Position numbers and translations under genes: made by a program. Positions 1 to 64,000 of a stretch of 64,000 bases of DNA are shown here, one piece after another. How positions within the stretch are numbered: position 1 is the first letter of the stretch; the number at the start of each line of letters is the position of its first letter. Source of the stretch: Cymodocea nodosa (Eukaryota; Streptophyta; Magnoliopsida; Alismatales; Cymodoceaceae); the NCBI GenBank assembly GCA_036874045.1, contig CM072343.1, forward strand, positions 18,000,001-18,064,000, read 5' to 3'. Below the pieces are notes generated by a model. The model saw only the letters and a program-made list of their open reading frames with translations. It did no database searches and had not been told where the DNA came from.

Positions 1-1467
1 ATTTACATTGTTGAAAGCCCAGTAATAATCTTTGCAATGTTACAATGATTCCTACTGCATCTAAGATCCTCGGGGATTCATATTTATTGTGGTAAAAATA
101 TGGCAAAGAAGTGTCTAATACAATAAATACAAGCAGAAGATGGTTCTCGGATCTGCAGAAGGCATAAAAACAAAGATTCCAGAAATTAACGTAAATCAAA
201 GAAGTGTCTAATGCAATAAAAATAACAAGCAAAAGATGATTCTTGGATCTGCAGAAGGAAAAAAACCAATGTTCTTCTAGAAATCAGAAATTAACATAAA
301 TCCAGTATCATTTGTAGAAAACCTGCTCAATAAAAAAGCAGTTTGACCTAAAAGAAGTCAACAATAGAAGAGGAGTATATTTATCTTTAGTAGCAAAATA
401 GTATTTTATGATCAAGGAAAATTAGATAATATTTAAGGCACAAAAGGAAGAAATTTGTTGCAAAGGAAACCAAGGTCAAAAGGATCAGATACACCAGGAA
501 AAGTAATTGTCAGGTTCAATTTGGCTTCCACTTTGAATGTACAAAACCAAATCAGTATGGCAACAAAAAAAGGCAATACAGTTCACTAAATTCCCACTAG
601 TGTGGGTTTAAGAAGAGTCTAATTGCACAGTGTTAAGGCTAGAAGAGAAGAGACATGGGTTCAAACCCAAGCCAAAATATTACCATTATAAAAAAAAACA
701 CAGTTTCATCTCCATAAATGAAGAGATTATTACCCATGATTCAAAGTTATGAACTTTAGACAACAATGGAGCAGACTTAATCTTGCATGGTTGCATCAAA
801 GCTTGCCCTTAACAATGTGGCAATAAAGATGGGGAAAAATCTTTGTAAACCTTTCATAAGGTGTTTTGGTTCAAAACTGAATTTATTTATAGCATGTTAA
901 GATATAGAATGATTAGAATCTTACATTTGTTTACGTACACATTAAACAAATAGAGATACTCTTGAATGTACTTGGATAGGTCCTTCCAGCTAATTATTTT
1001 TATTTCTATATAGGGTTTACATTGTTGAATTTACATACAAGCAATGGTTGCTGTCTACTTCTCATTATATCATTCGTCAACAATGTTTTTTCTGTTGTGA
1101 GACCAAATGTGGAGTCTATTTTGGATTGAAATTGAATTTGTTTCAGCATATTTGTATCATAGAATATTAGTTTTATTTATAACTTCAATCAATAAAGAAT
1201 GCTTCTTCTGGTAATATACATGGGTCCTTGAAAGCACTTGACAGTCTGTCCATTTATGAGACTAATAAGGCAGCATAAATTGGACCCTCCCCAGTTCCCA
1301 CATTGGTGGGAGCCTCGTGCACCGGGCTACTTTTTTTACACACCGAACAGATGAGCACATTAGTCATATCCTTCAATGTACTCCATCTTTCCTCTTTTTG
1401 GTCTAAGTCTATTAACTACTTAATCTAAATGACAAAACAGAAAATTTGATGGGATTATATCTAATAC
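1..1467 (-). other. Kinesin intron, truncated by window edge
   Basis: This lies downstream of the last visible kinesin exon (donor at 1467-1466). I see no sign of the next motor-domain exon (the stretch that normally follows the DLAGSE motif) on the minus strand, so it is read as a long intron whose acceptor is outside the window. It is AT-rich, with one recognisable patch at about 1250-1336. Confidence 0.6.
1250..1336 (-). repeat. Possible tRNA-derived SINE remnant (Au-like)
   Basis: Read on the minus strand, the patch holds GTGCACGAGGCTCCCACCA followed by AATGTGGGAACTGGGGAGGG. From memory this GC-rich arrangement resembles the head of Au-type SINEs of plants. It is short and lies in a kinesin intron. 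No clear target duplication or T-rich tail was found, so it may be a fragment only. Confidence 0.35.
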
Positions 1468-4400
1468 CTGACTTGTCAATTCTCTCAGAACCCGCTAGAT
1501 CCACAACAACAAGTTTGCTTTTCCTAACCATAGGGGGTCTGAAAGATTTAACCAGAGTAGAAGCATTTCCATTTTCACAAGATATAGACACAGCTCTATC
1601 ATGTGTTCCCTTAACAGATCTCCTGACATGAACCTGTTAAAAAATGGAAAAGAAGATTAAATTAATAGCTATGAGAATTCGGACGTGGCAATAAAATTGA
1701 GATAAAACACAAATAACAAGTTATCCAAGTTGAAAGTTGTTGCTGAAAAATGTATATTACCATTAAAATTGCATGGCTGCGAGAAGATTCAGTATTCAAC
1801 TTTGTATTTGCAGCAAATCTGTGAGCTTCCCCCAGTCTGAGAAGCTCAATAAAACTCTTCTGATCCTTAATTTCTATGAGGGTTGCACCAGGTACTGAAA
1901 CATCCCCTGTTTTGGGGTCCTCTACAATACCAATATTTTCATTCCCAGGAATGAGAAGGTCCTGGATGGTCTCCATATAGAGCTGAATATATGAAGAAAA
2001 GACAATGCAAGAAACAGAAGACCTTAACAGATATAATTCATATGATATAAGCAAGCTGTTCCAAGTGGCTAAGTCAAATAACCTGCAAGTAGGAAACTGA
2101 GACAGAATCAGTGTCTGGAGAAATATCTGCAAGAATATCCTCCATAGACCGAACCATAATGCCACGCGCAGCAGTATCTTCTTCTCCCAACCTCCCAAGT
2201 GTAAATGTTTTACCAGTACCTGTCTGTCCATATGCCATAACTGTACCATTGTAACCCTCCAAAACACTCTGCATGAACCAAAAATGGTATGGCAAGAGGT
2301 ATGAATCAGCAAGAAATTAGACATTCATACAAGTAATGGAATGAGAACTAACTAAATGGAATATGTCATAATATAGACTACAGACAATTTTATTGTCTTT
2401 AGTCAATTACCTCAACAACAGGTTTAGCCACCACTTCATAAACACGCTTTTGTGAGGCAAATTCTGTCAGTACCTCATCAAATTCATAAGTGTCAGAGTC
2501 CCAGTTGTTTTTACGGAGCTTCAGCCTTTTAAGCTGTGCACACATTGAAAAACAATAAATATATATAAATCAGTCCAGCATGAATCCTTCAATGGAAAAT
2601 TAGGAAGGATAACAGTTTTACAAGCAACATTATGAAAAGAAGCAGGAAAAAAGATAAATCAAAAACTACCTCAGGCTGCAACTCTACACAATCTGCAAAA
2701 TCAGCATCTGCTATTGACTCTTCTGCATTTCTTGGCCGAAGTCTTACAGCCACACGAACCCTTCCAGGAACTATCATACAAAACATGCAAAAAAAAACAA
2801 GTTTGACATTAACCATATGCATCTTTTTATTTTCATCTCTTTACCTATTTAATTTTAAACTGAATGTTGCCTCATACAAATAACATGCCATGCAAACATC
2901 TTAGACAACAATTATTATATATAATGAACATCTAAATCAGTCAGTAGCACAAAAGCTTCTAATTCAGAAGAAAATTAAATGACTTGTGAAGGAGAATTGT
3001 CAGTTAGAAATTTCTAGCACAAACTCGGTACATAACTGCCAATGAAGTCGGAAGGGAATAACTGTCAATTAGAAGTTAATAATCAAAAACTAAAATGGTA
3101 GTACGTTCCTGTTTGTTATGGCACCTAGATGGTATTGATATGTACATTAACTTTTAAATTAAATTTACTTTTATATTTACAAAATTCAAGTTGAAGTTTA
3201 TAACTACTAAAACAAGATTAATTTTTGTATCTGACTTTTGGGAATGAATGATAATGGACTAGACCAAATTCAGTAATGTAGTTAGTGCCATTCAGAAATA
3301 CCTTTAATCAATTTCATACGACAGGCACTTTTGAGTTCCTGTTATTACGTAAATTTAAGAATCAAAATATTCCCAACATCAAACAATGTCAATCAAATGG
3401 ATTAAACGATGCACTAAACCAAGTAACATTTTGGTGTAGCTATTACACATTATGATTCCCCAAAGGAAAATAAGAATTTTGAATTTATAATTCAAGTATG
3501 AAAACTATAGTTATTAATTGCCTCAAAAATAGAGTATATAAGTCTCACATAATGATAACAAAAAGGTAAAATTTAGGTATCATGTATTAAGATTAAAAAT
3601 AAAATACGTTCAAAAAATATAGTAATGAGCGTAGATTACAAGTTTTATGCATGCAAACTTGCACATGCTTTTCACTAAAATAAATGATACGATGTAAGTG
3701 TCATTACCTACAGTAAAGTACTTCAGAGAAGCAAGTGTAAGTTGGCATGCATTAGAAGTTCAATTATACTCTTTTGAAGTAATCATTTGACTGGAAACTT
3801 TACTCCATTTGTAGTCTTCACATACCACAAAGTTATTGAGACATCAAGGGAGTTAACAAGCTAGGAAACAAAAAGGAAAAGTGAATGAACAATAGATGGA
3901 AGAACCATTTGAGGTTGGAATCATTCAAACTTTTCTTTGTTCAAGAAGGGAAAAAAATACTAGTATCTCATGTGTTCTACCGAATTCTTCATACCAAAAG
4001 GGAGTAAGAAGCACTGAAGTTCTAATAGAATTTACTATAAATTTGGCTTAGTTTTTAAAGGGAAATAAAAACCACGTTGCTTTGCATAAAGGATCAAAAT
4101 TCTTTGGTAGCTAAATCAAATCAGAAAGCTTTAAAAACCAGCCAATACTATTGCATAATCAGTAAAAGTTTTTGTTTAGAATAACAGATTGAAGGAAATT
4201 GTTGATGAATGCTAAAATTTATGCTGCTGTCACAAAATGATATTTGTATAAATTATAATTTTTCTGTAAAGTTGCAAGAGATTGTATTCAAGTAACAATC
4301 TGGTCATATAGTTAGGAATTAAGAAACAACGCTGCCAAATTATCAAATCATGGAAGCACTGATAGATATACCAAAATGACTTGTATGGACAACGAAAGAA

Positions 4401-5259
4401 ATTTAGAAAATTTGATCTGATTGAGTTTTTCAAATAATGACTATCAGAAAGCTTGAAAAATCTTTTTCCTAGAGATCCGTATCCATAACTTCACATTCAG
4501 ATTACAGCAGTAGAGCTCTTTCACAAGCCTTGCTTCGTGGTATACCTTCGATTTTCCCTGATCAGATTCCATGGAGCTCGTTATGAGGGCATTCTAAATG
4601 GGGCTCCATGGATCCGAACCGGACATGCCCGAGCCACCTTATATATGTTCGCTTTCCGCTGATCAACTCACCTACCGCTCAACATTTTCGATTTATACAT
4701 CCACACACACAACCTACAATCCACTCAGCACAGCGAGTATGGCAGAGCTCATCCTGTCAGTGTTGTATAATTCCATTTTCAACCCCAAAAAGTTAGTGGA
4801 CATCAAAGCATTGCAGCAAATTCTCATTTTCTTCCAAAGCAAAACATCAACTTCATCTCCATCCCCTGGTCTTGTAATCAGAAGTCATAGAAATGTAAAC
4901 TTAACACACCAATATGCAACACGAGCTCCCGCCCACGGTGACAGAAACAGAGGAGACCATCATCAAAACAGCCAATTCGGGGAGAGAAAACACCAACCCA
5001 AGCTCATGATCCCGATCAAACCACCACAGATCTAAGAATTCAACCACAGAAACTCTAAGGAAAACAAAACGAAGAAATGCATAAAACCTCCAGCATCATC
5101 CTTGGCGGCGATGTTCCCAGAGCTGGCACGGCGGAGGCCGACGGCGGAGGAGTTGGAGCTCCCTCTGGACTTGGCCGAGGGCTTGGAGTTGGAGTAATGA
5201 GGGAGCTTCGTGAGGTTCCTGGATGGTCCACTGCGGAAGCTACTGCTCCCTGACGCCAT
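1468..5259 (-). CDS. Armadillo-repeat kinesin (ARK-type), 5' part
   Basis: Microtubule motor of the plant ungrouped ARK kinesin family, which couples an N-terminal motor to C-terminal armadillo repeats and acts on microtubule dynamics in growing cells. Six exons are visible on the minus strand: 5259-5088, 2770-2670, 2533-2411, 2268-2083, 1982-1761 and 1633-1468. All have GT/AG borders and matching phases, giving 323 codons. A Ser-rich N-terminal arm (about residues 1-58) precedes the motor, which starts near RVRVAVRLRPRN. The P-loop GQTGTGKT is at about 146-153, switch I NTESSRSH at 257-264 and switch II DLAGSE at 313-318. The start is the ATG at 5259, the first in frame before the Ser-rich arm. 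The rest of the motor and any armadillo repeats lie beyond the left edge, so ARK identity rests on close match of the motor segments. Intron 1 is about 2.3 kb. Confidence 0.9.
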
Positions 5260-5440
5260 GGATCGGGAGGGGATCCTAACGGCGGCAGTAATGGTGGTGG
5301 CGATGAGAAGGAGAGAAGAGTTCTTTTGTCAGATCGGTGGAGGGAAGGGGACAAATTTACAGTGATCGAGTCACAGCTCAGCGGAATGGAAGGGGAGTAG
5401 AGAGGGAGGAGGAACAGCAGCACTCAAAATGAAACTTTTA
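5260..5440 (-). promoter_or_regulatory. Kinesin 5' leader and proximal promoter
   Basis: This GC-richer stretch directly upstream of the kinesin ATG is rich in CT/GA runs, as is common in plant 5' leaders. It ends at a poly(T) run (about 5445-5464). No convincing TATA box was seen. Confidence 0.4.
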
Positions 5441-8034
5441 AAAAGTTTTTTTTTTTTTTTTTTTAAGTAGAAATTAAATTGAATAAATGATTCTATTATA
5501 AAACTACAGCTAAAATTATAAAAGACGAAAAAGGAGGAATAGTAAAATAGAGAAAAGATAATAGACAGAAATGAAACTAAATTTCTTTTTTAGCATTGAC
5601 TTCGTCAAATTATTTACAGACTACATCAATAGATAGAAGAACTATCAGACTATAACTTATACCAAGAGAAGTTACGTGACGATTTTAAATCGAGAGTGTA
5701 CTAATTAAAAAATTGTAGAATAGTAAAATGATTTGGAGCTTTTTTTTATACCAAGAAGTATTGGAGGTGTTTTTACAAAATTTATTGATCTTTCTTTTTA
5801 TTTTTCTAATTATTTTTTTTAAAAATAAATTCTAATTATATAATTAATTAATTTATAATATAATGCAATATGTTCTAAAATTTCAAATTAAATGAAATTA
5901 TATTCATTAATATTTTTTAAAATTTAAAATTATTGGTTGAAATTTAACAAAGATTGGCCAATTTTAAGGCATTTAAATTAAGAAGTATTTATAATCATAT
6001 AATCTTAAAAAAATATTAAATGTGTGGTTTATAATGATTGGGATCAATAATTTTTCTAGAGTGGTAGTGATCTTGTTTAGTTTTAAATGTATGGTTTTAT
6101 TAACTTTATTAGTGGTACCTTTTTTCACGGTGATGGTTTTTTATGCATTTTATAGGACTCAAACCTTAAAGAAAGTTACGAATAATGTTATCCGAAGCCA
6201 ACTTGCATATTAGATTTATTTATATTATATTAGTGGTACATTAAAAGTGGATGCATGAATTTCGTTATAAGATTAATATAGACGTATGATCAAATTTGTA
6301 ATTTTACTAATTTTTTATTAAACTCCAATCACTGATATTTAAATAAAAAAAATGAATAAAATTAACACATTAGATTATATTGTAATCTTATTAATATATA
6401 ATTATATTTCAAATTTGTTAACATAAAATATTCAAGTGATGGTGGCTGTGGCTTCTTGGGCTACTCAAGTGTTTATAAGCGAAAATTGAGAAGAAATTTA
6501 TTCACTTTTTATTTATTTCAGGTTATTAGTTACATGCTTAAAAATTATTTATTGTCATTTTCTTTAAGTATACAAATATTTTGTTGAGATTGTTCGTCAT
6601 TACACTTCGTTTTTTTTTTTTGGAAAAAACAATTAATACTAAAGAATAGTATTTTAGTTGATAAAATTTTACATATTATCACGAGGAACATGTTTCCTTT
6701 ATGATACATACGCACATACATATATATATATATTATATAATTGCCCTTGAACATTTGATGTCGTAGTTATGATCATTTGATGCAATAATTAAACCAGGCG
6801 CATCCTGTTACTTTACCAGAGGTTGCCTGGTCTTCATCAAGGAAAAAAAAATCCAATTAATCGGTTTTAAAAGAAAAAGGTCAAATCACAACAACAATTG
6901 TACTTTTCCTAAAAAAATTTATTTACTGCCACGATGGATCGACCTCAACTGTCAATTTTATTTACTGATATCGATGGGACACTATTTTTTCAAATTTGGA
7001 AGACAGAAAAAAAAAAAAAAAAAAAACTCACCTAAAATATTAAAAGAGTAATAATTTTTTATATCTTAATGAATGAATGAATACTTCCTCAGTCCCACTC
7101 CCAGTCCACAGTTTTGCTCGTCTGCTTCAAACATGGATCTTCTCCATATCCCATGCTCTGTCTAATCATCCCATTTGTAACACCTGTACTAGATTCTGCC
7201 AACAATGCATAGTTTTCTTTTTTGCATTAAATTATAAAAATCTCTAGACACGTTAGTCTGGAACTGAGATAACTTTATTTATAGTTTTTTTTTTTTTTTT
7301 GGAACCTTAGAAGAATGTTTTAATCAAAAAAATTGTAAAATCAAAAATTTATAAGAATATTGAGATGAGATTTTAGCTAACAAGCCATTCAACCAAAGAG
7401 ATCAAAAGAAGGTATCCAACCGTAAGTGTAATCCTACGATTTAAATATATTAATTTAAAATTTATCAATAATGAAAATTATATCTAAAATAAATAAGTAT
7501 TTGTTAAAAGTTTAGATAAAAATATTTATAAATATTAATTTTATGTATCTAAATTATAAAATAATTATTTGTAACATCTGGGAGATCGAATGGAACAGTC
7601 GGTATGAAACATCGAAGGACGAAAATAAATGCGTGGCACGTGGTGTGCGGGAAGCCATCGCCATCTAAATCCGACGCTTTAGCGAGGAGAGCCGGAAAAG
7701 ATGTCGAAGAGTGTCGGCAAAAAGGGAAGGGAAAATTTACTCTTCTTTTTTTTAAAAATTAAAAATTAAAAAAATAAGGAGGCAAAAAGCAATTTTTACT
7801 ATGGAGATGGGGCCCACCAAAAATTTTATCCAAAAAAAAAAAAAAAAGAAAAGAAAAGCAGGAAGCAAATTTTACTATGGAGATGGGGCCCACCAGTACG
7901 TCTCCAGTCTCACTCGTCAGTCTCCGGTCCCACACGTCAGTTTCCGGTCGACGCTTCCAAGCACTACTGTCTCGGTAGAAGCTGACGATGTGGGACCCAC
8001 ATGTCCTACGGCCTTCCTTTTTTTTCCATGCATC

Positions 8035-8065
<31 letters not shown>

Positions 8066-9244
8066 CCTTAACTCCGTTGGCTGAAATTTACGTTAGTTCG
8101 AATACGTGATCTTATACGTAACGAGAAAATCATCACTAATTATCTGAATATACAAGGTTATATATGTAGAACCCAAGGTTATTGTAGTATTTTGTTAGGT
8201 AAGTTAGTTAATTTTTTTTCATTTGTGTTAATGGATGAATTATCATTTGTATCGTTATTCGTCACTTCAATATATACTTTATAATCTTTTATGTTACAAA
8301 TTTCTTTCTATATTTTCATAACAAATAATTTTCTTTGCATTATACACTAAAATGCGCGTAATTCACATAAACATATAAGCTACAAGTTTGCACAATCTAC
8401 ACCAATCGAGCGTTGATTATCACACTGCTTACAACACTCACACTCTCAATACTAATCATCATAAGAATAGCATACTCGATCATAACATTTACATTATCCT
8501 TGTACTCTTTACATTACTGTTGTTTGTGTAAGGGGGGGGGGGGCATTCATTGTACATATTTATACCAACAACGTACTATTTGAGATTGTAATTTAGCTTT
8601 CTTGAAGGGACTAACGATCCATGGAAAAATTTAAAGCCTCTTGCATTGTGAAAGGAGATGTACAAAATCTAGAAATTTAGGTGCTGGTTAATGTCTGGGC
8701 TGCAAGCGTTCCTTATCAGGTCAAACACATAAACACTAATTAATCATACTCATGTATATCAGGGCTTCATTGTCAGCATCTTTGCCCTAGCTGATGCTCA
8801 TTTGGCCGTTGGAAGAAGGATGTTAATTGGTTGTTGAATGCTTTTAGGGCAAGGAATGGGGGAGGTAGATCATGGAGAAGATTGCAATATTGTTTTGTTA
8901 TGTCTATTATCGTATTGATTCACCCCATGTGGATCGCAACTTTGTAGAGTACCATATATTGTATCCTTTGATCATGGACAGTGGTGGCATTTTCTCCTTG
9001 CAAAGAGTTTGTTCATGTTTATGTAAATCTATTGAAGAGGAGGACACACTGAGCAAAGTTCTTGATTTTGTTTCTTGTTGTTTGTTTTCGACGTGCGGGC
9101 CACATCAAGGTCGAGGAAATGCATGGAGAGCACGATCGGCCGGCCGCCGGCGGGCGTTATTTTATTAACCTAAGGTTGGCAACCAGCAGGACGCGATGAG
9201 CATCGGTACATGAACGATTGCCGGTGGGTCGATACAACACAACG
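5441..9244. other. Intergenic, no gene recognised
   Basis: AT-rich spacer. It holds poly(T) runs (5445-5464, 8039-8065), a run of G at about 8532-8542 and a small tandem duplication at 7781-7895. Reading frames here are composed of low-complexity runs, and I recognise no protein in them. Confidence 0.5.
7781..7895. repeat. Short tandem duplication around a poly(A) run
   Basis: The segment containing ACTATGGAGATGGGGCCCAC occurs twice, about 75 bp apart, separated by an A-rich run. It looks like a local slippage or unequal-exchange product. Confidence 0.7.
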
Positions 9245-10254
9245 ATGGCGTCGACGAGGAATCTGATGGCGGCGGTACTGCTGAACTCGGTGGCTATCAC
9301 CACGATGTTCATGCTCGTGACCGGGAAGCTGATGGTTTGCTTGCCAAAGTTGAAGCCCTGCGCCAACCACGAGAACCCGAAGAGCATGGCCTTGTGCTGT
9401 GGCTCCCTCAATGAGCTGATAGCGGACAACGATCCTTGCCTGTGCCAGGTTTTCTCCCATCTCGACATAACAAATGAGCAAGCCATCCAGTTCGCCACCT
9501 ACTGCGGAATCGACACCAGCGCCGGTATCTGTGGCTCTGCTGCCGGTGAGAACACGGACCTGGCAATGTGATCATCGATCGTCACACCTTGACATTATAA
9601 TTAGCTCTTGTTAATCGATTTCTTTCTGAAAAATATCATCGATCAGCTCCTACAAACGGCGACTTCGGTGGTTCTCCCCCGGCTACAAAACCTTCGGCTA
9701 CACCACCCGAAGGTGAATAATTAATATAACACTGCCGCTTCATATTCCAATACTTGCGTTTCTTTTGGTTGAACAGGTATCGCTCCGGTCGTCGATAAAT
9801 CTTTATATTAATTACTAACTGGTTTGAATTAGAATGTTTTCCCGATAGATAGATTTGCACGTGGTCTATATCAGATTCATCCAACAGTCCATTGATTTCT
9901 CCAGCAAACACGGCGGCGGCCCCGGCGACTCCTCCGGTGGAAACTGCTTCAAGACCTTCGGCAGTCGCTGCTCCACCAAGAGGGTGGAAATCAATTGCGG
10001 ATGAGCCGACCCCAGCATACACAGCGCCGCCAACTCCGGCTCCTACAGTGCTTGCTCCTCTGGCAGGTGGTTGGCATCCAACTGCGGATGAGCTGACCCC
10101 GCCACCTCCTGCTCCTTCAACAGGTTTTTCCTTTCCAGATGCAGGTAACTTCATCTTTGCATGAATTCTTCCAAGTTATAATTTTTTTTTATCTCAATTC
10201 ACGTTTGCAATCTTTCCATTAACAATCGTTCCATTTCCAGCTCACCTGGGCTGA
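9245..10254 (+). CDS. LTP-like 8-Cys protein with Pro/Ala-rich tail (locus A)
   Basis: Secreted non-specific lipid-transfer-like protein. Proposed exons are 9245-9545, 9647-9712, 9905-10144 and 10241-10254 (206 aa); all internal junctions are phase 1. Exon 1 holds a hydrophobic leader, then eight cysteines at 32, 39, 51, 52, 65, 67, 87 and 96 in the order C-C-CC-CxC-C-C. The donor after exon 1 (GTGAGA) is near consensus. Exons 2 and 3 encode a Pro/Ala/Thr-rich linker with AP, TP and SP dipeptides typical of arabinogalactan-type glycosylation. The start is the ATG at 9245, as the longer frame begins at TTG. The last exon is odd: it ends after four residues with no GPI tail in frame (see findings), so the 3' end is the least certain part. 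It is more divergent from the other loci than they are from each other. Confidence 0.7.
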
Positions 10255-10559
10255 AGCACAACGCATGGAATCACAGGCATGTAGCCGGCGGCGATACTCC
10301 TGTTCTGTGTTGTTATGGCATGATCCCACGAACAATGCTGAAGCATAGCTTCCTTAATTAATTTCCTATGTCTTTAGAATTCTACTTATAAATATTTTTG
10401 AAGTGATCCAGTGATGTATTCCTCTACGCACGCACCATTCGCTGCAAAATAAATAAGCCGGATTGCGACGATAAATACAAAATATGTGAAGATTGGAAGA
10501 AATAAATGGTGGTGGACATGAATCGATCGCTTACATATAATTGCCTTTGTCAAAGTTTA

Positions 10560-11040
10560 TCTAATTGATAGCAAGAGAATAAAGTATTTATAATGTATCG
10601 GTGTGAGTCTTCTATGGTTCAACTCTCTTGTGCTTTTAGCAAATAAGTATCTTATCAGTAATATTTGTAAAATCAAACTCTAATATCACGTTAAAGTTCA
10701 TTCCAAGATCAATTATGAAGATTAACAATCTTGACATGTGAATACAATGTATGAATCGATTGATTATATATAGTCGTATTGGATAAAGTTCATCTCAAAA
10801 TTAATTCATAATAAGAGAATAAAACGCAATGTTATAATGTTTAGGCTCAACCACATCTGCATCGATGTGAAGCATTTATAGTCCAACATTCTCTTGTGCT
10901 TGTGGTACCCCATTTTTAGCTTATAAGCTCATTTATAGATAACGTGTGTAAACTAAATTTTGATATAATGTTAATCAATTAATTTTGAAATGAATTTTAA
11001 CAGTTTTGACATATGAAGATGTACAATGAAGGTGGCATGG
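10560..11040. repeat. Diverged tandem pair of a dispersed repeat
   Basis: Two related stretches (about 10560-10770 and 10800-11040) share phrases such as CAACTCTCTTGTGCTTTTAG or its variant, and TTTTGACATATGAA-like ends. Similar wording reappears near 61140-61310. No coding content was seen, and the family is not identified. Confidence 0.4.
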
Positions 11041-12475
11041 GATATCCAACTCCTTATAATTTTCAACAAAATTATCAGTCAGTAATTAACCACCGTGAAT
11101 AACCTCGTGTTTTATCTTGGTTGGTTGACTTTTCATGAAATAAATATAATTACTTATTTAAATAAGTGATTAAAATTGTATTCATTAAGATTTTTTGATT
11201 TAAAATAAATGGTCAATTTAAGGCATTTTTATAAAACCCAATATCTATTCAATTTAAGAAATTTTTTTACCATGCACTTAAAATCATCTAAACTTAAAAA
11301 ATCCATGTAGCTAGTTTAACCTTCTCATGTATTTATATAAAAGGACATAAAAGCATCTCCAAGAACCTTTCCTAGAGGCACCTCTAGGAAAAAAAGACAC
11401 CTTATAAAAATGAGTCATGAAAGTGACTATGATAAAAAAAGAAAACTAATCTACATACACAAAAACTAGAGGAGTTACTCTCTATTGAAATTAAAGAGGT
11501 AGAATTAGTGGTGGCAATGTATAGCCATGACAGTTGTATTTGAAACCATAAGGTAAGACAAGATTGTGAATCAAATTAAATGATAAAAAAGTATTGGTAA
11601 CTAGAAATGTACAGATCTGATAGACTCTTCATATTCATGTCCAACCCTATTCAATACAAAATCCATGAAGTCAGTCTTCAAGAGTGGGTGCCAATGGAAA
11701 GGCGACATCCTGGAAAGGACATTGCAAGGAAACCTGACATTGTCAAATATACAACAATTATGAAATTCGATTAGCATGCAAATTGGCTGTAGACTTCGCT
11801 GATATACATTGCATTAATTATGAAACTTTGAGGAGAAAATCAAGCAATATTTTTCAATTGTAAGAATTTATATATGTATACATATATAGAGGAGAAATTG
11901 AAGAAATCTTTTCAAAACATAAACCCTAGGTATAGCAATTAATAGAAACCCTAAACCTTAAATTTTACCTAAAATGGTAAATGGCATTTTTGTTTTTTGC
12001 AATGCCTCTGTTTGGATTTAAACATGGGACATTTGAAATCCACCCCACATAGAGAAAAGTTAACATATGATACCTCGTTATCCTTCTCCAAACTACAATT
12101 CACATATTTTACTTAACTTGATTGTATTTAAAAAAAGTTCACATCAATAAAAATAAGGAACAGATTTGACCATATATATGATGGATCTTTTTATTTATTA
12201 TCAATTAATTTTAAGTTAAATTTTAACCTGAAATCAAAGTCATACATTCACTTGTAAATACTTATAGTAATAAATAAATAAGAGTAAAGAAGTGCATTAG
12301 AAAAGTTCTATATCAATAAAAATAAAGACAAAATTAAGTCTTATAAATGCTAAATCCTTTCACTAATTGTTAATTAGTTTTTAATTGAAATTTCAATAGA
12401 TTAAAGTTAAGAACTCCATAAAGATGTAAACCATGCATCTATGTGAACTAGTGATGGTTATAGATATAAGGTTTA
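11041..12475. other. Intergenic, nothing recognised
   Basis: AT-rich sequence without a supported gene, RNA or named repeat. Confidence 0.4.
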
Positions 12476-13274
12476 GGGAGTGTTTGTGTATCTAAAAAAT
12501 GACAAAAAAATATAAAAAAGAAAAATAACAGAAAATTTTTTAGACATTTGTGTATCAAATAGATTTTCAAAGGATTCTACCATTTTCTCTTGTATATAAG
12601 AAAACTTTTCTTTCATTTTTCAATCTCTTAATCTCTGAAACTAATGAAAAATAGAGGAATAGAAAAAATAAATTATCATAGAATATATTAATAGTATGTA
12701 ATTTTGATATGAAAATTATTTATGTTCTTAGTAGATGAGAATTGATATTACGAGAGATATGCAAAATGTATTTTATTTTGTTACTATTGTCACAAATAAC
12801 TCTATCTTATATTATTTATGATAAAATTTTTTATTTTCTATCTTGTATATAAATACAAAAAATATTTAATTTATCAATTTTAATATTTAATATTCTATGA
12901 ATAAACAAATATATTTTATATTTTATGATTTTTCATCATTTTCTGTTATGTACACAAATATTTTGATTTTCTATTAATTTTTTGTAACTATTGTCATAAA
13001 TGACTCTATCTTATATTATCTATAATAAATTTTTTATTTTCTATCTTACATATAAATATAAAAAATATTTAATTTATCAATTTCAATATTTTCTATTTTG
13101 TGAATAAACATACGTATTTTACATTTTATAATTTTTCATCATTTTCTATGTGATACACAAATACTTTAATATTTTACTAATTTTTTGTTACTTTCTATCA
13201 TTTTCTTTTCCGTTATTTTCTATGATATTCTATTATTTTCTTTCTACCATTTTTCTAGACGTAAAAACATCTTC
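12476..13274. mobile_element. TIR element 1 (Tourist/Harbinger-like MITE), 799 bp
   Basis: Imperfect terminal inverted repeats begin GGGAGTGTTTGTGTATCT on the left and GAAGATGTTTTTACGTCTAG on the right (read inward). They are bounded by TTA at 12473-12475 and 13275-13277. The interior is very AT-rich with repeated (T)TTTCTAT-type phrases and no coding potential. A 3-bp TTA duplication and a G-rich TIR fit the PIF/Harbinger superfamily. This is the most decayed of the four such elements in the window. Confidence 0.55.
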
Positions 13275-13324
13275 TTAGTCGACCTTAACTTTCTACTTAT
13301 CGCATGGTGTCAGCTTAATTTGTT

Positions 13325-13690
13325 ACACGTCGCCTTACGCTTTCTTGGTAGCTTCCTCTGAAATTTTTGTGCCAAAAACGCAATTCCATGTTGACTAATA
13401 AGTCCTCCGCAAATGCCCAACTTATTCAACGGCTACGATGGAAAATATTATTTATGATCGTTTGTCTTTGATGAATCTGAGGTGATGATCAGTTGCGATC
13501 TTTGACCAACAACATACATACGAATATTAATTGGCGCGGTGCGCCGAGAATGTGAAAGATCGCATGGTGCAAACCGTGCAATCTCACCAGCTCCGTCCGG
13601 CACAAGAAACATAAAAATGGACATGCGCGCGAATGCAAGGGATTAGAAGTTTGACTTCAGTTATTATCATGCGATGATTATAAAAACTTC
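13325..13690 (+). promoter_or_regulatory. Orphan LTPG promoter block (D-type)
   Basis: Read on the plus strand, this corresponds to the region upstream of locus D read on the minus strand. Shared segments include the motif around GGCATTTGCGGAGGAC (here inverted), a CGCACGGTGTG-like GC box and the TATAAAA-type end. No LTP reading frame follows, so the gene body is missing. It is a relic of a further duplicated copy in the opposite orientation. Confidence 0.55.
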
Positions 13691-13949
13691 ATGGAATGGG
13701 TAGCACCAACCTTCATGAGAAGAGATTGAATGAAACCCCTAGAGAGAGGAAGAGAGGAAGAGAGGCGAGCATACACCTATCTTTAATATTATTTACTTGT
13801 TTTGGAATTTGGCATTCCTCTAGGGACAAGTTTTTCTCAAACAACACGTTTCAAATTTTTTTTTGCCCCACCTCTTACCGCAATCATTTTTCTCAAGGTC
13901 ATCAATTTGGTAATTTAGACATAATTTAGCCATATGTGAGTATCATTTG

Positions 13950-14290
13950 CCCATTGGCCATGTATAAGGGTATTTTCGTAATTTAGCCATGTGTAGGAGT
14001 ACTTCAGCGATTTGACTATGTGTAAAGGGGTATTTTTGTAATTTAGATCATAGATAGGGACATTTTGGTAATTTAAAAGGATATCAAGGGTATTTTGATA
14101 ATTTTAGAATGGCAAGACATCTTGATAATTTAGCCGTGCATGAGAATAATTTGGCGCACGTATGATATTTTGGTAATCGGTCATGGCCAAGATAAGGACA
14201 TTTTAGTAAATTGACCCAAATAAGGGTATTTTAGTAAAATTTTCAAGATAAGGGTATTTTGATAATTTCAGTAATTGGATGTGTGCATGC
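13950..14290. repeat. Degenerate minisatellite, about 22-30 bp period
   Basis: Roughly a dozen imperfect copies of a phrase like AGGGTATTTTGGTAATTTAG. Spacing and sequence vary, so the copies are old. No coding content. Confidence 0.75.
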
Positions 14291-14567
14291 TTTGTCCCAT
14301 ACATTTTTTTTACAATTTCATCCCATTGTATGCACGCATGATCAATTAATATCATTTTTCATGTGCATGGGTAATACTGCCCCAAATTTGTACACTATTA
14401 TGCAATTTGCATATTTATCATAATGGTATATCTTATGTAAGTTTTACGCAAAATTACTATTACGACTACGTGAAGGAGTTGACGGTGATAACATCGTACG
14501 TAGGTGAATAACACATCATTACTACGACTACGTAGAGATGTCAAAGGTAGACGGATATGATGTGAAA

Positions 14568-14569
<2 letters not shown>

Positions 14570-14600
<31 letters not shown>

Positions 14601-14720
14601 CATTGTTATTTATTATTATTATTATTATCATTATTTTGTTTTGATCTGTTCACCGTTTTTCTCCTCCTCCTATTCTTATTCTTCTTCTTCTTCTTCTTCT
14701 TCTTCTTCTTCTTCTTTCTT
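14570..14720. repeat. (TTA)n and (CTT)n microsatellites
   Basis: A (TTA/TTAT)n tract occupies about 14570-14637 and a (CTT)n tract about 14683-14717. The leucine- or tyrosine-rich frames across them are composition artefacts. Confidence 0.9.
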
Positions 14721-14994
14721 CCTTTGCCCCCCGATCACTCTCTCACCGACGACGACGACGCAAGGCTTAAATGGCGACCGCGCAAGTCAGGCCAGCAAGA
14801 CTTGCAATACTTAGCATCTCATCGTGGAGGCGCAACGTCCAATCCCACCATTGATCGGCAGGCATCAGACCTTCGACTGAGGCGGGACAGCGGCGGATGA
14901 GCTTCGTGGGCAATTTCACTTCCGACCAAAAATTGGAGAGGATCGGATCGGATCGGATCTCATTTCACCGGAGGGCCCTTGGTTTTTTGTTTTG

Positions 14995-15775
14995 TTTTGG
15001 GGAATATGAGTCGAAGCAATAACAAGACTATTTCTAGTGGAACATCTTTCACAATCGCTGGAGAGATAATTCACTAATAGACCGAGGGATAGAGAATTCA
15101 ACTCATTCACATACAGATCATGAATGTTTGGAATCCATATTATGCAATGAGACATTGCTTTTGCGAATTCGAATTGAAGGGTGATATCAAATTGGTCTAT
15201 TTTCGGCGTCATATACATAGTTAGCTCATTTGTCATAGTTAGCAGTTCTGTATCAAGGTCATCATCAATATCATCACTATCATCAATATAGATATCATTA
15301 CTATTACTAATATGGATATCGTCATTATCATCAATATCGATATCATCAATAGAACCTTTGGGCTTGTCATCCAGGAACTTGTTTGAAAATACTGTAATGA
15401 AAGGAACATAGGAGTTTGTCGCTAGGTATTTGACCAAATATGATCGTCCAGTTCCTATCGAACCTATCACTAAAATACCCTTAGAAGGGGATAGGGCTAA
15501 GCGGAGCGAAAAGGGTTTTCCATGAGATGGGAAATAAAAACTATTAGTCCCGCACGAGGTTTGTGAATAAGTGATTGTCTGATAATAAGTAAGGAATATC
15601 CGTCTTTCTGCTAAACAAGATCTATTGAACTCATAATTCATTAGATACTTTTTATGAATGTCAACTAAGTATCGTAAGTAAATTGATCCTGGTTGTTCAA
15701 TCATTTGATAACCAGAGTCATTCTTTGATAAATGATCACTATGAGTCAGATTCAATAGAATTTTATCAATTCTTT
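14995..15775 (-). pseudogene. ycf2: Nuclear plastid insertion: ycf2 fragment
   Basis: An internal part of plastid ycf2, the large AAA-ATPase-like protein of the chloroplast genome. On the minus strand it reads from [17 protein letters not shown] through the nucleotide-binding motif region [19 protein letters not shown] to [10 protein letters not shown], then stops matching. The frame is open throughout, about 260 codons out of a protein that normally exceeds 2000. An Asp/Ile/Asn-rich stretch in the middle (around 15250-15350) is longer than I expect for ycf2. It lacks any plant nuclear promoter or transit peptide, so it is a transferred fragment. Its right edge coincides with the point where the duplicated LTPG upstream block begins. 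Confidence 0.9.
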
Positions 15776-15785
15776 TTTATGTCGT

Positions 15786-16440
15786 TAGGGAACTCTTCGG
15801 TGACGAAATAATATTCGAAAACAAAATCATATTTCGCTTAATTAATCATCAAATGTTTATTTTGAAAACAAAAGCTTCTGGAAAGGAATGCGATCCGGAC
15901 GTAGTGCTCTACCACCCATTACGTGCTCCTGACGAATACAATATAATAATAATAATTATTAGATTATAAAATTATAACGCGGCACAGTACTACATATTTA
16001 TTTATTTATGCATGCTTTAAAAGATTTAGATATTCCTCCTGCTATTTTCATGTAAAAAGCACAACGTAATTGTTATGAAATACGTACAATTAACGAAGCA
16101 ACTAAGTAAACCAGTACTCTTAAATCAGACAATAAGAAGATCACTCTATTATGGAATTATCGTTGTTAGATTTTGAACGGCGAGGTCACGAGGGAGTGCC
16201 GCTGTTTACCATGGTGTACGTTGTGAGGTTACGTTTGATTTTTGATATATTATTTATATAAATAATAAATTAATTTTTAAAACTTTACTTATTCAGCATT
16301 ATTTAGAAAATTCTATTATATTACTCGATACCACAATTTATTCACGTCAGACTCACCCACTTGATTAGATTGACATGTATAAGCGGTGGTGATCTATGAA
16401 GTTCTTAATTAAGAAGCATATATATATATATATATAAAGT
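15786..16440 (+). repeat. Duplicated LTPG upstream block (copy at locus B)
   Basis: The block contains GAACTCTTCGGTGACGAAAT, a segment about GTAGTGCTCTACCACCCATT and an AT-rich approach to locus B. The same block lies upstream of F in opposite orientation (about 41200-40430). Parts also occur near 33700-33880 and 22540-22690. It marks a segmental duplication of promoter plus gene. Confidence 0.7.
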
Positions 16441-16560
16441 AGTACGAAAATGATGAGTGATATGTACACAATAGTAGATTGCTGTGCCGATGGAACGAAC
16501 GTGAAGAGAGGAAACATACCACCTCGTCTTGCCCATGAGAATGGTCTCATGGACAAGTAT

Positions 16561-16597
16561 GTGGTGGTGGTGGTGGTGGTATATATATATATATATG
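16561..16597. repeat. (GTG)n(TA)n microsatellite in LTPG B promoter
   Basis: A GTG tract is followed by a TA tract about 70 bp before the ATG of locus B. The inverted copy at F (40231-40280) has longer versions of both, so the tracts have changed length since duplication. Confidence 0.85.
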
Positions 16598-16667
16598 TAA
16601 ACGCGTACTGCCTCCTCTTGTCCTGTAAAATAGAGCGAGAGGGAGATCGAAGAAGAAGGAGAAAAGA

Positions 16668-17403
16668 ATGGCGGCAAGCAAAGTAAGTGTGGTACTGATG
16701 ATGATTACGCTGGCGGTGGCATCATCGGCGACGGCGAGCGCTAGGCCGTCCCAAGCCTGCCAACAGCAATTGGGTGATAGTTGCAGGGACATCCAAAGCC
16801 CAGAGGGAGTGCAGACTTGTTGCGCGGCTCTGGAGAACCTTCACAACACCGACACTCCTTGCCTGTGCCAGATTTTTGCCAGCGTAGGCCCAGAAACTAC
16901 CGTATCGTTAATGAACGAATGTAAACCCGCCGGCGGCTTCAGCCTCAACTGTGGCAACGATGGTCGGATATATCCTACGCTCATTTAATTTGATATTTTC
17001 CAAATCTTTTAGTCTACTTCCCAATTAAACCTGAACGATTTTTGTTTTGATTATGGGTGTACGTGTTTGCAGCTCAGAGCCATGGTGCTTCCGGTCACGT
17101 TGCAGCTCCTTCGGGTAAAACCAGTTTTATGCTTAATTTTCAGAAACTTTGAGTTGATCTTTCATTAATTCGAACAAGTTCTTCAGGATTCAGAAGTTTT
17201 CCACGCAACACCTTTTAAGCTTCAAAACATAAAAAACCAATGCATCAAAAGCTCACTTTTTGAAATTTTTGACTTTTCAAACTTATTTATATGACTGCCA
17301 ATTTTTGACTTTTAAAGCCACCGGAAGAAGCAATGGCGCGCAAAGGAATCACTTCCACTCCATGGGGTTGGCTTCGTTGATGGGAACCGTCCTCCTCTTC
17401 TGA
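16668..17403 (+). CDS. GPI-anchored lipid-transfer protein (LTPG, locus B)
   Basis: Predicted cell-surface lipid-transfer protein. Exons are 16668-16962, 17073-17114 and 17318-17403 (140 aa); junctions are phase 1. Residues 1-25 form a signal peptide ending ASA. Eight cysteines lie at 31, 39, 51, 52, 65, 67, 85 and 95. Exon 2 adds a short hydrophilic linker. Exon 3 ends in MGLASLMGTVLLF, a hydrophobic tail after a small-residue, polar stretch, the usual shape of a GPI-attachment signal. The first donor (G|GTCGGA) is weak, and reading through it gives a stop after 8 codons with no GPI tail, so a shorter secreted form is possible. Exon 1 is almost identical to locus F while exon 3 matches locus D. 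A Copia remnant begins about 165 bp downstream. Confidence 0.85.
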
Positions 17404-17567
17404 CGATTGTGAATTGAACTGCCTTTTATCAATTGCATCATGTGTTCGACCGTGTGATTATTCATCACCATAGATCTCTGTTCAAATTACGATGCTCGTC
17501 TCTTCTGTATTACAATGTTAATATTTAAGGTTGTGCGTGAATCTTCGTTTATCTGCAAAGGATTGTG

Positions 17568-20545
17568 TCGCATTCTCAAAAATAGAAAATGAAAATTGTC
17601 GAGATTGTAAACGGGTTTTCAAACTAGGTATGAATGTCATATATTATAAATAAGTTTTCAAGTTAAAAAGGAGAAGTCGATGAATCTGTGATTAGATACG
17701 AAGCTCGTCTTATTGCAAAAGAATTTTTTGCAACAGCTTAGAGTTAGATATGTTTGAAACTTTTAGTCTTATATTAAAACATACAATTACAAGAACTATT
17801 TTGTTTATAGCAATAAATAAAAAGTAGAAGTTAAGACAATTCGACATGGAATGTACCTTTTTTCATGAGAAACTGAAAGAAGTTGTTTATATGCGTCAAC
17901 CTCTGGGATATATGGATAATATGCATCCAGATCATGTGTGCCAAACAGTAAAAGTAACCTATGGGCTTAGTCAAGCTCTTCATACCTGATATGAAAAATT
18001 TGCATCTGTATTACATGATATTGGTTTCATTACATTTATGTCTAATACATCCTTGTTCATTTATCATGAAGAAAATGTTTCCATCTACGTTTTAATGTAT
18101 GTTGATGATATAATAATCAATGGAAGTGATTCAAAAGGTATTCAACATGTTATTGATGTTCTCAACAAGGAGTTTAGACTAAAAGATCTAGGTAATTTGT
18201 CATATTTTCTGGGCATCTCTGTTTCTTATAACAGTAAATATCTAGCTTTAAATCAATCTTAGTATATTAGACAAGTTTTGTATAAAAATGAAATTGAGCA
18301 CTGCAAGCCTGTGAAATCTCCTGCTTGTGTCAATAAGCAATCTAAGGAAAAAGGTATACCACTTAACGATGGTACTGAATATAGACAACTTGCTGGAGTA
18401 CTTCAATATATTACGTTGTCTCGACTTGACATTTCATTTACTATATATAAGGTGTGCCAATTTATGCATTGTCCAACAGATGTGCATTTAGCTGCTGTCA
18501 AAAAGATACTATGTTATCTCAAGGGAATTAGTAATGATTCCTTAATCTTTACACCTAGTTCACTTGACTATGCAGGTTCATCTACTAATGGAATATCGTT
18601 TGAAGGTTTCTGCATATTTATGGGTAGCAATCTAATATCTTGGCGTGCTAAAAAGCAAGCAACAATTCCAAAATCATTTACAGAAGCAAAATATAGAAGT
18701 CTTGCCACAACAACAACTGAGTTGTATTGGCTATCTTCATTGTTTAAAGAATTAAATATAACAATCTATGTGGTATCATCGATTTACTATGATAGTTCAT
18801 CACCAATAACTCTAACCTCTAATCCTGTAGTTAATACAAGGTCAAAACATACGGAGGTGGGCTTTCGCTTTTGTTCACAAAAAAAAGGAAGGAAAAAGAG
18901 AGAGAATATATATATATATATATGTAACGAAAGAAAAAGAAGAAGAAATGATGATGAAAAGAAAAAGAAAAGAACATCAGAGACCCAAAAAAAAAAAAAA
19001 AAAAAAAAAAGAGAATGAGGGAAACAAGGCGGGCACACGACTGCTATGTTGGTTGTGCATGATTGTAAGGTGGTTGACGTTCGCTGCCTCTTTATAAAAT
19101 TGGCTAAACGTCGATTGGTTAAAAAAGAAAGAAAGAAAAGAAGGGTGAAGAGCGAAAGAAAGAAGGAGCTTAAAGAGAGTAGAAATAAAAAGAAGAAAAA
19201 GAAGTGAACGAAAATAGAGGAGATCATCAATGTTGCACCTGCCAAGGTAGGTTCTTGAAAGTTTCATTTTATTTTTCTTCTTTTTTGTTACAGGTTCTCA
19301 ACGTACAAGAAAAAGAGAGAGAAATCTAAGTTTAAAAAATTAATTAAGTTAACCTTATGGTTGCAGTATTAGTAAAATACAAATATCTAAGTTTCAAATT
19401 AAGTAAACATTGTTACTTCATTATAGGATATAATCACTTAAACTTAAAATCAAAACTTCGAACTTAAAGAAAAGATAAATTTTTAGGTTGAGAATCAAAC
19501 AAACCTAAACTTTAAAATATAAAACATAAACACATTTAAAGAAAAAAAAAGTAAAACCAAACACTCCTAGATATGAACCTAAACTATCTAGGTTCTTTAT
19601 TTAAAATGTCAAAAAGAGTCATCAGTATAAAGTAAAACTAAATACTACTAGATATAAACCTAAATTATTTAGGTTTTTCGTTTAAAGTGTAAGAAATATT
19701 TGCTAAATTGAATTAAATTGTTGAATGTTTTTAAATATGAGCCTAAACTATTAGCCAATCATTTTGACATCAACAAAGTTGTCTTATGAATTATGATTGA
19801 GAGCTCAAATAGATTCTCTATATTCTTTATCTTAATTTATTCTTATATGAATTATATTCTAAATTATGTATTTTTTCAGTCATTAATGAAATACACTTTT
19901 AAAATGGATATTTCTTTGTACATTTGATCATATCTACTATGACATAACATAAATGATGTATCATTCTCAAAAGAAAGCATAAGATGCAGAGTTGATCGTC
20001 AACTCTTGAGAGATCTCTCGAATAACGAATGAAATCTAATACAAAATCAACATTCATGATGTTCAGCAAAAAACACATGTAAACAACTTTGTAAAAGAAA
20101 AAATAGAGAAGGGCCAATTACAGGTGGACTATATAACCTTTGAAGAATAGATTGCAGATGTGTTCATTAAAGGGCTTCAACCTTGACGATTATAACATCT
20201 AAAGTCCATGCTCCACATTATAGACAAGTCTCGTGTTGCAGTTGCTGGAGGGTGTTGAAATATTTGTTGAGCATTTAGTCCTAGCCTAATTCAGGCACAC
20301 AAACTGTGCGCAATTTTATTTAAGTTTTCTATACATTAAGATAATATGATATTGTTATCTTGGATTAACCACCACAAACTATTTTTATACTGTTAATATT
20401 GTTAGGGGTGGTGATTAAGATTTTCATACTATTTTTCATACCTTTCTTTATTTGGAGTCTTTGATCATCTCCTCCACTCTCGCAAGATCTTCGTTGATAA
20501 TTGCGTGCGCTAGGTTTTTTCCATTTGTTATCATAGATTGATTGT
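17568..20545 (+). mobile_element. Copia retrotransposon remnant in the 3' flank of locus B
   Basis: Decayed Ty1/Copia element. At 17845-18870 frames with stops read as reverse transcriptase (YVDD at about 18100; KDLGNLSYFLG) and RNase H. About 1.2 kb of unrelated A/T-rich sequence follows, then the RNase H end near 20125-20180 and a polypurine-like GCTGGAGGG before TGTTGAAATATTTG at 20254, a probable 3' LTR start. No 5' LTR or gag precedes the RT. The block splits sequence that is continuous downstream of locus D, and GATTGTG stands at both edges (17561-17567, 20540-20546). Confidence 0.75.
18880..20105. other. Unrelated insert within Copia RNase H
   Basis: The RNase H frame stops at about 18870 and resumes at about 20110. 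The intervening sequence has a TA repeat, a long poly(A) run (about 18990-19010), purine-rich runs and no recognisable protein. It is probably a nested insertion, type unknown. Repeated phrases such as AAACTAAATACTACTAGATA occur at 19550-19670. Confidence 0.5.
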
Positions 20546-20928
20546 GTAATTAATAAAATGTGTCCAATTTAATCAATACGTACGACATTCACAATATATA
20601 TAGATCGTTGTATCATATCCATAAATAAATAATGCAAACTCCAACCGGCCTTGGCATTAGTTGACTTGTAATTAATACTTGAAGACAACCTTTTATATAG
20701 ATATAATTATCTCCGTGCGCCTGAATCCATTATCTTCTTTAATTTGTTTCATGCAAGGTTTTCATGATTTCTTTCATTTGAACCGAGATATATGATACTT
20801 ACGATGGCAACCTTTGTGCAATCATACCAGAACATAAAACGTAACACCATGAAGGATCATGAAGAAGAAGTTTGAAAATTTTAACATGTCTGCATGTGTT
20901 TTGCCCATGCTCTTTTATCTTGTGATTA

Positions 20929-22010
20929 ATGTTAAGTGTTAGTCTATTATTTGGCTGTCAATGATTGTTTGTGTGTTAGTGGTTGCTGTGGTGACAAGTG
21001 GTTAGCGTGTGTTTCAGACCATGTGGGTTTTTATTTCCTATATATACCTTCGTGTATTTGAGAAAACATTAGAGAGCATAGTTTGGTAATGAACAGGCTA
21101 ATTAGCCTTAGAATTTCTTTTTAACTTTTGCCCTTCTATTCCTGAGGGGTTGTCTACTCGTAATTAATTTATTCTACTACCATTGTTATTGATCGATCAT
21201 TTGTTGGTGTTGCAATCTTGGTAACAGAGCTTTTTTGTCTCGCCGCGTCACATTGGGCTAATGTCATGGAGTTGCATTGTTGATAACAACAGAGGTAATG
21301 CTCAAAGTACCTTCTAGTATTTTCAACAATCTCTCTTTGATGAATCTTAATATTTCTAATCTTATGCCAATAAAGTTGAACAAAACGAATTTTTTTATTT
21401 GAAAGATTCTCTTTGAGCCTGTATATCCTTAAATGCAATTGTCACATCGCTCATGTCACTAGGTCGATCAATGCTCCCACCACTGATTTTGTTGAGTATG
21501 ACATTTGGCATGAGCATGGCCAAACTATTTTGACTTGGATTAATGTCACTCTATCCAAGTGTGCTTTGCCTGATGTGACTGAGGCAAAAACTGCTAAACA
21601 AGCTTGAAATAATTTGATTCAATTTTATAGTTCAACCACTCTTACTCATGTGACGGCTTTAAGAAAAAGGCTTCTACACTTTAAAAAGGGTAACGGGAGC
21701 ATGATTGATTGTCTTCAAAAAAAAGTTGCTGTAAATCAATTGGCCACATCAATGTTACGGTTCAACGCGTTTAAACTTTTTGCTGCGTCTATTCATGCTT
21801 GAGGGATACCAATTTCTGTAAGTAAACTGCAATCTCTTCTTGTGTGTGAGGAGACTAATGTGAATGAAGATGTCAGAAATGAAGACACTATGGTGGCTTT
21901 TGTTGTTCAATCTACTGGTAAAAATAAGGGGGCATTTGGAAGAGGGACAGATGGAGGAAAGGGTGGCCAGTTCAGTAAAAGACTCCTTAGAAAAAATTGA
22001 CCAACATGAC
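20929..22010 (+). mobile_element. Copia 5' end: LTR, primer-binding site and gag
   Basis: A possible LTR runs from about 20929 (TGTTAAGTG) to 21214 (GTTGCA). It is followed by TGGTAACAGAGC at 21219-21230, close to the initiator-Met tRNA binding site used by plant Copia elements. Frames at 21413-21607, 21614-21802 and about 21800-22000 read as a Copia gag (YDIWHEHGQTILTWINVTLS; later SMIDCLQKK), interrupted by stops. No protease, integrase or RT follows. It is separate from the remnant ending at 20545. Confidence 0.7.
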
Positions 22011-22499
22011 AAATATATAATAAATGAGGTCACACTAAGCTTTCAACGTCTGTAACTTGTCTTATTTTAGAAGGCAGCTTTCAAAAAAATTGACTACTAA
22101 AGCTACTGCTCAGGAGTCAAACACATTGGAGATGAATTAACTTGGTACATCGACATATTCGTGAAAGGATTACTTACTCGGTACGTTCAATTTCTCAAGA
22201 CGAAGCTCCACTACATTTGATGTCCTGTACATGGAAAAACCACTCTTATATGATGAAACTCACAAAAGTTAGTTCCACAATCACAAGCATCAGTGATTTT
22301 TCTTGATGCATTAGGATAAAATATAGCTCTCAACTTCTTAAAACCCACCAATATTTGCTAAATTTCAACCATGTATAATTAGTTTGAATTAAAAAAGAAC
22401 AATGAGTATATATTGCTTAGTTTAAGTTCACAATTCAACTCATACCAGATTAATATATATAGCATTGGTTAAGTAATTATGTAAATAAATTTTAATTTA

Positions 22500-23030
22500 A
22501 AATTAAAAAATTTCCTTTTGGTACCACTGTGAACTCTTCTGTCAAAACATTAATATTCGAAGCAAATCATATTTAGCTTAATTAACTAATTCTCAAAGGT
22601 TTATTTTGTAGACAAAAGTTTCAGTGGTAAAACATCTATGAGATCCAGGCGGATTGTAGTGCTCTACCATATATTAGGGTGTGCACACACGTATGCATAC
22701 ATTAATTGAAGCAATTAACTTAATTCAATATTCTTAATTAAATCAGACAATGACGAGACTTCTCTATTATGGATGGAATTATGGTTGTTAAATTTGATTT
22801 GAACGTCAAAACATTACTGCTGCGAAGCTCTATTATTATTATTATGGTCATCGTGATCATTATCTTCGTTGTCGTCGCCATGGCGCTGGTGGATGTGCAT
22901 CAAGATCCACAGCTTATATTTATAGGGATCCTGAGCCTTTATTTACTGTGTTGTGAACACCACCTTCAGCAGCCGCTTCAACGGTCGGATCTTATGCTCA
23001 ATCGATTGTTAATTTTCAGATGTAAGGTCT
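22500..23030 (+). pseudogene. LTPG relic: promoter plus exon-1/intron-1 junction
   Basis: On the plus strand this matches the upstream region of locus G: CTTCTCTATTATGGATGGAA, an (ATT)n tract and a GATGATCATC-type run. Then at about 22980-23020 it matches the G exon-1 end and intron start (ATCTTATGCTCA followed by AATTGATT-like sequence). The coding core of exon 1 is absent. The relic abuts the broken 3' end of locus C, which points the other way. Confidence 0.55.
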
Positions 23031-23337
23031 GAAAACACCAATGGCGAGATCTCAATAAACTGGTGTTCAATAAATATAAGGAGTAACGCGTAAACCTGTT
23101 CGTTGCCACTTGGATCTCTTGGAAGTAGGAACACAAGCACGAGGATTGGGTTCGATAGAGCTGCGTCAGTGAGGTGCAGCACTTGGTCAAGCCCGCCGAG
23201 CTATTGACATCGTCACAGTTTTGTAGAAACGTGGCACCGCACGCCTGCTGCTGTGCACTTGCACCGCCGCCCAGCATTACCAGCAACAACATCGCCACCG
23301 CAATCACCGACGAATTCCTCTTGCCCATGGCCTCCAT
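22990..23337 (-). pseudogene. Truncated LTP-like gene (locus C)
   Basis: Exon 1 of a D-type LTPG. The ATG at 23337 opens a signal peptide (GNSS-type leader ending GGGASA) and the first six cysteines (AC, NC, CC, CLC). After about residue 75 it loses register with locus D: a one-base shift would bring back the EQVYALL segment, but the seventh and eighth cysteines and exons 2-3 are absent. The sequence ends where a plus-strand LTPG relic begins. The promoter is intact, including a TATA box. It may be transcribed, but a folded 8-Cys protein is not expected. Confidence 0.65.
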
Positions 23338-23474
23338 ATCTGATATATGATAGATGGATGAATGGACGCTCGCCCCTTTTCCTCTCTCAAGCTTCCTCTC
23401 TCTCGGAGTTGATTCGTTCTCTTGGTATTATATATTACTGCTGGCCGTGGGGGAGTTGTGCCCATCCCATGCAG

Positions 23475-23483
23475 CTTTTATAG
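23475..23483 (-). promoter_or_regulatory. TATA box of locus C
   Basis: CTATAAAAG on the minus strand, about 138 bp before the ATG. It is conserved in position and context at locus D and in the orphan block at 28.1 kb. Confidence 0.7.
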
Positions 23484-23699
23484 CCGTCGCATGATAATAA
23501 TTGAAGTCAACTTCAAATCACATGCATTGGCGTGCACGTTCACTTTTATATTTCTTGTCGGACGGAGTTGGTGAGATAGCACGCCACGTAGGTTGCGATC
23601 TTTCACATTCGCAGCACACCGTGCAATATTCCTATGATATACATGTTGGTTGGTCAAAGATTGCATGCAACTGATCATGACCCGCTTTCTTTCCTTCTT

Positions 23700-25770
23700 T
23701 TGGTTGACTTCATCTCTATTAAAGTCAAATGACCATAAATGATATTTTCTAACCAGTCAAATACCGAAAGATCGTAGCCTCACGTTTACTCTGGAATGCA
23801 TGTGAAATGAAAACGGGATATTACGTATTAATGATTGAAAGATGGTTTTACAGTCCATAACCGTCCTCAATGGCAAACCTAAAGAAAAACACTAGATGGC
23901 TTCACATGGAACCAATAGATCACAAGATACAAGATAAAAGCACAGATAATCAGGAAGACTCGGTGGTGCCCTTTTTAACTTACAACTGAAAAGATTGTGA
24001 GTATTTACAGTTTTATTTTACAGCTTTTATATTCAAGAGGATTCTTAAACATCGTTATTTTTCGTAGCTAGATTGAATTATTATATATGGTTGATTTACA
24101 TCATGTAAGTTTGCTAAAAGACGTGGATTTGAATTCTCGACGGAATTGCGCGTGGAAGTAGTTATGCCTTTGACTTTGGACAAGACATGAACGTCAAAGA
24201 TAAGCCCAATTTTGCAGGCATCAAGTGCTGATTTTAAATTAAAGAATACGAACGTTAGACTACAACCTTGTCATTTTTTTAGGTTTTGACCAAACAAGTT
24301 TTTGTGGCATATCCAAGACTTAAGTCCGTTAATTTGCTGCGTGGGCTTTGATTTATTTCAGATTCTCTGAAAAAACAGCAATAATACGATTTTGAGATAA
24401 CTTTTTCGCATATATATTGATCGATGATCTACTTGTCCGTGGTAGTTTCATACACAATTTTATATATGTTGGTGGTTTCTATGTTTACAGGAACAAATTA
24501 ATTAAAGGCATCCAATGGATTCCATCTTCAGTACCTATATATGATAAAAAGCATATAATGCTAATTAAGTATTGTGAACTTAGTGGTCCATAAATATAAT
24601 TAAATAAAAAAAACTTAAAAACACATGCAGGTAATTTTAATCATAAAAGATCATAACTTGAAAAGTAATTCAAAATCTAAACGAAAATGTTCCACATTTC
24701 CATCAATTCCCTGTTTTTCTCTTCTTTCTAATCTAATTTCTTGATTTTTTTCCCCTTACTTGTATATGAGCCTTGTTTCTCATTTTCATTTTTTTCACTT
24801 ACCTTGTTGGGATAACACGGCCATATATACAATTAACATATATCTGACCTTTGCCTTCCTATCCTTTATCCTTTAAGGAAACCAAAATGATAAACACATG
24901 AATAACCCACCAATTATATATCTTTAGGTCTGCAAGGAAGGCCACCATGCTAATTCAATATTTCTTACCAGATGTCATTACATTTTGAATTTGTCATCGC
25001 CATTACGGCCACTTCAACCTCTTCCCCTAAGGTCATAAAGGTGAAAACCTTGTCCTCTTGCCTTTTCTTAGCTTTTGACATCGTTCCTGTCTTCTCAGAT
25101 GAGTCTTAAATCTTTATATATGGCATAGAAGATGCTTAATTATTATGTTGTCGGCTTTGAGTTTCACAATATGCAAGGGGATGAAGAGAGAAAGCACACA
25201 AAATCGCAGTTTAATTTGAAGGAGAATCGAAGCTAGGGTTTGAGAGGGAGCTGCGGTAGGAGGAGAATTAGTGTGCAATGTTAAAATTGGAAATTAATGG
25301 AGAAACAAGGAAAAGCCTTCGCTTCAAATTGATACTTAGTTATTATGTTGATGGCAAATATGTAGAGATCGGTTTTTCAGTGAATATGGTGGGATATCAT
25401 AAAGATTAATGGTAGAGTTTTTCCTCTAGATACAAATATAAAATTTCAACCTTGACAGCGTAAGAGATGATCATTGGTTTATTTCAACATCCTCATTGAT
25501 CCTTCATGGTGTTGAATTTTTTGTTCTGGTTGGATTATTACAAAGGTTGTCATCATAATTAAGCATCGCATCTCTGTTCAAACGTAAGAAATCATGAAAA
25601 CCAAGCATGAAACAAATTAAAGAAGATAATGGATGCATGTGCTTGGAGATAATTTTATATATATAAGTCTTTCTTCAACTATTTACCAGTCAACTAATGA
25701 TAAGGGTAGGAATTTGAATTATTTATTTATGAATGATACAACAATATATATATTGTGAATATCGTATTGA
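23700..25770. other. Intergenic; part is locus D 3' flank
   Basis: No gene was recognised. About 25480-25770 is the 3' flank of locus D and is paralogous to 20547-20870 beside locus B. The rest is AT-rich and unassigned. Confidence 0.5.
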
Positions 25771-25931
25771 TTAAATAGGACACATTTTATTTATTACACA
25801 ATCCCTTGCAAATAAATGGAGACTCGCACCCTTAATTATTGTAATACAACAGACGGGCATCTTAATTAGACAGAGATGCCGATAATTAATGACCACACGA
25901 CCGAACACATATGCAATCGATAAATGGCACT

Positions 25932-26719
25932 TCACAATCGCCAGAAGAGGAGGACCATTCCCATCAACGAAGCCAAGCCCATGAAGTGGAAGTGATTCCC
26001 TTGAGCGCCATTGCTTCTTCCGAGGGTGGTAGGAAAATCTGAAACAAACAAATGAATGAAGGAACAAATTTATGTAATTCACTTTTTAAGAAAGAAGATG
26101 ATTATTAATTCGGCACGCAATTGATTACCTTGCGGACGATTAGTAGCAGTACTTGTGGGAATGCTTGGTTGGGTGTTGGTACTTGTGGGAGTGCTTGGTT
26201 GGGTGTTAGTAATCGTGGGAGTGCTTGGTTGGGCGTTAGTACTTGTGGGAGAGCTTTGAACAGTTGGAGGAGGTGGTGAGGCGGCGGCTCCTCCTCCTCC
26301 TGCACGTATATATTGATGCAATGAAATTAGCAAGAAGATCTCGCGCGATCCATGCATACTATATATATATGTATGTAGCTATCTATATACAAATACACGT
26401 ACGTACCGCCATTGTTTCCGCATGGGTCGGTATTGCTGGCGTCGATGGCGCCGCATTTCATCAGTAGGGAGTAAACTTCTTTGTTTTGCAGTTGTGCCTG
26501 TTGTAAGGAGTCACACAAGCATGAGGTTTGGGTTCGATAGAGATTCGTGAATGCGGTGCAGCACTTGATCGTGCCCGTCGAACTTTCGAGGTCTTGACAA
26601 TATTGTGAAATTGTGGCAAGGCACGTCTGTTGTTGTGCACTTGCACCGCCGCCTAGCATTGCCAGCAACATCATCGCCAGCGCAATCGCCCACGAATTCC
26701 TCGTCCCCATACCCTCCAT
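25932..26719 (-). CDS. GPI-anchored lipid-transfer protein with repeat linker (locus D)
   Basis: LTPG/xylogen-like cell-surface protein. Exons are 26719-26407, 26299-26129 and 26038-25932 (196 aa); junctions are phase 1 with GT/AG borders. A signal peptide (residues 1-28, ending GGGASA) precedes cysteines 33, 41, 53, 54, 67, 69, 89 and 100. Exon 2 (57 codons) is a Gly/Ala/Pro start followed by four copies of a ten-residue unit like TNTQPSTPTS, rich in sites for O-glycosylation. Exon 3 carries the sequence GRSNGAQ, then a hydrophobic end (MGLASLMGMVLLF plus WRL), a probable GPI signal. The ATG at 26719 was chosen because it aligns with locus C; the upstream in-frame ATG lacks support. A TATA box lies 130 bp upstream. 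Confidence 0.87.
26130..26260 (-). repeat. 30-bp coding minisatellite in locus D exon 2
   Basis: A 30-bp unit, about CCAACCAAGCACTCCCACAA plus ten more bases, is repeated about four times in frame. Each unit gives ten residues of Thr/Pro/Ser/Asn/Gln linker. Confidence 0.85.
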
Positions 26720-26848
26720 ATATGAAAAGTAGATAGATAGATGGATGCTCACCTCTCTTCCTCTCTCAAGCTTCCTCTCTCTCAGAGTTGATTCGATCTC
26801 TTGGTATTACTACTGCTGGCTGTGGGGAGTTGTGCCCATCCCCTGCAG

Positions 26849-26857
26849 CTTTTATAG
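26849..26857 (-). promoter_or_regulatory. TATA box of locus D
   Basis: CTATAAAAG on the minus strand, 130 bp before the ATG, with the same flanks (GACGG before, CTGCA after) as in locus C. TTGACT elements, cores of W-boxes, occur upstream at about 26880 and 27080. Confidence 0.7.
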
Positions 26858-27459
26858 CCGTCGCGTGATAAAAATTAAAGTCAACTTCAAATCACATGCA
26901 TTTACGTTCATGTCTATTTTAATATTTCTTGTCAGACAGGTGGTGAGATAGCCGCTATGTAGGTTGTGAACTTTCACATTCCGGTCACACCGCGCAATTA
27001 ATATTCGTATGAAATAGATAAATACAGATATGTTGGTCGAAGATTACAACTGGTCAGCACCTGCTTTCTTCCTTCCTTTGGTTGACTTCATATTTATTAA
27101 AGTCAAATGATCATAAATGATATTTTTCATCATAACTAATGAATAAGATGGGCATTTGCGGAGGACTTAGTCGACATGAAACCGCGTTTTTGGCACAAAA
27201 ATTTCAGGGGAAATTGCCAAGAAAGTGTAAGACGATTTGCGAATGGTTTAGTTACATCTTTACGGAGCACTCGACTAAAATATTCAAGTTGGGTAAATTG
27301 TGTGCATTGCAGTTCGGAATATAATAGGATAACGAAACATCATATAACTTTTCTCAGTGTGGGGTGGTTTCCAAAAGCCTTAGGTTTTAATCCAAGCAAA
27401 TGCATTGCAACAATATATATATATATATAATAACGAGGCTTGCAAAGCATTCTCTGGGA

Positions 27460-27990
27460 AAATGCCTTTTATGATTGATTTTAAGTAGGCGATGAATATG
27501 TGATTGCTTGCAAGCTATACCTGGGGTTCATGTCTCGGAAATTTTTTTTTAATTAGTTCATTAATTCATATCTAATACAATATTATATATATCTGGAAAG
27601 TCTACAGCGAGGACAATTTGCATGCTAATCGAATATAATATTTGCTGTATGTTTGATGATTGATTTCCTTGCAATGCCCTTCTAGGATCGATCCACTTTT
27701 TCCATTAACACGCCCACTTTTGATCGAAGACTAACTTGATGGATTTAATTTGCATTGGACGCGAATTTATATGAAGAGCCCATCAGATCTTTACATTTCC
27801 AGTTACCTGTAATTCTTGATCACTTGTTTCACTCCCTTCAAGAAGCCTTAAGATTCCTACAAGTACTTACTCTATATCTAGAACCATATGTATCAAGATG
27901 GAATTAGCCTATAGCTACTCCATTGCTACTATCGCTTGCCTCGATCTCTAAAGTGGTCAGATATATATATTACGTCCACAGATACCAATG
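27460..27990 (-). repeat. LTPG 3'-flank block, copy 1
   Basis: The block contains CTTGCAATGCCCTTCTAGGATC and TTCAAGAAGCCTTAAGATTC segments that reappear at about 29650-29950 and 35040-35830. The latter is the 3' flank of locus F. Here it directly abuts an orphan promoter at 28.0 kb, with no gene body between. Confidence 0.65.
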
Positions 27991-27999
27991 GTTTTGTTA

Positions 28000-28356
28000 G
28001 ATGCTCGCCTCTCTTCCTCTCTCAAGCTTCCTCTCTCTCGGAGTTGATTCGGTCTCTTAGGTATTATTACTGCTGGCCGTGGGGGAGTTGTGCCCATCCC
28101 ATGCCGCTTTTATAGCCGTCGCACGATAATAATTAAAGTCAACTTAAAATCCCTTGCATTTTCGTGCATGTCCATTTTTATATTTCTTGTTGGAGCCAGC
28201 ACGCTACGAGCCGGCGATCTTTCACCTTTACACCATCATCATCATCTCATCATGTACACTACGCAATGCTCATATGAATATGGATGTTGATCAAAGACTT
28301 GCAGCTGATCATGGCGTGCTTTCCTTCTTTCGTTTTAGTTGACTTCAGATCCTTTA
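28000..28356 (-). promoter_or_regulatory. Orphan D-type LTPG promoter
   Basis: Near-copy of the promoters of loci C and D, including CTATAAAAG at 28115-28107 and the upstream GTCAACTT region. A coding exon should follow towards lower coordinates, but a 3'-flank block stands there. The upstream part continues at 29356-29620 beyond a TIR element. Confidence 0.7.
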
Positions 28357-29355
28357 GGGGGGGTTTGTGCATCTGGAATTTGAATTCCATATAATTTGAA
28401 TTCTAATGGAATTTGAATTCTACAGAATTTGATGGAAATAATTCAAAATCTAGGTGTTTGTGCACGTTTAGGAATTTGACGGAAATTGAATTCCAGGTGT
28501 TTGTGCACATGATAGAATTGAAGGGAATTGAATAAAATTGATTTTTAATAAAATTAAGTATTGACTTAAAATAATTAGTGAAAATGTAATTAATTTATTA
28601 ATGAATTGTTGACATTAATAAATGAATATATTATTAAAATAAATGTTTATATATCATTTATCATTATATAAAATAAATCAAAAATTACAAAAATTGATAA
28701 CTTTTTAGTTATAATACATGTTTAAAACAACAAAAGGTTAATTATAAATTTTATATTCCTTGTAATGTAATAATAAATAACTTTTATAAAAATATAATTA
28801 TTATGAAGTGAATAAATGAAAGTAAATAATAAATAATTATTGAAATACTTTGATTATAAGAAAATATAATTCTAAACATTTTATTAGCCATAAATGACTT
28901 TTAAGACTTCGTTTGTGTTAGCCACATAAAGTTAGGAAAATTATATGGTTTTTGAAAATTTGATATTATATATTAAATAATATAATATAATAAATAAAAT
29001 AATAATAATAATTGAATTAAATAATATTTATGATTTTAATATTATAAAATTAAATAATATTAATAATAATAAAATAATTAATATTTTTATTTTTAATAAA
29101 CAAATATTAAAATAATTAATTAAATAAAAAATATTAACAATATATACTTCAACAGGGGAGGGTAAGCGTCGAGCGATCTTTTGGAAAATGAATTCCGACT
29201 TTTTAGGTTGGAAATTCATTTTCTTAACCTTTACACATGATTGGAATTCAAATTCTTTGGGAATTTGAATTCCAAAATGTACAAACACCTCATGACTCGG
29301 AATCTGACAGAAAAAATTTTCAATTCCATCATATTCCGAGTGCACAAACCCCCCC
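28357..29355. mobile_element. TIR element 2 (Harbinger-like), 999 bp
   Basis: Ends read GGGGGGGTTTGTGCATCTGG and GGGGGGGTTTGTGCACTCGG inward, with TTA duplicated at 28354-28356 and 29356-29358. The interior is AT-rich with no transposase frame. Paralogous promoters at about 23720 and 27095 show the same site without the insert, so the borders are well supported. TIR sequence and TTA target fit PIF/Harbinger; the element is non-autonomous. Confidence 0.8.
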
Positions 29356-29649
29356 TTAAAGTCAAATGATCATAACTAATATTCTCCGTCGTAACAAACG
29401 TGAAGTATGGTCGATGGTTCCTGTACGTTTACTGCGAGTTCGTAGCCTCACTTGCGTTCACCGATTTCTTCTTCCTTTTTTTTTGTTCTTTTAGATGAAT
29501 AAGATGGGCATTTGTGGAGGAGATCGTCAACATGGAACCGCGTTTTCGGCGCAAAAAGTTTCGAGGAAATTCCCAAGAAATTGTGAGGAAATGTGGAACA
29601 AAACTAACACCAATTAGTGGAAGATTGCTAGCTAAGAAAATGCCTTCTA

Positions 29650-30300
29650 TGATAATGGAATATAATATTTTCTGTATGTTTGGCAATCAATATCCTTGCA
29701 ACGCCCTTGTAGGATCGATCCATTAAGACTGACTTCATGGATTTAATTTGCAAATAAATATGAAGAGTCCATCAGTTCTTTACATTTCCAGTTACCTGTA
29801 ATTCTTGATTACTTGTTTCACTCCCTTCAAGAAGCCTTAAGATTCCTACAAGTACTTACACTGTATATCTAGAACCACATCATGATGGCATTAGAGCCTA
29901 CTCCTTTGCTACTACCACTTGTATATATCGATCTCTAAAGTGGCCAGATAGAGCATATATGTTAATTACCTATCTATGGTTTATTATTGTCTGCGCTCCC
30001 TTTCTCATGATAATAATGTTTCACTTATTGTTAATAATACATTATTAATAATGAGAACTGATAAATTTATCACATGCAAGTCACTTCCAATTTATGTGGA
30101 CCTTTAAGTTTTGCTGCCACGCTTGGGTAAATAGTGATACGCAAACGAACAGCATTATTTCATTTCAACATCAAATCTCAATCAAGTGCAATGAACTCAG
30201 TAAACATGTGCCATATATGGAAAGCCAAAATGAACAACCAAGGACGAAGGCGCATTTCCACAATTCCACCAAGGGTAATTCTCATTTCCTTCTTGAAATT
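29650..30300 (-). repeat. LTPG 3'-flank block, copy 2 (locus E side)
   Basis: Paralogous to the region from the F terminal exon outward (about 35040-36100). At about 30230-30270, where F has its GPI-tail exon, this copy jumps straight into intron-type sequence (CCACCAAGGGTAATTCTCAT). The terminal exon has therefore been deleted. Confidence 0.65.
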
Positions 30301-31495
30301 TAAATTGTAATTGTCTGCAATAAAATTCTAAATGGATTGTATTGATTATTATAACGAAAAAATTGAATGACTTTGTTAGTAGAAGATTCCATTATTTATC
30401 TTGTTTTTGAACCTAGCAAGTGTCATAAAATACAAACATACACGCATAAACTGATCAATGAAGCGTGAATTGTTAATTTGGATAAAGCTTTCGGTTAAAC
30501 TTTCAAGTCAACGTTCCATCTCATGAAGATGTAGAGATTGTATGACTTTCTGATGATGGAAATTATAATATAAAATTGTCATGGTTAATCATGGAAAGGG
30601 AAAAGCAATGCAAGATAAGCAGTATAATTGTCAGCTACTGAATTTATAAGTTTTATAAAACAATTTATGCATACTTTCATTTCCACTGTATTATTTTCTC
30701 ATTTTTCTAACAATTAGATAAAAAACATTATATTCATCTTGAAAAGAACGTACAACAGCATTTACTGATTTTTGAAATTAGTTTTATGTTATTTATTAAG
30801 GAAATTTACAAAAAAAATTCGTGATACATTTACAAACTAGAATGAAATGGAAAGTGAAATATAAGAAAAAGTTATTGAATTAGTAAAAATGTACTCTAAT
30901 ACCAATAAAATTGTACATCTATCACAATTAATTTCAAGGCATTGTCTTATATATACTCAAGGAGAAGGAGAATTACGTGAATCGGCTTCGTGCACACCAA
31001 ACTTTTTTCTTGTAGAAAACATGGATAATCCTCAGAAGCAAGGAATCTATAGCTATTGGTAGTTTTTCAATAAATAAATATCAAGAATAAAAACTAATAC
31101 GATATTTCATCTATGAAGATATTAGTACATTAAAAGATTGATAAAATTAATCATTAGAAACAGTTTTATATTCTTTTAAACGGGCAAAGAAACTAATAGA
31201 AGATGTATGAAGCTAGCCCTAGTTAACTTATACATATACATATACATTATACACACACTTGCAGCTATACATACTGCATGCTGACCAGTACTTTTAATTT
31301 TTTTGACTTTCGATATATATACTAGCAGTTGTATAAATAAGTGAGTTTGAAAAGTCAAAAGTTTCAAAAATGAGCATTTGATGCGTTGTTTTTTTACGTT
31401 CTCAAACTTGAAATTTTGCAGAAAGCTTTTGAATCCTGAAATAAGGGAAGATCAACTTTAAATATCTCTGCAAATCAAGCATAAACGAATCGGTT
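30300..31495. other. Decayed intron sequence of locus E
   Basis: Contains diverged fragments of the F intron repeat unit (for example around 30300-30430 and 30600-30660) and a stub matching the proline-rich exon region of G near 31170-31210. No intact exon was found. Confidence 0.45.
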
Positions 31496-31499
31496 TTAC

Positions 31500-31930
31500 A
31501 CGGCGAATGCGTCGTCCACCGACCAGTAGCACTGGGGATCTGCAAACACATCCAAGATTAATAAAAAAGCTGCTCGGTCAAGGTTTACGAGACAAAAAGA
31601 TTTGGAAAAGATCAATTAATCGAGCATGCATAAGAACCGATCGTCGAATTCGCAGCTGGAGAGATGGTTGTCGGTGACGTTGAACCACGGGTAACGCTCA
31701 GGAACCCTATGAGGTATGCCTGTTCATGTACACCCGAGGCGGTGGTGTTAAGAAGTTGGCACACGCAAGAAGCGTCGGGCGAAATTTACTCCAGGGCCAT
31801 GCAACAAGTTCGCATTCCCTCTTCGCTGTCGTCGTCATTGCAACGATTACCCAATTTCTCGACGCAGGCTTGCCCTTGCTTGCTCGCCGTTGCCATAGAT
31901 GCCACCGCCGTCTGTAAGCTCTTAGCGGCA
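31500..31930 (-). pseudogene. LTPG pseudogene (locus E)
   Basis: Exon-1 remnant reads QACVEKLGNRCNDDDSEEG, then the CC pair, then a stop (TAA, 31788-31786). In the same frame it continues SPDASCVCQLLN and onward. An exon-2 remnant follows at about 31540-31505, after the GTGTTTGCAG acceptor shared with B, F and G. The signal-peptide region is missing, replaced at about 31930 by unrelated GC-rich sequence. Closest to G by sequence. The premature stop, lost start and lost terminal exon make it non-functional. Confidence 0.8.
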
Positions 31931-31934
31931 AAAA

Positions 31935-33427
31935 AGGTATTTTTACCCCTGATTTAATTTGATTACGAGTTAGATTTTATTTCCTTCTCCCGTTTCAGCC
32001 CCAAACCCGACGTCCCCTTCCACCCGGAGGTTTCCACCGTCCGCAGCAGACAACCACACACTGTGAGGAGGCATCGCCGTCGCTTGCGGAGGTGCCGCGC
32101 GAGGTGAGCGGCGTGGGTTGCGCGTCGAGGTAGCCGCGTGTGCCAGTGCTGACGCTCCCACCTCGCGTGCAGGTGTAGCGCCGGTCTACGCGCCCGCGAG
32201 TGGTCGGAACTCCGGTCGTCTGTGCGTCGTCCGGACGTGGCGAGTGGTGACGTGCGGCTGGCGCTGGTGGTTGCTGTCGAGCTCGGCTGTGCATGGAGTG
32301 TTTGGTTCTTCGTGTGGCTGTTGCAGTAGGAAGGACGGAGAAGAGAGCAGAGAGAATGGGAGTGTAGGCCTTTTGCATTGAAACGCTTAAGGTAAGTTTT
32401 TCAGTCATTTAGTCTAAAAATAGTGTTTTTATGGATATTGTTGTGTAGGCTTGTTATTGAGAGATGTGGTGCATGTATGTTAACCAATGCATAATATGTT
32501 GTTTATTTTGTACTAAATGTTGATTTGTGCTGAATATCATGGTTACTGCATATGTCATTGATTAATGTTAAGTATAATCCTATTATAGAAATGTATTTGG
32601 TTAGGTCATCTTTCTAGCTTCATATTATTAGCATTCCATTTCACAGTGTGCAGACTTGACATTAATGAGATGTTTTATATTACATGCATTTTAGAGAGAT
32701 TTATGACATTTCTATATAGATTGCCTAAAGAGTATGGAAGGTTTATTTATATGCACATATGGTTGCATTACAGTGAAAAATGGTATTTTTGTTGGTTATG
32801 CATAATAATGATGATTTAAGATTTATGATGATATTTTATATATAATTAATGATTGATTTAGTTATGTAGATTTAGTCATAGAGACGAAACTCTAATATTA
32901 TGTGCATAATTGAGACAAGATATTCTTGACTTTGTTTCAAGATTGAGAGTAATCATATGATTCAATCATAAGATGATATGTGATTTTTTGACCTTATCGT
33001 AGGGGATACAATGCGATTATAGATAGATACGATTATAGATAGATATGGTATACATAGATATGTATAAAACAACAATGACTTATTTTGATGTTTATTTTAC
33101 ATGGCTCATATCTCTTGTTGTGTATTTTTCTTTTCATTTTATGCACATCTTATTTTTACTATTTATGGAATTATTTATTAAGTTTTAACTCATGCGTAGT
33201 TTAATGTTTTTTTTTTTTAAACTATCTAATAGACTCTTAAGTTGGACATGAATAAGAAAGAATAGACATGAGTAAGAAAGGATGCATTAGCTATTTAGGC
33301 TGTGGCAACACCTTTTGACATGTGTTGCGGTGCATTTGAGACATAATGGATTTTATAATGTGTTTGATGGTTTATGTGATCCACCTTGATACTTTGAGGT
33401 TTTTGTAACGCTGATGTAAGTATTGGT
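31935..33427. other. Insert separating locus E from its promoter
   Basis: About 1.5 kb with no match to the other LTPG loci. The left third (31985-32400) is GC-rich with long but unrecognised frames on both strands and a donor-like AAGGTAAGTT near 32391. The rest is AT-rich. It could be the 5' end of an unidentified element or captured gene sequence. Confidence 0.5.
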
Positions 33428-34660
33428 ACGCATTTATACCATCACATTGTTGTAGTATGGTCTACTTTCTTCTCTCTACATTTCATCTAGTAGTGCAGTG
33501 ACGACGATGACGATAACGATGATGATCACGATTACCGTGATGATAATAATAATAATAATTAAATTTCAGATCACTACTGACTTCGATTTAAATTAAATTT
33601 AACAATGATAATTCCATCCCTAATAGAGAAGTCTTGTCATTGATCGATTAAATTAAAAGTATTGATTAAGTTAATTGCTTCAATGTATGTGTGTGTGTGT
33701 GTGTGTGAGCACGTAATGTAATGTATCGTAGAGCACTACTAAGTATGTTTGGAACTCGTATATATTTTTCCATGGAAACTTTTGTTTAAAAAATAAACCT
33801 TTGAGAATTAATTAATTAATCAGTTAAATATGATTTTGTTTCAGATAATATTATTTCGTAACCGAAGAGTTCTCAGCCGCAAGGTAAATTTTTAATTATT
33901 TTAATTTTAAGTTTTAAATTTATTTGCACAGTTACTTTATACTAGGCAACACTCATTGTTCTCTTTTAATTCAAACTAATTAAACATGGTTGAAATTTGG
34001 CAAATATTGGTGAGTTTTAAGAAGATACATCACTCATTAATTAAGTTAAGTAAAAGTTTCACCATGTATTTATAGTCATCCATATATTAGCAAAATACAT
34101 ACGGATATATATATATATATATCTTTTGATCTCCACATGTATTTACAAGGAAAAAAATACAATAGGTGATTTAAACTATGCATAATACAGAGAGTAAATT
34201 AGTGACTCACTTCGACGTTTCCAAATAAACACATTACTGTGATATATATTTCACGAAAAAAGATAAGAGGCCTTATACATGGAAAACGAATAGAGTAATT
34301 AATGTTTATGTATATATATATTTTAGAACATTTGAAATGGATATATAAGTATCCTAATCTTCCAAAAGGATATATTCATCAGCCGTTCCTCTTCAGTGAA
34401 CCTTGTGAGCATGCAAATCTTGACCATCAAATCATAAGAAAGTCTCATCTCTCGGACACCGTACTCTTTTGTGATTCCTTTAAATTAACGAGCATAAGCT
34501 ATCAGTAACTGATATTGATGTCTCTGCCCAAGGTTGATTAGAGGTGTTGGTGTGGCTACTGGAGATAGCAGCCAACTACATATAGAAGCAAGATGAAGTG
34601 AGAAAAGAGAGTCAGCAGTCACCGAAAGTTGCGAAACTTGTTGATATTTATACATCTAGG
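33428..34660 (-). repeat. Duplicated LTPG upstream block (locus E copy)
   Basis: GCATTTATACCATCACATTG and the GATGATGATCACGA-type stretch match the G promoter. The 33700-33880 part matches the B and F upstream blocks, and about 34530-34650 matches 41380-41490 upstream of F. A (TG)n run sits at about 33690-33708. Confidence 0.65.
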
Positions 34661-35254
34661 AACTACAAAGTCTAATACACCGTCAAGATTACATTGAGAT
34701 TCACAATCTATATTTTATCCTAATTCATAAAGAAACTAAAATCACTGATTACAATCTATTCAAGAGATAACTTCTGAGGTTCGTCAAATGAGAGTGGCTT
34801 TTCCATATATATGTAGTAGTTGAAATTTGGTGTTTGCATGGTTCAGTACATAATCTCTGCCTTGTAAGTGATCAGAGGAAGGGATATTTGATCTTATTTG
34901 ATGAATTATATGTCATTCCTAGCTAACTATACCTGGTGTTCATGCTTCGAAGAAATTTCTTTAGTTCATTAATCTATATCTAATGCAATATTATATCAGG
35001 AAAGTCTACAGACAAATTGCTTGCACAATATTATATATAATGCAATATTATAATATTTGCTGTATGTTTGACGATGGATTTCCTTGCAACGCCCTTGTAG
35101 GATCGATCTACTCTTTCCGTAAACACACCCACTTTTGATCGAAGACTAACTTCATGGATTTAATTTGCATTGGACACGAATTTATATGAAGGGTCCATCA
35201 GATCTTTACATTTTCAGTAATTCTTGATTACTTGTTTCACTCCCTTCAAGAAGC

Positions 35255-35700
35255 TTTTTCTTTTAAGAAAAATCTATGATCTATTTATGAGACAGGGGCC
35301 CAAAAATTTAAAGAAAAATACAAGTAACGAGGACATGGTCGAAACCTCATCAAAAAGGAAGCAAAGAAAAGGAAAAAAACAAAATCAGACACCTCTGTGG
35401 TTGGGCATACCCCCACCCATCAAGAAGGTAATTAACTCTAGCTCCAACAGGAAGTTGCATACTACAATTTACAATAATACAATTTATATAATAGAAGAAG
35501 CCATTCCTTTGAAATCCTTCTTTAACCAACGAATCCGTCAGGTGGTTACCTTCCCTGTGAATGAGTGATAGAAAAAACCTGCTTAATTAAAGAGACGAGT
35601 ACCGCACAAAACTCAAAGCCACATATTGAATTACCTGCTATGCTTGAGAGACACTGGCAAAGCAAATAGGAGTCCACCTCGATAACAACTTGTGCCAGGT
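35255..35700 (-). mobile_element. LINE-like RNase H fragment with 12-bp target duplication
   Basis: A 446-bp insert lies between two copies of CCTTCAAGAAGC (35243-35254 and 35701-35712). Paralogous sites at about 27840 and 29830 have a single copy and no insert. On the minus strand it reads, with frame breaks, QVVIEVDSYLLCQCLSS and, later, HREGNHLTDSLVKEG. These are typical of the RNase H domain (RVT_3) of plant non-LTR elements and related proteins. A 12-bp duplication also fits LINE-type insertion. Confidence 0.7.
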
Positions 35701-36101
35701 CCTTCAAGAAGCCTTAAGATTCCTACAAGTAACACTATATATCTAGAACCACATCACGATTGAATTGGCCTGCTCCGTTGCTACTACCACTTGTGTATAT
35801 CGATCTTTAAAGTGGCCGGCTAGAGCATATATGTTAATTACCTTCTCAAGATAACAAATTTTCACTTATTGCCAATAATACATTATTATGAGAATTGATA
35901 AATTTATTACATGCAAACCACTTCCAAATTATAACAAGGACCTTTATGTTTTGCAGCAACACTTGGGTGCGGTAGTGATACACAAAGTACAACATTATTA
36001 CATGCCAACAATAAATCTCAATCAAATGCAATGAGCTCAGAACAAAACAAACACCATGAAAAGCCAAAATGAACAACATCAACTAAGGAAGACGACACTC
36101 T

Positions 36102-39100
36102 TCATGCAACAAGGAGCCACCACATGAATGTGAAGCCTGTCAAGCCATACACTTTGATGAAGGCGTTCCTTTGTTCACTTCCACTTTCTCCTAATCCTGA
36201 AGTGGAAGACAGCAATATTTTGTCAGACCAACTATAAATAACAAGGGATTCTTCTAAATTAAAGAAAAACATCAGTACTGTTTTGTAATTTTCTATATAC
36301 TTCAGATAATATTGTAATTTTCCTCTACATCCTTCCACCCTACATATATCAAACAAATTTTCAACATTCGTATATATTACATTGAATTTCTCATCATTTG
36401 TGATCATCTTAAAAATTATCCAAGTCTTTTACATGCAATAAAATAATTAAAAATAGCATGTTACCAAAAGACATTTTACATTGCAATTGAGTGAGAGAGA
36501 ATTCTGAATGGATTTTATTGATTATTACACTAAGAAAATTGAATTACATAGGAATTAGAAAATTCCTTTATTTATCTTGTTTTTGAACCAAGCAAGTATC
36601 ACAAAATATATGTGCTGGCATAGATATAGATCTTTATTACTGATCAAAGAAGCAGGAATTGTTAATTTGGATAAAGCTTTTGATTGATATCTCTAGTTGA
36701 CTTACCACCTGGTGGTGAAGATGGAGGATAACTTTCTGATCCTGGAGCTTCAAAGCCATTGGTTGATTCTTCGGAAGGTGGAGATGGGGAAACTAAAATG
36801 TTGATGAAAATGGAAAAGCAATCAAGAATGCATGATAAGTACGCAGTATAATGACTAGCTACCGAACTTATAAGTTTGTAAATAAATAGGTATCATGCAT
36901 CTCATCCATAAAAGAACAATTCCGTCAAGGTAATTCTCATTTCCTTCTCCAAATCTACATTGCAATTGAGTGCGTGAAAATTCTAAATGGATTTTGTTGA
37001 CTATTATATATAATCAAGAAATTGAATGACGAAGGAATTAGAAAATTCCACTGGTTATCTTCTTTTTGAACCTAGCAAGTATTGTAAAATATATACACAT
37101 GCACATACGAAGATCTTTATTACTGATCAACAAAGAAGCAGGACTTGTTACTTTGGTTAAAATCTCTAGTCGACATACCATATGGTGGTGGTGAAGATGG
37201 AGGCGTTGGATTACCTTCAGATGGTGAAGCTCCAGAGTTATCTGCTGGAGATTGTGATGGAGGTGCTTCGGAAGGTGGAGATGGGGAATCTAAAATGTTG
37301 AGGAAAAAGGAAAAGCAATCAAGAACGCATGATAAGTACGTAGTATAAGGATTAGCAACCGAATTTATATGTTTGTAAATAAATAGGTATCATGCATCTC
37401 ATCCATAAAAGAACAATTCCGTCAAGGTAATTCTCATTTCCTTCTCCAAATCTACATTGCAATTGAGTGCGTGAAAATTCTAAATGGATTTTGTTGACTA
37501 TTATATATAATCAAGAAATTGAATGACGAAGGAATTAGAAAATTCCACTGGTTATCTTCTTTTTGAACCTAGCAAGTATTGTAAAATATATACACATGCA
37601 CATACGAAGATCTTTATTACTGATCAACGAAGAAGCAGGACTTGTTACTTTGGTTAAAATCTCTAGTCGACATACCATATGGTGGTGGTGAAGATGGAGG
37701 CGTTGGATTACCTTCAGATGGTGAAGCTCCAGAGTTATCTGCTGGAGATTGTGATGGAGGTGCTACGGAAGGTGTAGATGGGGAATCTAAAATGTTGATG
37801 AAAAAGGAAAAGCAATCAAGAACGCATGATAAGTACGTAGTATAAGGATTAGCAACCGAATTTATATGTTTGTAAATAAATAGGTATCATGCATCTCATC
37901 CATAAAAGAACAATTCCGTCAAGGTAATTCTCATTTCCTTCTCCAAATCTACATTGCAATTGAGTGCGTGAAAATTCTAAATGGATTTTGTTGACTATTA
38001 TATATAATCAAGAAATTGAATGACGAAGGAATTAGAAAATTCCACTGGTTATCTTCTTTTTGAACCTAGCAAGTATTGTAAAATATATACACATGCACAT
38101 ACGAAGATCTTTATTACTGATCAACGAAGAAGCAGGACTTGTTACTTTGGTTAAAATCTCTAGTCGACATACCATATGGTGGTGGTGAAGATGGAGGCGT
38201 TGGATTACCTTCAGATGGTGAAGCTCCAGAGTTATCTGCTGGAGATTGTGATGGAGGTGCTACGGAAGGTGGAGATGGGGAATCTAAAATGTTGATGAAA
38301 AAGGAAAAGCAATCAAGAACGCATGATAAGTACGTAGTATAAGGATTAGCAACCGAATTTATATGTTTGTAAATAAATAGGTATCATGCATCTCATCCAT
38401 AAAAGAACAATTCCGTCAAGGTAATTCTCATTTCCTTCTCCAAATCTACATTGCAATTGAGTGCGTGAAAATTCTAAATGGATTTTGTTGACTATTATAT
38501 ATAATCAAGAAATTGAATGACGAAGGAATTAGAAAATTCCACTGGTTATCTTCTTTTTGAACCTAGCAAGTATTGTAAAATATATACACATGCACATACG
38601 AAGATCTTTATTACTGATCAACAAAGAAGCAGGACTTGTTACTTTGGTTAAAATCTCTAGTCGACATACCATATGGTGGTGGTGAAGATGGAGGCGTTGG
38701 ATTACCTTCAGATGGTGAAGCTCCAGAGTTATCTGCTGGAGATTGTGATGGAGGTGCTACGGAAGGTGGAGATGGGGAATCTAAAATGTTGATGAAAAAG
38801 GAAAAGCAATCAAGAACGCATGATAAGTACGTAGTATAAGGATTAGCAACCGAATTTATAAGTTTGTAAATAAATAGGTATCATGCATTTCACACTTTAA
38901 AAAACAATTCCACCGTGGGTAATTCTCATTTCTTTCTTGAAATCTACATTGCAATTGGTTGCGAGAAAATTCAAAGTGGAGTTTCTTGATTATTATAAAT
39001 AATAAGGAAATTGAATGAAAAAGGAATTAGAGAATTCCATTATGCATCTTGTTTTTGAACCTAGCAAGAATCATAAAATTTATACACATGCATATATGAA

Positions 39101-40161
39101 GATCTTTATTACTAATCAAAGAAGCAGGACTTGTTAATTTGGATGAAGCTTTTGATTAAAATCTCTTATGAATTTGGACTCGTTAATTTGGAAGATGTCA
39201 CAGCTGGTGAAGGAGCCGTTGGAGGGATCGACGGTGGTGAAGTTTCTGCATGATGGGAGAGGAGGCAGTAAAAAATATATGAAAATATTTTCTTGTGTAC
39301 GTATGGTTGATGCGCGCCAACATATATAACCAAAGCAATGTGTTTAAGTTCATGGTTATCGACGCATGTGTTAAGAACATGTTAATCTAACCAAAACACA
39401 GCTGAAAATCTTGAAAAAAGCCTTTTATTAGCAGTTACATATAGAAATCATAAACAGACATAACATTAGATTACATTACAGTCATGCCGATCAGAATTTC
39501 TAAGGTTTTTGACTTTTGATACATTAATCGGCAGTCATATAAATAAGTTTGAAAAGTCAAAAATTTCAAAAAGTGAGCTTTTGATGCATTGGTTTTTTAT
39601 GTTTTGAAGCTTAAAAGGTGTTGCGTGGAAAACTTCTGAATCCTGAAGAACTTGTTCGAATTAATGAAAGATCAACTCAAAGTTTCTGAAAATTAAGCAT
39701 AAAACTGGTTTTACCCGAAGGAGCTGCAACGTGACCGGAAGCACCATGGCTCTGAGCTGCAAACACGTACACCCATAATCAAAACAAAAATCGTTCAGGT
39801 TTAATTGGGAAGTAGACTAAAAGATTTGGAAAATATCAAATTAAATGAGCGTAGGATATATCCGACCATCGTTGCCACAGTTGAGGCTGAAGCCGCCGGC
39901 GGGTTTACATTCGTTCATTAACGATACGGTAGTTTCTGGGCCTACGCTGGCAAAAATCTGGCACAGGCAAGGAGTGTCGGTGTTGTAAAGGTTCTCCAGA
40001 GCCGCGCAACAAGTCTGCACTCCCTCTGGGCTTTGGATGTCCATGCAACTATCGCCCAATTTCTGTTGGCAGGCTTGGGACGGCCCAGCGCTCGCCGTCG
40101 CCGATGATGCCACCGCCAGCGTAATCATCATCAGTACCACACTTACTTTGCTTGCCGCCAT
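36102..40161 (-). CDS. LTPG with tandemly amplified Pro-rich exons (locus F)
   Basis: Predicted GPI-anchored lipid-transfer/xylogen-like protein of 320 aa. Exons are 40161-39867, 39756-39715, 38780-38670, 38283-38173, 37786-37676, 37289-37179, 36792-36706 and 36196-36102. Every junction is phase 1 with GT/AG borders, and the frame runs to TGA at 36102. Residues 1-25 are a signal peptide. Cysteines are at 31, 39, 51, 52, 65, 67, 85 and 95. About residues 113-289 are five Pro/Ser-rich modules: four of 37 aa (start DSPSPPSE or similar, end TPPSSPPPY) and one of 29 aa. The last exon ends YGLTGFTFMWWLLVA, a probable GPI signal. SP, AP and SPPP motifs suggest heavy O-glycosylation. Exon 1 is nearly identical to B. 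The model is inferred from splice signals and phase; usage of each module is unproven. Confidence 0.78.
36886..38873. repeat. Four-copy 497-bp tandem repeat (exon plus intron)
   Basis: Unit starts recur at about 36886, 37383, 37880 and 38377 with exact 497-bp period and only a few differences. Each unit holds one complete 111-nt exon with acceptor (CATTTTAG) and donor (GTATGTCG). Diverged half-units flank the array on both sides (about 36420-36885 and 38874-39165). Confidence 0.95.
39166..39245 (-). CDS. Alternative terminal exon within locus F
   Basis: After the acceptor CATGCAG, in phase with exon 2, it reads ETSPPSIPPTAPSPAVTSSK, then six more residues to a TAA. It is the homologue of the last exon of locus G. 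I find no good phase-1 donor inside it, so its use would end the protein without the Pro-rich modules or GPI tail. It occupies the place of a module exon, next to a diverged repeat unit. It may be skipped in most transcripts. Confidence 0.5.
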
Positions 40162-40230
40162 TCTTTTCTCCTTCTTCTTCGATCTCCCTCTCGCTCTGTT
40201 TTACAGGACAAGAGGAGGCAGTACGCGTTT

Positions 40231-40280
40231 ACATATATATATATATATATACCACCACCACCACCACCACCACCACCACA
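40231..40280. repeat. (TA)n(CCA)n microsatellite in LTPG F promoter
   Basis: A TA tract then a CCA tract, the inverted and longer counterpart of the tract before locus B. It lies about 70-120 bp before the ATG. Confidence 0.85.
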
Positions 40281-40429
40281 TTCTTGTCGATGAGAATGGT
40301 CTCCATCCCGTGTTTCTTCCCTTCACGTTCGTTCCACCAGCCCAATGATAACAATAACCTACCATTGTGTACATATCACTCCCATACTACTTTATGTATA
40401 TATATTATACATGCTTCTTAATTAAGAAC

Positions 40430-41490
40430 TTCGCAGATTACTACAGCATGTACATGTCAGTCTAATCTAGTCGGTGAGTTTAATAAGATTAAATAGTGTC
40501 GTTGACAAAGGGAACAGTGGCGCTACTATGTGATCTCGTCGTTAAAAATTTCAACAACGATAAGTCCATGATAGGGTGACTTGTTGTTACCTGATTTAAG
40601 AGTATTAGTTTGCTTAATTGCTTCAATATATGTATTTTATGATAATTATATTATACTTTTTCTGAAATGTCATCTTAAAATCAATTGACAATAGGGAAAG
40701 AAAATTATCATATATAAATTTAGATTTAGTTCTCATATTAATCGATATGAAATTATTGGTATACTTTTCCTTACCTGTGGTTTATGTTTTATGTCTACAA
40801 GTATTCATTCAGATCGATGTATGTGAATCTAATTTAATATTATGTAAACTTTTATTTTAAAATTAATTAACAATTAGTAGAGAAAATTATCATATGCAAG
40901 TCCAAGTTCAATTCCCATGTTAATTAATATATAACTATTCTCACACTTCATGAAAATAACAAGTGCAATATCCAAATCTTTTAAGACATAAATAAATAAA
41001 TAAATATGTAGTACTGTGCCGCGTTATAGCTTTACAATCTAATAATATTTATTACCGCACTGTCTTCGTGGGGAGCACGTAATGAGTGGTAGAGCACTAC
41101 GTCCAGATCTCATTCCTTTCCAGAAGCTTTTGTTTTCAAAATAAACCTTTGACCATTGATCAAGCAAAATATGATTTTCTTTCGAATAAGTGCAAGCAGG
41201 GAATTTTTTAATTAATTTAATATTAAAAATAAAATGTATTTTATATAATTACTCAATCCTTCTAAATTATTTATTCGTTCCAAAATATTATTGATGCGAT
41301 TCACTTCTTTTTAGTAAAACCAATCAATCCTAATAATGACTTTGATCTCTTTTGTAAATCCTCTAAACGGGCATCTGCCCAAGGTTGATTACAGATGTTG
41401 CTGTGGGTAATAGAGATAGCAGCCAAACTACACCTAGAAGCAAGATGAAGTGTACAAAGGGAGTCACCGAAAGTTACGACACATGTTGAT
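40430..41490 (-). repeat. Duplicated LTPG upstream block (locus F copy)
   Basis: About 41030-41200 matches the B block (GAGTGGTAGAGCACTACGTC and the CAGAAGCTTTTGTTTTCAAA stretch), and about 41380-41490 matches 34530-34650. It ends where TIR element 3 is inserted. Confidence 0.7.
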
Positions 41491-41495
41491 ATTTA

Positions 41496-42456
41496 AGGTT
41501 TATTTGTACATATTTTTTGTCAGAAAATAAAATGATAAGAAACGACAGAAAATGAAAATACTAAGGTATGATAAGATATGATAGAAAATATAAGATTGTT
41601 TGTGTGATCGAAAAGTAAAAAATGAAATGTTTGTGCAATTGTAGGAAATGATAGAAAATCTATTATTAAATAATTTTCAAAATATTAAATAATAAATTGA
41701 CAAAAATTACTATTAGCTTGATAAAAATGATAGAAAATTTAAAAATTAATACTTTTTAAAAATTTTAATAATAAATATTATATTTGAAAGTAATATTTTA
41801 AATATTATAGTATATATTAATATTTCATTAAATATAGATGTAACATGTGAAATAATATATTTGTAATTAACATAAACAACATTGTTCATTATAATATAAA
41901 TTTTTTTAGAAATAATATGTTAATGTATTATTTAATATTATTAAGTTGTGTTGGAATTAATGTTACTTATTTAACATATTATTAAGTTGTTGAATATCTT
42001 AATCTATTATTTATTCTTATAACATTAATGCTATTATATTTTAATGTATTATAATCTAGTATCATTTTTCAACATTATTTTTTCTTTTAATCTATTATAA
42101 TTATAATATGTTGTTATTCATTTATTCTTATAATTATACTTCTTGATATCATGTTAATGTTATTATTTTAATGTATTATAATAATAATATGTTATTTATT
42201 ATTGTAATTATAATTATTATATTTATATTGATAATTATATATTATTTATTATATTATAAATCTATATCATTTCCCTTTGTTTTTGAAGGATTAAGGTAAG
42301 AAATGATGGAAAACATTTTCTTTAATATGAAAGGAAACAACGAAAAATCATCTTCTTACATTTCTATTTGCACAAACACAAGAAATGACTGGAATATTTT
42401 TCTTGTCATTTCTTTTCCTTCTATTTTTTGTTATTTTTGGTCATACAAACTCCCCC
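41496..42456. mobile_element. TIR element 3 (Harbinger-like MITE), about 960 bp
   Basis: The right end read inward is GGGGGAGTTTGTATGACC and the left end AGGTTTATTTGTACAT. TTA flanks both sides (41493-41495, 42457-42459). The interior is AT-rich, with GATAGAAAAT-type phrases and no transposase. The related site upstream of locus E (about 34645) has no insert. Confidence 0.6.
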
Positions 42457-42639
42457 TTAAGTCTAGAAGCAAAAGACAACCTTTCATTCTAGTTTTTGGA
42501 GTTAGGGTTTCAAACCTTCACAAGAGATTAAATAATAGCTGAGAGTAAATCCTACTCCTTCGATGGTAAAATTGCATACTAGAAACATAAAAAAATAGAA
42601 TTGAAAATAAGGACCAACAAAAGTAACGTAGTGATAAGA

Positions 42640-42895
42640 CCGTTAGATTCCAACACTCTCCTCCTTCAAGTTGGCAAAAGAATACTTTTAGTGCACAACT
42701 TGTTGAGAAGATATCTAAAGATGTTTCCATTAACAAGTTTAGTAAAAAGATTTGCAATATGCTCTCCAAATTTATGATCATTCCTCCTTGTATTCTTTCA
42801 CAAACAAAATGACAATTTATCTTGATGTGTTTGATTCTTTTGTGGAAAATAGGATTCTTCACAATGTGTTTAGCTACCATGTTGTCACAAAACAT
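42640..42895 (-). mobile_element. Copia RNase H end and LTR start
   Basis: The minus-strand frame reads FCDNMVAKHIVKNPIFHKR and CHFVCERIQGGMIINLE, the end of a Copia RNase H with its CDN motif. Then comes GGAGAGTGTTGGAATC, a polypurine tract and probable LTR start that continues to about 42475. RT and integrase are absent. It is separated from the Copia RT at 45-47 kb by locus G. Confidence 0.75.
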
Positions 42896-43264
42896 TTCTG
42901 CTACTTCAATTAGTTAACCGAGGTTGATTAAACATATTTTTTAATGTATATGCATCATGCTTGCATCATGTGAATGAGGCATGGAAGTTACGTCTAAACT
43001 TCAGCAAGGATGGGTATAGAAATTAAACATGGATGTGTAATGAACGTGCGTATATTAACGTACGTTTGCAGAAAATGTAAGTGTTTTAATTCATATTACA
43101 TTATTGTTGTTATGTAGAATGAGTGGAAGATGTGTGTGTTATGTATGGTCGTATGTCTATGTCGTGGTGTTAGTAGGCAGTTATTTTAGATAGTTATTGT
43201 ATGGGTGTTCGAAGGTTGTAAGAGGTAGTGTAAAAAGAAGAAGAAAAGAGTAGTCTGTTGACAT

Positions 43265-43336
43265 ACCATCTGTTGGTGAAGACGGACGGAGGCATTGGAT
43301 TACTTTCTGATGCTGGAGCTTCAGAGTCATCTGTCG
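43265..43336 (-). pseudogene. Relic of a Pro-rich LTPG linker exon
   Basis: The minus strand shows the acceptor CGACAG and a shortened module (DSEAPASESNP, then MPPS). The donor GTATGT is also present. A four-base insertion near the CCTCCGTCCG segment shifts the phase, so it can no longer be spliced in frame like the F modules. Confidence 0.6.
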
Positions 43337-43756
43337 AATTGAAGGTTGGAAAAGCAATCAACAATGCATGTTAAGCGATACATGCATGTACAAATTAGAT
43401 TGAAATAGAAAGTGAAATATTGTAGGTACAGGGAATCAAATTGGTAAAAATTTATATGTCACACCTCTTATAATTACGTCGTGGATCCTATAAAGTATCA
43501 TAATTTCAAAGTACTGGCTTTTGCTCATGAGAAATTATATCAGTCACCTTATTAACCTCTCTCTTGTTGACAAAGTAGATAATACTCGGGTGGAATCTAT
43601 ACCTACCAGTTGTGTTTCAAGAAATAAATATCAAGGATAAAAACTAATATGGCATTTCATCTATGAAGGTATATATCAGTACATTCATATATATGGTTAA
43701 AAGATTGATAAAATCATTAGAAACAATTTTATGTTTTTTTAAAAAGATTGATAAAA

Positions 43757-44709
43757 TTAAACAGGCAAAAGAGGAAAAATTAAAGAAGATGTAACAGCTG
43801 GTGAAGGGCCTGTTGGAGGGACTGGCGGTGGTGAAGCTTCTGCATGCATGGTGCGAGAGAAGCCAGTAAAAAAATCTGAAAATATTCTATTGTGTACGTA
43901 TAGCTGATGCCAACATATATAAATATATAACCAAAGGAATCTATTTAATCTTATGGTTACTGGAGGACACGATGAGAACATGTTATTCTAATTACCAACC
44001 AAAACACAGCTGAAACTCTTGAAAAGAGCGTTTTATAATTAGCCGTCATAGAAATCATAAACAGAGATACAACATTAGATTACAATATTACAATCATGCT
44101 GATCAGAACTTTCAAGGTTTTTGACTTTTGATATGTTAATTGGCAGTCATATTAATCATAGTTTGAAAAGACAAAATTTTCAAAATGTTGCAGATATCCG
44201 GCGCAGAAAAATTTTTAATCATCAAAAACTTGTTAGAAATAAAGAAAGATTAACTTCAAGAGTTTCTGAGAACCGTAAACGAATGGCTTTTACCCGAAGG
44301 ACGTCTCTTCCTTTCATACACGGTATTAACTGCAAACACATCCATGGCCAAGGTTAATGAGAAAAATTTCGCAACACTCGAGACTGAAAGATTTGAAAAA
44401 ATCAATTTATGAGCATAAGATACAACCAATGCCGCCACGTGAGAGTTCCATATCGACGTCGGGACGACAGCTTCTCATGATCACAGGGAATTTATCTACT
44501 CTTTGCTCGGCGCCGTCAATAATGTCGCACAGGCAAACATCTCTGTAGTCTATAAATTCCATCAGAGCCGTGCAACAGGTCCGCGTTCCCTCTGGGCTGT
44601 TGTCATTGCAACGATTGCCCGGTTTCTCCTCGCAGGTTTTCTTCGCCGTCACCGATGATGCCACTGCCATCGTCACCATCAATACCACCCATACTTTGCT
44701 TGCCTCCAT
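43757..44709 (-). CDS. LTPG-like protein with short Pro-rich tail (locus G)
   Basis: Secreted lipid-transfer-like protein. Proposed exons are 44709-44427, 44329-44294 and 43839-43757 (133 aa), all phase 1. A signal peptide (about 1-22) precedes cysteines 26, 34, 45, 46, 59, 61 and 81. Exon 3 reads EASPPPVPPTGPSPAV and ends SSLIFPLLPV, a short hydrophobic end that is a weak GPI candidate. The eighth cysteine is odd: it lies just after the exon-1 donor, so splicing removes it, while reading through gives GGIGCILCS and a stop. The ATG at 44709 aligns with B and F; the upstream in-frame codons are an Arg/Ser-rich CTT-repeat artefact. The gene may be functional, but splicing and disulphide pattern are uncertain. 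Confidence 0.65.
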
Positions 44710-45130
44710 TCTTCTTCTTCTACTGCTTCTTCTTCTTCTTGTGAGCATTTATACCACCACATTGTTTTGGAGTGGTCTCCCGCGTTTCTTCTCGCCACGT
44801 TCTACATCCACCAGTGCAATGACGACGACGATGATGATCACGACCACCATAATAATAATAATTGAATTTCGCTGCAGTACGGCTTCGACGTTCAAATTAA
44901 ATTTAACAACGATAATTCCATCCATAATAGAGAAGTTTTGTCATTGTCTGATTTAAGAGTATTAACTAGAGGAGTTATAAGACCATGGAGCTCCTCTATA
45001 TATGGAGGTGGAGACAGAAGAAAAAATAGAGATAGAAGTGAGAACATCTGCACCTCCTCTACCTTACCGGAGTCATCAATTTTGACGGAACCGCCTTCCA
45101 TTATGGTAATCACCAGTCATTAAGATTGGT
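44710..45130 (-). promoter_or_regulatory. Locus G upstream region
   Basis: Contains a (CTT)n tract by the ATG, a GATGATGATCACGACC-type stretch and CTCTATTATGGATGGAATTA. All are shared with the upstream regions of E (33.43-33.65 kb) and the relic at 22.5-22.9 kb. About 44975-45130 is not shared. Confidence 0.5.
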
Positions 45131-45169
45131 GATTATTTCCTTCCTTTTAATTTCCATGGTCTTAATGAC

Positions 45170-47300
45170 CATTATTCCAACATGAGCAACAACTTTGTTC
45201 GACAGACATAACACGCTTTTGTTATCGGAAGGTAGCATTGGTGTTTGTGAAGAACCATATCCAAGCTCACTGAGAAGGTACACGATCTAGAGAACCATTG
45301 CAGCACCATCCGCCAGTGCCTGGTACTCAACTTTGATCGAATTACATGACAAACTATTACAAGAGATGCAGTTTCCTCCTAAGAAAATAACATAGCTTGT
45401 TACAAACCGACAAGAGAGATGGCAGGTTCCCCAATCTACGTCGCAAAAGGTATGAAGATTGAGGGTAGACTGCTTGGTAAAACGTAACCCGAGAAAGTAG
45501 CTACCTTGTATTTAATGAAGAACTCATTTTAAAAGAGAGTAATGACTTCCCCACGGTGCATGTATAAATTGACTAAGAAAGTTAATGGCAAAAGATAAAT
45601 CCAGCTTAGTAATGCACAAATACTGTATACTTCTTAAAACACTACAGTATTCAATAACATTAGAATAAGGTATGCTAGGATGTTGAACAAATTGAGAAAG
45701 TTTCATGGAGAATGGCGTAGCATTAGGCCTACGATTTTCCATTTGCATCTTTTTCAAAATGGAAATGACATAATTAGCTTGAGTAAGAATCATACCTTTG
45801 TTTCCATGTAAAACTTGTACTCCAAGGAAATAATGTAATTTACCTAGATCCTTCAAATCAGAAACTTTACTAATAAAAGAGACAAAATTGTTAAGCATAT
45901 CTTAATTGCTTCCAATGAAGAGAATGTCATCAACATAAAGTAATAAATGCACCACTTTATCACCATTTTGAAAAATAAATAAAGAGGTATCACTTCGGCT
46001 AATAAAAAAACTATAACTAATCAACCATGAGCTAAACTTTTGATACCATGCACGAGGAGCATGTTGAGATCATACAAAACTTTATTTAATTTACAAACTT
46101 AATTCGATAAAGATTCATCACAAAAACCTAGAGGTTGCAATATGTTAGACAGTTTCATTAAGATTTTTGCGAAGTAAAGCATTTTTAACGTCTAACTGTC
46201 TCATATGTCAACCTTTTATGGTGGCCAAAGTGAGCATGATGTGAATGGTGATAGGCTTAACTACAAGGGAGGATGCTTCATTGAAATCAATCCTGTGCAC
46301 CTATCGTTATCCATTAGCCACTAGACATGCTTTGAGTTACTCAAGACTATCGTCCACATGTAACTTAGATTTGAAAACCCATTTAGAATTAATAATATGC
46401 ATTTTGTCACCTTTTGGGATCAAAGTCCAAGTATCATTACGTCGAAGAGCCTCCAGTTCTTCTTTCATGGCATTGCACCACCCTTCATGCCCTATAGGAA
46501 CTAGAGGAATCACCATGGATTCACAATTCAAGGCATAGCACGGGTTGGGTTTGACAATTCCAGATTGAGATCTAGGGCGTGTTAGTGCATGACGGAAAAT
46601 TCTGACAGAAAGGAAAAGGAAAATTCTGACGGAAAGGAAATGGAAAATTTGTAACGGAAAGTAAAAGGAAAATTCTGAGAGGGGTTTAGTGCAGGACAGA
46701 AAATTCTGATGGAAATTCTGACAAAAGTTTATTACAACTAATATTCGAAAAATACAAATACATCTTAATTGAAATATTACAATACGAAATAATATCATCT
46801 AGTTCTTCCATCCCACATTGCCATCATCATATTTTCTCGCATCTTATCTGTCATTTCTTTTCTTTGTTCTTGAGTCATTCGAATCTGGGCATTGCTTTCT
46901 ATATATATCTCTCCCATTGGTTGTATGTCATCAATAATATTTAACTCTTCCAACTCATCTAGCAGGTCCTCAAGTAAATCTTACTTATCAGTCTTACAAA
47001 TTCCGTCAGGCACGAGAGAGGGAGAAAAATTTTCTGAATAGGGGCGATCGAAAATTTTCTGACGGTAAAGGAAATTTTTGGATTTTATACAACAGTAAAA
47101 TCCGATTTTCCTTTCCGTCAAGTGTAATGCACACTAACAGCATTCGAACGGAATTCAATAATTTTCCTTTCCGTCAGCTGAATTCCGTCAGTCACTAACC
47201 CCCCCCTAGTCACCTTGGGATGAATGGTAGTGATGGTTTCTTGTGTAAAGGTGTTTTGGCAAGCTTAGAAGTTATTCTTATGTCAACTTCAAGATAAATG
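45170..47300 (-). mobile_element. Copia RT-RNase H remnant, interrupted by a DNA element
   Basis: Minus-strand frames read as Copia reverse transcriptase: an N-terminal part at 46337-46560 (WCNAMKEELEALRRNDTWTL), YVDD at about 45925 and DLKDLGKLHYFLGVQV at about 45850. RNase H follows at about 45200-45480. Several stops and shifts are present. The pre-RT part continues at about 47209-47300 on the far side of an inserted TIR element (46575-47205). No LTRs were identified nearby. Confidence 0.8.
46575..47205 (-). mobile_element. TIR element 4 (Harbinger-like) with transposase tail
   Basis: Left end GGGCGTGTTAGTGCATGACG and right end (inward) GGGGGGGTTAGTGACTGACG match at most positions. CTA is duplicated at 46572-46574 and 47206-47208. 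On the minus strand, about 46980-46795 encodes an acidic then basic segment with RMTQEQRKEMTDKMRENMM near a C-terminal MW and a stop. This resembles the C-terminal end of plant Harbinger transposases as I know them; the catalytic part is gone. It is inserted in a Copia pre-RT region. Confidence 0.7.
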
Positions 47301-47650
47301 AAGCAAATGTTGAAGAGAAAGAAATATACCATCAGTAAATCATTCTACTGTAAGTATGCCATGGAAATAATGAAGATCTCCAAGGTCTTTCTTTTATAGC
47401 ATCGTTTAGAAAATCATCAAACATGCAGTTATTATTCCTTTTGTCAAATGATCACAGAATAAACTCTTGGTATAAGAAACTGAGTGTTACCATAGAACTC
47501 CAACTGTAAGAAAAATACAGAAACCTATTCATACCAAACCCACACTTGTTGAATCAATCAATTCACAAACCCAATGTGACAGTGCATTCTGCACTCTCAG
47601 GAACTAATCTGAAAAAGCCTCGTAAAAAGGCAATGAATTTCCATGGAGTT

Positions 47651-50600
47651 TTACAGTAGCATGGGAATGGTAACCAAAAAAAGGAGAATAAGTGAAACGG
47701 ACGACACTTTGTATCTGCTGATCGGTAAAGTAGAAGCTGCCGACTTCAAATGACTCCGTTGTGGCCTGAAATGTGAAATCACAGGTTACAGTAGGACATC
47801 AAGGCTAAAAACAAGAAGAAAGCATATTTCTTTGTTTATTTGCGTACTTCTGCTTGTAGCCAAGTTCACCACAGAAAAGGGCATTATCCGGCAAAGGGAG
47901 CTCAGTTTTGTTAGAGCGATCCTCTGAGTTGATAATTTTGATGTAGACTTCCTGTCCGAGGTACCATGAGTCAAGATTTTCTGAACGTAAATTCCATATA
48001 CCGACATTGTCGAGTGACACAAATATGGCAGTCCATGCACCAGGGAAAACCTAGAGACAAGAAAAATGTATAACTCTAAGTTTGCCAAAGAAATAACACA
48101 AGATTGACATTATATTGCTTCATGAAATTATAAAACGCCCGGGCCAATCATTGCCAACAGTTAGTTAACAAACAATACCAAAAAACACAGTACATGAGAG
48201 AACCTAATAGATGAACTTAGGCAAGCATGCGGTACCTGTGTTGTGCATCTAGCAACGGCATCCCACCTATTATATGTACGTCTGCTATCTTCTGTCCACT
48301 GTCCGAAATCCATCCTGCAATCAAAAGATGGATTGTTTAGCAAAAATTATAGCTCTAGATGATGTACACATTTGCTTAAGCAACAAAATGAGAAAATGCC
48401 TACCCAACAACCCAAAATGCATATCCATCAAGATGGTAGGTCTGAACTGTGGTATCATTGTTCTGCAATATAATCTCAACAAATCCCCTGTATGCACCAT
48501 TGATCACAGAGCTTGCTAGTCTGGGTGGGCCACTGAGTGGCTTACTTGGAAAATCAAGTGTGTAGACACCTTTTAAGTCAAATTCATCAGCAAGCCTCAG
48601 TGGTGTTCGAGGAGATACATATGATATTCCATTAAGTGTGGTACGACGCTTCCTTTTTATCATCACTGGTGGTACATTTTCCAGTATGTAAGTTTGTGTG
48701 ACATTAATTTGACCATATTTGAAGGATCCCTGTGGATTTGGACGAGCAGCACCAGCACTAACGTTCATACTGATACATACATATGAAAAACAAGAGTAAA
48801 GATCAGGCAAAGAGTAAAGGACTACTCAACCAATAATCTTAAGTTTGATTGTGTGTATGGAGGGGGATGGAGGATTTTTACTGAAGATATGGTTTACGGG
48901 ATAAAAATAAAATAAAGGAAACTTCAATCATTATTATTGCTTACAAACAGATTTTCTCTCTAGATAAAGCATTTCTTCTGTTACAAGGACTAGCCCTAGA
49001 CAAATAACTAGACCAAACAACAAATCTCCACTGGAGGACATAAGAGCAGAGGTTTCCAATAAACTAAGATTGTGAAGAAGTGATAGTCCATTAACATTTT
49101 TATTAAATACAAAGTGCTTTCTCATGTTGGAAACCGCATAAAAGAATATCCAGTGCAATAATCTCTTTAAAATTGCAATTAAACACCTCATAACTAGAGA
49201 AACATTTTCTTGCAGTTGCACTCCAATTAGCTAAGGATTCTTGTCCATAGACATGACAAATATTGAAACGTACCAACATTCTATAGAGCAGAAAGGAACT
49301 GTTCAAGCAATCTCATATGGTATGCAATTAGTTACGGCTGTTATATACAGAGCACAATGTTAGCTACACTGGCACCAATCTAACCTGCAACTTCTAATCT
49401 TATTTTAGTGCTAAATATTTGTTTAAATAAACAAAAGAAAGGATAACAACATTACAATGAACAGAAAACATCAACCAAGCAAATGGCTTATTATGTAAAA
49501 ATAGGAAATTACATTCATGAAGGTGTGAAACATACTTGATAGATTTTGCTTGATTTATAGAAAAGGACTTGTCATAAGAATCAGTAGGAGGATCTGGTAG
49601 AGGGCCAGAAGCCTTGCCCTTGGAATTTGAGTAATGCAATATCGCAACACCAGTAACTCTGGACCAAAGAGATTCATTGACAAATCTAGCACTTGCAACA
49701 ATATAGTAATCACTGCTGGCATTTTGATCCATTGTAACAAGAAAAGAGTACGACTGCCCAACATGAATGTCCAAGCTGGTGTAATTCTGCTGCATTGTAT
49801 ATGTTCCTTCTGTCTCTACTAGAAGCAAGTTATGATTCTGGATCCTGAAATTTAGACTAGTAAAGATGCCAACATTATGCACACGTATCCGGTAAGTTTT
49901 CCCTGTTTCAATACATTGTTCATGTTTATCAGAGACATATAGGTCATTTTGATTACTGCATTAGAAGAAACCTAAAAAGATATCGAAAGCTCATCCAATA
50001 AGGACAACAATGCTTAAAAAAATAGAACAATATATATTCTATGTGAAGGAAAAATACGTATCCGGAATGGTATTGTTTATTTTGTGCCATCTACGAAGGA
50101 ACAGTGTATAAGGCAATTTCAAGACCAGCAAAAAAAGCAACACTTCAAATTATTCACCATTAGATGGAAAATAATGTTCCATCAATTGTACCATCCCAGA
50201 AACAAAATAAGAATCAAAGTACCTAGAAAGAATTAAGTTAAAAAGCATTCACAGCATAAACTAGTACTACTTCTTTTAAATACCCTTCGTCATGGTTAAA
50301 GAGAATCATGTTGTTCCTTGTCTTTCAACCATTTGGTTTTGTAGAAGATAAACATAATCTAAAAACACAATATCAACCATCTTTATGGTAACTTTCAATG
50401 GCGATCGTAAGAATGATTCAATCAGGAAAGTATTTAACTTTCAGAAAATACCTGGTTCAACATTAAATGTTTGATACTCGATACCATCAGGGACAAGTGT
50501 ATTGTTGTATTTATAAGGACCCTTCCCATTTATGAGAACACCATCAGGGACACCAAGGTCTTTGCCGTCATCAAGGGCCTTCCTCAAATCCTATACCACA

Positions 50601-51963
50601 TAACATACTCATTTTAACTCTTTACAGTCTCCCCAGAAACAGATGGATGGAAACATATCTGCACGGTACTAACCTTGTGATTTCGATTGAACCAATCTCC
50701 AATAAAAATGGTAAAATCCCCATCAGGTGTACCAAAAGGAACTGGGATAACAACACGGTTGTTAACAGTGATGCCACCATAACCCCCAGAAGCTCGTTGG
50801 AAGTTTATCGATGGAAAGTAGAAAAAACTTCCAATCTGGTCCTTCACCTGGAAATTATACGTCCAATTCCATCCAACCGGGATAGGACAATTTGTGCCAA
50901 GCACACCATCCTGCCAAGAATTCCTTCTTTGTTGAATACCAACCCTGCCAACAATAAATATTACAACACAAATCACCGTCAACATGGAATTACATGCAAG
51001 AAGAAGAATCAGTTTATCGTACCATGTTATAAGAAGGGGCTCGTCCAAATCATTCAAAACATTTACAACAACATTGTCGTTTGTAGTGAGATTGAGAATT
51101 GGGCCAGGAATTTGTTTATTGACAGCTATGACCTGGGAAACGTACCAAGAACAAATGATTGGATGTGTGATCACATTAATAACAAAAAATCAAATTTCAA
51201 AAAAAAAAATCGAGCATCCAAGTGCAGAAAGAGAAGCAATGATAAGTTGTGTAAAGACTATCATTCTGACATCGAATCAAAGGATCTCAGCTTGCCACTG
51301 AGATGTGGTGTAATAAAAATATAAAATTATTCAGGGATTTCATTTTTACAATCAGTAGCAACTTTGGTGGACGTGTCAATAAAAAAGACCATTTTATGAT
51401 GTAACAATTTTTAGATGCACAGATCAGATACAGGCGGACTCTAGATATTGAATAAGAGGACAGTAAGGAAGCAAAGAGCAGAAGAAAATATCCTACAAAG
51501 GTGGGAAAAGTGGCATAAAACCGAAGGACAGAGACATTTTTTCCACACTACATAAAAAACACCACCAAATTTCCAAGACAGATCAAAAATCGAAATGATA
51601 TAAGAGAAATCCTGGATTGGCAACGAAAAAAACAAAGCAACTAAATACCGCAAATATAAAACAAAAATTTGTAACACAACAAGGAGTGAGCAGATAAACG
51701 AAACGAAAGAAGAATGAAAAAGAGCACAGAGCAGTAACAAATATCAGAAGCAGCGCTTGCTCTGCTCTTACCTGTTGTTTGACGCCCAAAGGTGCAACAT
51801 TGATGTAAGAGACATCCCAGTCGAAGTACACGTACCGATCCCCCGCGCGACATCCACCAATCATAAATAGAACCAGAGCCCACATCACCAATCTCATCCT
51901 TAAAGCCGCTACTGCCGCCACCGGCGCAGTCCCTCCCACCGACGCGCACCCCATCATACCCAA
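47651..51963 (-). CDS. SKU5-similar multicopper-oxidase-like protein
   Basis: Cell-surface cupredoxin-fold protein of the SKU5/SKS family, related to ascorbate oxidase; family members affect directional growth and wall expansion. Nine exons: 51963-51772, 51132-51023, 50944-50674, 50590-50452, 49902-49536, 48769-48404, 48314-48236, 48050-47848 and 47765-47651. Phases match throughout, giving 613 aa. There is an N-terminal signal peptide (hydrophobic from about residue 23) and three cupredoxin-like parts (GPILNLTTNDNVVVNV; GGYGGITVNNR; WTAIFVSLDNVGIWNLRSEN). Catalytic copper-binding HxHxxxH clusters of true oxidases are not seen, as usual in SKS proteins. Several NxS/T sites are present. Exon 9 ends with a hydrophobic stretch (SVSLILLFLVTIPMLL), a likely GPI signal. 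Start: first ATG of exon 1; MRLVMW at residue 23 is an alternative. Confidence 0.92.
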
Positions 51964-52310
51964 CTCTGCCCCTCCACTGTCCCTCCTCGAGTACAGGCAC
52001 AGAGAGGAAACGGACTTCCCGAGTTGTGGTGGGCGTAAATGACGGGGTGGCCTTTAAGAGGGACGAGGAGAGAGAGAGAGAGATAGAAAAGGAAAGTACT
52101 GAAATGCGGGCACCGGTGGTTGATGGGAGAAGGAAAGGAAACGGAGAATTGCCAAAAGCACGCGCTTTTCTTTGCAACCAATGGAATCCCTCCCAGGCAG
52201 AAGACGCCGCCGGGAAGAGATTTGGAATATCGGCGGCAAACGTCCCTACTCGGTAAGCGCGCAGCTCCCGCAACCGCCACGTCGGTTTCGGCACCTTCCA
52301 CTCTTTCTTT
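51964..52310 (-). promoter_or_regulatory. SKU5-like gene 5' leader and promoter
   Basis: GC-rich, CT-rich stretch upstream of the ATG with (CT)n runs at about 52063-52082, typical of a plant 5' leader. Frames across it on both strands are overlapping artefacts. It ends abruptly at AT-rich DNA near 52310. Confidence 0.4.
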
Positions 52311-54429
52311 TTAAAAAAAAATATTATAGTTTTGATTTTTTTCAAGATTCAAATCTAAAAATTACAAGTATCCGTTAAATTTAAAAAATTGTTTTCAATT
52401 TAATAGTATTGATTTTTTTTTAAAAAAAATACAATATCATGTGATAATTGTATTATTTTATAATCATTTAAATTTTAAAAAATTTATAAATATTCGTTAT
52501 ATTAATTAATTCATAAGTTCATATTCCATGTTAGCACCAAAATAACATACCGAATTCAATTTCAATACGTTATTTTGTGATATTTTATACGATTTATAGA
52601 AAAAATAGTGATATAATAAAAAACGACGAAAGAAGATAAATTTACGTGATCTAAAAATAAATTTGATATATTAATTTTAGACAATTATAATAAAAATATA
52701 TAAATATCTACGTTCACATTTTTCTCTTAAACCATAAAAAAACCTTTTTTTTCCGAAATCCAAGGAAAAGGAAAAGAAGATGATATGACACAAAATTCTT
52801 TATTATGAGTGAAAAATAGTAATTTCTTAATTTTGCAGAAAAAATAATCAAATTTGTTCGTTAAAGTCAACAATTTAAAATTTGTTTACATAATTAAATT
52901 ATTCATTAATTTCTTATAAAAACGTAAGTCTATATTATTGCAGTTTGACGAAGTAAGTAGACAGGTTCATGATCGTTAGTTGCTTGAATTTTATAGTAAT
53001 CATTTGAATTCTAATATAAAATTTAATGCCAACTTGATTTAAAAGATTAAATGGGTTTAACAAAATAAGCTGGCATATATTAATAGAACAAACATGTTGA
53101 AGGTATCACCTCATGGAACTCAAATTTTAGTCTAGACTTTTCTCAAAATTATGCTTAAGATTGGTTCTTTCTCAAGAGAAGCATGCAACTCAAAGTTTGT
53201 TCATTTCTCTTACAGCTTCTCTTGGGATTCTTGGAAAATTCTAGGAAAGGAAAGGATTCTTTTAATAGAATATGAAGCAAGTTTTGGGTTGTCAAATGGA
53301 TCCTTAACATGCATGCAGGACGTGTTAGAATCAAGATTTTCAACCACCAAACAAGACAGATTACCTTCAATGTACTGATGACCATAAAAGGAATGATTGG
53401 ATACGTACAAATCCTAATTAAGTCATCAAAAAGTAACACTTGTGTTTTTTTTTGAAACACTACTAGTATTAGTCTGTTTAATTTGTACATGATTTAGACG
53501 TTCCGATCTTTGCTTTCCCGTTCATAATTAATGAACACTTACAGAAATTAACCAACACAGGCTCATGCTCTTGAATCACATTCTTTTCAAATGGAGGGAT
53601 CTTTTCTTGTCATCATTATGAATGCTTGACCTCAAATTTGAGCAAAATTATCCCACAGCTCACGTTTCACAATCAAGACTTGTCATATATAATTGCTTCA
53701 ATTGGTAGCACGAATGAATCCTAATTCAAGATAGGATTCCTCTAACTAGCATGAATGAATGGAGCTTGTTTGTTTAAATTAACACTCATCCTAGTCTCCC
53801 TCTTTTCCTGATTCATTTCCATTATTCTCTGACCTTGTCTATACCAATTTTAAAGCTTGCTTCTTTCCTGACTTATTTAACAAGTAGAGATGTTGATACA
53901 GAGAAGGAAGAGAGGATGCTTTTGATAGAGGGAAGAGCGATGTTGACTTATTTAACAAGTAGAGATGCTTTACACCAACCAGGAGAATTAAGAGAGGATT
54001 ATCATCTTGACTAATTGGAGAGGAATCCGAGGGCTACAATGAATTGATTTTCAAAGGAAGAGAAAGCTCAACTGTGACACCAATATATATATAATCATCC
54101 AACAAAAGAGATTAACAAGGTGGCAAGAGAAAGAATCGCACTCTCAGTATATATATGAAATCGGAAACATGGTTGGCTTGTAGCACTGTTACCGAGAAAA
54201 ACGCATGTTGGTGCGGACCACATGCAGCCACCGTCCAATGTACGTAAACAAATCAACCTCAAAAGAAAACGTTGGTGTAATTAATAATCTTCCGCTTTGG
54301 CTGCACAGGCTGGCTGGCTTGTTCAGGCATATGGGCATGCATGTGTGAGCAGGCAACCCTTGTAGCTGACGTTTGTTTTCATATTTTTGTCTGAATTCCC
54401 TGCCATTTCAAAGCTCGATCTAGTCCCAT

Positions 54430-54555
54430 CTCCTCCTCCTCCTCCTCCTTCCACCACCCACCCACCCAACAGCGGCTTCAAGAATATTATATATGTAGGT
54501 TGGATGTCACGTTTCTTTTCAGAAAGAAGAAGAAGAAGAAGAAGAAGAAGAAACA
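54430..54555. repeat. (CTC)n and (GAA)n microsatellites
   Basis: CTCCTC repeats at about 54432-54450 and GAA repeats at about 54524-54552. The Pro-, Arg- or Leu-rich frames across them are composition artefacts. Confidence 0.85.
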
Positions 54556-55719
54556 AGTCTGAAAGGGGGTACTGCTACTACTACTGCTGCTGTGACCCCA
54601 CACTGCAAAGCTTGGCACTTGTTATATATAATCAAGAAGAAGTAATCAATATGATACTTGTGACTTTTATAAATCTTGATGAAACCTGTCCCGACAGATC
54701 ATCTTTAAATATTTAACTGTGGTTTGAAATTTGAACGGAGGCATCATTGAGATTAAAAACTTGGGTTGCGGTGGATAAATCTATGTTCGCATGCTTGCAT
54801 GCATGTGCTTGGTAGGTCGCTTGTCTATTTGAAACATATATTCTAGTCCCAACCGTCGGAAGAAAACCCACAATCCCACCTGCCGACATCAAATGTTAGC
54901 GGTGGTTTAATGCAGCCACCGGGGACACACTGATCTCAGATTTCACCGAAAGGTTTTACCTTGTTGTTGTGGCCAGAGATGCCAATACATTACTTAACTA
55001 ATATTGTACGGGTGCAGTCAAATTGTATTATCGATTGATATAATATAACTTTTTAGACCATATTAAATTATTGTTAGGTAACACTAGACTAGGTTGGTAT
55101 GACCTACTTTGAGTATGCAAACCAACAAGAAACGATTTCTATATATTGTAGAATTCGTATGTAAAACTTAAGAGTTTATATTAAAATAGATATAACGATT
55201 CTACAATTAGTATATTAGAAAGCACGAATCCACACAATTTGATTATGTTGTTGACCAACATGATACATATGAATCATGTGTCATAGGTCACACTTGAATT
55301 GCCACTTTACCACCTTTCACAGCATAATATAACCTAACGCAAATAATGTCCGGTGCAATGAAACTTTCTTTGTGTCTATGCGACGCATCTTTAATTGTGA
55401 GATTTATGTACTAACGCTTCTTTCTTCCAAACCATCCTCAACTGCCCATAATCCTTGCGTGGAAGAAACAGTTTGAATGATACATTCCCATGCATCGATA
55501 ATATTTGTGAACCAGGTATGTTTAAGGAGGAAAATTCTCCTTGTTATCCTATAATTGTATTAAAATTTGTAACAACCATTTCCTTTTGATAACGTGCAAC
55601 TACCATTTGTTAGTGAGAATTGCTTATTTACATGTAAAAACGTAACCGTACATGGTTGAAATTTAAAGATAATGTTTTTGAATAAGCACTTATTTACAGC
55701 CTTAGCATGCAATCAGTCC

Positions 55720-56060
55720 TTAGGCCCGGCAGGCTTAGGTTGAGTTGGGCTGGGCCTAACTTTGAGTCACTATTGGGCTCAGCCCTAGGCTTGCCTTTGG
55801 GCTAGTCCTAAGTTGAGCTAGGCCTAGTTGATTTCTTTTATTTTTTTATTGTACAATTAATATAATATATTTGAACTTATATATTACATATTAATTATAA
55901 ATATGTAACATATATGTAATTTTTATATAAATAAATAAATAAATATATTTATTTATGTATATTATATTATTACTAATATATATTACTTATAAATAAATTA
56001 TATAAGGCCCATGGGCTGGCTTGAAAATAGGCCTAGTGTTGGCGGGCCGACGAAACTAAT
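55720..56060. repeat. GGCCTA/GGGCT-rich patch, possible MITE-like relic
   Basis: Both ends are rich in AGGCCTAG, GGGCT and GGCCC words (about 55720-55830 and 56005-56060) around a very AT-rich core. This looks like a small element with GC-rich subterminal repeats, but clean inverted ends and a target duplication were not found. Confidence 0.35.
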
Positions 56061-56644
56061 TGTTCGGGGAGTCTGATTTCAAATTTATGTATGTGAATGC
56101 AAGCATAGAATTACCGTTTATTAAATTAGCCACATTACTGGCAAATTTCATTGGCAATCATGCATGGACATTTTCTTTACTTGGCATACGCGCAAACAAC
56201 CCCGACAATGTTTCGTTTTCAACAATGAAGGAAAATTTACTTTTAACATTTCCAAAATGAACTTGGGTAATCTGATCGAACGATTTTGTGGTATTGCTCA
56301 CTAACAAGATTGCTGATCAACCATGTGTCTTTTTTCTTGCGTTAGTTGTTGATATAATATTGTAGTGGTGCATTAGTCAACCACAATTCCATGCCCTCCT
56401 TGATCTACCGTTTCGATGATGACTTTCTTTGGTAGGGCTTGAGGAATTCTAAGAATCAACTCGTACATTTTAAACTTTTTGAATTTTTCTTTTTAAACTC
56501 TTTGGACGACAAAAACCTCCCTTAAATTTGGCTCAACCGTTTGGAGGTGACGTACTTCCAAGGTGATGTAATAACAAGAGGAAACGATAATACGAGCTTT
56601 TCACTTGCATGTGTTAAAAGAAGTATGTAATAACTAGTATACCC

Positions 56645-57914
56645 TCACCTCACAATTAGCTTGATTGTTGTAGCTCCCATGATCCCTCCGGCCATCGGTG
56701 CCGTAAGATATATCCATAGTTTCTCAAACTTCTTTGCCGCGATTGCCGGCCCTAATGTTCGTGCCGGATTCATCGATGCACCGCTTGCAGGCCTATCGAA
56801 TATGGTAAGTCATTAACACATCTTTTACAGACAGAAAGATTGATAGATAGATAGCAAGCTAAGAAGATACAAGTGTAGCCACAAACCCAGCAATGAGGAT
56901 GTCAAGTGCAACTGTGCTTCCAACTGCCAACCCTGCTAGGCCTTTTTCCTAAGGCCAATTTGTTCAATTCACAGAAAAAATTGTACCAAAAATTATAGGA
57001 ATTAATCGCAAGTATTATAAGTATATAAATTATAACTTCTCTTCTGTTCTATATATATCATGTACGTGCTTACCAATCGAGTGTCTACCGAGAAGGCGGC
57101 GATGACGAAGACGAGGACGAAGGTGGTGATCAACTCAAGGAAGAACGCCTCGATCGTGCCGGCGGAAGGCACGGTGACACCGTCCGACATGGACGGGTGG
57201 AAGATGCCTTCGAGGGAGAAGGAAGCGCAGATGGCGGCGACGACCTGCGCAGCTACGTAACCCAGCACCTGTGTCCACGGGAAGCAACCAATGATCGCCA
57301 GAGCGACGGTGACCGAGGGGTTCAGATGCGCGCCGGAGAAGCGCCCCACGGACATGATGGCGACCATGACCGCGATGCCCGCGCAGGCGGCGTTCTTGAG
57401 GAGGGGCGCAACACCTTTGTCGCCCTTCGGACTAGTGATCGGCCCGCCGACTGCACAGAAGACGAGGATGAATGTTCCGACGAACTCCGCGCCAACCTAT
57501 AATTCAAATAATAATGTCAACGTTTATATAAATTTTTGTTACACCTGAGGAGAACATTCAGGTGTTTAGCATACATACGTTTTGAATCTGTGCAACACAA
57601 ATATGATAAAATAACCGTGTACCTTATAACATCAGTTTTACAGACAATGATTTATATATATTTCGTTGGTAATCAAAGGTAAAGGGCAATCAAATGATAA
57701 AGGAGATTGGAAGATCGAGAAGCAAATGGCCTCCAAGACACTAACATGTACGTTGAAACATGAGGTACAAATCCCCCAAGATCAAAACATATGGAGATTA
57801 ATTGGTAGGGTGGAAAGACATCCATACTCTTTTGATGAAGGAAGCACTTGGTATGGGAAGGCCGGTGCCGGCGTACCGGCCGGTGGGGATGCAGCCGCTG
57901 ATCAGGTTGTCCAT
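56645..57914 (-). CDS. NIP-type aquaporin (nodulin-26-like intrinsic protein)
   Basis: Membrane channel of the major intrinsic protein family, NIP class, which transports water and small uncharged solutes; the closest resemblance by eye is to the NIP5/NIP6 group that carries boric acid. Exons are 57914-57828, 57496-57074, 56948-56887 and 56792-56645, phases consistent, 239 aa. The first half-helix motif is NPS (SGAHLNPSVTV) and the second NPA (GASMNPARTLGP), the latter with the conserved Arg of the selectivity filter. TM segments are visible around VGAEFVGTFILVF, ACAGIAVMVAIM, QVLGYVAAQVVAAICASF, FLELITTFVLVFVIAAF and LAGLAVGSTVALDILIAG. The N-terminus is short (29 codons) and begins at the only ATG in frame; a further upstream exon is possible. 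The C-tail after the last helix is also short. Confidence 0.88.
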
Positions 57915-60299
57915 TACAACGTCATCAGAGGGGTGGTGGAACGCTAACCATCACTCCATTGCTATTAATTCCATCCAATGTTTCCTTCGCATTGGGATGA
58001 TGCGCTTCCAACCTCAATGGCTGGTGTAGTATATTTTAATTCTTCCGAATCTTTGGAGGAAGACATGCAAGCAACTGCGTTTCGATCGGCATTTCCTTCG
58101 CATAAGTAACAGAAGATGCGCTGCCATTATCAGTTAATTAATATAAGTGCTCGAGTGTCAAAGGAAAGATAGGAAATGGTGGTGATGTTAATGATGCGGT
58201 TTACTTGCCGCCGGTATATATGATATAATAACAATAATGATAATAACGTATATGTTACTTAAAATTTATATTTACTTGTACGTTATCAAAAGAAATTTTC
58301 GATTTACCTTGGTATCCTTATCGTTACTTCTGATATATTAACTGCAATGGTATTTTAGCAAGAATCATAATTATTTAATGATACACAAGTAATATATATG
58401 AATTTTTAAATGATACACAAGTAATTATCATGAGATGCTGTTATTGCCAGCTTATTGCACAGGATAAGTAAGTGATTAAAGATTGATGAGTAAAAGTACG
58501 ATTTAAAATCAATTTAGAATGAATGTAGTGCCCTCCATATTTTTTATTAACGTGAAACTTTATCTCAAAACATCTCCACATTTATGACTTTTTGTATTTT
58601 TTTAATTTTTTATAAGCGATTCACAATGAAGACTAACTTTGATATTAAATGAAAGTTCTTTAATTTAAATTTAATTGACAATAAGTAAGACTCTTCTTTC
58701 ACTAGTCATCTTGCACGGGAGGGACATCTATGTACGAGAAAAACGTATTTATCGATATCTACTAATCTACAGCAAACGGCAAACCTGCCTCTCGACGGCC
58801 GTCCTACCTCCCCTCCCTGTGAAACAGCACGTCCCCGTGTCATTTATATGTGTATTGAAATTACATGTGTAGATAAATTATCTTGATCTAATTTAACAAA
58901 AGTAGATTTCAAAAATCGAAGAAAGAAAACAGCCACTGTTCGAAGGGAGAAAACAGAAAACATGGCCCGCGTTCCGGTCTATCTCTTCCCTTTCCTCTTG
59001 CCCATGTTCTCCTCCTCCTGCAAATCTCGACCACCACTGAGCCCCTCTCCTTGCAGATCTCGATCGCCACTGCCACCCTACAGATCTCGGCCACGAGGTT
59101 TAAATGAATCTCTTATGAGTTACAAGGGGGAAAATGGTAGCTCACATCTTTCACATATATATGCAGCTATATATTAATAGCTCATCAACAAGTTAATTTT
59201 TTTCCCAACCACAGGCCACACAAACAAAGACAGCTAGCTTACTGTAACATTATTGATGTGGTGATGAACTGAAATGACTACAACGAAAGCTAGATTCTTC
59301 ATTATTGACTCAACTGCGAGGAGTGCCACAGACGCGCGTGCTGACTTCCTTACGACATTTGCGATCCATGGCGCTGCTACGGCCTGCACGTATTAATCAC
59401 CCGTCCTGCGGTCCATGCCTCTTCTGTCCACCACTGCAGCACAACGTGCACGCCGATTTAAGTGCCATAATGTAGTGCTGCCAACGGAGAATTTAGAATG
59501 ATATGCACCAAAGCTTCAGTCACATCGTCGTCTTCTCGCTCGTTCGAATCAAAACCCTAGTTACAGATTCCATAGACTTCGCTGGATTCCCCCACGTACG
59601 TGGCACGGGCTGGATCGTTTCCACGGCACGAGACGAGTGGTTTTTTTTTGGAGGTTAAGATATTTTAAGCTTTACGAGATTCAAACCGATGAAGGATTTC
59701 TTAACCATTGAGGTTCAAGAAGATTGATCTTTGGTGCCTATGGTCGAAAACATCTTACTAAATTAGTAGTCAATAATAACACAATATAGAATTACAATAA
59801 TTATTTCTTTTGATGTATATATGTAGTTCTATGATGACAGAGATATGAGTAGTTGGAAACATTCAATAAGTCTACCTGAAAACCTATCGATTCAAACTTA
59901 TCAAGGTTCTTGCAATATAATTAAGATTCACTCGTTAGTTCAAGCATTAATGATATGCAATAATACATACTCTGTGTAAACACGAGCAATATTGTACCAA
60001 CATTTATAGAAATCAACAAAGGAAGAAAATAGTTGTTTAAATAGAAATCTATCGATAACACTTTGGCTAATTAAGAACAATCATTTCATTTGAAATCAAA
60101 CTATAGAAATTCCATTAACTATAAATTTGGTTATTCCTTTCAACATGTAAACGTTTCATAAAACCCTACAATTTGTCAACTGGATTAATCGGTTAAGCAG
60201 TTGATGCAATCATTCATTATTCGTCATTCAACCAGCAGCTTGGATTCAGTTGTTGAGTGGGCTACCATCTGCTGCTTGAGAGCTATACATGAGACGACA
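57915..60299. other. Intergenic, no gene recognised
   Basis: AT-rich with a somewhat GC-richer part at about 59310-59640. A repeated CAGATCTCG phrase occurs at about 59020-59095, giving Arg/Ser/Pro frames of no known family. Confidence 0.45.
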
Positions 60300-60745
60300 T
60301 TGGAACCAAGCATTAGATAAGTATAAGTTGGTTATCAATCGACCATCGATCACTGGGATCTCCAACCCAATCAGCATCTAAGTGCACTTCAAGCTCAAGA
60401 GATGTTCTAGTAGTGATTGGTTTGAACAGAAGTACAAGATGGTGTGTCCCTCTTGTACATAGCGAAGGATTCTCTTGGTAACTTGCAAGTGAACTGTTGT
60501 AAGTTGTTTTAGGAATTGGGCAACTTGAACGTTCCAATTTGAACAGTGTGAGATGTTGCAATGTCCTTGCAATCTCTTGCATCTAGATTGACTTTGTTCA
60601 CCTTTTCTATTACTTGATTGGTATATGGGGATCCACATATAGGTTGTACGATAATTAATGCTTGGCTCAACTCTAACTGGTGAAAGGTCACTCATGCAAA
60701 ACACATTTAAATTTCTTGACAAGATCGAAAGTAATGAGATCAAAC
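60300..60745 (-). mobile_element. Copia RNase H fragment
   Basis: The minus strand reads, across frame shifts, VTKRILRYVQEGHTI and LEVHLDADWVGDPSDRWS. The DADWxGDPSDR motif is typical of Copia RNase H. It is short and decayed, with no LTR identified. Confidence 0.7.
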
Positions 60746-61139
60746 TGTAACTTTAGGCATCCGCCAAGTCCTCTAAGATAATCTATCGATTCACTCACTC
60801 TAGGGCCTCTACAAATTCTGTCAACTGCTCGCAATTGAAGGAATGAGTTCGGTCGAACGGTTGGAAAACCTGCAAGAAGGTGGCTAAGGTGACCTTTTCG
60901 TTCAGGGAGGTGATTTAGGGTTTACTTCATTGATTTGAATGATAGAATTGTTACTTCATTATTGAAATTTTAAAGTTGTAACTTACAAAAGAATGTAATC
61001 ATTTTGAAAAGAAGGTAAATGGAGCTTATAAATAGATGATACATGTAATTGCCACTTCACTTCATTTCATTAATTTGTTAATGATAATAAAACATATATA
61101 ATTAACTAGTGTTAAAATAAAATATCCTATATCGAAAAA

Positions 61140-61330
61140 TGATGTACCAGAACCTAATCTTATAATGTAACGTCTTATTCTATCGTTATTAATTGATTTT
61201 GAAATAAACTTTTAACGTGATATCAGAATAAATTCACATATGTTGTTTATAAAATACTTATAAACTAAAAAAAAAGTCACTAATACAAAGGAAGTGTGAG
61301 AATAAAACATCTCGTATCATTTGGCGGATA
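61140..61330. repeat. Dispersed repeat related to 10.56-11.04 kb
   Basis: Wording such as ATTAATTGATTTTGAAATAA and AACGTGATATCAGAATAAAT resembles the tandem pair near 10.6-11.0 kb. No coding content; the family is unknown. Confidence 0.35.
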
Positions 61331-61575
61331 TGGTCGAGGTTGATAATAATATCTAATTAGCTATTTTTTCTTTTAAACTTTTGTATTTTGATTATTGTGT
61401 TGTGTGAACCGAGACGAATATTTTTTTTGTCAATATATATTACCTACCTTTTATTAAAAAAAACGTAGTCTCAAATTAGATTGGGGCACGTACAAACCAA
61501 TCGACGTACTAATGTAGGTAGTAGTGTAGTACAACTTCATGCCATTCTCAAAACCCTAGGAATCTCTTCACAGTG

Positions 61576-61583
61576 TATAAATA
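61576..61583 (+). promoter_or_regulatory. TATA box of the hybrid proline-rich gene
   Basis: TATAAATA, 71 bp before the ATG at 61654, leaving room for a start site about 30 bp downstream and a short leader. Confidence 0.65.
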
Positions 61584-61653
61584 TCTGCTCTACGGCATCA
61601 GTGGATCACATAAGACTGCTATCCTTGCACACATATCCTGCTCGGCGACGACG

Positions 61654-62289
61654 ATGGCGTCGTCCACCACCGTTAATATGATGGTTGCCACCATGTTCAT
61701 GGGCGCCCTGCTCCTGTTATTTTCACTTTACAACACCTACGGCAACTTGGAGCTGATGAAGTTCTTCCCGAGGCGGTCACTGCAAGTGGCGCAGCCTTCA
61801 TCCATGGCTCCAGCGCCAGCTCCCTCTGTGGCTTCCAATGCTTCGACCTCGTCTCACCCTCCGGCGCAAGCTCCCTCTGGGGCTTCCAATGCTTTTCCCC
61901 GACCTCGCTCTTCGACCTCGTCGCACCCTCCGGCGCATCCTCCCGCAGTGCACGTCGTGGCTTCCAACTCCTCCCACAACGCCACCCACCAGCATACCAG
62001 CCACAACGCCACCCACAACGTCAGCAGCTGTCCCGTCGACAGCCTCAACGTCGGCCTTTGCTTCGACGTGGTCGCCGGTCTGCTCAACGTCACTCTTGGG
62101 TTACCTCCGAATTACCCCTGCTGCTCCATATTCTTCGGCTTTCTCGACGCCGAGATCGCCTTCTGCTTCTGCACGACCTTGCCCGCCCGCGCCTTCGGCA
62201 TAGACGTCAACCTCCCCATCCGTCTAAGCGTCCTCCTCAACCGCTGCGGCAAGAATCCTCCTCCTGGTTTCGTGTGCTCTAGTAATTGA
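61654..62289 (+). CDS. Hybrid proline-rich protein with 8-Cys domain (locus H)
   Basis: Wall- or surface-directed protein of the hybrid proline-rich class (DC2.15/EARLI1-like), 211 aa, one exon. Residues 10-30 form a hydrophobic leader. Residues 45-124 are a Pro/Ala/Ser-rich, His- and Asn-containing region with an internal duplication (APS-ASN-STSSHPPA) and N-glycosylation sites (NAT, NVS). The 8-Cys domain follows with cysteines at 126, 136, 156, 157, 171, 173, 198 and 208. CPVDSLNVGLC, the CC pair and NRCGKNPPPGFVC match the family well. The CxC motif is CFC where CLC is usual. The start is the ATG at 61654, next to a TATA box at good distance and directly before the leader. It shares the 8-Cys fold superfamily with the LTPG cluster but is a separate branch. 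Confidence 0.92.
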   Translation: MASSTTVNMMVATMFMGALLLLFSLYNTYGNLELMKFFPRRSLQVAQPSSMAPAPAPSVASNASTSSHPPAQAPSGASNAFPRPRSSTSSHPPAHPPAVHVVASNSSHNATHQHTSHNATHNVSSCPVDSLNVGLCFDVVAGLLNVTLGLPPNYPCCSIFFGFLDAEIAFCFCTTLPARAFGIDVNLPIRLSVLLNRCGKNPPPGFVCSSN

Positions 62290-64000
62290 ATTCTAATCAT
62301 CATACTAATAATCATTTTGTATGCTTTATATCTACGAGTTGTACGCCATCCACGGTTGTATCTGCTTAATTCCCTTCATTAACAACTTGTTGGCGGAATA
62401 AGTACTCTCCCGTGATCGTCTTACCATTCAAAAATGTAATTTACGTATGCCAAAGAAATGAATGGAAGAAGCAATGGAGAATGTTGGAAATATTCTCGTC
62501 TCATTTACGTGGAAACTAAAACTAAGTTTGTATACATTGATTTTTTTATTAATCACCAATTAAATTTGAGTTAAAATTTCACGTAATATCAAGGTAGGTT
62601 TATGTACATCCATCATACTTATAAACAAATAAATAATTCGCAAGAAAAGGAACACATTGTGGAAATAGGCACACATCGTTTAAGTGGAGACTAAATTCGA
62701 TGTTATATATATTTTGATTCCCTCCGCTCATTATTTTAAGTTGAAATATGAAATATAAGATTTAAATTTCATTTTGGAAGCGGGGAAGAAATTAATTAAT
62801 TATTCTAGAGAATCTAGAACTGGAACCTGTGAGATGCTATAACTACACCATTTACTGCTATCCCAAGGAATCCCCACCTTCTTTGTTTTATGGTTTTGGT
62901 AGAGAAACACACTTTTCCCTTCCGAAAAGTGCCTGAATCCAGTGGTTGATTCAATTAAATTCCCCAAACATATGCGGAATGTGGGGCTACATTAAGAACC
63001 TCATCCATTCAAAGTAACACACCTCATAATTAGGATATAAAATGGCATGCCGTATGAAGAACCAAACGGCAGAGACCAATGAACCGGGACCAAATTTACA
63101 AACCAGGTGTGGGCCAAAATAATCAATGCATCCAAGCTCATACTGCTTTTCATTCAAGGCGGTTGGACCATATACTACTGATGAGGCAACACTCATAATA
63201 CATGCACATTAGTTAGTTTACGATCAGGAACACCACCGCCAATTTATTGTTCTTTTATGATCACAGATTTAAATCTATGATTTCTCCTTTTACAATCAAC
63301 TAAAACACCAATTAAGTAATTAAGTTTCTTCTTTTTAATTAGAGTCAGAAAGAAAAGTTCTTAATTAACAGAAAGAAGACAGAATTGACTCTATATTAAT
63401 AAGTGCACTAGTCCTAAAGCAAATGTCTACCATCTAGACTCAAACCAAATAGCAAATTCTTAACATCCAAGCTTTTAGACACTGGATCTTCGACTATTTC
63501 TACCTTCTAATTATGATTTAAGAGAAATCTGATTAGTCTAGATGGCTTGACTTTGTTGTCCAAATTATGTGCTTGCTAACATATCCTTAAAATGTGTCCT
63601 TGATAAAATTGTATTTTGTAGTTGTAAGACTTGTGATGTAAACAATGACACCATCACATATGGCATTAATGGTAGAAATATTTATTGGTGGCTGTCGCAA
63701 GACAGTATGGAAAACTGAAGATTGTTATTTTCTGGCAATAGATTTTGATTGGTTGATATGGTGATGGTGCCAACGGCAGAGATCTGTCATCCAATCTTTC
63801 GATATGGATCACCACCACTGGCTATGGTAAAGATTGAATGTAAGACTAAAGTTGCAAGACACCTAGGAAGACTAGACGTCAAGAATCTATTGTCTAGATT
63901 TATTAGATGGAAACTTTCCATTGTTCAAATTTTTGGATGGCAAATACCTGTGGTCTTGCCTCTCCATATGGTATTTCTGAACAAATGGTGGCATTCAAGT
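62290..64000. other. Intergenic to right edge, nothing recognised
   Basis: AT-rich sequence without a supported gene, RNA or repeat. The short frame near 63000-63200 resembles no family I know. Confidence 0.45.

Follow-up and report, generated by a model that had tools for sequence, protein, structure and literature searches.

A putative GPI-type lipid-transfer protein gene with a linker probably enlarged by recent tandem duplication of an exon-intron unit

The window, i.e. the whole 64-kb stretch of DNA that was analysed, corresponds to positions 18000001-18064000 of contig C15 in a 374.6-Mb assembly of 28 contigs, and the genome searches covered that same assembly. Frames of the lipid-transfer protein (LTP) type were located at 9.2 and 16.7 kb on the plus strand and at 23.3, 26.7, 31.9 (interrupted by a TAA), 40.2 and 44.7 kb on the minus strand. 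A plastid frame, which we take to be ycf2-like, was present at 14916-15776 and, together with the LTP-type genes, points to a plant as the source of the DNA. Neither Rfam matches at the gathering cut-off nor tRNAs were found in the window. The gene at 40.2 kb (hereafter the focal gene) was modelled with eight exons, five of which are copies or relatives of a single linker exon. The spliced frame is open from the ATG at 40161 to the TGA at 36102 and encodes 320 amino acids, with all introns in phase 1. From 5' to 3', its features are:

39867..40161, minus strand: exon 1, coding for a putative signal peptide and the LTP domain with its eight cysteines; open frame, Pfam LTP_2
39715..39756, minus strand: exon 2, 42 nt, short linker, phase 1-1
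39202..39245, minus strand: relict exon (exon of the old unit U0), Pro-rich in phase 1, with a strong acceptor and without a usable donor
38890..39165, minus strand: intron copy of U0, old, at ~19% divergence from the recent units
38284..38780, minus strand: unit 1 (497 bp), 111-nt exon 38780-38670 plus intron
37787..38283, minus strand: unit 2 (497 bp), 111-nt exon 38283-38173 plus intron
37290..37786, minus strand: unit 3 (497 bp), 111-nt exon 37786-37676 plus intron
36793..37289, minus strand: unit 4 (497 bp), 111-nt exon 37289-37179 plus intron, the final 81 bp diverged
36706..36792, minus strand: exon of the old unit U5, 87 nt, phase 1-1, an older relative of the 111-nt exon, with the top donor of the gene
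36197..36705, minus strand: last intron, beginning with ~265 bp that, by alignment, are a diverged unit-intron copy
36102..36196, minus strand: last exon, GPI-signal-like hydrophobic tail and TGA stop, with the top acceptor of the gene

The preliminary description of this DNA had taken the locus for an LTPG-type gene. This is supported by a Pfam LTP_2 match of the spliced protein, which at 23.8 bits exceeds the cut-off of 22 by a modest margin, and by the eight-cysteine motif C..C..CC..CXC..C..C, whose eight cysteines all lie within exon 1. In the aligned members of the cluster (n=5) seven of the cysteine columns were invariant (5/5), and the eighth was conserved in 4/5. The N terminus, judged by eye, is hydrophobic and may represent a signal peptide; the C-terminal tail is also hydrophobic (mean 1.49 over 16 residues) and constitutes a putative GPI signal. 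The last exon of the focal gene resembles the tail of the 26-kb gene, an equally good resemblance being reached by 3 of 1000 shuffles. Structure prediction gave four helices at low confidence (mean pLDDT 61). No PDB match to the predicted fold was obtained at E<=0.001, and LTPs were absent among the 18 matches listed. The model neither helps nor hurts the LTP assignment; its low confidence and the lack of an LTP match were counted against the explanation favoured here.

Three of the neighbouring LTP-type genes have the following features:

16668..17403, plus strand: chimeric short-linker gene, with exons 16668-16962 and 17073-17114 of the focal type and a GPI exon (17318-17403) of the 26-kb type
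30260..31917, minus strand: broken relative with a TAA in the LTP exon (the 31.9-kb pseudogene), containing one decayed unit at 30260-30653
43257..44709, minus strand: relative with an open exon 1 (the 44.7-kb gene); its single linker-exon relative at ~43267-43330 has, by eye, a 4-nt insertion

The LTP domain of the 16.7-kb gene is 96% identical to that of the focal gene, one difference separates the two introns over 298 aligned bases, and the linker is almost absent. Its frame is open and, if spliced as predicted, this short-linker gene would be a natural contrast to the long-linker gene. The 26-kb gene has a single linker exon and a GPI-type tail like the focal one. The focal GPI exon was unmatched in both the 30260..31917 and the 43257..44709 relatives.

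The repeated part of the focal gene was detected by TRF as an array at 36772-39142 with a period of 497, 4.8 copies and 96% matches, and a repeat search gave start-to-start spacings of 497, 497, 497 and 497 bp. On the minus strand, four 497-bp units are arranged head to tail and every unit has one 111-nt exon, which bears out the fourfold unit claimed in the preliminary description; the fifth, partial copy of the TRF array is the older diverged unit U0, located 5' of unit 1. Each unit comprises a complete exon, its two splice sites and the flanking intron, as expected for tandem exon duplication. The 111-nt exons are open and Ser/Pro-rich, lie between AG and GTATGT, and, like the 87-nt exon, are symmetric (phase 1-1), so that their copies keep the frame. 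The predicted spliced frame agrees with what had been stated earlier, namely that every unit holds a complete 111-nt exon of phase 1-1, that the 87-nt relative at 36792-36706 is of the same phase, and that the linker is extended by about 177 residues (4x111+87 = 531 nt = 177 residues). Since the exons are in phase 1 at both ends, each added copy contributes 37 residues without harming the frame, which supports the proposed neutrality of copy changes for the reading frame. The linker, entered by hand as 192 residues, contains 33 (S/A/T)P and 4 SPPP motifs, counted without a control, as in linkers of the arabinogalactan/extensin type.

A central question is whether the array exons are used as coding modules. 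Donor and acceptor sites were ranked with a simple, crude score derived from plant splice-site frequencies, over the 181 GT and 190 AG sites of the gene. The top five donors of the gene are those of the array exons, with the 87-nt exon at rank 1 of 181 and the four 111-nt exons tied at rank 2, and the exon 2 donor ranked 11 of 181. Among the acceptors, that of the GPI exon ranked 1 and that of exon 2 ranked 8 of 190, and those of the array were middling (26 and 36-38 for the 111-nt exons and 71 for the 87-nt exon, of 190). The GC content was 0.50 in the 111-nt exon versus 0.31 in the intron. Alignment of the 87-nt with the 111-nt exon required gaps of 15, 6 and 3 nt, all of them multiples of three, the last of which is placed elsewhere by the whole-unit alignment. 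An exon filter (AG..GT, 60-150 nt, open in phase 1, Ser+Pro >=55%, good donor and pyrimidine tract), which was chosen only after the exons had been seen, was passed on both strands of the 64 kb solely by the five array exons and by sub-exons of the 111-nt ones, and it was passed by none of 500 Markov sequences of the length of the gene. Chance or low complexity as the origin of the array is ruled out by the TRF result, the exact spacing and the exon filter with its Markov controls. Taken together, donor ranks, filter, in-frame gaps and GC favour a coding use of the array exons, as far as sequence features can indicate it.

These analyses also brought out signals inside the 111-nt exons. Each of them contains an in-phase internal donor (AAG/GTAATC, tied at rank 6 of 181), and the resulting 75-nt form would drop the SPPP-Y part. 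Internal phase-1 acceptors are likewise present in each 111-nt exon and would give, e.g., a 63-nt form; one of them, at 38732, ranked 14 of 190, above the outer acceptors. Several sub-exons per unit pass the exon filter. The gene might therefore generate splice isoforms, exon skipping and internal phase-1 sites giving several tether lengths within one plant, a reading compatible with the use of the exons as linker modules. However, alternative sites in Ser/Pro-rich sequence may arise by chance, and the 87-nt exon carries GAAAGTTATCC at the equivalent place and is devoid of the internal donor. We regard such an isoform generator as rather unlikely.

The main threat to the linker-module model is the relict exon, and the weak donor of exon 1 is the second. 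The acceptor of the relict exon (39245-39202) ranked 2 of 190 and its GT ranked 135 of 181, leaving phase 0. Splicing through this GT leads to early stops and reading on adds 26 further codons before a TAA; inclusion of the exon would thus disrupt the frame and stop translation. The array acceptors rank below that of the relict exon, which was counted against the explanation favoured here, as was the exon 1 donor (ATG/GTCGGA), with rank 32 of 181; if the latter is not used, translation ends 8 codons further on. Hence, the gene could be decaying, with splicing into the relict exon or failing at the exon 1 donor, so that transcripts would be degraded or end prematurely and the array would persist as an untranslated repeat free to multiply without effect. 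Decay fits with the broken or incomplete state of two same-type neighbours and with the failure to detect purifying selection on the copies (see below). This reading has to contend, however, with the five array exons, which keep their open frame, phases and top-ranked donors, and with the GPI exon, which is open and has the best acceptor of the gene. Moreover, skipping is the usual fate of exons that lack a donor. On balance, decay of the gene appears doubtful.

The origin of the relict exon bears on its probable fate. In the 44.7-kb gene, the start of an exon is similar to the relict exon (by eye) and is followed by a different intron. This intron is partly common to the 31.9-kb pseudogene (31000-31180 versus 43554-43743, 74%), and it was unmatched in the focal gene. 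It seems that, through a deletion in the focal gene, this older exon came to adjoin a unit-intron copy and lost its donor. Because this deletion would have taken away the donor, the relict exon is probably skipped in splicing.

The units were then compared with each other. Units 1 and 2 differ at 1, units 2 and 3 at 2, and units 1 and 3 at 3 of 497 positions, and these few differences among units 1-3 indicate a recent exon burst and support growth by whole units. Over the first 416 positions, the four units vary at three, two of which are in the exon, both amino-acid changing. The mean pairwise difference over these 416 positions is ~0.4% (by hand). At 7e-9 substitutions per site and year, the array would be roughly 0.3 million years old, or older if the rate is slower. 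Unit 4 shows eight specific changes in its intron, at unit positions 417-479, and 8-9 of 110 positions distinguish the 110-bp intron tail ahead of the 87-nt exon from each of the other four. The older copies are far more distant, the unit intron differing by 19% from U0 and by 26% from U5; the intron copies of U0, U5 and the 31.9-kb pseudogene differ by 19-26% from the recent units and from each other. Since U0, U5 and the decayed 31.9-kb unit are old layers, the array appears to have grown more than once, in at least two rounds and probably three.

The near identity of units 1-3, in a single assembly, also raises the possibility that the copy number is wrong through collapse or artificial expansion of the tandem repeat. 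Against this, the copies carry private differences (unit 3 at positions 12 and 485, and unit 4 at position 22 and in its tail, with position 158 common to pairs) and are exactly spaced, and an array of ~2 kb would be expected to fit within one long read. An assembly error is therefore very unlikely, and the diverged U0 and U5 make repeated growth real at any present copy number.

Purifying selection on the unit copies was looked for in the exon and intron differences and none was found, because both exon variants among the recent units change an amino acid and the exons of unit 4 and U5 (18/87 different) are hardly better conserved than their introns (64/250). Between exon 1 of the focal gene and that of the 16.7-kb copy there are four amino-acid changes and one silent change, compared with the single difference over 298 aligned bases of intron. 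This picture fits a fast-changing linker or a weakly constrained gene.

Within the assembly, two whole-assembly searches found the unit only in the focal gene and, in decayed form, in the 31.9-kb pseudogene; only the best candidates were scored in these searches and the unit counts are thus lower bounds. A transposon or genome-wide repeat as the source of the unit is unsupported, the unit having been found by these searches in those two places only. Repeated exon-intron units were also sought in other LTP loci by self-comparison of 46 loci (42 of them from LTP searches, each with 1.5 kb of flank and some representing the same gene); 3 of 33 Pfam places had no locus in this comparison. As far as the 1.5 kb reached, the array occurred only in the focal gene: the 497-bp array was seen in L008, L020 and L021, which all correspond to it. 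As for other kinds of repeats, a flank is duplicated in L012, the repeats in L019 and L047 are short (~50 and ~100 bp), and L048 and L049 have repeats within long open frames.

Our preferred explanation, which we hold to be probable, is that the focal locus is a GPI-type LTPG gene in which the linker has grown by tandem duplication of an exon plus its intron, the duplicated exons most likely serving as linker modules. Splicing is predicted to join exon 1, exon 2, the four 111-nt exons, the 87-nt exon and the GPI exon, with the donor-less relict exon skipped. The product would be a secreted eight-cysteine domain held off the membrane by ~190 Ser/Pro-rich residues, which would be expected to carry hydroxylation and glycosylation. 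We infer membrane anchoring, glycosylation and the use of the exons in splicing, together with any role of linker length, from the DNA. The near-identical 497-bp copies would be substrates for unequal crossing-over, so that the copy number should go up or down by whole units; copy-number variation is plausible on these grounds. It is conceivable, but in our opinion improbable, that the array works as an adjustable tether, the number of units varying between individuals, with splicing as a further source of variation within a plant, and setting the distance by which the lipid-binding domain reaches from the plasma membrane into the wall, with the 16.7-kb chimera bearing the same domain on a near-zero tether. 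If the exons are used, the long-linker gene and its near-linkerless neighbour would offer a natural series for linker length in LTPGs, and the locus would be a plant example of exons multiplied very recently, in which older layers can still be recognised and the growth steps of the repeat followed.

The focal gene shares with type G nsLTPs, such as Arabidopsis LTPg1 and LTPg5, an eight-cysteine exon, a linker and a putative GPI-type tail. According to excerpts of PMC7084707, most genes of Arabidopsis LTPg groups 1 and 2 have three exons and two introns (LTPg16, LTPg21 and LTPg32 have four, five and six exons), and size differences among LTPgs are mainly due to C-terminal extensions. The focal gene departs from the Arabidopsis genes covered there in its eight modelled exons, five of which are copies or relatives of a single linker exon. 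Among the top-listed open-access literature, no description of an LTPG gene with its linker exon repeated was found, which is weak evidence of absence and does not contradict the preliminary description, whose author knew of no such array, and the available portion of PMC6726743 contains nothing on linker exons. Internal duplication occurs in Arabidopsis LTPg32, a six-exon gene in which motif 1 is found twice (PMC7084707, in excerpt), and in a moss gene encoding three 8CMs (PMC5052319, in excerpt), but in these multidomain LTPs, as the excerpts present them, it is the lipid-binding domain that is duplicated, whereas in the focal gene only the linker exon is.

In HyPRPs and Pro-rich repeat proteins, which change rapidly by duplication and rearrangement (excerpts of PMC2216038 and PMC3149072), Pro-rich repeats are attached to an 8CM or lipid-transfer domain, as in the focal gene; the words "intron" and "exon" do not occur in the main texts of these two papers. 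A plant precedent for repeated exons is provided by the Prunus Ma/RMja TNL genes, with five post-LRR domains and exon duplications and losses (PMC6141779, in excerpt), although the domains described there are diverged parts of immune receptors and the focal copies are near-identical linker exons. In L049 the in-frame repeats lie within one open frame, whereas in the focal gene each repeat is an exon of its own with its intron. In tropoelastin, the PEVK segment of titin and similar animal arrays, tandem in-phase exons set the length of an extended segment. These animal proteins are unrelated to the focal LTPG protein, and the likeness lies in the length-setting in-phase exons.

Identity between the start of the focal LTPG-type gene (39527-40498) and its copy at 16.7 kb (16332-17303) was found to be patchy along the alignment. 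Because 1 of 298 aligned bases differs in the introns but 42 of 316 differ in the upstream region, this comparison of sequences suggests that the two copies have undergone gene conversion or differ in the selection acting on them. Within focal exon 1, a good donor-like site, AAA|GTAAGT, was observed at 40146 (minus strand), 15 nt past the ATG start; it ranked 10th by donor score among the 181 GT sites of the gene.

The following genes of the LTP cluster were also inspected:

16668-17403, plus strand, chimeric LTPG-like gene, with exons 1-2 of the focal type joined to a GPI exon resembling that of the 26-kb gene
26719-25932, minus strand, LTP-type gene with Pro/Thr-rich linker sequence
9272-10164, plus strand, LTP-type gene with Pro/Thr-rich linker sequence

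The linker is nearly absent in the chimeric gene, and coding frames that we take to be copia-like lie downstream of it, at about 17990-19018. By eye, the linkers of the two LTP-type genes contain short repeats within a single exon or frame.

Elsewhere in this nuclear window, a plastid-like frame, presumably ycf2-like, was present at 14916-15776 (minus strand), and a HyPRP-like gene at 61525-62289 (plus strand) showed a Pro/Ser-rich front followed by a Hydrophob_seed domain (Pfam, 71.6 bits).

Another locus (L018, G000:C15:2378792-2381983; region of interest 1348-2605 within the locus) holds a weak LTP_2-like frame, whose Pfam score of 18.3 bits falls short of the cut-off, 22. Behind this frame, in the same locus, come a hydrophobic stretch and a kinase domain that matches Pfam PK_Tyr_Ser-Thr (protein kinase) with 61 bits. 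This arrangement is compatible with a possible receptor kinase having an LTP-like outer domain, or with two adjacent genes.
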